The position numbers were made by a program, and so were the translations under genes. From Bacteroidales bacterium (GTDB lineage Bacteria > Bacteroidota > Bacteroidia > Bacteroidales > VadinHA17), in the NCBI GenBank assembly GCA_025358645.1, contig JANYIW010000192.1, positions 1-47,822 on the forward strand: a stretch of DNA of 47,822 bases, given 5' to 3'. The notes below the pieces were generated by a model. The model was not told the origin of the DNA. It ran no database searches and saw nothing but the letters and a program-made list of their open reading frames with translations. This document shows, piece after piece, positions 1 to 47,822 of this stretch; positions within the stretch are counted from its first letter, which is position 1, and every line of letters starts with the position of its first letter.

Positions 1-205
1 AAAGAAGCGCTACTTAACAAAAAGGCTGCCATTTCTAACAGCCCCAACCAATAAGACAGAAATAAATAAGAAACCATTTCTGAGATGCGTTATAATTAGC
101 GAACTACAAATGAGCCGTATCCGAAACAAAAATCTGATACCAATAATCTTAATTATCATAAAACCCCTAATTTTCCTCCAAGGGTCTTCACTATTTCTGC
201 TTCGT
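1..205. other. Edge of window, no recognised gene
   Basis: No gene is recognised here. On the minus strand a 17-codon frame starts with an ATG overlapping the TGA of the transposase gene and ends near 152. It could be a remnant of a neighbouring gene, but it is too short to judge. Confidence 0.4.
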
Positions 206-841
206 TCATTTCATAAAATTTTTATCATCATGCCATTTTGCAGGGTTACTAATTATGTAATCCGAAATGTTTTGGTATGATTGTTCATTACGAATAATGT
301 TTTCGTAGTAATTGCGTTGCCACAATTTTCCCATTATTTCATTTTTCGATTTGAATATTTTTAAACAATTATTTGCCACCAATGATTTGTACGCGCCTAC
401 AATTCCCGCAACCGTTGGGACGGGGCTTGCCCCCGTCCTTATATTATCCTCAATAATCTCCCGTTGGGGCAATCCTCGCGGTTGCCCTTTATCATTTTGA
501 ACCGGTTGCCATTTATCGTTTTGAACCGGGATTGCGCCATTCATAGGGGCAGGGGTGAACCCTGCCCCTATCGTGTTCAATGCAATGATTCCGTGCATGT
601 GATTTGGCATTATTTGAAAACAATCCAATTCCCAATTTGAAAACCTTTCCGATAATTTGATCCATTCATTATATGCAATGTCACCTAATTCATTTAAAAC
701 CATTTTATCGTTTTCAATTTTTCCAAATCTACATTCCCTATCCTCACAACAGATGGTTATAAAATACAATCCCGCTTGTGAATAATCATATCCTTTTAAC
801 CGGATAGATCTGCGGTGGTGTATATTTGGATTATAATTCAT
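206..841 (-). CDS. REP-associated tyrosine transposase (Y1/HUH family, RayT-like)
   Basis: A 211-residue single-strand HUH transposase of the REP-associated type. This family binds short hairpins and cuts and joins single-stranded DNA through one tyrosine. The HUH pair is visible in PNHMHGII (H81, H83). The tyrosine lies in RNYYENIIRN (Y178/Y179, the usual site of the family). Early residues RRSIRLKGYDYSQAG and YFITICC are also typical. It is longer than the roughly 165-residue E. coli RayT because of an insert at about residues 90-146. That insert contains two tandem PVQNDK-type octapeptides and is encoded by DNA with three hairpins (see the repeat entries). The start lies 3 bases after the stop of the broken hsdS frame. 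The family is clear; whether this copy is active cannot be seen. Confidence 0.88.
   Translation of the reverse strand: MNYNPNIHHRRSIRLKGYDYSQAGLYFITICCEDRECRFGKIENDKMVLNELGDIAYNEWIKLSERFSNWELDCFQIMPNHMHGIIALNTIGAGFTPAPMNGAIPVQNDKWQPVQNDKGQPRGLPQREIIEDNIRTGASPVPTVAGIVGAYKSLVANNCLKIFKSKNEIMGKLWQRNYYENIIRNEQSYQNISDYIISNPAKWHDDKNFMK
418..438. repeat. GC-rich hairpin inside the transposase gene
   Basis: Perfect inverted repeat: GGACGGGG at 418-425, loop CTTGC, CCCCGTCC at 431-438. It stands out from AT-rich surroundings and resembles the short hairpins used by REP-associated transposases, but here it lies inside the coding frame. Confidence 0.7.
467..487. repeat. Small hairpin inside the transposase gene
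   Basis: Inverted repeat GGGCAA (467-472) and TTGCCC (482-487) with a 9-base loop. It is weaker than the two neighbouring hairpins and is reported because it sits between them. Confidence 0.45.
481..528. repeat. Two tandem 24-bp copies inside the transposase gene
   Basis: Positions 481-504 and 505-528 are direct copies with two mismatches. They keep the frame and encode the tandem octapeptides around PVQNDK on the minus strand, so this is a recent in-frame duplication. Confidence 0.8.
544..570. repeat. Perfect 11-bp-arm hairpin inside the transposase gene
   Basis: TAGGGGCAGGG (544-554), loop GTGAA, CCCTGCCCCTA (560-570). The arms are perfectly complementary. It is translated in frame as part of GAGFTPAP. 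It resembles a REP-like palindrome. Confidence 0.75.
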
Positions 842-844
842 TTT

Positions 845-1538
845 TTATTCAATCAATTCGCCATTAAATGCCTTTTGCAATATTGATTTTTTCAGTTCTT
901 CCAGATCATTGAGTATTTGTTGATATCATTTTTCGAAAACACACTCTGTAAATAACTCTCAAATAGTTCTTTGACGTTTTTGAGATTTTGTTCGGTATTA
1001 GCTTTCGCTATAGCAGCAAAGGCTTCATCTAAAATGGCAACAATGCGTTGTTGTTCTGGGAGTGATTTTGGAAAACTGATTTCAATTAGCTTTAGATTTT
1101 TGAGAATAATTCTTCTAATATTGTAACACCAGTTTTCATTCCAATTACCTTTTGAAGAAAATCAGGATTTTTTAAAAGATACTTTAATAAAGGCGGCAAC
1201 ATATTACTTCTCTTAAGTCTAATTATTGCCAAGGAGGAAAGAACAACAAAATCTTTTTCAAAATCAACCAAGGAAACTTTCCCTACTGTTCCATCCTTTG
1301 AAAAAAGCAGGTCTCCTCTATTAGGTTTACACCCATTTTTAAGCAATAATTCATAATTGGCTTTATTAATAAATTTGCAATTTCTGAAATCAATTATATC
1401 ATCGTCTATATTTCTAACCGTTATGTATGGATACGCATCTTCGTTTGATGATTTTGGTGAAAAGTTACTTCCGTCTGTAATGTGGTCACAAACATCCCCC
1501 AACTTTTTTATTTCCCAATCTTTTTACATAAGAACCAT
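845..1538 (-). pseudogene. hsdS: Broken type I restriction specificity subunit (HsdS, one target-recognition domain)
   Basis: Residues readable across three frames match one half of an HsdS subunit. The first part runs KDWEIKKLGDVCDHITDGSNF to GVTILEELFSK in the 1092-1538 frame. The conserved SLPEQQRIVAILDEAF follows in a second frame, and DLEELKKSILQKAFNGELIE, ending at TAA 845-847, in a third. The natural start would be the ATG at 1536-1538, which overlaps the dinD stop as TAATG. However, codon 5 of that frame is TAA (1524-1526), and there are frameshifts near 1092-1107 (an A-rich run) and near 921-933. The gene is therefore a remnant, unless the three lesions are assembly errors. dinD-hsdS pairs occur in type I restriction loci; no hsdM or hsdR is present in this window. 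Confidence 0.8.
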
Positions 1539-2386
1539 TATTTGTTTTTACGCGGGGTTAGCTTTTTTTTAGCAATTTCTTTATCTCCGGCTTTCACCCT
1601 CCGTTCAAGTTTTTTAATATCCTCTTCAGCTGGTAATTGTTCGGGTTTTATGCCGCTTTTTCCTAAAAGTGCTCTTACATCAAAATTGTTTTTAACATGT
1701 TCACTGGTAATTTTTGTTTCACCTCTCATATTATTACTATGTACATTAAAATTGGTAATTTCGGTGGCCAACTGTTTTGCCGAGATTGTTATTGTTGGCA
1801 AAAAATCGGCTAATGGTCTGTTTTCCGCTATTCCCAGCTTACGTTTCATGGCACTGGTGTTATTGCCTCCAAATAAAGCCCAGTCTCCTTTACTTCTGAT
1901 ATTTGCAAAGCCTTTATTATCAATGCCTCGTTCATAAATATTTTTAGACAATTCTGTTTCTGTGGTTGCCAGCTTTTCACGGGCATGAAGGCGTTCCATA
2001 AGTCGGATACGCTCTTCCATCAATTCCTGCTTACGTGTTTGAATAGCAAAGTAGCTTTGCGCAAACGCAATTTGTTCTTTCTTTGGGTCACCGTTTTGTG
2101 CAATCAGGTAACACGCATAGCGGGTAAGCATAATGTCAGGCACATCCTTGCTGGCACCCTTCGGCATAGCGATCGTTTTGGTGACGTCAACGAAATGATC
2201 GGAAACCGCTTCCCCTGAGGTTTTGCAGCTTTCTCTGGCTTTATCAATAATGTTTGAAAAATTGCGCCAATCTGCATAACCCAATAAATCCTGTAATTCA
2301 CGGGCAAGCCAGTATTCTATTCCATCTTGCTCATAAGCATATTCTTCAAAAGATGAATTAAGCCTGACTAAGGTTTGTTTTTCCAT
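1538..2386 (-). CDS. dinD: DNA damage-inducible protein D (DinD-like)
   Basis: A 282-residue protein close in length to E. coli DinD (about 274). The N-terminal part, EYWLARELQDLLGYADWRNF and ITRYACYLIAQNGDP-like text near residues 24-100, is the Bro-N/DinD fold. FAQSYFAIQTRKQEL and the later IYERGIDNKGFANIRSKGD and FGGNNTSAMKRKLG stretches are typical of DinD. In E. coli DinD inhibits RecA strand exchange; that role is carried over only by family. In Bacteroidota such genes often sit inside type I restriction operons, which matches the broken hsdS overlapping its stop codon. The C-terminus is lysine-rich. The frame is intact. Confidence 0.88.
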   Translation of the reverse strand: MEKQTLVRLNSSFEEYAYEQDGIEYWLARELQDLLGYADWRNFSNIIDKARESCKTSGEAVSDHFVDVTKTIAMPKGASKDVPDIMLTRYACYLIAQNGDPKKEQIAFAQSYFAIQTRKQELMEERIRLMERLHAREKLATTETELSKNIYERGIDNKGFANIRSKGDWALFGGNNTSAMKRKLGIAENRPLADFLPTITISAKQLATEITNFNVHSNNMRGETKITSEHVKNNFDVRALLGKSGIKPEQLPAEEDIKKLERRVKAGDKEIAKKKLTPRKNK

Positions 2387-2616
2387 TTTTTGAGATTATA
2401 TAAGGTTCAAGGTTGTGTCTAATATAGTTATAATAAAGCCATTGAAAATATGTTCAATAAATCAAAGCTTCTTTCATTAAATGGCATGACTTTATCGATA
2501 TCAGTTTCATTCCTGATGAAATAAAAAAATCATACCACAATCTTCTCAGAGAACAAGAAGCTAAGATTTATACTGATTGGTGTTGAATTCCCGTCCGCAC
2601 CGCCACTCAAGTCTAT
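2387..2616. other. Intergenic remnant
   Basis: No complete gene. On the plus strand an open stretch follows a stop at 2458-2460 and runs to a TGA near 2584-2586. It has a protein-like composition (around SFIKWHDFIDISFIPDEIKK) and lacks a convincing start. It may be the tail of a deleted gene of the same accessory patch; I do not recognise it. Confidence 0.3.
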
Positions 2617-3031
2617 TCATTTTAACTGTTCCGGTGTATAGGTAATCTGAAATATAAAATCACCATCTTTATCATTAATAGGAATAAATCCAGGTCAAAT
2701 CTTTATTAAGGTATTTACTTAAGGTAGGTGATGTTTTAATCTTATTCAGAATCTCCGGCTCCATAAATTTCTTAAGGTTCCCAATAGACAATGAATCCTT
2801 ATCACGATAAATTAGTGTATAATCAAAATGAAGACTATTATCTGCAAGTGCATTCACTTTATCAAGCCTTGTTTCCACATCAACCATTGCAGGGCAATGC
2901 TTGCTCATCTCCTTTGCAAACTTCAGAACTTCTCTGTCAGGTGATGAAGTTTTAAAAAATATTAGTTGTACTGCAATGAAAATTACACCACAGAGCAGAA
3001 TTGCTCCAAAAATCATTAGTTTCTTATTCAT
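2617..3031 (-). pseudogene. Small membrane-anchored protein, probably frameshifted near its end
   Basis: Unrecognised protein of about 118 residues from the ATG at 3029-3031. An N-terminal hydrophobic segment (KLMIFGAILLCGVIFIAVQLIFF) would anchor a periplasmic domain of about 90 residues. A start at 3076 is possible but unlikely, because the promoter box TAACTTTG at 3053-3060 lies inside that longer frame. The present frame stops at 2675 right after DLTWIYSY. One base off, the sequence continues as NDKDGDFIFQITYTPEQLK to a TGA at 2617-2619, which reads like the true C-terminus. A single-base frameshift, real or a sequencing error, is the likely cause. No function can be given. Confidence 0.55.
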
Positions 3032-3052
3032 GATGCCAATTAAACGTCCAGC

Positions 3053-3060
3053 CAAAGTTA
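3053..3060 (-). promoter_or_regulatory. Candidate -7 box (TAACTTTG)
   Basis: Exact match to the Bacteroidota TAnnTTTG box, 21 bases upstream of the ATG at 3031. It argues for that start. No clear -33 element is seen. Confidence 0.45.
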
Positions 3061-3242
3061 CCAATTTATAAGACACGAACTTATGAACAGATAATCTCCG
3101 GTCTTTATAAATCCTTATTTTTAAAATCCGTGAACCTCAAATTTAGTCCCGAAACAATTCTGACCAAAGCAGGTTGCAACAGGCATCGAAGAATAAAGTG
3201 AAAGTGCTTTAATCAATCAAAAATCCATCAGGTTTCTACATC

Positions 3243-3476
3243 TTACCTGCAATCAGGACATTTCAATAAATCTTTTGTGCTTGTATCAGTCACAAATTCT
3301 TTACCGCATTTTTCACATTTAACCTGATTTTTGTCTTTTGACAGAAGCCTGCTGGCAATTGCTGTGTTAAACTCCTGAGCCTGTAAATCCCTGGTTTGAG
3401 AATACTTGTCTCTGCGAATATTTGCAGCTACAAAATCCTCTTCCTTCTGAATAGGTATTTCTATTTCATTTTTCAT
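3243..3476 (-). CDS. Small zinc-ribbon protein
   Basis: A 77-residue protein from the ATG at 3474-3476; a longer frame to 3551 would run through the divergent promoter region. The C-terminal third holds CEKCGKEF and CPDC, with C54, C57, C73 and C76 placed as a CxxC-x15-CxxC zinc ribbon. The N-terminal part is charged and probably helical. No catalytic domain is visible. Such small zinc ribbons may bind nucleic acid or protein, but nothing here decides it. A TATCTTTG box sits only 4 bases before the ATG, so the message could be nearly leaderless. It is divergent from the GH5 gene. Confidence 0.65.
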   Translation of the reverse strand: MKNEIEIPIQKEEDFVAANIRRDKYSQTRDLQAQEFNTAIASRLLSKDKNQVKCEKCGKEFVTDTSTKDLLKCPDCR

Positions 3477-3480
3477 TCTG

Positions 3481-3488
3481 CAAAGATA
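3481..3488 (-). promoter_or_regulatory. Candidate -7 box (TATCTTTG)
   Basis: Exact TAnnTTTG match on the minus strand, ending 4 bases before the zinc-ribbon ATG. The short distance implies a leaderless message or a start further downstream. Confidence 0.35.
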
Positions 3489-3580
3489 CGAATTAACAGA
3501 CGGCAGGATTGATATTCCTGAGATTGTTTCAGAAAACCAAAATAATACCATAAATTTAGGATCATAAAACCTTGTATGAA

Positions 3581-4744
3581 ATGAATAAAAATAAAATTAA
3601 TCGCCGTCTCTTTATCAGGAATACGACTTTAGCTGCCACCGCACTGACATTGGGAGGAAAAGCTGCTTTTGCAGTAAGTCCGTCAGCAACAAAGAATTTA
3701 TTGCCAAGGTGGAAAGGATTTAACCTGCTTGATTATTTTTCACCATCTCTGCCAGGAAACAATGAATCAAACAAAACAACAGAGGATGATTTCAAGTGGA
3801 TGGCCGACTGGGGCTTTGATTTTGTCAGGCTGCCAATGGCATACCCAAGATATCTTTCGTTTGACCGCACAAAAGATATAGTAATTGATGATATATATAA
3901 GATTAACCAAAAAGTCCTGGATGAAATTGATCAACTGATATTTATGGCCCATAAACATGGGTTGCATGTCAGCCTTAACCTCCACAGGGGCCCGGGATAT
4001 TGTATAAACGCCGGTTTCCACGAACCGTTTAACCTATGGAAAGATAAAGGAGCTCAGGATGCCTTTAATTTTCATTGGGGAATGTGGGCCGAGCATTATA
4101 AAAGTATTTCTTCTGAGAAATTAAGTTTTGACCTGCTCAATGAACCCGCATTTATTGAAGACATGAATGATCAGTTCGCTAAAAAAGGTCTTGTACCTGG
4201 CGATATCTACCATAAAGTTGCTGATGGTGCTACCAAAGCAATAAGAGCTGTCAGCCCCAATCGCCTCATTATAGCCGATGGCAATGGAGGCGGTAACAAT
4301 GTTATCCCGGAACTGATTGATCTGAGGATTGCGCAGAGTTGCCGTGGTTACTGGCCGGGACTAATCTCACATTATCAGGCTCCATGGGTTTGGAAAGACC
4401 CTTCCAAGGCGCCTGCTCCCGTATGGCCGGGAACAATTGAAGGTAAATACTATGGAAAGGAACAGCTGGAAGAGATTTACAAACCATGGATCGCACTTTT
4501 AGACAAAGGAGTAGGCGTCCATTGTGGGGAATGCGGATGCTGGAAAAAAACACCGCATGAAATATTCCTTGCATGGTTCGGGGATGTTGTTGACATCCTG
4601 ACAAAAAATGGTATAGGTTATGCACTATGGAACTTCCGGGGTGATTTTGGTATTCTTGATTCCGGAAGAGCCGATGTAAACTATACTGACTGGTACGGCC
4701 ATAAACTGGATAGCAAATTACTTGATCTTCTCAAGAAATACTAA
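3581..4744 (+). CDS. Exported GH5-type glycoside hydrolase (cellulase-like)
   Basis: A 387-residue enzyme from the ATG at 3581; a TTG 9 bases upstream is less likely. The N-terminus MNKNKINRRLFIRNTTLAA has a twin-arginine motif followed by a hydrophobic stretch, suggesting Tat export. The remainder is a TIM barrel of glycoside hydrolase family 5. DWGFDFVRLPM, NLHRGPGYCINAG and FDLLNEPAF (acid/base E188) precede GVHCGECG (nucleophile E317) and ALWNFRGDFGILDSGR. It would cleave a beta-glucan or related polysaccharide outside the cytoplasm; the substrate cannot be read. It runs convergent with the isomerase-like gene, with only 7 bases between the stops, and has no carbohydrate-uptake genes beside it. 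Confidence 0.85.
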   Translation: MNKNKINRRLFIRNTTLAATALTLGGKAAFAVSPSATKNLLPRWKGFNLLDYFSPSLPGNNESNKTTEDDFKWMADWGFDFVRLPMAYPRYLSFDRTKDIVIDDIYKINQKVLDEIDQLIFMAHKHGLHVSLNLHRGPGYCINAGFHEPFNLWKDKGAQDAFNFHWGMWAEHYKSISSEKLSFDLLNEPAFIEDMNDQFAKKGLVPGDIYHKVADGATKAIRAVSPNRLIIADGNGGGNNVIPELIDLRIAQSCRGYWPGLISHYQAPWVWKDPSKAPAPVWPGTIEGKYYGKEQLEEIYKPWIALLDKGVGVHCGECGCWKKTPHEIFLAWFGDVVDILTKNGIGYALWNFRGDFGILDSGRADVNYTDWYGHKLDSKLLDLLKKY

Positions 4745-4751
4745 AAGATCA

Positions 4752-5591
4752 TTATTTACAGGCCATCACTCCTTTGAAATATCCAATAGATTCAGCTATT
4801 CCCACGAGTGGATCTTTCATGTCTTTTTCAAACTCAAGGCTGCATGATCCGGTGTACTTTATTTTCCGAAGAGTATCTACAACTTTTGGAATGTCGATGA
4901 TACCTCGACCCATCTCAACAGTTTTACCCTCTTTTGCTGCCTTATCAACATCCTTAATATGAATATCGTAAATTCTTGATTTATACTTTAATATATCTAC
5001 AGTTGGATCTTCTCCATCACGTGTGGTATGTCCTATATCGATACAAATTCCAATTCGTGCATCAAGAGTCTTAATATGATTCCAAATATCTGTGGCATTA
5101 GGGTATAAAGGATTGTCAGGACCATGATTATGAATTGCCATTTTAAAATCGTAAGTCTTTATCTTTTTCTCAACATATTGAAGAAGCTCATAATCTGGCG
5201 CCCCGACAATCATTTTGACCCCTGCCATTTTCGCATATTCAAAAGCCTGATCAACAGACTCCTTAGTCTTCATATAAACAACACCGACTGTATAAACATG
5301 AATTCCGGCGGATTTAAACTTTTCAAGAACTGTATTGATTTTATCCTGTGTACTGTTCATTGGCAGATGAAAATCTTTCAGAGAGAGATTGGCGACACCG
5401 ATCTTCTTCATCATCTCGATAGTCTTTTCGACAGTGAATTCCCTGAATGTATATCCGGCCATACCAATAGTGAAAGTGTTGACCGCTTTATCAACAGTGA
5501 CAGGCATCCTTGGAAATGCATATAATGAAGATGCTCCTGCCGCAAGAACTCCTGTTCCTGCTAACTTTAAAAACTTACGACGTGAATTCAT
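4752..5591 (-). CDS. Tat-exported sugar phosphate isomerase/epimerase-like TIM barrel
   Basis: A 279-residue protein of the xylose-isomerase-like TIM barrel superfamily. It begins with MNSRRKFLKLAGTGVLAAGA, a clear twin-arginine signal, so it is expected in the periplasm. Metal- and substrate-site motifs of the family are visible: AIHNHGPDNPLYP, CIDIGHTTRDG and CSLEFEKD near the end. Members are common in Bacteroidota sugar-degradation loci and are usually annotated only as isomerase or epimerase; the substrate is unknown. It is the last gene of a minus-strand run after the LTA-synthase-like gene (63 bases between them), so co-transcription is possible. Confidence 0.82.
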   Translation of the reverse strand: MNSRRKFLKLAGTGVLAAGASSLYAFPRMPVTVDKAVNTFTIGMAGYTFREFTVEKTIEMMKKIGVANLSLKDFHLPMNSTQDKINTVLEKFKSAGIHVYTVGVVYMKTKESVDQAFEYAKMAGVKMIVGAPDYELLQYVEKKIKTYDFKMAIHNHGPDNPLYPNATDIWNHIKTLDARIGICIDIGHTTRDGEDPTVDILKYKSRIYDIHIKDVDKAAKEGKTVEMGRGIIDIPKVVDTLRKIKYTGSCSLEFEKDMKDPLVGIAESIGYFKGVMACK

Positions 5592-5654
5592 AGCTTGACT
5601 TTTTTATTAAAAATAAAAGGTTCAAAAAAAGTTTAATTTACTAAATAATTCTGT

Positions 5655-7592
5655 TTAATCCGTTTTTTTTATTATCATATTATTATCTACAAGTCTGGTG
5701 TTATACGATTGAATGATAGCTTTCAGTTTATCCTCCATCTGTAATTGAAGATCCGGATTCCTGCCAAGAAGATTATTTACAAGAAATAGATCTGTCTTAT
5801 AATTAAACAATCCTATCGGAATATTATCACTCATTTCCAGAATATAATCTTTCATATACAGATGGTATGTACTACCAGAGGTATTAAATGCAAATGATTC
5901 ATACGAATCGTCGAGGAGATTGTTCCCAAAGGCAAAATAATCTTCGTCATAATTCAGATAGCTTAACACGGTGGGCATAATATCTATTTGTTGAGCTATC
6001 CGATTCTTTATACCTCTGAGATCGCTTCCGGCTTTAAAAAATACAATAGGAATGCTGTAAGAACCAAAATTATTCTGGAATTCCTTATGTACTGATTCAT
6101 TTGTATGATCAGCAGTAATAACAAAAAGTGTATTCTTAAACCATGGGGCTTTTGAGATCTCATTAAAAAATTCTTTCAATGCAAAATCGGAGTATCCGAC
6201 TACTTCCAGAATTGGAGCAGAACCCTTTTTGAATTTGCCGGTATATTTTACAGGAACTTTAAACGGATGATGAGATGAAACAGAAAAGATAGAAGCTAAA
6301 AATGGTTGTTTGAAACTATTCATTTTCTCTCCGAAGAATTTAAAGAACGGTTCATCCCAAACTCCCCATACACCATCGAAATCAGCTTTTTCCGGATACT
6401 CATTAAGCCCAATGTAATTATCAAATCCTGCCATCTTTGCGAATGAATCAAATCCCATCGATCCGTTAGGAGCGCCATGGAAATATGCGGAATAGTATCC
6501 TTTCCTTTTAAGTAACGCGGGAAGTCCGTCTATCTGATTATTAGCATAATGAGAAATTGTATAGGGTGTTTCCAGGGAGGGTACTGATGCCAGAATTGAC
6601 GGCATGGCATCAATGGATTTTTTCCCGTTTGCAATGGAGACATCAAAAGTAAGACTGACACTAATAAGGGAATCTATGAAAGGAGTATAACCTTTATATG
6701 TACCACCCTCAAGGCTATGGTTCAGCGATCCAATATATTCTCTGGCAAAACTCTCAAGAATAATTATTACAACGTTATCCCTGGTGAAAGGCTTGGTCTT
6801 CAAAGGAATATGGATCGGGTTGTATAAATTATTCAGTTTCTCATCATCGAAGAATTTATATTTAACCAGGGCTTTTTTATTAAAAGTTCTGAAGATACTG
6901 AAAGGCGTATTTAAGACAATTGCGACATCGCGTGGTGACTCGACATAACGGGCGGCATTGCTGATTGTAATGGGACGTGTGGAATGTTTGTAACCACCCC
7001 TTGCTGCCCCAATCACCAGTGCAATTACCAGAGGGATCATAAGTATGTTAACAGAATAATATACGATCTTATTGACTTTCCCTGGCTTTTCAACTTTCAC
7101 CTGGTTATAGAAATAGACCATAAGAAACCATGCAAAAAAAGTAAAAAGTGTTGCCGGCCAATAGTCTGACAGAAATCTGAAAAACAGCTTTATCAGGTTT
7201 GTCTCATGCTCGAATGTTTTAAAAACATCTGCAGTTGCTCTTTTTTCAACAAACCTGTAATAAACAAAATCCATACCGTTCATAGCAATGGCAATACCGT
7301 TTGTTATAAAGAAGATATACTTCAGAATTAACTGATAAACATCTTTGTAGCGGACTTCGAAAGGGAAAATATGTAAAAGAATGAAAAGCATATTTATATA
7401 TACCACAGCAGAAATATCAAACATCAAACCACCTTTCAGGATGGTTAATAGTTGAATCATTGTGACACCCGGAAACATTTTGGAATTAAACATGAAGAAT
7501 CCTATTCGGCACAAGGAGAAAAGGACCATAATAAGAAGGATTCTATAGATAAGAACCACAAAAATATTTCTGGAGAACACCCATTTTTTCAT
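5655..7592 (-). CDS. LTA synthase-family membrane phosphoglycerol transferase or sulfatase-like enzyme
   Basis: About 645 residues from the ATG at 7592. An upstream in-frame start at 7625 would overlap the preceding gene. Five hydrophobic segments lie in the first 210 residues, followed by a large alkaline-phosphatase-superfamily domain outside the membrane. Metal and nucleophile regions are seen: VIIILESFARE, NGKKSIDAMPS (S326 at the site of the LtaS threonine), SVSSHHPFKVP and ITADHTNES. In Gram-positive bacteria LtaS polymerises glycerol phosphate. Gram-negative relatives modify periplasmic glucans or lipids with phosphoglycerol or phosphoethanolamine, which is the likelier type of role here. 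It follows the 7600-8223 gene by 7 bases. Confidence 0.82.
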   Translation of the reverse strand: MKKWVFSRNIFVVLIYRILLIMVLFSLCRIGFFMFNSKMFPGVTMIQLLTILKGGLMFDISAVVYINMLFILLHIFPFEVRYKDVYQLILKYIFFITNGIAIAMNGMDFVYYRFVEKRATADVFKTFEHETNLIKLFFRFLSDYWPATLFTFFAWFLMVYFYNQVKVEKPGKVNKIVYYSVNILMIPLVIALVIGAARGGYKHSTRPITISNAARYVESPRDVAIVLNTPFSIFRTFNKKALVKYKFFDDEKLNNLYNPIHIPLKTKPFTRDNVVIIILESFAREYIGSLNHSLEGGTYKGYTPFIDSLISVSLTFDVSIANGKKSIDAMPSILASVPSLETPYTISHYANNQIDGLPALLKRKGYYSAYFHGAPNGSMGFDSFAKMAGFDNYIGLNEYPEKADFDGVWGVWDEPFFKFFGEKMNSFKQPFLASIFSVSSHHPFKVPVKYTGKFKKGSAPILEVVGYSDFALKEFFNEISKAPWFKNTLFVITADHTNESVHKEFQNNFGSYSIPIVFFKAGSDLRGIKNRIAQQIDIMPTVLSYLNYDEDYFAFGNNLLDDSYESFAFNTSGSTYHLYMKDYILEMSDNIPIGLFNYKTDLFLVNNLLGRNPDLQLQMEDKLKAIIQSYNTRLVDNNMIIKKTD

Positions 7593-7599
7593 ATAAAAA

Positions 7600-8223
7600 C
7601 TACTTTGAAGTTGCAAGTTTGACATTCTTAATCCAGTGTAATTCGGTTATTCTGCCACGGGAATTGTCTATAGTGTGAAGTGAAGATGAGAAACCATATT
7701 CGATACCCAGTAAAAAAGGCATTGCTCCATTACCCTCTTTCGAGTTTCTGATGGGTAGTTTAGCAATCGGCATTATCATTTTATAGTATAAAATACCCTC
7801 ATCATTATATCTGACCGAACCTCTGAAATTGTCAGGATTTTCGGATGGAAAGTGTTTTTTCTGTTCATTAGTAAACCCGATAAGTTCTATGGTGTTTGCA
7901 AATGAAAGAGGTGTAGGACTTTGAGCCCCGATCGGATACCGTACACCCATCTTTTTCAGAGTTTTTCCATCCATGTTGATCCAGATTATAAGCCCCTCTT
8001 TCAAAATCTTATCCCGAACTCCAGGATCTTCAATCTTCATATCGATATAAATATTGTCGTTGTCATTTGACAGAAAATAATAAAGTGCTGCCTTCTTTAT
8101 AAGCTGATAATCAGACTTTTCAACATTATCATGAAGATGCCATTTACAGAGATTCATATCTACTTTCTGGGCAATCAGACCGGTACTTATCAAGAGCGAC
8201 AATATCAACAGAGATGAATTCAT
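7600..8223 (-). CDS. Exported protein of unknown function
   Basis: A 207-residue protein with an N-terminal signal (MNSSLLILSLLISTGLIAQK) and a mature part with one or few domains, rich in beta strands. It contains DPGVRDKILKEGLIIWINMDGK and later GNGAMPFLLGIEYGF. I do not recognise the family. It resembles exported Bacteroidota proteins that follow the pattern of a carbohydrate-binding-like sandwich, but no motif proves this. It is 7 bases upstream of the LTA-synthase-like gene and likely co-transcribed with it, so it may act with that enzyme in the envelope. Confidence 0.6.
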   Translation of the reverse strand: MNSSLLILSLLISTGLIAQKVDMNLCKWHLHDNVEKSDYQLIKKAALYYFLSNDNDNIYIDMKIEDPGVRDKILKEGLIIWINMDGKTLKKMGVRYPIGAQSPTPLSFANTIELIGFTNEQKKHFPSENPDNFRGSVRYNDEGILYYKMIMPIAKLPIRNSKEGNGAMPFLLGIEYGFSSSLHTIDNSRGRITELHWIKNVKLATSK

Positions 8224-8259
8224 AATAATTTTTTTCAGTTCTGTATTTAAAAAAGGAAC

Positions 8260-8297
8260 GCCAGGTCCGATAAAAACATTATCTGTCGAAACCTGGC
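8260..8297 (-). terminator. Hairpin between the Yip1 gene and the next gene, possible terminator
   Basis: Read on the minus strand: GCCAGGT (8297-8291), an inner GATAA/TTATC pairing, then ACCTGGC (8266-8260), followed 5 bases later by a run of six T. The arms are perfect. It could end the Yip1 transcript, although the T-run is displaced and a repeat element is also possible. Confidence 0.4.
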
Positions 8298-8317
8298 ATC
8301 CGATAATTTATATTATT

Positions 8318-8971
8318 CTAATTCTTAGGTGAATCTTTCAGCATCTCTTTAACATCTCTATTGTTAAAATCATTCATAAACTGATTAGCCCTTCTGCTCG
8401 CACCAAATCCAATCAATATAAATACTACGATAATTGCGACTAAGACATACGATACAATTTTGGTTGTTTCAGGATTCGCTTTAAGCGCTTCAATGAGTCC
8501 GTTATAAAGAAGCCATAAGCCAAATAGATTGACAACCAGACCTACTATTACACCAAGATAAAGATTAAAGTGACCTGCAAAGCCAAAAAATGCACTTATG
8601 GGCATAATTACCATAATAGCAGCTGTTACTCTTACGTTAGCCTCAAAGTCTGTATTCCCTTTGCAAATTGAAGATATAACAAGTAATATCACTGCACCGA
8701 TAAACAAGCCTATAATAGCGCCAACAATTGACCAGATAAAGACCATTACTCCAATTGCTCCGCCAAACATTCCGCCTGACATTACGCCAATTTTGAGAAG
8801 ACTCCATATAAATGCTATTGCCCCTGCAATTGCACCATAAATTACTGCCTTGATCAAAGGTTCGGTGATACCTCCCGTGGTTTTCATTGTCGAGAAGTAA
8901 GATTTAGGATTTACCAGGACATCTTTTGATTCCTGAATAAAAGCATTAACATCAAAGGTGTTTTCACTCAT
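8318..8971 (-). CDS. Yip1-family multi-pass membrane protein
   Basis: A 217-residue protein with a short soluble N-terminus (FIQESKDVLVNPKSYFSTM, the usual entry of bacterial Yip1 domains, near residues 12-30). Four to five hydrophobic segments rich in Gly, Ala and Ile follow, then a short charged tail. Yip1-domain proteins sit in the cytoplasmic membrane; their bacterial function is not established. Its ATG is 112 bases from the end of speA. The gene may be transcribed alone, since a hairpin lies after it. Confidence 0.75.
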   Translation of the reverse strand: MSENTFDVNAFIQESKDVLVNPKSYFSTMKTTGGITEPLIKAVIYGAIAGAIAFIWSLLKIGVMSGGMFGGAIGVMVFIWSIVGAIIGLFIGAVILLVISSICKGNTDFEANVRVTAAIMVIMPISAFFGFAGHFNLYLGVIVGLVVNLFGLWLLYNGLIEALKANPETTKIVSYVLVAIIVVFILIGFGASRRANQFMNDFNNRDVKEMLKDSPKN

Positions 8972-9083
8972 AGTAGAAAGAATTAATAGGTTATTAATTA
9001 ACGATCAGTAAATTGAGAATTAAGACACCAAATTAATAAATAAATCTTAAAATCACCAGACATTGTCAGAAAATTAGTTACCC

Positions 9084-10976
9084 TTATTCAAGATATGTAT
9101 ACCCATACAACCCTGACCGATAATTTGAGAGAAACTCTTTACCCTCCTCAAGAGTAATAATACCGGCTTTAACAGAGGTTGTTACCCACGATTCAACAGT
9201 TCGTACCATCTTTTTTGAGTTATACTGAACATAATCAAGTACTTCTGCAACCGTTTCTCCATCAATTACCTGATCGATTTTATAGCCATTACTGTTAACA
9301 GATACATGAACAGCATTTGTATCACCAAACAGGTTATGAAGGTCTCCAAGGATTTCCTGATATGCGCCGACCAGAAAAACTCCGAGATAATATGGTTCTT
9401 TTCCTCTGAGTGAATGAACAGGCAAATGATGCGAAGAATTGCGGGTTGAAATGAAGTTGTCGATTTTCCCGTCAGAATCGCAGGTTATATCCTGGATAGT
9501 AGCAGTGCGTAAAGGCTCCTCATTCAGTCTGTGTATCGGCATAATCGGAAAAATCTGATCAATAGCCCATGCATCAGGTAGCGACTGAAACAGTGAGAAG
9601 TTACAGAAGTATTTGTCGGACAGTATTCTGGAGATCTGTCTCAACTCTTCGGGTACATGTTTGGTTACATTAGCCATCTGATAAACTTTCCGGGCTATGG
9701 ACCAGAATAATCTTTCGATCTGGGCCCTGGTTTTCAGATCAATAAGTCCAAAACTGAATCTGTCAAGAGCTTCTTCCCTTATCTGTTGAGCATCGTGCCA
9801 TGTTTCGAGCATTCTCGATTGGTTAAAATTATCCCATAAAGGGAAAAGTTCCTTCACAAGTTCATGGTCATAATCATTAAGAAGGTCCTCATTATCCCAC
9901 GAGGGAACTGTTGTAGTCTCCAGAACCTCGAAGATAAGAACGGAGTGGTGTGCTGTTAGCGACCGGCCTGATTCGGTTATGATATTAGGATGAGGAATGT
10001 TGTTTTTATTACTCGCGTCGACAAACGTGCTTATGGAGTCATTTACATACTCCTGAATCGAATAATTAACACTGCTTTCGCTGTTTGAAGAACCTGTTCC
10101 GTCATAATCAACACCCAATCCACCGCCGATATCAACAAATTCCACATTGAAGCCAAGATACCTGAGCTGAACATAGAATTGAGATGCTTCACGAAGGGCT
10201 ATTTTAATCCTCCTGATTTTTGTGACCTGGCTGCCAATATGAAAATGGATGAGCTTGACACAATCTTTCATCTTATTTTTCTCAATATAATCAATGGCTT
10301 CAAGCAGTTCGCTCGAAGTCAATCCGAATTTGCTTATATCTCCGCCTGAATCTTCCCATTTTCCGCTACCAACACTGGCGAGCTTAATTCTGATCCCAAG
10401 ATTTGGCTTTATCTTCAGTCGTTTTGCAATTGATGTAATCAGCTTAAGTTCATTAAGTTTTTCAACTACCAGAAATATTCGCTTGCCCATCTTCTGTGCA
10501 AGAAGTGCCAGCTCAATATAATCTTCATCTTTATACCCATTACAGATTATCAGGGATTCCGGATCAGTATTAATGGCAATCACCGCATGAAGTTCAGGTT
10601 TTGAACCTGCCTCAAGACCTATGTTAAATTTTTTCCCATGGCTTACAATCTCCTCAACAACAGGCCTCATCTGATTCACCTTTATCGGATAGATAATAAA
10701 ATTCTGAGCCTTGTAACCGTACTCCTCTGAAGCCGATTTAAAACATTTCGATATACTTATGATACGATCATCCAGAATATCAGGGAATCTTACCAGTACC
10801 GGGGTGGATACATCGGATAAGATCAATTCATCAAGAAGATCTTTAAGATCAACCGACATTCCGTTTCGCTTCGGAGTAACAATAACGTTTCCTTTCTGAT
10901 TTATGGAAAAGTAATCAACTCCCCATCCGTTTATGTTATACAATTCAGCCGAATCTTCAACTCGCCATTTTCTCAT
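9084..10976 (-). CDS. speA: Biosynthetic arginine decarboxylase
   Basis: A 630-residue PLP enzyme that converts arginine to agmatine, the first step of polyamine synthesis through agmatine. The length and full order match SpeA. The PLP lysine lies in YPIKVNQMRP (K99). GLEAGSKPEL, FHIGSQ (near residue 247) and VDIGGGLGVDYDGT are the barrel motifs. ITESGRSLTAHHSV comes next. The C-terminal part carries the LGVFLVGAYQEILGDLHNLFGD region found in group IV decarboxylases. It lies 54 bases after the M14 peptidase gene on the same strand. No speB or aguA lies in the window. Confidence 0.96.
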   Translation of the reverse strand: MRKWRVEDSAELYNINGWGVDYFSINQKGNVIVTPKRNGMSVDLKDLLDELILSDVSTPVLVRFPDILDDRIISISKCFKSASEEYGYKAQNFIIYPIKVNQMRPVVEEIVSHGKKFNIGLEAGSKPELHAVIAINTDPESLIICNGYKDEDYIELALLAQKMGKRIFLVVEKLNELKLITSIAKRLKIKPNLGIRIKLASVGSGKWEDSGGDISKFGLTSSELLEAIDYIEKNKMKDCVKLIHFHIGSQVTKIRRIKIALREASQFYVQLRYLGFNVEFVDIGGGLGVDYDGTGSSNSESSVNYSIQEYVNDSISTFVDASNKNNIPHPNIITESGRSLTAHHSVLIFEVLETTTVPSWDNEDLLNDYDHELVKELFPLWDNFNQSRMLETWHDAQQIREEALDRFSFGLIDLKTRAQIERLFWSIARKVYQMANVTKHVPEELRQISRILSDKYFCNFSLFQSLPDAWAIDQIFPIMPIHRLNEEPLRTATIQDITCDSDGKIDNFISTRNSSHHLPVHSLRGKEPYYLGVFLVGAYQEILGDLHNLFGDTNAVHVSVNSNGYKIDQVIDGETVAEVLDYVQYNSKKMVRTVESWVTTSVKAGIITLEEGKEFLSNYRSGLYGYTYLE

Positions 10977-11030
10977 GTTAAGATATATTGCCTTGTTTTT
11001 TCCTTACCAAAGGTGAGAAAAAAATATTTA

Positions 11031-12662
11031 TTACATTATAAGTTTTGTTTTTATTTCGGTGTTATTCAGAATTTTATAGACCGGAAACGGATTATAACCC
11101 GTACCCCACTGAGGTACAAGGTAACGGTCAAAATAATTCCATACTACCAACCCATCATTCGACTGGGGTTCAAGCAAATATGCAGCCAGATTCCCAAGCG
11201 GTTGAGCAGTCCTTACTACTAAGGAACCGGCAGGGAAATCAATCTGACCACTAATGTACTTTCCACTGATAGAATTAGTATAATGCCCCTGGTTTAGCTT
11301 CGTTGCTCCTTTAAGCTCGCTTATTTCAAAGCGTTGAACATTAATTTTAGTATCAGATGACAGTTCTTCTATCCTAATACCATGTACCTTCAGGATATCA
11401 GTTATAGCCGGATCGTGAGTAGTAATAAGGTAAGCAAAAGGAAATTTCACATTTCTGGTTGGATAATAATCAATATAATAAGGTATTGTGACATCCTTCC
11501 GTCTGTCGGTCCTTTTGTAATTCTTTCTACCGTCAGCATCGTTAATAAGCTCAGCTTCATACGTTTTGACAGTGACTTTTTCCGGCAAAGGACGTACCTT
11601 GTACTCAATTGCAAAAGAATCAGTTACAGCAGGATTAGTACCTCGTGCTATTGTCCTTTTATCAGCGTCCTTTAACATCTTTTCTATTTCCGATTTATGA
11701 ACAGAGGCATAATCCATCAAAGAGTGTATCAGATAATAACAACCCATGACCCGCGATTTGAAATCAGCATAAACGTAATTTTCATTAAGAATCCCCAGCC
11801 TGTTTCTTATCCCGTAATAGTTGCTCAGGTAACGAGGTTCGGAAGCATCCAGCACCCAGCCTTTGTCAGGATCCATCATATCGTAGAATTCACCATAAAA
11901 ACAGTTTTCGACCTTATATTTACCAGAGAGTGTCTTCGACATATCCGGCATCATCTTTTCGCGCATATAAGTTATTAATGAATTATCGCCATCCGGGTTA
12001 ACCATCCATGTAAAGGTTGTCGGTTCTATATGGTAGGATCCATCGGTTGTATGGCAATCCATGAAAACAGCAGGATCCCATTTGTCAAACACATTTTTTA
12101 ATACTCCTCTTACTTCAGGCGATTCAGCCTTCATTGCATCCCGGTTAAGGTCAAGAAACTGGCCATTATATCTCACTCCTACTCCATTTACCGGACCATT
12201 CTGATAGGTTCTGTTAAGAGGGCTGATCTTCTCATTTCCATCTGGGTTAAATAACGGGCAGATAAGAAGGACAATGTTTTTAAGCATTTCAGGGTTCTTC
12301 TCCGAGAGCAGATCTCTGACATACATCAACGTAGCCTCCTTACCTTCAACTTCACCTGCATGAATATCTGCCTGAATATAGACGACAATCCTTTTATCAT
12401 TAACCAGGTCATTTGGAGACTTAGGTAATGGATTTCCAATTATCAAAAGTGGGACTTCCCTTCCTTCGACTGAAGTGGCAATACTCTCTGTCCTGATATA
12501 ATGTGATGATTTTCTCAAATGATCAATAAAAATTCTAACATCATTATAATCTGAGGTTGATTTAAAATCAGATTTTTCCGCGACAGTCTGAAAGTTGACC
12601 TGTCCAAAAACATTAAAGGCGTAAGACAATAATGTCAACCAAAGAATAAATGACCTTTTCAT
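11031..12662 (-). CDS. Exported M14 zinc carboxypeptidase-like enzyme
   Basis: A 543-residue protein with a signal peptide (MKRSFILWLTLLSYAFNVFGQ). The M14 catalytic domain follows: zinc ligands H101 and E104 in DIHAGEVEGKEA and H204 in DCHTTDGSYH, with LNRDAMKAESPE and NPDGN in between. The order agrees with the M14 carboxypeptidase family, in which a zinc site removes C-terminal residues. A second domain of about 200 residues at the C-terminus is typical of longer Bacteroidota members. It is likely periplasmic. It is upstream of speA on the same strand; a functional link is not evident. Confidence 0.88.
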   Translation of the reverse strand: MKRSFILWLTLLSYAFNVFGQVNFQTVAEKSDFKSTSDYNDVRIFIDHLRKSSHYIRTESIATSVEGREVPLLIIGNPLPKSPNDLVNDKRIVVYIQADIHAGEVEGKEATLMYVRDLLSEKNPEMLKNIVLLICPLFNPDGNEKISPLNRTYQNGPVNGVGVRYNGQFLDLNRDAMKAESPEVRGVLKNVFDKWDPAVFMDCHTTDGSYHIEPTTFTWMVNPDGDNSLITYMREKMMPDMSKTLSGKYKVENCFYGEFYDMMDPDKGWVLDASEPRYLSNYYGIRNRLGILNENYVYADFKSRVMGCYYLIHSLMDYASVHKSEIEKMLKDADKRTIARGTNPAVTDSFAIEYKVRPLPEKVTVKTYEAELINDADGRKNYKRTDRRKDVTIPYYIDYYPTRNVKFPFAYLITTHDPAITDILKVHGIRIEELSSDTKINVQRFEISELKGATKLNQGHYTNSISGKYISGQIDFPAGSLVVRTAQPLGNLAAYLLEPQSNDGLVVWNYFDRYLVPQWGTGYNPFPVYKILNNTEIKTKLIM

Positions 12663-12849
12663 AATTATTGTAGTCTGAATAAATAAAGCGATAAAAGTAA
12701 ATATATTTAGTGTTGATTGTTCTGATTTAATATTTTCTGTAAAGAAAAGTGTTCTGCTGCATTCCCTTTTCAGATTTTTGTTTGAATGTACTGATTCTTT
12801 AAATATATGAATATTCTAAAATAACTTATATTATTTCAAATTAAATAAC

Positions 12850-12857
12850 TATCTTGC
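12850..12857 (+). promoter_or_regulatory. Candidate promoter of the cold-shock gene (TATCTTGC)
   Basis: One mismatch to TAnnTTTG, about 25 bases before the ATG at 12883. The gene has its own terminator, so a promoter is expected here, but no -33 element is obvious. Confidence 0.3.
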
Positions 12858-12882
12858 GCCATTAATTTAAAAATAGAATAAA

Positions 12883-13074
12883 ATGAACAAAGGAACAGTG
12901 AAATTTTTCAACGTATCAAAAGGATTCGGATTCATTAAAGATGCAGATTCTGATAATGAATATTTCGTACACGTATCAGGTCTTAAAGATCAGATAAAAG
13001 AGAATGATGAAGTTACATTTGAACTTCAGGAAGGTAAAAAAGGAATTAATGCAGTAGACGTAAGACTAGCTTAG
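12883..13074 (+). CDS. Cold-shock protein (CspA family)
   Basis: A 63-residue single cold-shock domain that binds single-stranded RNA or DNA. RNP1 is KGFGFI (residues 13-18) and RNP2 is YFVHVS (27-32); the start MNKGTVKFFN is the standard N-terminus. The length is normal for a stand-alone CspA-type chaperone. It is a one-gene unit: divergent from the M14 peptidase, with a strong terminator 27 bases after its stop. Convergent to it lies a short lysine-rich gene. Small basic proteins are often seen next to csp genes in Bacteroidota, so the two may be functionally related (inference). Confidence 0.95.
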   Translation: MNKGTVKFFNVSKGFGFIKDADSDNEYFVHVSGLKDQIKENDEVTFELQEGKKGINAVDVRLA

Positions 13075-13100
13075 TTTATCCATACCAAGATTTATTATTC

Positions 13101-13125
13101 AAAGTCCCGCCTGGAGCGGGACTTT
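13101..13125 (+). terminator. Rho-independent terminator of the cold-shock gene
   Basis: AAAGTCCCGC (13101-13110), loop CTGGA, GCGGGACTTT (13116-13125), with a total run of six T. It is a perfect 10-bp stem. On the opposite strand only a three-T run follows, so it works mainly for the plus strand. Confidence 0.92.
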
Positions 13126-13138
13126 TTTATATAATTTT

Positions 13139-13252
13139 TTACTGCCTTTTCTTTTCTTCTTTTTTAGCTTTTTTAGCGAGGCGCTTCTCTTTCAGATTCT
13201 TTGTAGGTTCTTTCTTGTTCTTTGTCTGTTCTTTAGCTTTTTCGTGTGACAT
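13139..13252 (-). CDS. Lysine-rich small protein, 37 residues
   Basis: A short frame from ATG at 13250-13252 to TAA at 13139-13141. The product starts MSHEKAKEQTKNKK and ends with AKKAKKEEKKRQ; about two in five residues are lysine and there is no hydrophobic segment. An exact TATATTTG box lies 33 bases upstream of the ATG. The frame is complete and the sequence is not a shadow of another gene. It is likely cytoplasmic and could bind nucleic acid, in the manner of small basic proteins near cold-shock genes. The function is not known. Confidence 0.65.
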   Translation of the reverse strand: MSHEKAKEQTKNKKEPTKNLKEKRLAKKAKKEEKKRQ

Positions 13253-13285
13253 GGCTACTTATTTTAAGTGAATAAAAAGTTATCC

Positions 13286-13293
13286 CAAATATA
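13286..13293 (-). promoter_or_regulatory. Candidate -7 box (TATATTTG) of the lysine-rich small gene
   Basis: Exact TAnnTTTG match on the minus strand, 33 bases before the ATG at 13252. It lies in the gap downstream of pgl, so it would give the small gene its own promoter. Confidence 0.5.
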
Positions 13294-13339
13294 AAAAAAA
13301 TCATTCAATACTGATACCACAATTATGTTTTGAGAGCAT

Positions 13340-14101
13340 TCAACGGTTATTATGCCCCCCGGCTTCCTTATCGAGGAACCAATATAGCCGGCCATAGACA
13401 GGAACAATATAAGATGCCGGATAGTTTTGATCTGAAGGTTTATTTTTTAATATCTTTTCAACAATCGCCTCTTTCTTCTTTCCCGTGACAAGAAAAGTAA
13501 CAGTCTCAGCATTGTTTATCACCCTTCCCGTAAGTGTTATTCTTTTTTGAAGAGTAACAGGATGAAATGCTATTTCGCATATCTTATCAGATTTCATCAA
13601 CTCCAGATGTCCCGGAAAAATAGAAGCTGTGTGTCCATCCTCACCTAAACCAAGGAGCACAAGATCAAATACCGGAATTCCCTCTCTTTTTCCGGTATTG
13701 AGTAAAATTTCCTCTGAATAACGGGAAACTTCTTTTTCAGGATCATCTTCACCCTTTATCCTGTGAATGTTCAGGGAAGGTATTTCAATCTTAGAGAGTA
13801 ATTTGCGCATTGTCATTCCAAAATTACTTTGAGAATTATCAGGAGGTACACATCTCTCATCTCCCCAGAAGAAGTGGACATATTCCCAGGGTACAGACTG
13901 TGCATAATTTTCTGCAAGCATCTTAAATACTATTTCAGGAGTGGAGCCTCCGGATAAAGCTATGGTAAAAGGTTTAGTATTCTTTACCGATTCCTTTATC
14001 ATATTAACCATCTCATCCGCAAATTTAATTGCTAAATCATAAGGTGTAAGGAATATTTTTACAATTTTATCCAATTTCGTTATGCCGTTATATGGGTACA
14101 C
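13340..14101 (-). CDS. pgl: 6-phosphogluconolactonase
   Basis: A 253-residue enzyme of the oxidative pentose phosphate pathway that hydrolyses 6-phosphogluconolactone. The sugar-isomerase-like fold is shown by TIALSGGSTPEIVFKML near residue 42, FFWGDERCVP, then GLGEDGHTASIFPG and later TLTGRVINNAETVTFLVTGK. The first residues up to KIF look extended; related proteins begin close to KIFLTPYDL, so the real start might be an alternative codon, but the ATG at 14101 is only 3 bases after the zwf stop and is kept. It lies in a zwf-pgl pair. 6-phosphogluconate dehydrogenase is not in the window. Confidence 0.94.
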   Translation of the reverse strand: MYPYNGITKLDKIVKIFLTPYDLAIKFADEMVNMIKESVKNTKPFTIALSGGSTPEIVFKMLAENYAQSVPWEYVHFFWGDERCVPPDNSQSNFGMTMRKLLSKIEIPSLNIHRIKGEDDPEKEVSRYSEEILLNTGKREGIPVFDLVLLGLGEDGHTASIFPGHLELMKSDKICEIAFHPVTLQKRITLTGRVINNAETVTFLVTGKKKEAIVEKILKNKPSDQNYPASYIVPVYGRLYWFLDKEAGGHNNR

Positions 14102-14104
14102 CGT

Positions 14105-15631
14105 TTACAATTCGCAATAAAGTTCCTCATCCGCCAGGTTTTTACATGGATATCTCCAGGTTAATCCCTCCCCTTCGATCAACTCATTTGCATGCTCAGG
14201 TCCCCATGTACCGGCGGGATAACCAAAGATTTTGATTGCTTTGTTATTTGCCCACGCCTTCTGGACTGGTTCAAGAAATTTCCAGGCTGTTTCAACTTCA
14301 TCGTCTCGTGAAAATAGAGTCGAATCTCCCTCCATAACATCATGTAGTAACCTCTCATACGCAGAAGGGACACGGGTATCAGCAAGGTCTTTATAATGAA
14401 AATCCATATTTACATTCTTCACATTAAATCCGGCTCCTGGTTCTTTCATATCAAATTTAAGCAGAATGCCCTCATCAGGCTGAATACGTATAATCAACTG
14501 ATTAGAAGATAGTTTCCCGGAATCTCTACGAAACAGATGGTGAGGTGTTTGTTTAAAATGTATGACAATCTCAGTAACGCGCGTTGGCAGCCTTTTTCCT
14601 GTACGCATATAAAAAGGAACTCCACCCCATCTCCAGTTGTTAATAAAGAACTTTATCGCTACATACGTTTCTGTTCTGGAATCAACTGCGACACCTTTCT
14701 CATGTCTATAACCGGTAACGCACTCCCCGCGGATAAGCGATCCTGTATATTGTCCCCTGATAACCTGGTTTGGTACATCTTCCTCCCTGATAGGTTGTAA
14801 CGACTGAAAAACCTTTAATACTTCATTACGGATAGCATTGGCATCAAGTGATGAAGGTGGCTCCATTGCTGTCATTCCAACCATCTGAAGCAGATGATTC
14901 TGGACCATATCCCTCAAAGCGCCTGAACCATCATAATAACCACCTCTCTCCCCAACTCCTATATTTTCTGCTGAAGTTATTTCGATCCGGTCAATATAAT
15001 TTCTATTCCAGAGTGGTTCAAACATTCCATTAGCGAATCTTGTTACCAGCAAATTCTGAACGGTTTCCTTTCCAAGATAATGATCAATCCTGAAGATCTG
15101 ATCTTCAGAAATCAGGTCATGCAATGTCTTGTTTAGTTTCCTGGCTGACTCAAGATCATATCCGAATGGCTTTTCAATTATTATTCTCCGGAACCCATTT
15201 CCCTGATCACACAGCCCCGATTTTGCCAGATTTACAGCAATAACCTCATACGTACTTGGTGGAGTTGCCATATAAAAAATATAGTTGCCACCGATTCCAT
15301 ATTTATTATCAACTTCCGTTAAGAAGGTCTTCAACCCCGAATACCCAATCTCTGAATTATTATCCAAAGCATGATAATAAAGATCCTTTACAAAATCAGA
15401 AATAAGATTCTGGTCAGTAACCTTTTCCTCAGAATATGAGACGATTGCGGAGCTCATCTTTGTTCTGAAATTTTCTGTTGAGAGTTTTGACCTGCCTACG
15501 CCAAAAATTGCATATTTTTCAGGCATTAGTTTTTGAGTTTTCAATGAAAATATTGCAGGGATCAATTTCCGTGAAGCAAGATCTCCTGAAGCTCCAAAAA
15601 TTACAATTATAAGGTTCCTGGGATTTTCCAT
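14105..15631 (-). CDS. zwf: Glucose-6-phosphate 1-dehydrogenase
   Basis: A 508-residue enzyme that oxidises glucose 6-phosphate with NAD(P)+. The nucleotide-binding motif FGASGDLASRKL starts at residue 12, EKPFGYD follows, and the catalytic RIDHYLGKETVQNL is present. The C-terminal end, including the TWGPEHANELI stretch, is typical. Length is normal. It is the first gene of a zwf-pgl unit. Its start codon lies beside the gltB leader on the opposite strand, with 396 bases between the two start codons. It supplies NADPH, which the glutamate synthase next door can use. Confidence 0.97.
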   Translation of the reverse strand: MENPRNLIIVIFGASGDLASRKLIPAIFSLKTQKLMPEKYAIFGVGRSKLSTENFRTKMSSAIVSYSEEKVTDQNLISDFVKDLYYHALDNNSEIGYSGLKTFLTEVDNKYGIGGNYIFYMATPPSTYEVIAVNLAKSGLCDQGNGFRRIIIEKPFGYDLESARKLNKTLHDLISEDQIFRIDHYLGKETVQNLLVTRFANGMFEPLWNRNYIDRIEITSAENIGVGERGGYYDGSGALRDMVQNHLLQMVGMTAMEPPSSLDANAIRNEVLKVFQSLQPIREEDVPNQVIRGQYTGSLIRGECVTGYRHEKGVAVDSRTETYVAIKFFINNWRWGGVPFYMRTGKRLPTRVTEIVIHFKQTPHHLFRRDSGKLSSNQLIIRIQPDEGILLKFDMKEPGAGFNVKNVNMDFHYKDLADTRVPSAYERLLHDVMEGDSTLFSRDDEVETAWKFLEPVQKAWANNKAIKIFGYPAGTWGPEHANELIEGEGLTWRYPCKNLADEELYCEL

Positions 15632-15845
15632 AAAAATCTGATCAAATGTGAGATTGAAAAAAATATACTCTTATTTAATTAATTACAAGGTAACAATAAA
15701 ATGTGTAAAAATGTTATTGGAAAACGAGAATATTGATAATAAATATATGTATATTGATATTTAACAGGTTTACATCTTTTTAAATATTTTCAATTTTTTG
15801 TTAATTATTTTATTGTTTTTTACGACAATCTGAAAGAATAAGTAG

Positions 15846-15853
15846 TATATTTG
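15846..15853 (+). promoter_or_regulatory. Candidate promoter of the gltB leader (TATATTTG)
   Basis: Exact TAnnTTTG match, 182 bases upstream of gltB. Transcription from here would start near 15860 and pass through the 19-codon leader frame and the terminator hairpin. I see no clear -33 element at the usual spacing. Confidence 0.5.
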
Positions 15854-15872
15854 TCGGAATATATTAAAATAA

Positions 15873-15932
15873 ATGAATAATTTTAAATCCATAATATTAC
15901 ACTTCATTAATAGGTTAATTGAAACTGACTGA
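15873..15932 (+). CDS. Putative 19-residue leader peptide of gltB
   Basis: ATG 15873-15875 to TGA 15930-15932, reading MNNFKSIILHFINRLIETD. It starts about 13 bases after the expected transcript start. Its stop codon overlaps the first two bases of the proposed antiterminator arm (15931-15939), which is how classical attenuator leaders are arranged. It has a Glu-Thr-Asp end but no run of a single control amino acid. It could be a chance frame, so the confidence rests on position, not on sequence. Confidence 0.4.
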   Translation: MNNFKSIILHFINRLIETD

Positions 15933-15970
15933 GAATGGTGTTTGATATCGGATTCGGGATGACCGTTCTC
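15931..15970 (+). promoter_or_regulatory. Proposed antiterminator pairing of the gltB leader
   Basis: GAGAATGGT (15931-15939) can pair with ACCGTTCTC (15962-15970): 9 bp with one G-U. ACCGTTCTC is the left arm of the terminator, so the two structures exclude each other. A second option pairs GTGTTTGA (15938-15945) with TCAAACAC (15971-15978), which also blocks the terminator. All pairings are read directly from the sequence; function is inferred. Confidence 0.5.
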
Positions 15971-15994
15971 TCAAACACAGAGAACGGTTTTTTT
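15962..15994 (+). terminator. Intrinsic terminator in the gltB leader
   Basis: ACCGTTCTCT (15962-15971), 7-base loop, AGAGAACGGT (15979-15988), then T to 15994 (seven T in a row). It is a perfect 10-bp stem placed 33 bases before the gltB ATG, downstream of the candidate promoter. It lies in front of the operon and not behind a known gene, so it probably controls gltB read-through. Confidence 0.88.
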
Positions 15995-16027
15995 GTATAA
16001 AACAGAAGTATAATTAAGGCAATCATT

Positions 16028-19000
16028 ATGAAAAAAGAACGCCCAAAGCAGCAGGGATTGTACCGTCAGGAGTTTGAGCATGGAAGTTGCGGAATTGGAT
16101 TTGTTGCACATCTCAAAGGAAAAAAGTCTCACTCGATAATCAGGCAGGGGCTTGATATACTCATTAATATGTCTCACCGTGGCGCGGAAGGGGCCGATAG
16201 TAAAACTGGAGATGGCGCTGGTGTACTGATACAGGTCCCCAGGGATTTTTACCTTATCCAGGGCTATTCACTTCCACCGGAAGGACAGTTTGGAACAGGA
16301 CTTATATTCTTTCCGCAGGATAGTTCTGACGCGGCTGAGTGCCAGAAGATTCTTACAACTATAATTAAAGAAGAAGGTGTCAATCTGATCGGTTTTCGTG
16401 AAGTCCCTCGCAATAATTCAGTCATCGGTGAGATATCCCGTGCTGCAGAGCCCAAAATCCTTCAGATTCTTCTGGGGGCAGATGTTCAGCAGGCAGATCT
16501 GGAGCGCAAATTATATATAATAAGGAAACTGACAGAAATCGCAATCCGCAATTCAAACCTTAAACAAAAGAGTTTTTTCTATATACCAAGTCTTTCCACA
16601 AAAGTGCTTGTATATAAAGGTATGCTTACCTCGATTCAACTTGGCGAATATTTTCTCGACCTTAATGATGAGCGATTACAAAGTGCAATAGCACTGGTTC
16701 ATTCGAGATTCAGTACAAATACATTTCCAAGCTGGGATCTGGCTCAGCCATTCAGGATGCTGGGACATAACGGAGAGATAAATACAATAAAAGGAAACCG
16801 ATTCTGGATGGAAGCAAGAGAATCAATCCTTCAATCAGAGAAGCTGGGCGATCTTACCAGGTTGTATCCGATTATTGAACCTGACAAGAGTGATTCGGCA
16901 TCGCTTGATAACGTGTTAGAATTTCTGATAATGAGTGGCAAATCACTACCTTATGCAATGTCTGTCCTGATTCCAGAATCAATAAATGATAAGAATCCCA
17001 TCTCACCTGAATTGAAGGCATTTTATAAGTATCATTCTACATTTCTGGAACCGTGGGATGGTCCTGCTTCTCTGATCTTCTCTGATGGTCGTTATATTGG
17101 CGGGATGCTTGACAGAAACGGGCTTCGTCCTTCCAGATATGTCATTACAACAAATGATCTGATAGTTATGGGATCGGAAGCGGGTGTTCAGACATTTGCC
17201 CCTGAGGAGATCAGGGAGAAAGGACGGTTAAAACCCGGGAAGATGCTTCTTGTTGATACTGAGTTGGGTAAGATTTTCTACGATAAAGAGCTGAAGGCGG
17301 AGTTGGCCGCAGAATATCCTTATGGACAATGGATCCAACAGAATATGGTCAAACTTGAAAAGATCGAGACAAGCCATAAGGAGTCACCTGATATGGGAGA
17401 TCAATACGATAAATATATTACTTCCTTTAATTACTCACTGGAAGATACCGACAAGATTATCAAAGAGATGGCTGCCACAGGAAAGGAACCACTCGGTTCG
17501 ATGGGCAACGATGTTCCTATTGCAGTGTTGTCAAAAAAACCATACAGGTTATTTAACTATTTCAAACAGTTGTTTGCACAGGTTACAAATCCGCCTATCG
17601 ATCCGATAAGAGAAGAGCTTGTAATGACACTGTCTGGTTATCTTGGATCCTTGCAGCAAAACCTTCTTGAAACAACTCCGGATCATGTAAAAATGGTACG
17701 GTTCAGGAATCCTGTAATATCCAATACATATTTTCAGGTTGTCAAAAACTTAAGGTACAAAGGATTTTCAGCGGCAAACCTTCAATTGCACTTTGATGCA
17801 GGGAAAGGCGCTGAAGGCCTGAAGGATGCTGTTGAACAATTGTGTAAAGATGCCGAAAAAGCAGTCGATGAAGGGAAAAATTATATTATACTCTCCGACC
17901 GTGGTATTAGTGAAAACACCGCACCTATCCCATCGTTACTTGCAGTCTCTGCTGTTCATCACCACCTTATTAAAACCCGCAAAAGGATGCAGATTGATAT
18001 AGTAGTGGAATCTGCTGAACCTCGTGAGGTAATGCATTTTGCACTACTTTTTGGCTATGGGGCAAGTATCATTAATCCATACATGTCTTTTGCAGTAATT
18101 GATAAGCTTATTAAAGGAAAGGCAATACAGCTCGACTATCAGAAGGCAGAGGAGAATTATGTTAATGCAGTAAATAAAGGCATTCTGAAAATTATGTCCA
18201 AGATGGGAATCAGTACCCTCAGAAGTTACAGATCCTCTCAGATCTTTGAAGCTGTTGGTATTCACACTGATGTAATAAATAAGTATTTTGTGGGAACAAC
18301 TTCAAGAATCGGTGGTATAGGAATGAATGAGATTGCCGAGGAAGTACTTATCCCGCATAGAAAAGCTTTTATTTCGGAACAGCAACCGGATATCCTTACC
18401 GAAGGAGTATATTCTTATCGGAAATATGGTGAACATCATGCCTGGAATCCTGAAGCAATCTCTCTCTTACAATGGAGCACCAGTACCGGAAATTATAAAA
18501 AGTTTAAAGAGTATACCAACCGGGTAAATGCCGATACTGCCAGTCCGGGTTTCATTCGGGGATTGTTAAGGATAAAAACTAATCCAATTCCGATAGCAGA
18601 GGTTGAACCAATTGAAAAGATCATGAAAAGGTTTGTCACCGGCGCAATGTCTTATGGTTCAATAAGTCGTGAGGCACACGAAACGCTGGCTATTGCAATG
18701 AACCGTATTGGCGGACGGAGTAACACAGGGGAAGGAGGCGAAGACCCTGTACGTTTTAAACCTCTTGAAAATGGTGACAGTGTAAGAAGCGCTATTAAAC
18801 AGGTGGCCAGCGGCCGCTTTGGAGTGACAACCGAATATCTTGTAAATGCAGATGAGCTTCAGATCAAAATCGCCCAGGGTGCAAAGCCGGGTGAAGGTGG
18901 CCAGTTGCCGGGGCATAAAGTGGATAAGATAATTGCGAGAACAAGGTATGCAATACCGGGAATAACGCTTATTTCTCCTCCGCCTCATCATGATATTTAT

Positions 19001-20554
19001 TCAATTGAGGATCTTTCACAACTTATCTTCGATCTGAAAAATGTTAATCCAAAGGCTAAGGTAAGCGTGAAATTGGTTTCTGAAAGCGGAGTTGGTACAA
19101 TAGCAGCCGGCGTAACTAAAGCAGGTGCTGATCTTATCACAATAAGCGGTTATGAAGGTGGAACCGGCGCCAGTCCTTCATCATCAATTAAACACGCCGG
19201 ATTGCCACTTGAAATTGGTCTCGCTGAAACGCAGCAAACTCTTGTAATGAATAACCTGCGGAGAAAAGTGATTATTCAGGCTGACGGACAGTTGAAAAGC
19301 GGAAGAGACATTATCATTGCTTCCTTGCTGGGCGCTGAGGAATTTGGATTCTCGACATCAGCGCTCATTGTTTTGGGATGCGTGATGATGCGTAAATGTC
19401 ATCTCAATACCTGTCCCGTAGGCGTAGCAACTCAAAACCCGGAATTGAGAAAGCGATTCAGAGGAAAAGCCGATAATGTTGTAACATATTTCAAATTCCT
19501 GGCAGAAGAAGTACGTGAACTCCTTGCTGAACTTGGCTATAAGAAGATGGATGACATAATTGGCCGGTTTGATCTCCTGGAAAGAAATCCGGAAGTCAAC
19601 CATTGGAAGATCAAAAATCTGGATCTTTCAGCACTCCTTACACAACCAACAGAATCATTCGATAATGCTATGCATTGTTGTGATGTTCAGGATCACAAAA
19701 TTGATCACATCCTTGATATAGAATTAATTGCTGAAGCTGAAAAGGCTATTGCAGACAAACAACCGGTTTTAATAGAAAGATCTATACATAACACCGACAG
19801 GACAATAGGAGCCATGCTATCTGGTAAGATTGCAATGCTCTATGGCTCAGAGGGTCTACCGGACGGGACAATAAAATGCAGATTTAAAGGATCAGCAGGT
19901 CAGAGCTTTGGAGCATTTCTTTCACCGGGTATTGAACTATATCTTGAGGGTGATTCGAACGATTACCTCGGGAAAGGTCTTTCCGGTGGAAGGATTATTG
20001 TTGTTCCCCCTGTTGGCTCTACTTTTGAGCCCGATAAAAATATTATAATTGGGAATACCGTTCTTTATGGCGCTACGAGAGGTGAAATATATATTTCCGG
20101 TGTCGCCGGTGAAAGATTCGGAGTACGAAACAGCGGGGCAATAGCTGTAGTTGAAGGTGTAGGAAACCATTGCTGTGAATATATGACAGGAGGACAGGTT
20201 GTTGTTCTCGGAACTACCGGGAGCAATTTCGCAGCCGGGATGAGCGGTGGTGTCGCTTATGTATTTAATGAAAACGGGGATTTTGACTTTTACTGCAATA
20301 TGGGTATGGTCGAATTATCCCTTGTAGAAGATCATAGCGACATTAATGAGCTTACTGAACTCATCTCAAAACATTATCAATTTACTAAAAGTAAAAAAGC
20401 AAGGATGATACTCGATGATCTTTACAAATATATCCCGATGTTCATTAAAGTCATACCTTATGACTTTAAGAAGGTTCTTCAGGAACAAAAGCTTGAAGAA
20501 ATAAGAAAAAAAATTGCTAATGTTGAGATCGATCTTGAAATAAGCGCCAGTTAA
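16028..20554 (+). CDS. gltB: Glutamate synthase (GOGAT), large subunit
   Basis: A 1508-residue enzyme that makes two glutamates from glutamine and 2-oxoglutarate. A 20-residue propeptide precedes C21 in HGSCGIGF, the expected N-terminal nucleophile of the class II amidotransferase domain (to about residue 430). The central domain follows. The FMN and [3Fe-4S] domain carries C1118, C1124 and C1129 in GCVMMRKCHLNTCPVG, and PGEGGQLPGHKV with GGTGASP. The C-terminal GXGXG beta-helix is present (VEGVGNHCCEYMTGGQVVV). All domains are complete, with normal length. It is co-transcribed with gltD across a repeat. It is regulated by the upstream attenuator-like leader (inference). Confidence 0.98.
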   Translation: MKKERPKQQGLYRQEFEHGSCGIGFVAHLKGKKSHSIIRQGLDILINMSHRGAEGADSKTGDGAGVLIQVPRDFYLIQGYSLPPEGQFGTGLIFFPQDSSDAAECQKILTTIIKEEGVNLIGFREVPRNNSVIGEISRAAEPKILQILLGADVQQADLERKLYIIRKLTEIAIRNSNLKQKSFFYIPSLSTKVLVYKGMLTSIQLGEYFLDLNDERLQSAIALVHSRFSTNTFPSWDLAQPFRMLGHNGEINTIKGNRFWMEARESILQSEKLGDLTRLYPIIEPDKSDSASLDNVLEFLIMSGKSLPYAMSVLIPESINDKNPISPELKAFYKYHSTFLEPWDGPASLIFSDGRYIGGMLDRNGLRPSRYVITTNDLIVMGSEAGVQTFAPEEIREKGRLKPGKMLLVDTELGKIFYDKELKAELAAEYPYGQWIQQNMVKLEKIETSHKESPDMGDQYDKYITSFNYSLEDTDKIIKEMAATGKEPLGSMGNDVPIAVLSKKPYRLFNYFKQLFAQVTNPPIDPIREELVMTLSGYLGSLQQNLLETTPDHVKMVRFRNPVISNTYFQVVKNLRYKGFSAANLQLHFDAGKGAEGLKDAVEQLCKDAEKAVDEGKNYIILSDRGISENTAPIPSLLAVSAVHHHLIKTRKRMQIDIVVESAEPREVMHFALLFGYGASIINPYMSFAVIDKLIKGKAIQLDYQKAEENYVNAVNKGILKIMSKMGISTLRSYRSSQIFEAVGIHTDVINKYFVGTTSRIGGIGMNEIAEEVLIPHRKAFISEQQPDILTEGVYSYRKYGEHHAWNPEAISLLQWSTSTGNYKKFKEYTNRVNADTASPGFIRGLLRIKTNPIPIAEVEPIEKIMKRFVTGAMSYGSISREAHETLAIAMNRIGGRSNTGEGGEDPVRFKPLENGDSVRSAIKQVASGRFGVTTEYLVNADELQIKIAQGAKPGEGGQLPGHKVDKIIARTRYAIPGITLISPPPHHDIYSIEDLSQLIFDLKNVNPKAKVSVKLVSESGVGTIAAGVTKAGADLITISGYEGGTGASPSSSIKHAGLPLEIGLAETQQTLVMNNLRRKVIIQADGQLKSGRDIIIASLLGAEEFGFSTSALIVLGCVMMRKCHLNTCPVGVATQNPELRKRFRGKADNVVTYFKFLAEEVRELLAELGYKKMDDIIGRFDLLERNPEVNHWKIKNLDLSALLTQPTESFDNAMHCCDVQDHKIDHILDIELIAEAEKAIADKQPVLIERSIHNTDRTIGAMLSGKIAMLYGSEGLPDGTIKCRFKGSAGQSFGAFLSPGIELYLEGDSNDYLGKGLSGGRIIVVPPVGSTFEPDKNIIIGNTVLYGATRGEIYISGVAGERFGVRNSGAIAVVEGVGNHCCEYMTGGQVVVLGTTGSNFAAGMSGGVAYVFNENGDFDFYCNMGMVELSLVEDHSDINELTELISKHYQFTKSKKARMILDDLYKYIPMFIKVIPYDFKKVLQEQKLEEIRKKIANVEIDLEISAS

Positions 20555-20559
20555 AAAGG

Positions 20560-20650
20560 CACAGAGCACAGAGCACAGAGCACAGAGCACAGAGCACAGA
20601 GCACAGGGCACAGGGCACAGAGCACAGGGCACAGAGCACAGAGCACAGGG
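20560..20650 (+). repeat. Thirteen-copy heptamer repeat between gltB and gltD
   Basis: Thirteen units of CACAGAG or CACAGGG (order A A A A A A G G A G A A G, where A is GAG and G is GGG), 91 bases long, followed by a partial CAG. It starts 5 bases after the gltB stop and ends 40 bases before the gltD ATG. The same heptamer, inverted, is present in degenerate form near 39223-39250. Copy number is likely variable. Confidence 0.95.
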
Positions 20651-20690
20651 CAGCAATGTGATAAGGATTAAATATTTTAAAAAAGATATT

Positions 20691-22112
20691 ATGACTGATA
20701 TAAGCGGATTTCTCAAGATAAAAAGGAAGGAAGCGGGAAACAGACCTTTAAATGAAAGGATCGCCGACCACAGCGAGGTTGAACAGGTACTGAATAGTGA
20801 AGACAGGATGCTTCAGGCTGCAAGATGTATGGATTGTGGCACGCCCTATTGCCATTGGGGTTGTCCGGTCGATAATCTGATTCCTGAATGGAATGATCTG
20901 TTATACAAAGGTGACTGGAAAGGAGCTTATTTGCGCCTTGCAGCAACAAATAATTTTCCGGAATTTACTGGAAGAATTTGTCCTGCACCTTGTGAACACG
21001 CCTGCGTTTTGAATATCATTCAGGAACCTGTAACAATCAGGGAAAATGAAGTAGCAATTGTTGAAAAGGCCTTTACTGAAGGATATATTAAACCGGAACC
21101 TCCAAAAATCCGCACTGGCAAATGTGTTGCAGTAATTGGCAGTGGTCCTGCCGGAATGGCTGCTGCCGATCTGTTAAATAAAGCGGGTCACCTCGTGACT
21201 CTTTTTGAGAAAGATGAAAAAGCAGGCGGATTGCTTCGATTTGGTATTCCTGATTTTAAACTTAGCAAAGCTACAGTTGACCGACGTCTCGACCTGATGA
21301 TTAAGGAAGGAGTTATCATCAGAACAGGAATAAATATCGGTAAAGACATTACCGGTAAAGAGATCCTTGAGCATTTCGATGCAATCTGCATTGCAATTGG
21401 GGCAACTCATCCACGCGATCTATCAGCAGGTGGAAGGGAGCTAAATGGCATTCATTTTGCAATGGATTTTCTTTCACTTCAAAATAGGGTAAATTCAGGT
21501 CATATACCTGCCTCAGCCAATAATATTAATGCTGAAGGAAAAAAAGTCCTGGTAATAGGAGGCGGAGATACTGGTTCTGACTGTGTCGGAACATCAACCC
21601 GGCAGAAAGCCGCAAGTGTAACGCAGATTGAGATTATGCCAAAACCACCACTGAGGAGGTCGGATAATAATCCATGGCCGTACTTTGGAAAAATACTGAA
21701 GATATCCACCTCCCATGAAGAAGGGTGCGAAAGATACTGGAACCTGTCGACTGTCAAATTTCTGGGAACAGATAATCATGTAACCGGAGTTGAAGTAGAA
21801 GATGTGGTTTGGAATCCAATAAATGACAAATATACCATGCTGGTCGTCCGCGATACACGCAGAATTATTGATGCTGATCTTGTATTGCTTGCAATGGGGT
21901 TTGTTCACCCTGCTCTCGACGGATTACTTTCAGAGCTTGAATTAGAACTCGATCAGAGAAAAAACATAAAGGTTGATCATACACAATTGACAAACAGGCA
22001 AAAAGTTTTCGCTGCCGGCGATTCAGTTAGCGGGGCAACCCTGGTTGTAAATGCAATCGCTTCTGGTAGAAAAGTTGCTAAAGAAATTGACAAGTTCCTG
22101 CGTAAAGCATGA
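20691..22112 (+). CDS. gltD: Glutamate synthase, small (NADPH) subunit
   Basis: A 473-residue flavoprotein from ATG 20691; a GTG start at 20658 would lie close to the repeat and adds only an unusual 11 residues. The N-terminal cysteines C46, C49, C54 and C58 are in RCMDCGTPYCHWGCP, and a second set is in CPAPCEHACV; these build the low-potential Fe-S clusters. FAD and NADPH Rossmann motifs are AVIGSGPAGMAAAD and VLVIGGGDTGSDC. The C-terminal FAAGDSVSGATLVVNAI is the FAD site. It passes electrons from NADPH to the GltB FMN. Family and length are normal. Confidence 0.98.
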   Translation: MTDISGFLKIKRKEAGNRPLNERIADHSEVEQVLNSEDRMLQAARCMDCGTPYCHWGCPVDNLIPEWNDLLYKGDWKGAYLRLAATNNFPEFTGRICPAPCEHACVLNIIQEPVTIRENEVAIVEKAFTEGYIKPEPPKIRTGKCVAVIGSGPAGMAAADLLNKAGHLVTLFEKDEKAGGLLRFGIPDFKLSKATVDRRLDLMIKEGVIIRTGINIGKDITGKEILEHFDAICIAIGATHPRDLSAGGRELNGIHFAMDFLSLQNRVNSGHIPASANNINAEGKKVLVIGGGDTGSDCVGTSTRQKAASVTQIEIMPKPPLRRSDNNPWPYFGKILKISTSHEEGCERYWNLSTVKFLGTDNHVTGVEVEDVVWNPINDKYTMLVVRDTRRIIDADLVLLAMGFVHPALDGLLSELELELDQRKNIKVDHTQLTNRQKVFAAGDSVSGATLVVNAIASGRKVAKEIDKFLRKA

Positions 22113-22217
22113 AATTAAAATCTTTGTAGGAATTCCAAATGCGAGCATAAGTCATGAGAGAATTATGAAATAGATTTTTTTGTTATCCTGACATTTCAGA
22201 TGCAATAAAGTGGAAAT

Positions 22218-25200
22218 CTAAATGGGGAGATCAGGCTGATTTTTAGCGAAAGGCAGACGAAATTTAAAAGTACTCCCTTTTCCTTCTTCGCTTTCAACCC
22301 ATATCTGGCCTCCTTGTTTTTCAACAAATTCTTTACACAGGAATAATCCAAGACCGGTTCCCTTTTCATTATCTGTACCACGGGTTGAGAGGTTAGCGTC
22401 TATTCTGAAAAGTTTTGCCATTATCTCCTTCGTCATTCCCAGACCGTTATCTGATACTGCTATTTCCACATAATTTTTATAGGTTACTGCAGTTACCTGA
22501 ACCTGTCCGTTTTTATGAGTAAACTTAACACCATTCGTAATCAGATTCCGTAATATGGTTCTGATCATGTTTTTATCTGCTATTATTGTTAATGAATTAT
22601 TGACAAAGTTCTTGAGCTCAATGTTTTTGCCCATCGCCATTTCATCTACCATGGTAAATTCATCTTTTATTAATTCACTTAAGTTAATCGGGACTGGGGT
22701 AAATGATAGTTTCCCACGTTGTGAATTTGCCCATTCCAGAAGATTTTCCAGTAACCGAAGTGTTTGAACGGCTGCCGTATTTATCATTACAGAATACTCA
22801 TAAAATGTTGCAGGATCATTTAATTTTACAGATTCTTTCATCATCTCGCTGAAACCAATAATGGTATTGAAAGGGTTCTTCAGATCATGTGCAATAATTG
22901 AAAAGAATTTATCTTTTGAGGCATTTAGTTCATTTAATTCAGCAGTTTTAGTTGCCACTGTTTTTTCAAGAAGTATCTTTTGGTTATTCAGTTGCCGGAC
23001 ACGCGATCTGAAAATTGCGATAACTATGAAGATGATGACAGACAAACCAATAATCCGAAACCATAATGTTTTCCACCAGGGTGGCAAAATTATTATTTTC
23101 AATGAAGCTCCCGTCATATTCCAGGCGCCATCGTTGTTTGTTGCCCTTACCTTAAAAGTGTATTCACCCGGGTCAAGATTAGTATATGTTACATATCTCC
23201 GGAAGGCATCGGTAAAATTCCAATCCTTTTCAAAGCCTTCCATAATATAGGAGTATTGATTCTTTTTTGGATGAATATAATTTATCGCTGCAAATGAGAA
23301 TGAAAAGACTGATTGGTTCCAGTTCAGTGTAATTTCTTTCGCTTCACTTATGTCTGTTTGAAACTGTGCACCATGAACAGCATAAACCACTGGCTTATTG
23401 AATATTTGAAAATCAGTAATATAAACAGGAGGAATGAAATCATTATCCTTGAGACTGTCGGGAAAGAAAGAATTCAGGCCACAGTATCCACCGAAGTACA
23501 ATTCTCCGGCCCTTGTTTTAAGAAAAGATTGCTGATAAAACTGATCACCCTGTAAACCATCTTCTCTCGAATAATTCCTAATACTCTGAATTTCAGTATT
23601 CAACCTGCTGATACCATAATTGGTTGAAATCCAGATATCCCCTTTATTATCCTGAGTGATTGCATGTATTCTATTGTTAAGCAAGATATTTGTCATATCA
23701 TACGTTTTAAGTATGGTCCCATCCGGATTACATAAAAAAAGTCCTTTTGTGTTGCTTCCTACCCAAATATATCCTGACTTATCTTTATAAAATGACCCGA
23801 TGTCATTATCAGGAAAATTAAACACTTTAAAAGTATTAGTCAGACTGTCATAGAGATCCAGACCGTTCTGTGTACAAATCCACATTTTTTTTACCTCATC
23901 TTCAAAGAAGAACCAACTATTTGATCCACTAATCGAACCCGGGCTATCCGGATTGGATCTGAATCGTCTCGTAACACCCTTTTTAATATCAAACAAATCA
24001 ATACCCATATTATATATGCTAATCCATAAGGTATTGTTATGATCTATAAAAAGATTCCAGATAGTTTTATTTGAAATGCTTGAAGAATCTTTCTCATCAG
24101 GCATATACCGGATAAACCGTCCTGTTTTTCTATCATACCTGTTTAGCCCGGCATCCCATGTTCCGATCCACATATCATGATCTTTATCTTCAGCAATGCC
24201 GCGAATAACGTTCCCACTGATACTATATGGGTTCGCCGGGTCATGTTTAAATATATCAAACTTGCCACTTTTGGGATCAAAAATATTAAGTCCGCCTCCA
24301 TCTGTACCAATCCATATCAATCCTTCATGATCTTCATAAAGACTACCCGTAAAATTGTATGACAATGATTTAGGGTTATTATTATTGTGTGTAAATAAGT
24401 TAAACCTTTCTTTCTCAGGATAATAGTAATTTATCCCTCCGCCTGAGGTGCCTATCCAGAGAATTCCTTCCTTATCTCTGTGAAAACACCAGATTCCATT
24501 ATTATTAAGTCCGGCATCATTTGTATTATCATACATGATATAATCAAAGGTTGCAGATATTTTGTCGAAGCGGTTTATCCCACCCTGATCCACTGCAAGC
24601 AGCAAATAACGGTCATCTTCGGGAATAATATCCAGTACGAAATTAAGGTTTGTACCTTTACCGTCACCCTTTAATCCGAAATGTTCAAACTTATTGGTTG
24701 CAGGATCGTAAGAAAAGAATCCGATTCCATCAGTTGCAATCCATATTTTATCTTGATTATCAATATATAAGCTCTTATAGCTAAAGTTACCAATTTCAAC
24801 AGACGGGTCATCAAATTTTGTAAATAATCCTGTTTCAGGATCAAAACGAGTGATCCCCGGACTTATAGAACCTATCCAAATGTGTCCTTTTGAATCAACC
24901 GCAGCCATGCGGGAAGGACGAACAGATAAAGCATGTCTCATAGATTCAAACGGATATCGTGTAAAACTCTGGTTATCAGGGTTCCATCTATTAAGACAAC
25001 TTCCGTCAGTCACAACCCAGAGAATCCCATTTTTATCTTCAACAATACCAGTAATACAATTGCTGTTTAAACTGGTGCTTTTGTCAATTTTGTTTTTAAA
25101 AACTTTGAAATTATCCCCGGAACGATTATACAAATTCAACCCATCATAAGTACCAATCCACAGGTTTTGTTCCCGATCTTCATAAATGCATGTTAAGATA

Positions 25201-25469
25201 TCACTGCTTACTGTGCCGGGAATATTATCAATATGCCTGTACTTCTTTAACTGATAGCTGTCATATTTATCAAGTCCCACATCAGTACCTATCCAAAGAT
25301 AATCCTTCCTGTCTTTGTGTATACACCTTATACGGTTACTTGAGAGACCATCGTTTACTGTCAGGTAATTGAATCTTGAATATCGTTTCTGAGCATATAT
25401 TCCGGAAATTCCGGTAAGACATAGCAATGGAATCAATAAATATTTTCTGAATGAATGATTCCCCCCCAT
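22218..25469 (-). CDS. Periplasmic propeller sensor histidine kinase without receiver or DNA-binding domain
   Basis: About 1083 residues from ATG 25469; a start at 25493 is also open. A signal peptide (LLIPLLCLTGISGIYAQ) precedes many blades of the two-component propeller repeat (for example NGLSSNRIRCIHKD, LWIGTDVG, LWIGTYDGLNLY). A Y_Y_Y domain (YSYIMEGFEKDWNF, PGEYTFKVRATNND) comes next, then one membrane segment (WFRIIGLSVIIFIVIAIF). The cytoplasmic kinase part has H861 in IIAHDLKNPFNTIIGFSEMM, an N-box region near TNGVKF and the G boxes NGLGM and GTGLGLFLCKE. Typical hybrid sensors of glycan loci carry in addition a receiver and an AraC-type domain; this protein ends after the ATPase domain. 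It is divergent from the two hydrolase genes and probably senses their glycan. Confidence 0.93.
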   Translation of the reverse strand: MGGNHSFRKYLLIPLLCLTGISGIYAQKRYSRFNYLTVNDGLSSNRIRCIHKDRKDYLWIGTDVGLDKYDSYQLKKYRHIDNIPGTVSSDILTCIYEDREQNLWIGTYDGLNLYNRSGDNFKVFKNKIDKSTSLNSNCITGIVEDKNGILWVVTDGSCLNRWNPDNQSFTRYPFESMRHALSVRPSRMAAVDSKGHIWIGSISPGITRFDPETGLFTKFDDPSVEIGNFSYKSLYIDNQDKIWIATDGIGFFSYDPATNKFEHFGLKGDGKGTNLNFVLDIIPEDDRYLLLAVDQGGINRFDKISATFDYIMYDNTNDAGLNNNGIWCFHRDKEGILWIGTSGGGINYYYPEKERFNLFTHNNNNPKSLSYNFTGSLYEDHEGLIWIGTDGGGLNIFDPKSGKFDIFKHDPANPYSISGNVIRGIAEDKDHDMWIGTWDAGLNRYDRKTGRFIRYMPDEKDSSSISNKTIWNLFIDHNNTLWISIYNMGIDLFDIKKGVTRRFRSNPDSPGSISGSNSWFFFEDEVKKMWICTQNGLDLYDSLTNTFKVFNFPDNDIGSFYKDKSGYIWVGSNTKGLFLCNPDGTILKTYDMTNILLNNRIHAITQDNKGDIWISTNYGISRLNTEIQSIRNYSREDGLQGDQFYQQSFLKTRAGELYFGGYCGLNSFFPDSLKDNDFIPPVYITDFQIFNKPVVYAVHGAQFQTDISEAKEITLNWNQSVFSFSFAAINYIHPKKNQYSYIMEGFEKDWNFTDAFRRYVTYTNLDPGEYTFKVRATNNDGAWNMTGASLKIIILPPWWKTLWFRIIGLSVIIFIVIAIFRSRVRQLNNQKILLEKTVATKTAELNELNASKDKFFSIIAHDLKNPFNTIIGFSEMMKESVKLNDPATFYEYSVMINTAAVQTLRLLENLLEWANSQRGKLSFTPVPINLSELIKDEFTMVDEMAMGKNIELKNFVNNSLTIIADKNMIRTILRNLITNGVKFTHKNGQVQVTAVTYKNYVEIAVSDNGLGMTKEIMAKLFRIDANLSTRGTDNEKGTGLGLFLCKEFVEKQGGQIWVESEEGKGSTFKFRLPFAKNQPDLPI

Positions 25470-25772
25470 TTTAAGAATCTTTAAAACAGCCACTGTTTCC
25501 TTTAGTATTTTGAATAGAATAGTACTAAAACCTCAGAATTTTAAAGATATAGCTTTTTTAGCTAACATTTTCATTACAAAGGAGAGAATCAGACGCCAGT
25601 GGTAGTATAATAAACAATTAATGATGAACTCCGAATAAAGAAATTTAAAAAGTATTGGCTCTTCAATTCAACGATGTTAGGCAATTCAAAGATATATAAA
25701 TATATAGTGTCGATTTTTAAGAACTTTACTAAAACTCCTTACTTTTACATTTCAATAATGAGAATTTTAACA
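25470..25772. other. Divergent intergenic region
   Basis: AT-rich region between the sensor kinase and the TIM-barrel hydrolase. It must hold promoters for both directions, but I see no exact TAnnTTTG box, operator or hairpin that I would call. Confidence 0.4.
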
Positions 25773-27776
25773 ATGAATTTAAAAGTATTCAGGACCTGCC
25801 TGTTAATCAGTTTTTTGATTTTTTTACCAATTGTCATATTTTGCCAACCTATTGATTCATTATCTTTCACGATAATATCGCGCCAGAGTTTTTACTCTTA
25901 TGAGAAGAGCGGTGAATTTCTTCTTCATATACCTGGTCCCTTTGTCAAAAAGCATTTATCAATCAGTCTTAATATCGGGGAGGAAATCATCGCTTCATGG
26001 AATGGGATACCTGGAAGAGATATTCTGAGATTGCCTTTTATGCTTAACATGATACCATCGGTTATTAAAGTTGAAGCAACGATCAAAGCCGCATCCAGCC
26101 CAGGATTAATATACATTGCAAAAACCGATCTGGTAGTTCTTTCCTATAAATCGAATGAAGTAAAGACCGACAGATTCACTGGGGGATTGATAGTAAACAG
26201 ACTTCCTTTTTTCCCATTTGGCTTTTATTGTTATTCACCTGTATTTCCATCAATGCCTGAAGAAGAGGTCGTAAAAGGATTTAATCTGATGTCGCCTTAT
26301 CAGAAGATAGATCCGGAAACTATTAATGAAAGAAAAGCCTATATGGATCGTTGTGCGGAACTGGGAATGAAGGTACATTATAACTTACTACCGGTATCTG
26401 GTGGCGGCGGTGTAGGATCGAAAATCGAAGGACTGAGCGATGAAGAAAAAAGAAAACGGCTGGTCGCTGAAATTATATCCTTCAGAGATCATCCTGCATT
26501 ACTTGGCTGGTATATCTCGGATGAACCAAATGGTAGAAACATAACACCCGACAAGCTTGTAGAGATTTACAAAACAGTTAAAGAAAATGATCCCTGGCAT
26601 CCGGTTTCAATTGTATTTATGGCGCCATTTATTACAGCAAAAAAATATTCCGATGCCCTCGATATTGTGATGGCAGACCCCTACCCTATACCTGATTATC
26701 CTGCAACAATGGCAGGGGATGTAGCCGGTCAGTTAAGGACTGAGTTTAAGGGGAAGAAGCCTTTCTGGATAGTACCTCAGGCCTTCGGAGGAGGTGAATT
26801 GTGGAGTCGCGAACCTACTATTCAGGAAGTTAGGTCGATGACATGGCAATCAATTATTAATGGTGCAACAGGGATTCAATACTTTGTACGCCAGGGCCTT
26901 AATTATTTTCCAAAATCAGCAGCAACATGGAGTGAGTGCGGAAGAATGGCAATAGAGGTAGCCGAGTTGACACCGTGGCTGCTATCTGACGAAGAGACTT
27001 TACCCGTAGATTCCTATTCCAGAAATGTTATTGTTACCTCCAGGATCCATAATGGGAAATTGATAATTATGGCAGTAAACAAGATAAATGAACCGGTCAG
27101 TACTTCCTTCAGAGTAACAGGGCTTTATAACGGACAAGCAAGAGTGTTATTTGAAAACCGAGTAGTTTCATTAAAAGGAGGAGTGATAACAGATCAACTT
27201 GCAGCCTTTGGATCACAGGTATATCTTATCAACATTAAACCTGAAAAGCAGATTTCAGATGGCTTAAATGCAAATCTCATTATTGACTCCGGGTTTGAAG
27301 ATCTCTCAGGTCCGGGATTGCCTTCAGCATGTTATGCAAGGCCGGGGGGTGATAGAGGCGCAACTTATTTTCTTGACACACGGGAATATTTTAAGGGTAA
27401 TCATTCCCTGAGGATTATAACCCCAAAAGAAAATAAAAGCCTGGCTATCAGATTCTTCCCATTCTCTGTAAAGGCTGGTGCATCTTATACAATATCTATC
27501 TGGGCAAAATCTGACCCGGAGCAAAGAAATTTCTCTGTAACAAACCAGGAAAAATCTCGTCTATATGTAAAAAAAGAAATACCTCAATATGTTGAAATAT
27601 TACTTGGTGAATTCGGACGGGCAAGATTTATTCCGGATAAGGAATGGAGACAATATGTAACATTTGTTACAATTCCGAATGATACTCTGGCTAAATTTAA
27701 AACAAACCTTATTCTAAAGATGCCAGGACAAGGTATTGGATGGTTTGATGAGGTGAAGGTGACGGAGGATAAATGA
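25773..27776 (+). CDS. Exported TIM-barrel glycoside hydrolase-like protein
   Basis: About 668 residues from the ATG at 25773 (MNLKVFRTCLLISFLIFLPI); starts at 25758 and 25674 are open but would place extra residues in front of the signal peptide. Signal cleavage is likely after IVIFCQ. The middle is a (beta/alpha)8 barrel of clan-A type with LLGWYISDEPNG, where the glutamate at about residue 251 is a candidate acid/base, and VMADPYPIP, PFWIVPQAFGG. A C-terminal jelly-roll from about residue 510 (LIIDSGFEDLSG, YFKGNHSLRI, WFDEVKV) looks like a carbohydrate-binding module. Substrate and GH family are not decided. It is divergent from the sensor kinase and 102 bases ahead of the GH127-like gene. 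Confidence 0.65.
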   Translation: MNLKVFRTCLLISFLIFLPIVIFCQPIDSLSFTIISRQSFYSYEKSGEFLLHIPGPFVKKHLSISLNIGEEIIASWNGIPGRDILRLPFMLNMIPSVIKVEATIKAASSPGLIYIAKTDLVVLSYKSNEVKTDRFTGGLIVNRLPFFPFGFYCYSPVFPSMPEEEVVKGFNLMSPYQKIDPETINERKAYMDRCAELGMKVHYNLLPVSGGGGVGSKIEGLSDEEKRKRLVAEIISFRDHPALLGWYISDEPNGRNITPDKLVEIYKTVKENDPWHPVSIVFMAPFITAKKYSDALDIVMADPYPIPDYPATMAGDVAGQLRTEFKGKKPFWIVPQAFGGGELWSREPTIQEVRSMTWQSIINGATGIQYFVRQGLNYFPKSAATWSECGRMAIEVAELTPWLLSDEETLPVDSYSRNVIVTSRIHNGKLIIMAVNKINEPVSTSFRVTGLYNGQARVLFENRVVSLKGGVITDQLAAFGSQVYLINIKPEKQISDGLNANLIIDSGFEDLSGPGLPSACYARPGGDRGATYFLDTREYFKGNHSLRIITPKENKSLAIRFFPFSVKAGASYTISIWAKSDPEQRNFSVTNQEKSRLYVKKEIPQYVEILLGEFGRARFIPDKEWRQYVTFVTIPNDTLAKFKTNLILKMPGQGIGWFDEVKVTEDK

Positions 27777-27814
27777 GGTATGAGGTATGAGGCGTGAGGA
27801 GTGAGGTGTGAGGA
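27773..27814 (+). repeat. Six-copy heptamer repeat overlapping a stop codon
   Basis: Units ATGAGGT, ATGAGGC, GTGAGGA, GTGAGGT, GTGAGGA and GTGAGGT, followed by a related partial copy. The first unit begins one base before the TGA stop (27774-27776) of the hydrolase gene. Confidence 0.88.
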
Positions 27815-27878
27815 GTGAGGTGTGAATAATTAAACCTGATTTTAACGATAAAATTTAACTAAACAGAATAAACCAACC

Positions 27879-29978
27879 ATGTTAAAAAACCTTATTAAAA
27901 CAGCTGTCAGACATATATATTTATTTCTGATTCTTCTTATTTCATCCTTGATTTTTAACAGTTGTGGTAAAACTGATGTCAATAGCAACTACAAAGGGAA
28001 CCCGGCAACATTACATCATAATGCTTACATAAAGCTACCGCTGGGAACAGTGAAACCATCGGGCTGGTTAAAGTCACAGTTAGAGAATCAGGCAGCAGGT
28101 CTGACTGGAAATCTTGACGATTTCTGGCCCGACCTGGTTAATTCATCATGGCGTGGCGGTAGCGGAGAAGCATGGGAAAGAGGCCCTTATTATCTCGATG
28201 GACTGGTTCCCCTGGCATATCTTCTGAATGATGACCATCTTATCAATAAAGTAAAAACATGGATTGAACCAATTCTTGCAAGCAGCAGTGATACAGGCTG
28301 GTATGGGCCTGCCAAGAACAAGGACCGATGGCCGCTTGCTGTTGCAAACAAAGTACTGATGCAATATTACGAAGCAACCAGCGACAAGAGGGCTATAGAT
28401 GTTTTGACAAGGTACTTCAGATATCTGCACGACTCGCCACCCGACTGGCCCGATAAAGATTGGCGTGGAGTTCGCGCTATGGAAAACGCGGTAACAGGTT
28501 ATTGGTTGTACAGGCAGACAAGAGAACCATGGATTCTTGAAACAATTGCTTCGATTCAGAAAAACAGCTCTGACTGGACAACCTATTATGAAAAATTTCC
28601 ATGGGATTCAGCTGCATCAGCAGATAAAAAGATACCACTTAACTGGGGAGCGGATGGCTTGACAGCACATGTTGTAAATAATGCGATGGCAATAAAGTAC
28701 CCTGGTTTATGGTATCAGCAATCAAAGGATGAGAGATTTAAGAAAGCAGTATTTTCAGGCATTGAAAAGTATGACCTTAACCACGGACAGGCAGGTGGAA
28801 GATTTTCAGGAGATGAGCATCTCTCTGGTAAAAACCCAGGCCATGGAACTGAGTTATGCTCAGTTGTGGAGTATATGTTTTCACTCGAGGAACTTTATGA
28901 GATCCTTGGTGACAATACATTGGCTGACAGACTTGAACTTCTTGCATATAATTCGCTACCAGGAACAACTACTCCCGATCTTTGGGCACATCAATATGAT
29001 CAGCAGGCTAACCAGGTTTTGGTCTCAGCAGCAAAAAGAGACTGGAGCACTAACGGGGATTACTCCAATATTTATGGCCTTATGCCAAACTTCGCATGCT
29101 GCCTGGCAAATATGCACCAGGGATGGCCCAAGTTTATAGAAAGTATGTGGATGGCAACTAATGACAATGGTTTGGCTCTTGTAGCTTACGGACCATCAAT
29201 TGTTAAAGTGAAAGTAGCAAACGGGAAAGAGGTGATAGTTTCTGAAGAGACAAACTATCCATTTAACGGATCTGTCAGGATTACAATTAATACAGAGAAG
29301 GCAGTCACATTCCCGATTGATCTGAGGATTCCCGGATGGGCCGATTCGGTTACTGTGAGATTCAAAGGTAAGATAGTTAAAGTAAAAAACATTTCGACTT
29401 ATAAAATTAAGGAGAGATGGAAGAACGGTGATCAGATTCTTGTGGAATTGCCAATGTCACTTCGGGTTGAGAAGCGTTACAATAATTCATTAGCCCTTTT
29501 GCGTGGCCCGGTCTATTTTTCACTACGTATTGATAAAGAATATAAAAGTGTGAAAATAAACTATGATAATTATAGTTTCAAAGGAAGCGTGGATTGGGAG
29601 ATCATTCCAAAGAGTGACTGGAACTATGGATTACTTATTAATGAAGCAAATATCATGAGGGGAATAAAAGTGACTGAGAATCCGGTCAGCAAATATCCTT
29701 TTTCAGACAAGGGGGATATGATCTGGTCAGCTGATTCAGGAAAATATTCAAGATGGACACAGGATGCACCAGTCGTAATTACAGCGAGAGGTATGAAAAT
29801 TTCATCGTGGGCCATTAAGAATAATTCCGCTGATGTTCCACCATTAAGTCCTGTAAAACCTGAAGGAGACATTGAAAAAATCACACTTGTTCCTTACGGA
29901 TGTGCAAGGTTGCGGATTACTGAATTTCCGATTATGGATATTATGTTAATGGAAGATATATTTAAACCTGGGAAATGA
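27879..29978 (+). CDS. DUF1680/GH127-like lipoprotein (beta-L-arabinofuranosidase type)
   Basis: A 699-residue exported lipoprotein: signal and lipobox LIFNSCGK near residue 30. The body is an (alpha/alpha)6 barrel of the DUF1680 family. Zinc and catalytic residues known for the Bifidobacterium enzyme HypBA1 have counterparts here: E325 and C327 in GTELCSVVE, and C407 and C408 in NFACCLANMHQ. C407 corresponds to the nucleophile and E313 is near the acid/base region. The spacing from 325 to 407 agrees with the family. It probably removes arabinofuranose or a related sugar from plant-type or microbial glycans. Its 3' end overlaps the convergent aminopeptidase gene by 17 bases. Confidence 0.9.
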   Translation: MLKNLIKTAVRHIYLFLILLISSLIFNSCGKTDVNSNYKGNPATLHHNAYIKLPLGTVKPSGWLKSQLENQAAGLTGNLDDFWPDLVNSSWRGGSGEAWERGPYYLDGLVPLAYLLNDDHLINKVKTWIEPILASSSDTGWYGPAKNKDRWPLAVANKVLMQYYEATSDKRAIDVLTRYFRYLHDSPPDWPDKDWRGVRAMENAVTGYWLYRQTREPWILETIASIQKNSSDWTTYYEKFPWDSAASADKKIPLNWGADGLTAHVVNNAMAIKYPGLWYQQSKDERFKKAVFSGIEKYDLNHGQAGGRFSGDEHLSGKNPGHGTELCSVVEYMFSLEELYEILGDNTLADRLELLAYNSLPGTTTPDLWAHQYDQQANQVLVSAAKRDWSTNGDYSNIYGLMPNFACCLANMHQGWPKFIESMWMATNDNGLALVAYGPSIVKVKVANGKEVIVSEETNYPFNGSVRITINTEKAVTFPIDLRIPGWADSVTVRFKGKIVKVKNISTYKIKERWKNGDQILVELPMSLRVEKRYNNSLALLRGPVYFSLRIDKEYKSVKINYDNYSFKGSVDWEIIPKSDWNYGLLINEANIMRGIKVTENPVSKYPFSDKGDMIWSADSGKYSRWTQDAPVVITARGMKISSWAIKNNSADVPPLSPVKPEGDIEKITLVPYGCARLRITEFPIMDIMLMEDIFKPGK

Positions 29979-31761
29979 TCTTTGTTTTTTCTTCCAGCCA
30001 AAGCCTTTCTTCTGCTAAAAGAAAAGGGCTTATTTTATCATAAACTTCAGCATGATATGAATTGAGCCAGTCTATTTCTTTTTGATCAAGTAACGAAATG
30101 TCGATCATAGATTTATCTATATAACAAAGTGAGACAGTATCAAATTTCAGAAACCTCCCGAATTCTGTCTCTTTGTCCTCACGACAGAGTATCAGGTTCT
30201 CTATTCTGATACCGTATTCACCTTCCCTGTAAATTGCAGGTTCATCTGAAATCAGCATGCCAGGTTCGAGAACAGTTTCTGGGTCTGTCCCTGATCCCTG
30301 ACCAATATTCTGCGGACCTTCGTGGACATTGAGGCAGAAGCCAACACCATGGCCCGTTCCATGACCATAATTCAGGCCAGCCTCCCATAATGCTTTTCGC
30401 GCTAAAAGATCAATCTGATAACCCCTGGTTCCTGCAGGAAATCTGACGAGTGCAAGGTTTATTGTCCCTTTCAGCACCAAAGAAAAGTCTCGTTTTTGCC
30501 TGTCAGACGGTTTTCCGATTCCAATAGTCCGGGTAATATCTGTTGTCCCATCAAGATACTGACCACCTGAATCAACCAGAAGAATCCCTTCTTTACCTAT
30601 TACAATATCTGATTCGGTGGTTGGCGAATAATGTGGCAATGCACCATGTTCGTTATATGCAACTATAATTGAGAAACTGGGTCCTAAATAGTTTTCATTT
30701 TCAGACCTCAGGCTTTTTAGTTTCTCACCAATGGAAAGTTCTGATACCAGATCTGAACCTGAATTCTGCTCAAACCAATAGAAGAACTTAGTCAGAGCCA
30801 CGCCATCCTTAACCATCACATGCCTTATGCTATCAATCTCTACTATATTTTTAATGGCTTTAAGACGAGTTGTAATTGTCAGGTCCTCAATTATTTTCAT
30901 CCCATACGGGATTGAATTAAAAAGACTTGAAGATGTGGTAACCGGATTGAGAAGTATTGTGGAATCTGAGGACAGAGAAGATAAAATCCCGGCAGTTTCC
31001 TCATAAGGCAACAGCACAATTTCAAGTCTGTCAAATTCTGAAGCAAGCTTTAAGGGGATCTTACTTTCGTCTGTAAATAACAGAATCTGTTCTTCACCTA
31101 CAATTGCAAAAGATATCAGCAAAGGGCTGTATTTAATATCGCTGCCTCTGATATTAAGCAACCACATAATATCATCAAGTGACGTAAGAAGGTGATAATC
31201 AGCTTCTTTTATTTTCATTTGTTCCCTGACTTCAGTTATCTTTACGGAGCGTTCCTTCCCGCAGAACTGTGTTGAATGATCAAAGGCGAGTGAGCAGGGT
31301 ATTGGAGGGCGGTCTGTCCAAAGTTCTGATATCAGATCGCAATTAAAATCGAATGATATGTTTTTTCCTTCAAGTGTCTTTTCAATACTCCTTGTCTGTT
31401 TAATCGAAAAAATTCTGCCATCAAGTGCAATTTTGCTTCCGGGATTTAGATTGTCAGTTAGCCAACTTATGAAATCTTTCTTTTCAGAAACAGATGGTTT
31501 CATAAGGACAAAACCTGAACCAGGTAGCTGGCTCTCTGCCTGTATAAAGTATCTGGAGTCAGTCCATAATCCTGCAAATGAATCAGTTATAACAACTGTT
31601 GCTGCGGATCCCGTAAATCCTGTAAGCCAGGCAATAAGTTGCCAATGATCAGGAACATATTCTCCGAGATGTGGATCTGTAGAAGGCACTATGTATGCGG
31701 TAATGCTATTCTCTTTCATTATTGCCTGGAGAAGAGCCAGATTTTCAGTGAAAGAGCTCAT
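29962..31761 (-). CDS. pepP: Aminopeptidase P (Xaa-Pro aminopeptidase, M24B)
   Basis: A 599-residue cytoplasmic metallopeptidase that releases N-terminal residues before proline. Two creatinase-like N-terminal domains lead to the pita-bread domain with its two-metal site. The residues are visible in LLVDSGGQYLDGTTDITRTI (two Asp), GHGTGHGVGFCLNVHEGP (His), ISDEPAIY (Glu) and YGIRIENLILC (Glu). This is the long, three-domain form, longer than E. coli PepP. Its ATG overlaps the stop of pntB as ATGA, so it is translationally coupled to the transhydrogenase operon. Confidence 0.94.
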   Translation of the reverse strand: MSSFTENLALLQAIMKENSITAYIVPSTDPHLGEYVPDHWQLIAWLTGFTGSAATVVITDSFAGLWTDSRYFIQAESQLPGSGFVLMKPSVSEKKDFISWLTDNLNPGSKIALDGRIFSIKQTRSIEKTLEGKNISFDFNCDLISELWTDRPPIPCSLAFDHSTQFCGKERSVKITEVREQMKIKEADYHLLTSLDDIMWLLNIRGSDIKYSPLLISFAIVGEEQILLFTDESKIPLKLASEFDRLEIVLLPYEETAGILSSLSSDSTILLNPVTTSSSLFNSIPYGMKIIEDLTITTRLKAIKNIVEIDSIRHVMVKDGVALTKFFYWFEQNSGSDLVSELSIGEKLKSLRSENENYLGPSFSIIVAYNEHGALPHYSPTTESDIVIGKEGILLVDSGGQYLDGTTDITRTIGIGKPSDRQKRDFSLVLKGTINLALVRFPAGTRGYQIDLLARKALWEAGLNYGHGTGHGVGFCLNVHEGPQNIGQGSGTDPETVLEPGMLISDEPAIYREGEYGIRIENLILCREDKETEFGRFLKFDTVSLCYIDKSMIDISLLDQKEIDWLNSYHAEVYDKISPFLLAEERLWLEEKTKIISQV

Positions 31762-33194
31762 AAACTTTTAACCTCATTTACCAGGTTCTGAAGAGTGGTT
31801 TTTGCATCACCGAATAACATTCTTGTCTTATCATTGAAGAACAGCATATTTTCGATGGCTGCATAACCTTTACCCATTCCGCGTTTCATAACAATGATAT
31901 TTTTGGCATCGCGTGCTTTGATTATCGGCATTCCGTAAATCGGGCTTGAGGGATCATCTTCAGCTGCCGGATTAACGACATCGTTTGCACCAATTACTAC
32001 AAGGACATCAGTATTTGGAAGATCGGGATTAATCTCTTCGCTTTCAATAAGCTGTTCATAAGGTACATCTGCCTCTGCAAGCAATACATTCATGTGCCCG
32101 GGCATACGTCCTGCAACAGGGTGAATAGCGTATTTGACTTCTACTCCTTTCTCTTCCAGGAGCTTATCTAATTCATGACAGATATGTTGAGCCTGTGCCA
32201 CAGCAAGTCCGTAACCAGGAACAATAACCACTTTTTTCGAATAGCTAAGTAGTACAGCTGCATCTGTGATTGATATCTCTTTCACTGATCCGGCGACAGC
32301 TACTTCAGACTTCCCACCTCCACCAAACACACCAACAATTACATTAAGCAAAGACCTGTTCATTGCTTTACACATAAGAATAGTCAGAATTGTCCCGGCT
32401 GATCCGACCAGGATACCTGCTGTTAACATGGCCTGGTTATTATAGAGAAATCCGCCCATTGCAGCAGCTATTCCTGTAAATGAGTTCAAAAGTGAGATAA
32501 CCACAGGCATATCGGCGCCACCTATTGGCATAACGAACAGAACACCATATATAACAGCAATTACGAACATTATATATATTAACGGAGTAAGTTCGCTACT
32601 TGCCTGTACATGGCGGGTCATAATATAAATTATAAACCCGAAGAGTACAGCGAGAATTGTCAGATTCACATACTTCATGGCTTTTATGCGCATATCACCA
32701 ATCCAGCCATCTAGCTTTCCAAAAGCGATCATACTCCCCGCCCAGGAAACTGTTCCAATCATAAGTGCGAGAAGGATTGCAAGTACATGGCCGTTTGCCA
32801 TACCGCTTTTTGCAATAAGCTCTGGACTCACATGCGGAAATTCCATCATTGCGATAAGAGCTGCAGCTCCACCACCCATGCCATTAAAGAATGAAACAAG
32901 CTGTGGCATAGCTGTCATTTTAACCCGCTTTGCAATAACCCATCCTATAACCGTACCAATTCCTATTGCAGTCAGAATGAGGCCGATATTACCAATCGGC
33001 TTTCCATCTTTTTGATGTAACAGTATTGTAGCAATTATTGCCAGTCCCATGCCAAAAGCTGCAAGAGCATTACCCCGGCGGGCTGTAAGCGGATGACTTA
33101 ACATTTTTAATCCTAAAATAAACAGTACTGAGGCAATAATATAAGTAATTTCTAATATTGATATACCGATATGAAGTTGAGCTAGTTGGTTCAT
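31758..33194 (-). CDS. pntB: NAD(P) transhydrogenase subunit beta
   Basis: A 478-residue membrane protein: many hydrophobic segments in the first 290 residues and a C-terminal NADP-binding domain III with VVIVPGYGLAVAQAQH, MPGHMNVLLAEADVPY, IGANDVVNPAAEDDP and MKRGMGKGYAAIEN. Together with PntAA and PntAB it forms the proton-translocating enzyme that exchanges a hydride between NADH and NADP+. The order pntAA-pntAB-pntB, on the minus strand, has short gaps (8 and 5 bases). Its TGA overlaps the pepP start. Confidence 0.97.
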   Translation of the reverse strand: MNQLAQLHIGISILEITYIIASVLFILGLKMLSHPLTARRGNALAAFGMGLAIIATILLHQKDGKPIGNIGLILTAIGIGTVIGWVIAKRVKMTAMPQLVSFFNGMGGGAAALIAMMEFPHVSPELIAKSGMANGHVLAILLALMIGTVSWAGSMIAFGKLDGWIGDMRIKAMKYVNLTILAVLFGFIIYIMTRHVQASSELTPLIYIMFVIAVIYGVLFVMPIGGADMPVVISLLNSFTGIAAAMGGFLYNNQAMLTAGILVGSAGTILTILMCKAMNRSLLNVIVGVFGGGGKSEVAVAGSVKEISITDAAVLLSYSKKVVIVPGYGLAVAQAQHICHELDKLLEEKGVEVKYAIHPVAGRMPGHMNVLLAEADVPYEQLIESEEINPDLPNTDVLVVIGANDVVNPAAEDDPSSPIYGMPIIKARDAKNIIVMKRGMGKGYAAIENMLFFNDKTRMLFGDAKTTLQNLVNEVKSL

Positions 33195-33199
33195 GGTTA

Positions 33200-33502
33200 C
33201 TACTTTCTTTTCTTAAACATTTCCAGCATCCTGTCAGTAACAACAAACCCTCCCACTACATTAAGCGTGCCGAGTACCACTGCAAGAAATCCCAATATCA
33301 TCGATCCGGTAGTTTCAGCATGCCCCATAACTATTATCGCACCGATGATCACTGCTCCATGTATTGCATTGGCACCCGACATAAGAGGTGTATGGAGAAT
33401 AGCTGGAACATGGCTGATAACTTCGATACCAAGAAAGACAGAGAGGATCACAATGAAAATTGTCTCCCTGTGCAGCAAGAAAAATCCCGTAATATTTTCC
33501 AT
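33200..33502 (-). CDS. pntAB: NAD(P) transhydrogenase subunit alpha, membrane part
   Basis: A 100-residue membrane protein with three to four hydrophobic segments, corresponding to the C-terminal (alpha2) part of PntA in organisms where the alpha chain is split. FLGIEVISHVPAILHTPLMSGANAIHG is the characteristic stretch. It lies 5 bases before pntB and 8 bases after pntAA. Confidence 0.95.
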   Translation of the reverse strand: MENITGFFLLHRETIFIVILSVFLGIEVISHVPAILHTPLMSGANAIHGAVIIGAIIVMGHAETTGSMILGFLAVVLGTLNVVGGFVVTDRMLEMFKKRK

Positions 33503-33510
33503 GATATATT

Positions 33511-34641
33511 TTATTTTATATTTAACATTTGCTTAACTCTCTGACTGACATACTTCTTAGCATGAACGGCAGTCGTGCCATTTATTATATCATCCTGCAA
33601 ATTAAGAATGAGCCTGGCATCCTTATTTACCATTATCTTAAGAAGGTTTATGACATTGCACCCAAACATCTTGCTGGCATCAGATGGCATTTCGGATGGA
33701 TAGTCTGATTTTCCTATAATATTGACTCCGTTCACTATTATATTTTCCCCATTCTGAGTCAACTCACAGTTGCCCCCTGTTGAAGCTGCGAGATCAATAA
33801 TAACCGATCCGGGTTTCATTGAATGAACTGTCTCTTTCTGCAAAAGGACAGGAGCTTTCCTTCCCGGTATCTGAGCAGTAGCAATTACAACATCAGCTGC
33901 GATTGCGCGTTGTTGGATTAGTTCCTGTTGTTTCCTTTTAAACTCTTCTGTTTGTTCTATAGCATATCCACCTGCTGCTATATCTTCCCGGGCTCCTTCA
34001 ACTTCAATGAATTTACCGCCCAAACTCTTTACTTCCTCTTTTACTGCAGATCTTACGTCGAACACTTCAACGATTGCTCCAAGTTTCCTTGCAATAGCAA
34101 TAGCCTGTAATCCGGCAACTCCCGCACCTAAAATAAGAACGCGGGATGGTTTGATTGTTCCGGCTGCCGACATGAACATAGGGAAGAATCTTGGCAATAG
34201 TGACGCAGCCGCAAGTACAGCTTTGTAACCTGAAACAGTAGCCATAGATGAGAGGATATCCATTGACTGTGCTCTGGTTGTTCTTGGAATCAGATCAAGT
34301 GCAAGAACTGACAAACCACGAAGACGTGCTTTTTCGAGCCAGTTGCTGTTCACAACCGGATTAAGTACAGAACATAATATCTGTCCTTCTTTAAAAGAAT
34401 TGATATCATCTTCAACAGGAGGATTGATGGAAAGCAACATTTCAGCTTCAGAAATTACCTCTTTTCGTTCACATATCCTGGCTCCGGCTGCCTGGTAAGA
34501 CAAGTCTGAAGCAAAAGCCCGTTCTCCTGCATTAATCTCAACCAGCACATCGATGCCCATCTTTTTCAAAGCAACAACTTCGGAAGGAAGGATAGCAACC
34601 CTGTTTTCATTTCCCGTTTCTTTGAGTACACCTAATGTCAT
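33511..34641 (-). CDS. pntAA: NAD(P) transhydrogenase subunit alpha, soluble NAD-binding part
   Basis: A 376-residue soluble domain I, related to alanine dehydrogenase. The N-terminal MTLGVLKETGNENRVAILP and the NAD-binding VLILGAGVAGLQAIAIARKLGAIVEVFD motif near residue 170 are typical. It binds NAD(H) on the cytoplasmic side of the complex. The alpha chain is split into this protein and PntAB, as in many bacteria. It is the first gene of the pnt-pepP operon; I found no exact promoter box in the 178 bases upstream. Confidence 0.96.
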   Translation of the reverse strand: MTLGVLKETGNENRVAILPSEVVALKKMGIDVLVEINAGERAFASDLSYQAAGARICERKEVISEAEMLLSINPPVEDDINSFKEGQILCSVLNPVVNSNWLEKARLRGLSVLALDLIPRTTRAQSMDILSSMATVSGYKAVLAAASLLPRFFPMFMSAAGTIKPSRVLILGAGVAGLQAIAIARKLGAIVEVFDVRSAVKEEVKSLGGKFIEVEGAREDIAAGGYAIEQTEEFKRKQQELIQQRAIAADVVIATAQIPGRKAPVLLQKETVHSMKPGSVIIDLAASTGGNCELTQNGENIIVNGVNIIGKSDYPSEMPSDASKMFGCNVINLLKIMVNKDARLILNLQDDIINGTTAVHAKKYVSQRVKQMLNIK

Positions 34642-34819
34642 AAGTTTGGAGTTTGTAGTGCCTAAAGTTTTGATCAGAATTTGGTTACCAATATAATAAA
34701 CAAAAAGCTATCCTGACCTGAATGCTGATCAAAAATGAACTCAATGACTAAACTTATTCAATTTAACTTCAGGAATCATCATTTCTCCAGGGAATATTAC
34801 AAGCTTGTACAAGTGATTA

Positions 34820-36985
34820 CTACTTTCCGAAAAAATTCTTTAACCAAAAGTTATTTGCTTCATTTTTTGAATGTGTAGCTTTTGCCCCTCCCCATCCATG
34901 ACGACCACCCGGATATAACATGAACTGGAAAACTTTACCTTCATCCTCCAGTCTTGAAATAAGGTATATTGAATTCTGTATATGAACATTGTCATCCATA
35001 TCTCCATGCGTCATGTACAGATTACCCTTATAATTTTTAGCAAAAGTAAGACTGGAAGCATCTTTATAACCCTCAGGATTTTCCTGTGGGGTATCCATAT
35101 AACGTTCGGTATAAACATCATCATAAAGACGCCAGTCAGTCACAGATGAACCGGCAAAACCATGTGTCCAGTAATCAGCGCCTTTTGTCAAAGCAAGGCA
35201 GGTCATATAACCACCATACGAACTTCCTGTAATACCTATCCGGGTCGTGTCAACAAATGACTTTGAATGTAACCATTTTACAGCATCTTCATAATCAAGT
35301 ATTTCCCATTTACCGAGAGAACGATACAAATAATCAAGTCCCTTTTTCCCAAACTGACCGGAACCACGGTGATCTACAGTAAATGTTATTATTCCGTTCT
35401 GTGAATTCCATGAAGGGTTATTTCCGGGCCATCTGTTACTGACATTTTTGAAATCAGGACCTCCGTAAATTGCAAAAATTACCGGGTACTTTTTTAAAGC
35501 ATCAAAATTTACAGGATAAGTTATTATTGCCGGCATATTGAAAAGTCCATCAGATGTTATAATCTTAACCATCTCCGGTTTTGAATTCTTTGCAGGATCA
35601 TAAACCGGCTGATCAAATTTAAAAATCTCTTTCAAAAGCTTCCCACTTTTATTGTAAGAAATAATAGAACCTGTACTTGTTATACTGTTCCATGTATCGA
35701 TAAAGTAAGTTCCTCCGGGTGAAATGCTTACATTATGAGTCCCCTCACCTTTAGTTATCTGTAAAAGATTTTTGCCATCAAGCCCTACCCTGAAGGAATG
35801 TATGTCAGTTGATTCTGGTCCTGTTGCTGAAAAATAAATCACTTTCTGCTTCTCATCAACCCTGTCGATACTGGTTACCCTGAAATTGAAATCTGTAAGC
35901 CTGGCAATAAGTTTTCCATCCCAGGCATAATAATAAAGGTTCTCCCAGTCATTCCTGTAGCTTCTGACAATAAAACCGGAACCGTTTTTCATAGTATAAA
36001 TATCTTCATAGAAATCAACCCAGGTCTTCCTGTTATCGTTATAAATCTGGGTATAATCACCGGTTGATGGGTCTGCCAGTATTATTTTTATAACATTCTG
36101 ATCACGATTAACTATCTGTATAGCAAGACTTTTGTTGTTAGGAGTCCAGAATGGCCATGCAATATACTGGTCAACATTATAATCAGTTTTCACCCACGTA
36201 GTTTTTGCAGTTGACACATCGGCAATACCCATTTTTACTTTTGGGTTTGGATCGCCTGGTTTGGGATAAGGTGTAGCCTCAATAAGACCGTGAATACCAT
36301 CCGGCTCATCTAATCTGTTCAACGTAAAAACAGGGACATCAGTTTCATCAGTTCTCAGGTAGGCTATCTTATTTCCGTCTGGTGACCACCAGAATGCTGC
36401 ATACCGGCTGGCACGACCAAGTATCTCTTCCATGTAAACCCATGAGGAATAACCATTATATATCTTTACTGAAGCATCAGATGTAAGCCTGATCTCCTTA
36501 CCTTTAACCAGATCATATACATAGAGATCCTTGTTTTTTGTATAAGCTATTTTTTTACTGTCGGGTGAAAATCGGGTATTTACTTCTGGGACATTATCGT
36601 TGGTTAATCTTTTCAATTCCTTATCTCCTGCAGTGAAAAAGAACAGATCGTTTTCTTTGATGATGACGACACTCTTCATATCAGGACTAAGCACATCGGT
36701 CATTGTCAGGGTTATTCCCACAGGAAGAGTCTGTCCCAAAATCTCTCTTTCTGATTTGGCAGGAGGCATGACAACACTTTTCCCGGTTTTTATATCAACA
36801 CTCTGAATAACAAGATTTTTATCCTGATTAAAGTTTCGTATCAAATAGTGTGTATCATCCGTCCATCCCGTTATGGCTACCTCATTACCACCGCGTTGAG
36901 GCATTTGTGCATTAGTCCTGATTCCCGGCATTAAGACTGATAACAACAGGCAAATTAAAATCTGAAGAATGGGCAATCTTCTCAT
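34820..36985 (-). CDS. Exported dipeptidyl peptidase IV-like serine peptidase (S9B)
   Basis: A 721-residue protein: signal peptide (LPILQILICLLLSVLMPGIRTNAQ), an N-terminal beta-propeller to about residue 450 and a C-terminal alpha/beta hydrolase. The catalytic triad is S589 in TGSSYGGYM, D664 in HGDMDDNVH and H696 in GGRHGWGG; the spacing agrees with human DPP4 (630, 708, 740). It would remove dipeptides from proline-containing peptides in the periplasm, as in peptide-fermenting Bacteroidota. A TATTTTTG box on the minus strand lies 41 bases upstream of the ATG. The gene stands alone. Confidence 0.95.
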   Translation of the reverse strand: MRRLPILQILICLLLSVLMPGIRTNAQMPQRGGNEVAITGWTDDTHYLIRNFNQDKNLVIQSVDIKTGKSVVMPPAKSEREILGQTLPVGITLTMTDVLSPDMKSVVIIKENDLFFFTAGDKELKRLTNDNVPEVNTRFSPDSKKIAYTKNKDLYVYDLVKGKEIRLTSDASVKIYNGYSSWVYMEEILGRASRYAAFWWSPDGNKIAYLRTDETDVPVFTLNRLDEPDGIHGLIEATPYPKPGDPNPKVKMGIADVSTAKTTWVKTDYNVDQYIAWPFWTPNNKSLAIQIVNRDQNVIKIILADPSTGDYTQIYNDNRKTWVDFYEDIYTMKNGSGFIVRSYRNDWENLYYYAWDGKLIARLTDFNFRVTSIDRVDEKQKVIYFSATGPESTDIHSFRVGLDGKNLLQITKGEGTHNVSISPGGTYFIDTWNSITSTGSIISYNKSGKLLKEIFKFDQPVYDPAKNSKPEMVKIITSDGLFNMPAIITYPVNFDALKKYPVIFAIYGGPDFKNVSNRWPGNNPSWNSQNGIITFTVDHRGSGQFGKKGLDYLYRSLGKWEILDYEDAVKWLHSKSFVDTTRIGITGSSYGGYMTCLALTKGADYWTHGFAGSSVTDWRLYDDVYTERYMDTPQENPEGYKDASSLTFAKNYKGNLYMTHGDMDDNVHIQNSIYLISRLEDEGKVFQFMLYPGGRHGWGGAKATHSKNEANNFWLKNFFGK

Positions 36986-37026
36986 GATTAATAGAAATTA
37001 AATGTGAATATTCATAAACAGAAAAA

Positions 37027-37034
37027 CAAAAATA
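37027..37034 (-). promoter_or_regulatory. Candidate -7 box (TATTTTTG) of the DPP4-like gene
   Basis: Exact TAnnTTTG match on the minus strand, 41 bases before the ATG at 36985. Confidence 0.45.
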
Positions 37035-37101
37035 GGAATTTTTAATATGAAATCACCCCGAATGCTCAATATCACAAACCCTGAAATTGACAAACTTTTA
37101 G

Positions 37102-37109
37102 TATTTTTG
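37102..37109 (+). promoter_or_regulatory. Candidate -7 box (TATTTTTG) of the acyltransferase gene
   Basis: Exact TAnnTTTG match, 9 bases before the ATG at 37119, so the transcript would have almost no leader. It is divergent from the box at 37027-37034. Confidence 0.45.
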
Positions 37110-37118
37110 CACAATTAA

Positions 37119-38429
37119 ATGAAGGGAAAGGGAATCGATACTAAATCCATTCAGGAGATTGGGTGGTTAAAGCTTGATAATGCAGCTAAGCTGTTCCCGG
37201 CTATAATGTCAGGAGAGTTAACGGCAGTGTTCAGGATTACTGTATTTCTCAAAAAACCGGTTAAGTTTTCAGCAATTAAAGAAGCAGTTGAGATCACCTC
37301 AAAACGATTTCCGTATTTCAGTGTATCGCTTGGGAGCGGATTATTTTGGCATTATCTCGAATATAATTATCAGTTTCCACGCATTCAGACAGAGGAAAAA
37401 ATTCCCTGTACTGCTTTTGCTGCAGGGAGAAGCAATGAACCACTATACCGTATCCTTGTTAAAGAAAACAGGATTTCTGTTGAGTTTTTTCACATCCTTA
37501 CCGATGGTGGTGGTGCCTTTGAATATCTTAAGTCACTCTTATTTACATATTTCAGATTAACCGGTAACCTGATAACATCCACGGAAGGAATTATTTCGCC
37601 TGAGAGCATAATTACTGATGATGAGATGGAAGATGGATACAAAAGGTTTTTCAGGAGGAAAATACCGCCTCCCGGCAAGCTTACAAAAGCATGGCATCTC
37701 CCTTTCAGACTGAATGAAAAACCGCGTTTGAAAATCACCCGTTCGGAAATTGCTCTTGATAAGCTTCTTGAGATTGCCCGGAGGCATAACGTAACCATAA
37801 CAGAATATATAGTTTCTGTTTATTTGCATTCACTTCAGATGATATATCTGGAAGAGAAAGAAAAGGTAAAAAAACAAAAAAGAGGGGTCCTGCGTATAGA
37901 AGTCCCTGTTAACATGAGGAAGAAATTACCAAGTAAAACCATGCGTAATTTTTCGCTCTTTGTACTTCCCGAAATTGATCTGAGACTGGGAGTATACACG
38001 TTTGAGGAGATCCTTAAGATTGTTAATTATCAGTTGCAAACCGGAGCTGATGTCAAACAGATTGGCCGGTTTTTATCACAAAATGTAGGCCATGAAAAAA
38101 GTCCATTTATAAGGTTTTTGCCACTTTTTATAAAATCAATGGCCATCTCGGCTGTTTACAGAAGACTTGGATCAACTCAATGTTCAGGAATTATGACAAA
38201 TCTTGGATGTGTAAAATTGCCAGCGGAGATGGAAGCGCTTATCGATTCGTTTGAACTTGTACCAACCCCTCCAAACACTCATGTAAAGATCTGTGCAGCT
38301 ATGGTGACTTTCAGGAATAAGCTACGGCTGACTTTTTGTAATATTTCAGGTTCTTCCAGCTTTGAAATGCATTTCTTAAGACATCTCATAGAATCGGGAA
38401 TACCTGTTAAGGTGTTGAATAATAAGTAA
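37119..38429 (+). CDS. Condensation/acyltransferase-like protein (alcohol acetyltransferase type)
   Basis: A 436-residue protein of the chloramphenicol-acetyltransferase-like fold. The active-site HxxxDG motif is in FFHILTDGGGAFEYL (H125, D129, G130). The later LRIEVPVNMRKKLPSKTMRNF part matches the VPVNLR region of condensation domains. The family includes alcohol acetyltransferases and polyketide-associated acyltransferases; the acyl donor and acceptor cannot be read. The gene ends 11 bases ahead of a zinc-ribbon membrane protein, an arrangement I have seen in many anaerobes and which suggests a common membrane-lipid or ester role (inference). Confidence 0.72.
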   Translation: MKGKGIDTKSIQEIGWLKLDNAAKLFPAIMSGELTAVFRITVFLKKPVKFSAIKEAVEITSKRFPYFSVSLGSGLFWHYLEYNYQFPRIQTEEKIPCTAFAAGRSNEPLYRILVKENRISVEFFHILTDGGGAFEYLKSLLFTYFRLTGNLITSTEGIISPESIITDDEMEDGYKRFFRRKIPPPGKLTKAWHLPFRLNEKPRLKITRSEIALDKLLEIARRHNVTITEYIVSVYLHSLQMIYLEEKEKVKKQKRGVLRIEVPVNMRKKLPSKTMRNFSLFVLPEIDLRLGVYTFEEILKIVNYQLQTGADVKQIGRFLSQNVGHEKSPFIRFLPLFIKSMAISAVYRRLGSTQCSGIMTNLGCVKLPAEMEALIDSFELVPTPPNTHVKICAAMVTFRNKLRLTFCNISGSSSFEMHFLRHLIESGIPVKVLNNK

Positions 38430-38440
38430 ATATACATATT

Positions 38441-39145
38441 ATGAGTTATTGTACAAACTGCGGAGTAGAACTTGATGAAGGTTTAATCTCCTGTCCTCTT
38501 TGCGGATTTACCTCTGGCAAGAAGGACAATACTGAAATCAGAGATCAGTCAGAACATTATCCCTCTGATATTATACTTCTTTATAAAAAAGAATCAAGAA
38601 AACACATTTGGGAACTATCCGGAGTAATCTCTTTTTCGGGGATAGCCGTTTGCACTATTGTAGATCTGGTTATTCATAAAAGTCTCTCATGGTCACTTTT
38701 TGCTGACACATCAATCATGGCATCGTGGATTTGGCTCACTCTGATTTTACTCGCTTTCAGAAAATATTTCATTATTGTTCCGGGCCTGTTGATTACCTTA
38801 CTCACTACCCTGTTTTTATTCGATCTCTTCAACCCCCCGGTTAACTGGTTTTATAGACTCGGTCTGCCCATAACAATTGCGCTTTTTATTTCTATAACTA
38901 TAATTATTTTACTTTGGAAAGTAGCTCATTTTAAAGGATTTAATATTCTTGCCATCGCATTTTTAGTACTTTCGGGATTTTGCATTGTCTCTGAAGTCTT
39001 TATAGATAAATATCTCTTTAACAAAATTGATATACGATGGTCTGCAATAGTTGCAGTTTCAATTCTCCCAATCGCACTTGTCCTACTCTTTGTGCATTAC
39101 AGGATGAAAAAGGGGAAGCGACTGGATAGCTACTTTCATGTATAG
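38441..39145 (+). CDS. Zinc-ribbon multi-pass membrane protein (DUF6320-like)
   Basis: A 234-residue protein. The first 25 residues are a zinc ribbon: C4 and C7 in CTNCG and C18 and C21 in CPLCG. Then come about six hydrophobic segments and a short basic C-terminus (MKKGKRLDSYFHV). It resembles DUF6320 proteins that sit next to condensation-type acyltransferases. The function is unknown. Spacing (11 bases) suggests an operon with the preceding gene. Confidence 0.72.
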   Translation: MSYCTNCGVELDEGLISCPLCGFTSGKKDNTEIRDQSEHYPSDIILLYKKESRKHIWELSGVISFSGIAVCTIVDLVIHKSLSWSLFADTSIMASWIWLTLILLAFRKYFIIVPGLLITLLTTLFLFDLFNPPVNWFYRLGLPITIALFISITIIILLWKVAHFKGFNILAIAFLVLSGFCIVSEVFIDKYLFNKIDIRWSAIVAVSILPIALVLLFVHYRMKKGKRLDSYFHV

Positions 39146-39180
39146 TGTAATCTGTTCACCCACGCCCATCTTTACTTTTC

Positions 39181-39252
39181 TGTGCCTTGTGCATTTTAGT
39201 TTCGCGTTTCGCGTTTATCGAAGCCCTGTGCCCTGAGCTCTGCGCCCTGTGC
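39181..39252 (+). repeat. Cluster of degenerate heptamer repeats
   Basis: The stretch contains TGTGCCT/TGTGCAT, two copies of TTTCGCG, and GCCCTGT, GCCCTGA, GCTCTGC, GCCCTGT, all in 7-base steps. GCCCTGT is the reverse complement of the CACAGGG unit between gltB and gltD, read in a shifted phase. It lies between the zinc-ribbon gene and the hydrogenase operon. Confidence 0.7.
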
Positions 39253-39338
39253 ATCCCATTATGTACTAATTCATTATTTAGAACTATTTTAAACTTCTGT
39301 TATTTTATTAACAATGTTAATTTTATAACAATAATTGT

Positions 39339-39346
39339 TACCTTTG
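39339..39346 (+). promoter_or_regulatory. Candidate promoter of the hydrogenase operon (TACCTTTG)
   Basis: Exact TAnnTTTG match about 76 bases before the first DRTGG gene, in an AT-rich stretch. It is the only exact box upstream of the operon that I found. Confidence 0.5.
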
Positions 39347-39421
39347 CATCATGAAAATTGAGTTAAAGAGTACTTTTTTTGCTACTTAACCTCAATAAAT
39401 CAAGAGATTACAATTATTCAA

Positions 39422-39766
39422 ATGACAATCAAAGAAATAGCTGAGATAATAGACGGAAAAGTGATTTGCTGTGAAGAGAAACTTTCTACTTATGTGGAGT
39501 ATGCTTTTTCCTCCGATCTCATGAGTGATGTACTTACAGTTGAAAAAGAAAACCTTGTTTTAATAACAGGTCTGGCAAATCTGCAGACAATCAGAACCTC
39601 CGAGATGTCCGACATAACATGTATAATCTTCGCACGCGATAAAAAGATTGGCGAAGAGATGGTTTCTCTGGCTAAAGAAAACAATATGATTCTTGTGGAA
39701 AGCCCCCACTCTGTCTTTCATATTTCAGGAGAATTATATAAAGCCGGTATTAAATCAATCTACTAG
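39422..39766 (+). CDS. DRTGG-domain protein (first copy)
   Basis: A 114-residue stand-alone DRTGG-type domain. MTIKEIAEIIDGKVICCEE and then AFSSDLMSDVLTV are its characteristic start, and the C-terminus VESPHSVFHISGELYKAGI matches the second copy (FNITGRLFELL). The DRTGG domain is found next to CBS domains and phosphotransacetylases as a possible ligand-binding regulator; its own function is not known. It is the first gene of a regulatory set of six preceding the hydrogenase genes and is 3 bases ahead of the ATPase gene. Confidence 0.82.
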   Translation: MTIKEIAEIIDGKVICCEEKLSTYVEYAFSSDLMSDVLTVEKENLVLITGLANLQTIRTSEMSDITCIIFARDKKIGEEMVSLAKENNMILVESPHSVFHISGELYKAGIKSIY

Positions 39767-39769
39767 ATA

Positions 39770-40192
39770 ATGCAAGTCAGGCATAAAATATCGGGAGGTG
39801 ATTTTGCCAGAGCGGGGAATGTCGCAAGTGCAGTCAAAAAAATTCTTCGTCAGCTGAATATTGAACATTCAGTCTCAAAAAGGATTGTCATTGCTCTTTA
39901 CGAAGGGGAAGTAAATGTAGTAGCTCATGCTTATTCCGGAGTTATTGAAGTTGATATAGATGAGGAGAAAATTGAAACAAAAATAACCGATAAAGGTCCT
40001 GGAATACTTGATATAGAGCAGGCTATGGAAGAAGGTTTTTCAACAGCCACACCCCAGGTAAGAGAGATGGGTTTTGGTGCGGGTATGGGACTGGCAAATA
40101 TGAAAAAGAACAGCGACTCTATGAAGATATCAAGTATACCGGGTGAAGGAACAATAGTGGAACTAGTAACTTATCTTAAGCCACATGCATGA
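39770..40192 (+). CDS. RsbW/SpoIIAB-like serine kinase (anti-sigma factor type)
   Basis: A 140-residue HATPase_c protein. The N box EGEVNVVAHAYSG (about residues 45-57), DKGPGIL and GFGAGMGLANMKKNSD are intact. It resembles the anti-sigma/serine kinases RsbW and SpoIIAB, which phosphorylate a partner protein on serine. No STAS antagonist or sigma factor is seen in the window; the DRTGG proteins or the sensory protein are possible partners (inference). The stop overlaps the start of the HydS gene by 8 bases, so they are translationally coupled. Confidence 0.85.
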   Translation: MQVRHKISGGDFARAGNVASAVKKILRQLNIEHSVSKRIVIALYEGEVNVVAHAYSGVIEVDIDEEKIETKITDKGPGILDIEQAMEEGFSTATPQVREMGFGAGMGLANMKKNSDSMKISSIPGEGTIVELVTYLKPHA

Positions 40193-41573
40193 TAAAAATC
40201 AAAATAGAGATTTTCATCATGCATTGACCGTACACAATGATCTTTGTATCGGGTGTACTCATTGTATGACTGTCTGCCCTACCCAGGCAATCAGGGTAAG
40301 AAATGGCAAAGCAATCATTACTGCAAATCGCTGTGTCGATTGCGGGGAATGTTACAAAGCCTGCCCTGTCTCTGCAATAGTCGTTGAGCAGGACGACCTT
40401 GAAATGATCTTTAAATTTCCGGTAAGAGTGATCCTGATCCCAAGTGTACTAATTGGGCAGTTTCCTAAGAAGATAATGACTTCGAGCATTTACAATGCTT
40501 TAAAAGAAATAGGGTTTACTCATATTTATGAGGTTGAAAATACTGTGGATATGGTTCTTGAAGCCGGTAGGCAATACATGCACGAGCAGAAGGAACGACC
40601 CATGATCTCATCCTACTGCCCGGCTATAGTAAGACTCATTCAGGTAAAGTATCCGTCGCTTATCGGCAATATTATGAAGGTCAACCCTCCTATTGATATG
40701 TCGGCAATGTATTACAGGGAGAAATTGAAAATGAGCGGAATCCCAGAAGATCAGATCGGGTTATTTTATGCCACTCCCTGTGCTGCAAAAATTGCTGCCG
40801 TAAAAAGCCCTGTGGGCGAAATTGAATCAGCCGTTACCGGAGTCATTAACATAAATTTTCTTTATAACAGGATATTAAAATTCCTGCAGAGGAAATACAC
40901 AGAATCAAAACCACCTGAGACAGACGATCTCTTAAGTTCAAGAGGAATACTCTGGAGCCTTACACGCGGTGAGGTAATCCATTCTAACGGACGCGCTCTG
41001 GCAATTGATGGGATAAAAAATGTTAATGAATTTCTTGAAAATATTGAAAATGAAAAGCTTGACCAAATTGACTTTTTGGAACTAAGAGCCTGTGACGAGA
41101 GTTGTGCGGGAGGAATACTTATAAGCGGGAATAGATTTCTTACCGTTGAGCGGCTTAAGAATAGGGCTGAAGAGTATAAGGCAAGGGAAGATGACAAGAA
41201 TAGAAAACTTACAGATGGATTCCTGAATATAAATGAACATGGATTTCTTGGGGATATCGGACCCAGACCAATGGCAAAACTTGATGAAGATTTTTCTGCA
41301 GCCCTAAAAAAGTTGGAGAGACAACGTCGTATAATGTGTTTTCTACCTGGGTTCGACTGTGGAGGATGCGGAGCACCTGACTGTCAGACATTATCAGAAG
41401 ATATCGTCCAGGGAAATGGTCAGATATCGCAATGCATTTTCATGCAGCACCAGATGATAAAACAAAACGTGCTAAGCCAGAGTCAGGCTGTCAGGATAAC
41501 AGATAAAATATGGGGAGAGGGTAGATTAGAAAAAAACTGTAACAAATTAGGCGCTGAAGATGAAAATAACTGA
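40185..41573 (+). CDS. Sensory [FeFe] hydrogenase-like protein (HydS type)
   Basis: A 462-residue iron-sulfur protein. Two 4Fe-4S sites lie at C21, C24, C27, C31 and C50, C53, C56, C60. The hydrogenase-like domain keeps all four H-cluster ligands: C145 (SYCP), C199 (TPCAAK) and C303/C307 (ACDESCAGG). The proton-transfer cysteine of catalytic enzymes is Y144 here and MPC is TPC. A further Fe-S motif is near the end, C392, C395 and C400 in DCGGCGAPDCQ. There is no PAS domain, unlike some HydS proteins. These changes point to an H2- or redox-sensing protein with weak or no turnover. It overlaps both neighbours. Confidence 0.9.
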   Translation: MHDKNQNRDFHHALTVHNDLCIGCTHCMTVCPTQAIRVRNGKAIITANRCVDCGECYKACPVSAIVVEQDDLEMIFKFPVRVILIPSVLIGQFPKKIMTSSIYNALKEIGFTHIYEVENTVDMVLEAGRQYMHEQKERPMISSYCPAIVRLIQVKYPSLIGNIMKVNPPIDMSAMYYREKLKMSGIPEDQIGLFYATPCAAKIAAVKSPVGEIESAVTGVININFLYNRILKFLQRKYTESKPPETDDLLSSRGILWSLTRGEVIHSNGRALAIDGIKNVNEFLENIENEKLDQIDFLELRACDESCAGGILISGNRFLTVERLKNRAEEYKAREDDKNRKLTDGFLNINEHGFLGDIGPRPMAKLDEDFSAALKKLERQRRIMCFLPGFDCGGCGAPDCQTLSEDIVQGNGQISQCIFMQHQMIKQNVLSQSQAVRITDKIWGEGRLEKNCNKLGAEDENN

Positions 41574-41898
41574 TATTTTAACAGAGTTAGATCTTAAAAT
41601 TATATCAGGCCATAAGGGTCTGTCAAATGAGATCACAGGCGGTTATGTCTCAGATCTCCTGAGCGATGTTATTGGCAATGCAAAAGAGGGGCAGGTATGG
41701 ATAACCCTCCAGACACATCAGAATATTATTGCAGTTGGATCTCTTAAAGATATTTCAGCAATTATTATTGTCAAAGGATTTGTTCCTGAGACAGCTACAA
41801 TTGAAAAGAGTAATATTGAGAATATACCTCTACTGAGTACTGAGCTGGACACTTTCAATATCACCGGACGTTTATTTGAATTATTACAGAAGGAATGA
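41560..41898 (+). CDS. DRTGG-domain protein (second copy)
   Basis: A 112-residue paralogue of the gene at 39422. It begins MKITDILTELDLKIISGHKG with GGYVSDLLSDVIGN, which matches the SSDLMSDVL stretch of the first copy, and ends FNITGRLFELLQKE. Start codon overlaps the HydS gene by 14 bases and the stop overlaps the PHP gene as ATGA. Two copies on either side of the HydS gene suggest that each works with one of the two ATPases or with the PHP protein (inference). Confidence 0.82.
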   Translation: MKITDILTELDLKIISGHKGLSNEITGGYVSDLLSDVIGNAKEGQVWITLQTHQNIIAVGSLKDISAIIIVKGFVPETATIEKSNIENIPLLSTELDTFNITGRLFELLQKE

Positions 41899-42635
41899 AT
41901 TTTTTCAGGGCTGACCTACATATTCATACAGTCCTCTCCCCTTGCGGTGATCTGGAAATGAGCCCGGTAAATATCGTTTCTGAAGCAACCATGAAGGGCC
42001 TGGACATAATCGGAATTACCGATCATAACACTACCCGGCATTGCGAACTGATTAACAAGTTGGCAGCAGAAAAAGGGATTTTTGTAATGCAGGGAGCCGA
42101 AGTCACAACAAAAGAGGAGGTTCACTGCCTCGCGTTCTTTGAAAACACTGATGCACTTAAAAAATTCCAGGAATTTCTCGACCATAACCTGCCAGAGATA
42201 ATGAATGATCCGGCAAAATTCGGATATCAGGTACAGGTTGATGAAAATGACAATGTGGTTTATGAAGAAAAGAAACTGCTTATAAACGCTATCTCAAAAT
42301 CTTTTGAAGAAACGGAAGCTTTTACACATTCAATGAATGGCATTTTTATCCCTGCTCATATCAACAGAAAGAAAAACAGCATCTATAGTCAGTTGGGATT
42401 ACTTCCCGGAAACCTTAATGCTGATGCACTGGAAGTATCCAAAGCAACCACACCGGAACAATTTGCCAGCATCCACCCCGAAATAAATGGTTTTCCTTTA
42501 ATAAGAAATTCTGATGCACATTGGCCCGGGGATATTGGTACAGCATTCACAGTATTTTTTCTTAAAAAGCCCTCCTTTGCAGAAATAAGACTGGCATTAA
42601 AAGGAGATAACGGACGTAAAATAATAGTAGAATGA
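41895..42635 (+). CDS. PHP-domain phosphoesterase
   Basis: A 246-residue PHP protein. Metal residues are visible: RADLHIHTVLSPCGD (H9, H11), GITDHNTTRH, GAEVTTKEE, IPAHINR and RNSDAHWPGDIG. PHP proteins hydrolyse phosphate esters; as a single domain it could dephosphorylate a protein or nucleotide. In this operon it may reverse the serine phosphorylation made by one of the neighbouring kinases, which is an inference from context only. Start and stop are in 4-base overlaps with the neighbours. Confidence 0.88.
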   Translation: MNFFRADLHIHTVLSPCGDLEMSPVNIVSEATMKGLDIIGITDHNTTRHCELINKLAAEKGIFVMQGAEVTTKEEVHCLAFFENTDALKKFQEFLDHNLPEIMNDPAKFGYQVQVDENDNVVYEEKKLLINAISKSFEETEAFTHSMNGIFIPAHINRKKNSIYSQLGLLPGNLNADALEVSKATTPEQFASIHPEINGFPLIRNSDAHWPGDIGTAFTVFFLKKPSFAEIRLALKGDNGRKIIVE

Positions 42636-43213
42636 AAGAATTGGCTCTTAACATATTGGACATAGTTCAGAACTCCATAAAGGCGAAGGCTGATGAAATT
42701 TCAATCGCGATTAATGAATCGGTAACCGATGATCTCTACCAGATTATTATTGAAGATAATGGCACCGGAATACCAGAGGAAATACTTAGAAATGTTACTG
42801 ATCCTTTCGTTACCACACGCACAAAGAGAAAAATGGGTTTAGGTCTGTCACTCTTGAAGTACCATGCTGAACTTACAGGTGGCAGCCTGGCAATAAATTC
42901 TAAGGTTGGGAATGGAACAGAGATAACAGCTACCCTCTCGTATAAACATATTGACAGGCAACCACTCGGAGATATTATTGGCGTATTAGTTGTACTGATG
43001 GCATCAAATCAGAAAATAAATTTTACATACCGCCATAAGACGGGAAAAGGGGAATACAGATTTTCTTCAAAGGAAACTAAGGAATATCTTGAAATTGACA
43101 CTTTATATGACAGAAATTTACTTAAGGAGATAAGTAGTATGATTTATGAAAATCTTAAAGGAATAGAGGCATCAGGGATTGAAGTAAAAGAAAGTTATAA
43201 AACAGTTTTATGA
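42632..43213 (+). CDS. Histidine-kinase-like ATPase
   Basis: A 193-residue protein. The HATPase_c fold has its N box around N14 (DIVQNSIKAKA), then EDNGTGIPEEIL, DPFVTTRTKRKMGLGLSLLK and GTEITATLSYKH. About 80 residues without a known domain follow. It has no dimerisation/phosphoacceptor domain and no transmembrane segment, so it probably uses another protein as substrate or partner. It is the last gene of the regulatory set; 89 bases separate it from the ferredoxin gene. Confidence 0.84.
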   Translation: MKELALNILDIVQNSIKAKADEISIAINESVTDDLYQIIIEDNGTGIPEEILRNVTDPFVTTRTKRKMGLGLSLLKYHAELTGGSLAINSKVGNGTEITATLSYKHIDRQPLGDIIGVLVVLMASNQKINFTYRHKTGKGEYRFSSKETKEYLEIDTLYDRNLLKEISSMIYENLKGIEASGIEVKESYKTVL

Positions 43214-43302
43214 GGCTATAAGAAATAAAATGAATAAATTTAGAAGTGCAAATTTTGTAAAAGAAATGCGACAATTTAAAATTAAACTTAACAAATAAAA
43301 GA

Positions 43303-43704
43303 ATGTCAAAAATCACGTCACTAGCGGATCTGAAGAAGAGGCGCGAAGAATTAAAGAGCGGGTTGGACATCCGGATTAAAGCCATTGACCCTGAGAACGT
43401 TGTTCAGGTGAAAGTTGCCATGGCAACATGCGGTATAGCATCAGGTGCTAAAACCGTCATGGAGTTTTTTCTGGAACAACTTGAAAGGAGAAATATTGCA
43501 GCTGTTATAACTCAGACCGGCTGTATGGGGTACTGCTATGCAGAACCAACAATTGAAGTTAAACTTCCGGGGCAGGACCCTGTAGTATTTGGTTTTGTTG
43601 ACCTCAAAAGAGCAGACCAGATCATCGAGAAATACATTAAAACAGGTGAACTTGTAGATGGTATAATCCCTGTTAATTATCAAACTATTGACTTAAAAGA
43701 ATAA
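43303..43704 (+). CDS. Thioredoxin-like [2Fe-2S] ferredoxin-type protein
   Basis: A 133-residue protein of the thioredoxin-like ferredoxin fold used by NuoE and the N-terminus of HydB. C43 (ATCGIASGA) and C74/C78 (GCMGYC) are present. The partner of C43 expected in a C-x4-C arrangement is G48, so only three of the four usual ligands are seen. I recall similar three-cysteine relatives in clostridial hydrogenase operons, so this may be normal for the subfamily. It is 12 bases ahead of HydB and could be a small electron carrier or a structural subunit. Confidence 0.82.
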   Translation: MSKITSLADLKKRREELKSGLDIRIKAIDPENVVQVKVAMATCGIASGAKTVMEFFLEQLERRNIAAVITQTGCMGYCYAEPTIEVKLPGQDPVVFGFVDLKRADQIIEKYIKTGELVDGIIPVNYQTIDLKE

Positions 43705-43716
43705 GGAGGAAAAAGT

Positions 43717-45510
43717 ATGTCAAAATACAGTATGCATCTTCTGGTATGTGGTGGCACAGGTTGTCATGCTTCAGAAAGCGATGCTATTGTCTGCAATTTA
43801 AGAGATGAACTCGAAGCAAAGGGTCTTATGGATTCTGTTCAGGTTATTATGACAGGATGTTTTGGCTTTTGCGAAAAAGGCCCGATCGTGAAAGTGATGC
43901 CCGACAATACTTTCTATGTTCAGGTAAAACCTGAAGATGCGCAGACAATTGTAGAAGAACACGTTATTAAAGGTAGAAAAGTAACAAGACTTTTATATAA
44001 GGATCCGGTAAGCAAAGAATCGATATCCGATTCCAAACAGATGGGTTTTTTCAAAAAACAACTCAGAATAGTTCTTCGCAATTGCGGTTTTATAAACCCT
44101 GAGAATATTGATGAGTATATTGCCCGAGACGGGTACCAGGCACTGGGAAAAGTTTTGACCACGATGACCCCTGAAGAAGTTATCAAAGAGGTTAAAGATT
44201 CAGGTCAGAGGGGCCGTGGCGGAGCCGGATTCTCGACAGGTCTCAAATGGGAACTCGCCCGTAAAAACAAGTCTGATGAAAAATATGTTGTATGTAATGC
44301 CGATGAGGGTGACCCCGGTGCATTTATGGATCGTTCGGTTCTTGAAGGCGATCCACATTCCGTCCTTGAGGCAATGGCCATCTGCGGATTTAGTATCGGT
44401 GCAAGCAATGGATTGATCTACATTCGCGCAGAATATCCCCTTGCTATAACAAGATTAAAAATCGCTATTAATCAGGCAAGAGAAAATGGATTACTTGGCA
44501 ATAACATATTTGGTACCGGTTTTAATTTCGATATAAAACTTCGTTATGGCGCCGGTGCATTCGTATGCGGTGAGGAGACAGCTCTTATTCATTCTATGGA
44601 AGGACTTCGTGGCGAGCCTACAGTAAAACCACCCTTCCCTGCAGAATCAGGATATCTCAACAAACCAACAAATGTTAACAACGTTGAAACCTTCGCTGCA
44701 ATTCCGGCAATTATCCTCAAAGGAGCAAAATGGTTCAGTAGTATAGGAACTGAAAAGTCAAAAGGAACCAAAGTGTTTGCCCTTGCCGGGAAGATCAACA
44801 ATGTTGGACTTATTGAAGTCCCGATGGGAACCACTTTGAGAGAGGTTATATTCGAGATCGGAGGAGGTATCAGAAATGGTAAAAAATTCAAGGGTATTCA
44901 GACTGGAGGACCTTCAGGAGGCTGTCTTTCCGAAAAACATCTCGACACTCCTATCGACTTTGACAATCTGATAGCAGCCGGATCAATTATGGGATCAGGA
45001 GCTATGATTGTTCTCGACGAAGATGATTGTATGGTATCTATGGCAAAATTTTTTCTCGAGTTCACTGTTGAAGAATCATGTGGAAAATGCGCCCCATGCA
45101 GAATCGGAAACAAACGGTTACATGAACTCCTCGGTCAGATTTGTGATGGGAAAGGAACTCTTGAGGACCTCGACAGACTGAAGAACATGAGTCTGGTAAT
45201 AAAAGACACTTCACTTTGTGGTCTTGGACAGACTTCACCAAACCCTGTTCTCTCAATGATGGATAATTACTACGATGAATATGTTGCCCATATAACAGAT
45301 AAGAAGTGTCCGGCAGGTCAGTGCAAAAACCTGATGGAATATGTTGTAAATGCTGAAAATTGTGTAGGTTGTACTGCTTGCGCGAGGGTTTGTCCTGTAA
45401 ATGCTATCTCAGGCGTGAGAAAAGAAGTTCATCTCATTGATTCTTCTATCTGCATAAAATGTGGCGCGTGTATTGAGAAATGTAAGTTTGATGCAATATT
45501 TATCAGATAA
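43717..45510 (+). CDS. hydB: NADH-oxidising flavoprotein subunit of bifurcating hydrogenase (HydB, NuoF-like)
   Basis: A 597-residue protein with four parts. An N-terminal thioredoxin-like [2Fe-2S] domain has C11 and C16 (CGGTGC) and GCFGFC. The NuoF core has GRGGAGFSTGLKWELA, CNADEGDPGAFMDR and YGAGAFVCGEETALI for FMN and NAD(H). The 4Fe-4S region is EESCGKCAPCRIG with TSLCGLGQ. A C-terminal two-cluster ferredoxin has CVGCTACARVCP and CIKCGACIEKC. It would exchange electrons between NAD(H), the Fe-S chain and the hydrogenase. An AGGAGG-like ribosome site precedes its ATG (ataaggaggaaaa), unusual for this genome. Confidence 0.95.
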   Translation: MSKYSMHLLVCGGTGCHASESDAIVCNLRDELEAKGLMDSVQVIMTGCFGFCEKGPIVKVMPDNTFYVQVKPEDAQTIVEEHVIKGRKVTRLLYKDPVSKESISDSKQMGFFKKQLRIVLRNCGFINPENIDEYIARDGYQALGKVLTTMTPEEVIKEVKDSGQRGRGGAGFSTGLKWELARKNKSDEKYVVCNADEGDPGAFMDRSVLEGDPHSVLEAMAICGFSIGASNGLIYIRAEYPLAITRLKIAINQARENGLLGNNIFGTGFNFDIKLRYGAGAFVCGEETALIHSMEGLRGEPTVKPPFPAESGYLNKPTNVNNVETFAAIPAIILKGAKWFSSIGTEKSKGTKVFALAGKINNVGLIEVPMGTTLREVIFEIGGGIRNGKKFKGIQTGGPSGGCLSEKHLDTPIDFDNLIAAGSIMGSGAMIVLDEDDCMVSMAKFFLEFTVEESCGKCAPCRIGNKRLHELLGQICDGKGTLEDLDRLKNMSLVIKDTSLCGLGQTSPNPVLSMMDNYYDEYVAHITDKKCPAGQCKNLMEYVVNAENCVGCTACARVCPVNAISGVRKEVHLIDSSICIKCGACIEKCKFDAIFIR

Positions 45511-45521
45511 TCAAAATAATA

Positions 45522-47300
45522 ATGGAAACAATAAAGCTTACGATTGATAATAAAGAAATTGATGTACCAAGAGGTACTACAATATATAAAGCTGCAAAGG
45601 AGTTGGGAATTGATATTCCTACCCTTTGTTATATGGATTTACATGACCTGAACATAGAGAACAAACCGGCAGGTTGCCGTATTTGTGTTGCTGAAGTTTT
45701 GGGAAGAAGAAACCTGGCTCCGACCTGTTCAACAAATTGTGAACCCGGAATGGTAGTTAAAACCCATACACCAAGGGTTCTTAATGCACGCAGAACTGTG
45801 TTGGAGTTTATCCTTTCTGATCACCCAAAAGACTGTCTGGTGTGTTCAAAATCAGGAACATGCGAACTTCAGGCAATGGCTCACCGACTCGGTATAAGAG
45901 ACATTCCCGGCGCTGAATTTGCAGCTGTTTCTACTTACAGGAAAGATACATCCCCGTCGATTATCAGAGACCTTGATAAATGTATAATGTGCCGTCGTTG
46001 TGAAATGATGTGTAATGAGGTACAGACTGTTGGCGCTATATCAGCAGTTAACAGAGGCTTTATGGCTACTGTTGCTCCGGCATTTGAACAGAATCTTGAA
46101 CATTCAACTTGTACATATTGCGGACAGTGTGTATCCGTTTGTCCAACAGGGGCGCTCACTGAGGTTAATCATGTTCCGCAGGTGCTGAGAGCTCTTGTGG
46201 ATCCTACCAAAACTGTTGTTGTACAAACTGCCCCTGCCGTTCGTGCTGCTCTTGGTGAAGAGTTCGGTCTTGCGCCGGGCACACTTGTTACCGGTAAAAT
46301 GACAGCAGCTCTCAGAGCTCTGGGATTCGATTATGTATTTGATACAGATTTTGCTGCTGACCTTACCATCATGGAAGAAGGTACTGAACTTCTTGACAGG
46401 CTGAGCAGACACCTTAAGGGAGATACAACTGCTAAGATACCTATACTTACATCGTGCTGCCCAGGCTGGGTCAATTTCTTTGAAGAATATTTCCCCGACC
46501 TCAAGGATGTACCATCAACAGCAAAATCACCACAGCAGATGTTCGGCGCTATTGCCAAAACATACTTTGCGGATAAGATTGGGATTAACCGTAAGGATAT
46601 GGTCGTAGTTTCAATTATGCCATGTCTTGCTAAAAAATATGAATGCCAGAGGGCTGAATTCTCAGTAGATGGCAATCCGGATGTTGATTTTTCAATTTCA
46701 ACAAGGGAGCTTGCAACATTTATCAAACAGGCGAACATCGATATCAAAACCCTTCATGATGAAGATTTTGATTCCCCAATGGGTGAATCTACCGGAGCAG
46801 GTGTAATTTTTGGTACAACCGGTGGTGTTATTGAGGCCGCATGCCGTACTGCTTATGAACTCTACACTGGTAAGAAACTTGAAAGACTCGACTTTACAGA
46901 ACTCAGAGGTATGGAAGGAGTCCGTTCCGCAACAATAGATTTTGACGGTCTGCCTGTAAATATTGGTATAGCTCATGGACTCGGAAACGCCAGAAAGCTG
47001 TTGGATGATGTAAGATCAGGAAAATCTCAATTCCATGCAATTGAGGTTATGGCTTGTCCCGGAGGATGTATCGGTGGTGGAGGCCAACCATTACACCATG
47101 GCAATTCTGATATAATCAAAGCCAGGGCAACTGCAATTTATGCAGAGGACAGGAAAAAGTCGCTCAGAAAATCTCATGAGAATCCATTCATAATAAAACT
47201 TTATGATGAGTTTCTGGGTAAACCCGGAAGTGAGAAGGCCCACCATCTTCTTCATACCCAATATTTTGATAAAAAGAAAAAGATCATGATTAAAAAATAG
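45522..47300 (+). CDS. hydA: [FeFe] hydrogenase catalytic subunit (HydA)
   Basis: A 592-residue catalytic subunit that makes or consumes H2. N-terminal [2Fe-2S] (C36, C52, C55), a His-type cluster in HPKDCLVCSKSGTCELQ and two 4Fe-4S sites (CIMCRRCEMMCNE, CTYCGQCVSVCP). The H-cluster motifs are intact: TSCCPGW (C312 proton-transfer residue, C313 ligand), MPCLAKKYEC (C368) and MACPGGCIGGGGQP (C512, C516). The spacing equals that of Clostridium pasteurianum CpI. The C-terminal small-subunit region is present. With HydB and the NuoE-like protein it would form a bifurcating or NADH-linked enzyme. Maturases are not in the window. Confidence 0.97.
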   Translation: METIKLTIDNKEIDVPRGTTIYKAAKELGIDIPTLCYMDLHDLNIENKPAGCRICVAEVLGRRNLAPTCSTNCEPGMVVKTHTPRVLNARRTVLEFILSDHPKDCLVCSKSGTCELQAMAHRLGIRDIPGAEFAAVSTYRKDTSPSIIRDLDKCIMCRRCEMMCNEVQTVGAISAVNRGFMATVAPAFEQNLEHSTCTYCGQCVSVCPTGALTEVNHVPQVLRALVDPTKTVVVQTAPAVRAALGEEFGLAPGTLVTGKMTAALRALGFDYVFDTDFAADLTIMEEGTELLDRLSRHLKGDTTAKIPILTSCCPGWVNFFEEYFPDLKDVPSTAKSPQQMFGAIAKTYFADKIGINRKDMVVVSIMPCLAKKYECQRAEFSVDGNPDVDFSISTRELATFIKQANIDIKTLHDEDFDSPMGESTGAGVIFGTTGGVIEAACRTAYELYTGKKLERLDFTELRGMEGVRSATIDFDGLPVNIGIAHGLGNARKLLDDVRSGKSQFHAIEVMACPGGCIGGGGQPLHHGNSDIIKARATAIYAEDRKKSLRKSHENPFIIKLYDEFLGKPGSEKAHHLLHTQYFDKKKKIMIKK

Positions 47301-47335
47301 TAATATAATATTCGACAATAATAAAATTCACGATT

Positions 47336-47818
47336 ATGTCTCATATAAAAATAGAATTAAGAAAAGAAGATGTGGACTTTATAAAAGGAGTATGCACTAC
47401 TTTTAATAATGACCCCCAGGAACTTATAAACGTTCTGCATACATGCCAGGAACATTTTGGATATCTTCCGGCAGAAGTTCAGGAGGTCGTTTCAGATGGC
47501 CTCAGCATGCCGGTTGCCAAGATTTATGGAGTAGTAACTTTCTACTCATTCTTTACAATGACTCCAAAAGGGAAACATCCGATCAGTATATGTCTTGGAA
47601 CAGCATGTTATGTCAGGGGAGCTGAAAAAGTCCTTGATGAATTTAAGAAAGAACTTGGAATCAAGGTTGGAGAATCAACAAAAGATAATAAGTTTTCCTT
47701 ATCCAGTTTGAGATGCGTAGGTGCATGTGGTCTGGCTCCTGTTGTACTCGTAGGTGAAAAGACCTATGGCAGAGTTGCACCCGATGATGTAAAAAACATA
47801 TTAAAAGAATACGAATAA
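47336..47818 (+). CDS. NuoE-like [2Fe-2S] subunit (HydC type)
   Basis: A 160-residue NuoE-type subunit. The N-terminal helical part (YLPAEVQEVVSDGL) leads to a thioredoxin-like ferredoxin with C86 and C91 (CLGTACYVRGA) and C127 and C131 (RCVGACGLAP), all four ligands present. It passes electrons between HydB and the other clusters. Spacing to hydA is 35 bases. The gene ends two to four bases before the end of the window, so further subunits could follow. Confidence 0.94.
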   Translation: MSHIKIELRKEDVDFIKGVCTTFNNDPQELINVLHTCQEHFGYLPAEVQEVVSDGLSMPVAKIYGVVTFYSFFTMTPKGKHPISICLGTACYVRGAEKVLDEFKKELGIKVGESTKDNKFSLSSLRCVGACGLAPVVLVGEKTYGRVAPDDVKNILKEYE

Positions 47819-47822
47819 GTAG

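Follow-up and report, generated by a model that had tools for sequence, protein, structure and literature searches.

The gltBD locus and its leader

The window, as the whole stretch of 47,822 nucleotides analysed here is called, belongs to a genome of 4.06 Mb in 414 contigs whose closest named relatives are Bacteroidales metagenome assemblies; the named relatives that carry the switch described below are all metagenome-assembled as well. It holds the genes for the large and small subunits of glutamate synthase, gltB and gltD, one after the other on the forward strand (Table 1). The zwf and pgl genes lie on the strand opposite to gltB and point away from it. A large sensor histidine kinase of 1091 aa, with a FimS-like kinase part and a PorZ-like stretch in its N-terminal half, is encoded on the minus strand at 22218-25493, its end facing gltD.

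Table 1. Features of the gltBD leader and operon (positions in the window)
Feature	Position	Strand	Basis or remark
Promoter -7-type box TATATTTG	15846..15853	+	read in sequence; TAnnTTTG match
Leader frame, 19 codons, MNNFKSIILHFINRLIETD	15873..15932	+	ATG 15873; TGA 15930-15932 overlapping region 2
Codon -6, AGG (Arg), proposed control codon	15912..15914	+	codon comparison across leaders
Region 2, antiterminator left arm GAGAATGGT	15931..15939	+	read in sequence, alignments; overlaps leader stop
Spacer between regions 2 and 3, with GGATTCGGGAT (15950-15960)	15940..15961	+	genus alignment A2
Region 3 ACCGTTCTC	15962..15970	+	common to antiterminator and terminator
Region 4, terminator right arm GAGAACGGT	15980..15988	+	read in sequence, alignment
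Intrinsic terminator, 11 pairs, loop 7, seven T (15988-15994)	15961..15994	+	terminator scan, folding, alignment
gltB, glutamate synthase large subunit	16028..20554	+	NF008730, 1821.7 bits
gltD, glutamate synthase small subunit	20658..22112	+	TIGR01317, 604.6 bits

A first-pass annotation had described the region before gltB as an attenuator-like leader, and re-reading the sequence found its box, frame, arms and T run exactly where they had been placed. The box TATATTTG, claimed as an exact one, is indeed present from 15846, and is identified as promoter-like by its match to TAnnTTTG, which we take to be the Bacteroidota promoter -7-type consensus. The 19-codon frame ends as reported in a stop codon overlapping the left arm of the putative antiterminator. 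Region 2 can form nine of nine pairs with region 3 (15931-15939 with 15962-15970), one of them a U.G wobble, and this helix is incompatible with the terminator, as the proposed mutual exclusion demands. The terminator, with its seven T ending at 15994, was the single hairpin (11 pairs, 15961-15989) in a scan of 801 bases, against a shuffle mean of 0.3 (sd 0.6), and the leader from 15855 to 16000 folds with a z of -3.12. A further pairing that had been put forward as a second way of blocking the terminator (15938-15945 with 15971-15978) is present in the window, but no more than 10 of 48 relatives retain a 7-base version of it, and it was rejected as a general feature because it is limited to a clade.

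In predicted foldings of the window's leader RNA, regions 2 and 3 pair when the transcript runs up to 15978 and so lacks region 4, and placing a ribosome at codon -6 of a transcript still lacking region 4 gives the same pairing; masking region 2, as a ribosome at the UGA would do, gives the terminator. At equilibrium the complete leader favours the terminator (-32.1 against -19.0 kcal/mol with the 2:3 helix enforced), and the full RNA beyond a ribosome placed at codon -6 does so too. Read-through would thus require, in keeping with attenuation models, that the 2:3 helix be the first to form and that it persist. From this layout we infer that the leader is translated and that the ribosome decides between the two helices, in the following direction. 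RNA polymerase would make a leader containing the 19-codon frame and three arms; a ribosome that arrived at the UGA would cover region 2, leaving region 3 to pair with region 4 and transcription to stop before gltB; and a ribosome held upstream, or perhaps one that never loads, would allow regions 2 and 3 to pair before region 4 is made, with read-through as the outcome.

Conservation of the leader

For comparison, gltB starts were gathered from public contigs and genomes, and 168 distinct upstream regions, each 120 bases or longer, were searched for an arm pattern covering regions 2 and 3 (GRGRATGG, then CC[AG]TT[CT] within 60 bases), the terminator lying outside this test. The pattern occurs in 61 of the 63 distinct regions whose GltB is at least 67% identical to the window's over its first 301 residues, and in 8 of 105 below that identity. 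At the level of sequence comparison the pairing of regions 2 and 3 is therefore conserved beyond chance, in line with what the first-pass annotation expected of relatives. The two regions lacking the pattern are L011 and L227. L011 comes from a fairly close relative, with gltB 83% identical over the N-terminal 301 residues.

Alignment A1 comprises 44 leaders aligned through the terminator. Since the pattern used to select them already contains region 2 and some of regions 3 and 4, their invariance is partly built in, and the 61 of 63 above is the fairer conservation figure. The 2:3 helix is paired in 98.5% of 396 cells of A1 and the terminator in 94.5% of 440, compared with 37-58% when the partners are slid; the U.G wobble of the antiterminator is kept in 40 of the 44 sequences, and four of the 44 have A for G in region 3 and U for C in region 4, keeping both helices. 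Paired base changes, which had been suggested as a check on both arms, were found for the terminator, where both partners differ in 20 cells, a count that none of 500 shuffles reached, but for the antiterminator they were no more frequent than in shuffles, 465 of 500 of which reach the observed level. Covariation is uninformative here because region 2 hardly varies, and with arms this nearly invariant it would not by itself prove the antiterminator. An AUG at 15935-15937, inside region 2, is present in all gltB leaders counted, as the selection pattern demanded; ilvD and leuA leaders are variable at this position. A second frame starting from the AUG in region 2 (GAGAAUGG) was rejected as a conserved gene, since by eye it ends after a few codons or shifts frame in relatives.

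The leader frame, which was also expected to be kept in relatives, is open far more often than its alternatives. In 33 of 36 diverged gltB leaders (less than 75% alike) no stop interrupts 17 codons of the frame that closes at the overlapping UGA, against 7 and 10 leaders for the other frames; this frame measures 19-20 codons in 21 of the 36, and a T precedes GAG in 35. Its pN/pS is 1.56 in a set of 12 close leaders, where changes are few, and 0.85 in a second set of 11 more distant leaders; the other frames give 0.60-0.86. Purifying selection on the leader peptide was thus not seen in either set; values near or above 1 indicate that frame, length and stop are kept and the peptide residues are not, and protein-level conservation of the peptide was rejected on this ground. 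Within 68 nt upstream of the frame, TAnnTTTG occurs in 61 of 68 leaders, mostly at one distance, against 7.9% in shuffles. This promoter-like box makes it very likely that transcription starts before the switch; the contrary arrangement named in the first-pass annotation, a start downstream of 15994, finds no counterpart in the position of the box, which lies upstream of the leader.

Other explanations of the conserved RNA fare less well. RNAalifold, applied to 35 leaders of the genus (alignment A2), returned the terminator alone and no other conserved or long-range fold, and no Rfam covariance model, including Bacteroid-trp, glnA and T-box, matched the window at its gathering score; at E <= 10 STnc50 (17 bits, on the opposite strand) and Phe_leader (14.1 bits) appeared, the gathering score being 55 for each. 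These results, together with the conserved frame, stop position and promoter box, make it highly improbable that the leader is a riboswitch for a metabolite or an ordinary terminator with a fortuitous repeat upstream, although such readings could accommodate one feature that the attenuator model leaves unexplained, the conserved spacer stretch GGATTCGGGAT, whose majority form among relatives in A2 is GGATTAGGGAT and which has no evident pairing partner. A phylum-wide search with the exact two-arm pattern gave 12 matches in 10 of 296 genomes, against about nine for a reversed control pattern; all except the window's own were taken as chance, the matched stretch alone having been inspected.

A switch shared with ilvD and leuA

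A covariance model, R1, was built from the gltB leaders between the UGA and the terminator and includes no sense codon of the leader. Within the order it gave 86 matches in 61 of 295 genomes at E <= 0.01, of which 16, all at E >= 0.0029, were left out of the reading. Besides the window's own, 69 sites were read, with 30 before ilvD, 18 before leuA, 12 before gltB and nine before other genes, gene names having been assigned from tell-tale sequence motifs, by eye and by pattern, and not by family search. Two of the nine are by eye IlvD-like (L321) and acetolactate synthase-like (L317), and the remainder look like chance terminators. By these matches, the RNA switch of gltB is the same as that of Bacteroidales ilvD and leuA. 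In the window's genus R1 had 51 matches in 47 of 60 genomes, 49 of them directly upstream of a gltB start as judged by position, and across the class it had 8 matches in 295 genomes at E <= 0.001. The strongest class-wide match outside the order (in genome G878) stands before two genes, one ilvE-like and one ilvD-like, and its leader was translated by eye as MQTLQIIIIRILLVVLLVPSE; five loci outside the order were retrieved and one, L403, was interpreted.

A branched-chain attenuator family with a UGAGAAUGG-like region 2 (before ilvD, leuA and ilvE; L233-L261, L291-L330 and L403) is found across Bacteroidales. Region 2 of the ilvD, leuA and ilvE-ilvD leaders reads UGAGAAUGG or a variant of it, for instance UGAGAGUGG or UGAGAAAGG, and these Bacteroidia leaders share with the gltB leader the same or nearly the same region 2, the UGA overlap, the leader length and the terminator.

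The window's genus has ilvD attenuators of its own (L331-L372), which have the layout in common with the gltB leader and differ from it in their arms. The arms, by eye UGAUCCGGGA / UUUCCGGAUC, are unrelated to those of gltB, yet the UGA again overlaps region 2, the 2:3 helix by eye again contains one G.U pair, and the leaders are rich in branched-chain residues; that of the window's genome (L361, on contig C165) is VRISLIHIIVLLLIIAQDA. About 5 kb separates leuA from ilvD in this genome, where both genes are on one strand of one contig. No attenuator was recognised by eye within 200 bases upstream of leuA at 30 loci of the genus. The leuA upstream regions L381 and L383 contain hairpin-like inserts.

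The proposed stall position and codon -6

For the reading of the leader codons, leaders without a recognised frame were left out (one of 47 gltB leaders of the genus, two of 30 ilvD, three of 18 leuA and six of 41 own-genus ilvD leaders), the N-masked gltB leader L058 had already been excluded, and where the stop does not fall exactly at the overlap the nearest codon was counted as codon -6. Ile, Leu and Val make up 0.59 of the residues in ilvD leaders (28 peptides) and 0.49 in leuA leaders (15), against 0.32 in gltB leaders of the genus (46) and 0.27 in other gltB leaders (21), and their longest run averages 7.6, 4.2 and 2.3 residues in ilvD, leuA and gltB leaders, respectively; Val accounts for 24% of ilvD and 2% of leuA leaders. 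In nine genomes that have both a gltB and a branched-chain leader, among them the window's genome, whose ilvD leader has other arms, the gltB leader is the lower in Ile/Leu/Val in nine of nine (Wilcoxon p 0.004).

The branched-chain codons of the ilvD and leuA leaders end at a definite distance from the stop. From codon -8 to codon -4, the Ile/Leu/Val share is 0.93, 0.93, 1.00, 0.79 and 0.29 in ilvD leaders and 0.60, 0.67, 0.73, 0.80 and 0.20 in leuA leaders, and in the own-genus ilvD leaders with their other arms it is 0.97-1.00 from -8 to -5 and 0.37 at -4. Ribosomes cover about 12-14 bases beyond the A-site codon, so region 2 should stay accessible while codon -6 or -5 occupies the A site, but not once the ribosome has moved further on; codon -6 of the window lies near the end of the stretch in which a stalled ribosome would leave region 2 free. 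That two unrelated arm sequences come with the same codon edge speaks strongly, on comparative grounds, for a role of ribosome position in these attenuators. At codon -6 the residue is Ile, Leu or Val in 28 of 28 ilvD, 11 of 15 leuA and 34 of 35 own-genus ilvD leaders, but in 0 of 46 gltB leaders of the genus and 0 of 21 others; Ile/Leu/Val through the stall window, the mark of a branched-chain leader, is thus absent from gltB (0 of 67 at codon -6).

These figures bear on the simplest reading of the shared switch, in which gltB would have kept a plain branched-chain attenuator and shortage of Leu or Ile would switch gltBD on, the RNA equivalent of the control that ties gltBD to leucine/Lrp in E. 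coli. Beyond the switch itself, such a reading can point to the Ile (15%) and Leu (13.5%) content of the genus leaders, to Ile/Leu/Val at codons -9, -8 and -5 in 67%, 74% and 67% of them, and to three gltB leaders (L155, L157 and L111) that keep Ile/Val-Leu codons as region 1. The excess of Ile/Leu/Val over shuffles is nevertheless just z 1.27, and the deficit against ilvD and leuA leaders of the same genomes and the empty codon -6 make this reading unlikely.

What occupies codon -6 of gltB leaders instead is Arg in 42, His in 2 and Gly in 2 leaders of the genus, and Arg in 8, Lys in 5, His in 3, Asn in 2 and Gln, Gly and Ser in one each of the others. Residues with side-chain nitrogen (Arg, Lys, His, Asn, Gln) therefore stand there in 44 of 46 and 19 of 21 leaders (63 of 67, mostly as AGG), against 25-30% of shuffled leaders, and in 25 of 26 and 17 of 19 after thinning to less than 70% alike. 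The corresponding p values are 8e-24 and 1e-8 (thinned, 3e-14 and 8e-8), which overstate the case since the residue class was named after the gltB codons had been seen, the position having been fixed by the ilvD set. The gltB leader thus contains one constrained codon of a residue class and no run of control codons. Over the whole leader the class is near its shuffled frequency (z 1.6 and 0.7 in the two sets), which leaves a single codon to carry the proposed signal; Glu or Gln codons, considered as a signal, were rejected, being below expectation (z -1.2 and -2.35).

In the genus codon -6 is AGG in 42 of 48 leaders (one masked) and never another Arg codon, although within gltBD AGG makes up 27% of Arg codons. 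All 68 readable leaders have a purine as second base of codon -6, which makes a nucleotide preference a live alternative. In the leaders L017 and L056 the letters AGG are retained but shifted by one base relative to the frame, which speaks against a pure codon reading. Given the lack of synonymous Arg codons and these two leaders, a nucleotide constraint fits as well as an Arg codon, and AGG might be a nucleotide element, a pause or an anti-Shine-Dalgarno contact that holds the ribosome, with the peptide irrelevant, as pN/pS near or above 1 would also allow. Distant families, however, change the letters (AAA, AAG, CAT, CAC, CAG, AAT, AAC and similar) and keep the residue class better, and AGG stands at codon -6 in only 4 of 68 switch sites over all genes, so that a nucleotide element appears rather improbable.

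The leader may also have lost its specificity altogether. If region 1 and the codon run had gone, any delay or failure in translating the leader would lead to read-through and no single amino acid would regulate the operon, a reading that seems a reasonable possibility, though short of probable. It accords with a leader composition close to that of shuffled sequence, with peptide residues that evolve freely and with a weak region 1. The genus leaders moreover often have Ile, Leu or Val at codons -9, -8 and -5, Lys at -7 and Lys or Arg at -7/-6, so that a mixed sensor is possible and several starvations would stall the ribosome. Codon -6 is, on the other hand, far from free, with AGG in 42 of 47 readable genus leaders and a side-chain-nitrogen residue in 19 of 21 distant ones.

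Interpretation and relation to known attenuators

We consider the gltBD leader to be, with a probability of about 0.8, a ribosome-mediated transcription attenuator in which a branched-chain device was taken over and retuned. The mechanism is well supported by comparison of leader sequences, which brings out the arms, the frame, the stop position, the promoter box, the common switch and the codon window, and the first-pass reading as classical peptide-controlled attenuation gains from the same features. The operon would then probably carry a branched-chain-type attenuator retuned to another signal, most likely the charging of nitrogen-rich amino acids or general amino acid supply. The more specific version is tentative: codon -6, branched-chain in ilvD leaders, would have been exchanged for residues with side-chain nitrogen, Arg (AGG) in the genus and Arg, Lys, His, Asn or Gln in distant families, and shortage of these aminoacyl-tRNAs may turn on glutamate synthase. 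If so, this would be nitrogen control through neither a regulatory protein nor a metabolite-binding RNA. Control of nitrogen assimilation genes is usually ascribed to proteins (PII, NtrC, Lrp) or to glutamine riboswitches; here a glutamate synthase operon is apparently controlled by ribosome position, in a phylum in which little attenuation has been described. The ilvD, leuA and gltB leaders, with one switch and one differing codon position, would amount to a natural experiment on how an attenuator changes its specificity.

Classical ribosome-mediated attenuators are the trp, his, leu and ilv leaders of enterobacteria, and the Bacteroid-trp RNA is an attenuator with Trp codons. In the parts of the literature covered, the S. 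aureus ilvD leader is described as a ribosome-mediated attenuator with a short leader frame (PMC5794164) and Bacteroid-trp RNA is placed before trp genes in Bacteroidetes (RF01692; Weinberg 2010, PMC2864571). The gltB leader resembles the enterobacterial and S. aureus leaders in its short frame, its alternative antiterminator and terminator and the proposed link between completed leader translation and termination; unlike them it precedes glutamate synthase, has no run of a single amino acid and, in the window's genus, has a weak region 1. With Bacteroid-trp, as far as described, it shares the phylum and the position before an amino acid operon, but Bacteroid-trp precedes trp genes and has no match in the window. 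Riboswitches or riboswitch candidates at glutamate synthase genes, the gltD motif among them, resemble the proposed attenuator in being known or suggested RNA control of such genes; among Rfam families the window has no match at gathering score. For Flavobacterium psychrophilum, hints that leader peptides attenuate amino acid operons have been reported in a paper whose main text mentions neither gltB nor glutamate (PMC9723704). A search of titles, abstract openings and passages, with subscription journals mostly outside it, found no published description of attenuation at glutamate synthase, in agreement with the first-pass statement that no case was known in Bacteroidota, and none of branched-chain attenuators in Bacteroidales. 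The device is accordingly of a known kind, while its target would be new and its tuning apparently so.

Region 1 and proposed descent

The protector hairpin between regions 1 and 2 has a mean z of -1.27 in ilvD and -1.79 in leuA leaders, and of -0.71 in gltB leaders of the window's genus, where it was rejected as a conserved feature for its weakness. Region 2 of the gltB leaders, GAGAAUGG, is what pairing with AUU/GUU-CUC requires, and these branched-chain codons often serve as region 1 in ilvD and leuA leaders; in gltB leaders that region 2 is kept and the matching codons are mostly gone. From this we infer a branched-chain attenuator as the ancestor of the gltB one, the alternative being that both arrived at the same arms by convergence. 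In the three gltB leaders that keep Ile/Val-Leu codons, region 1 is strong, with duplex values of -15.5 (L155), -14.1 (L157) and -14.1 (L111).
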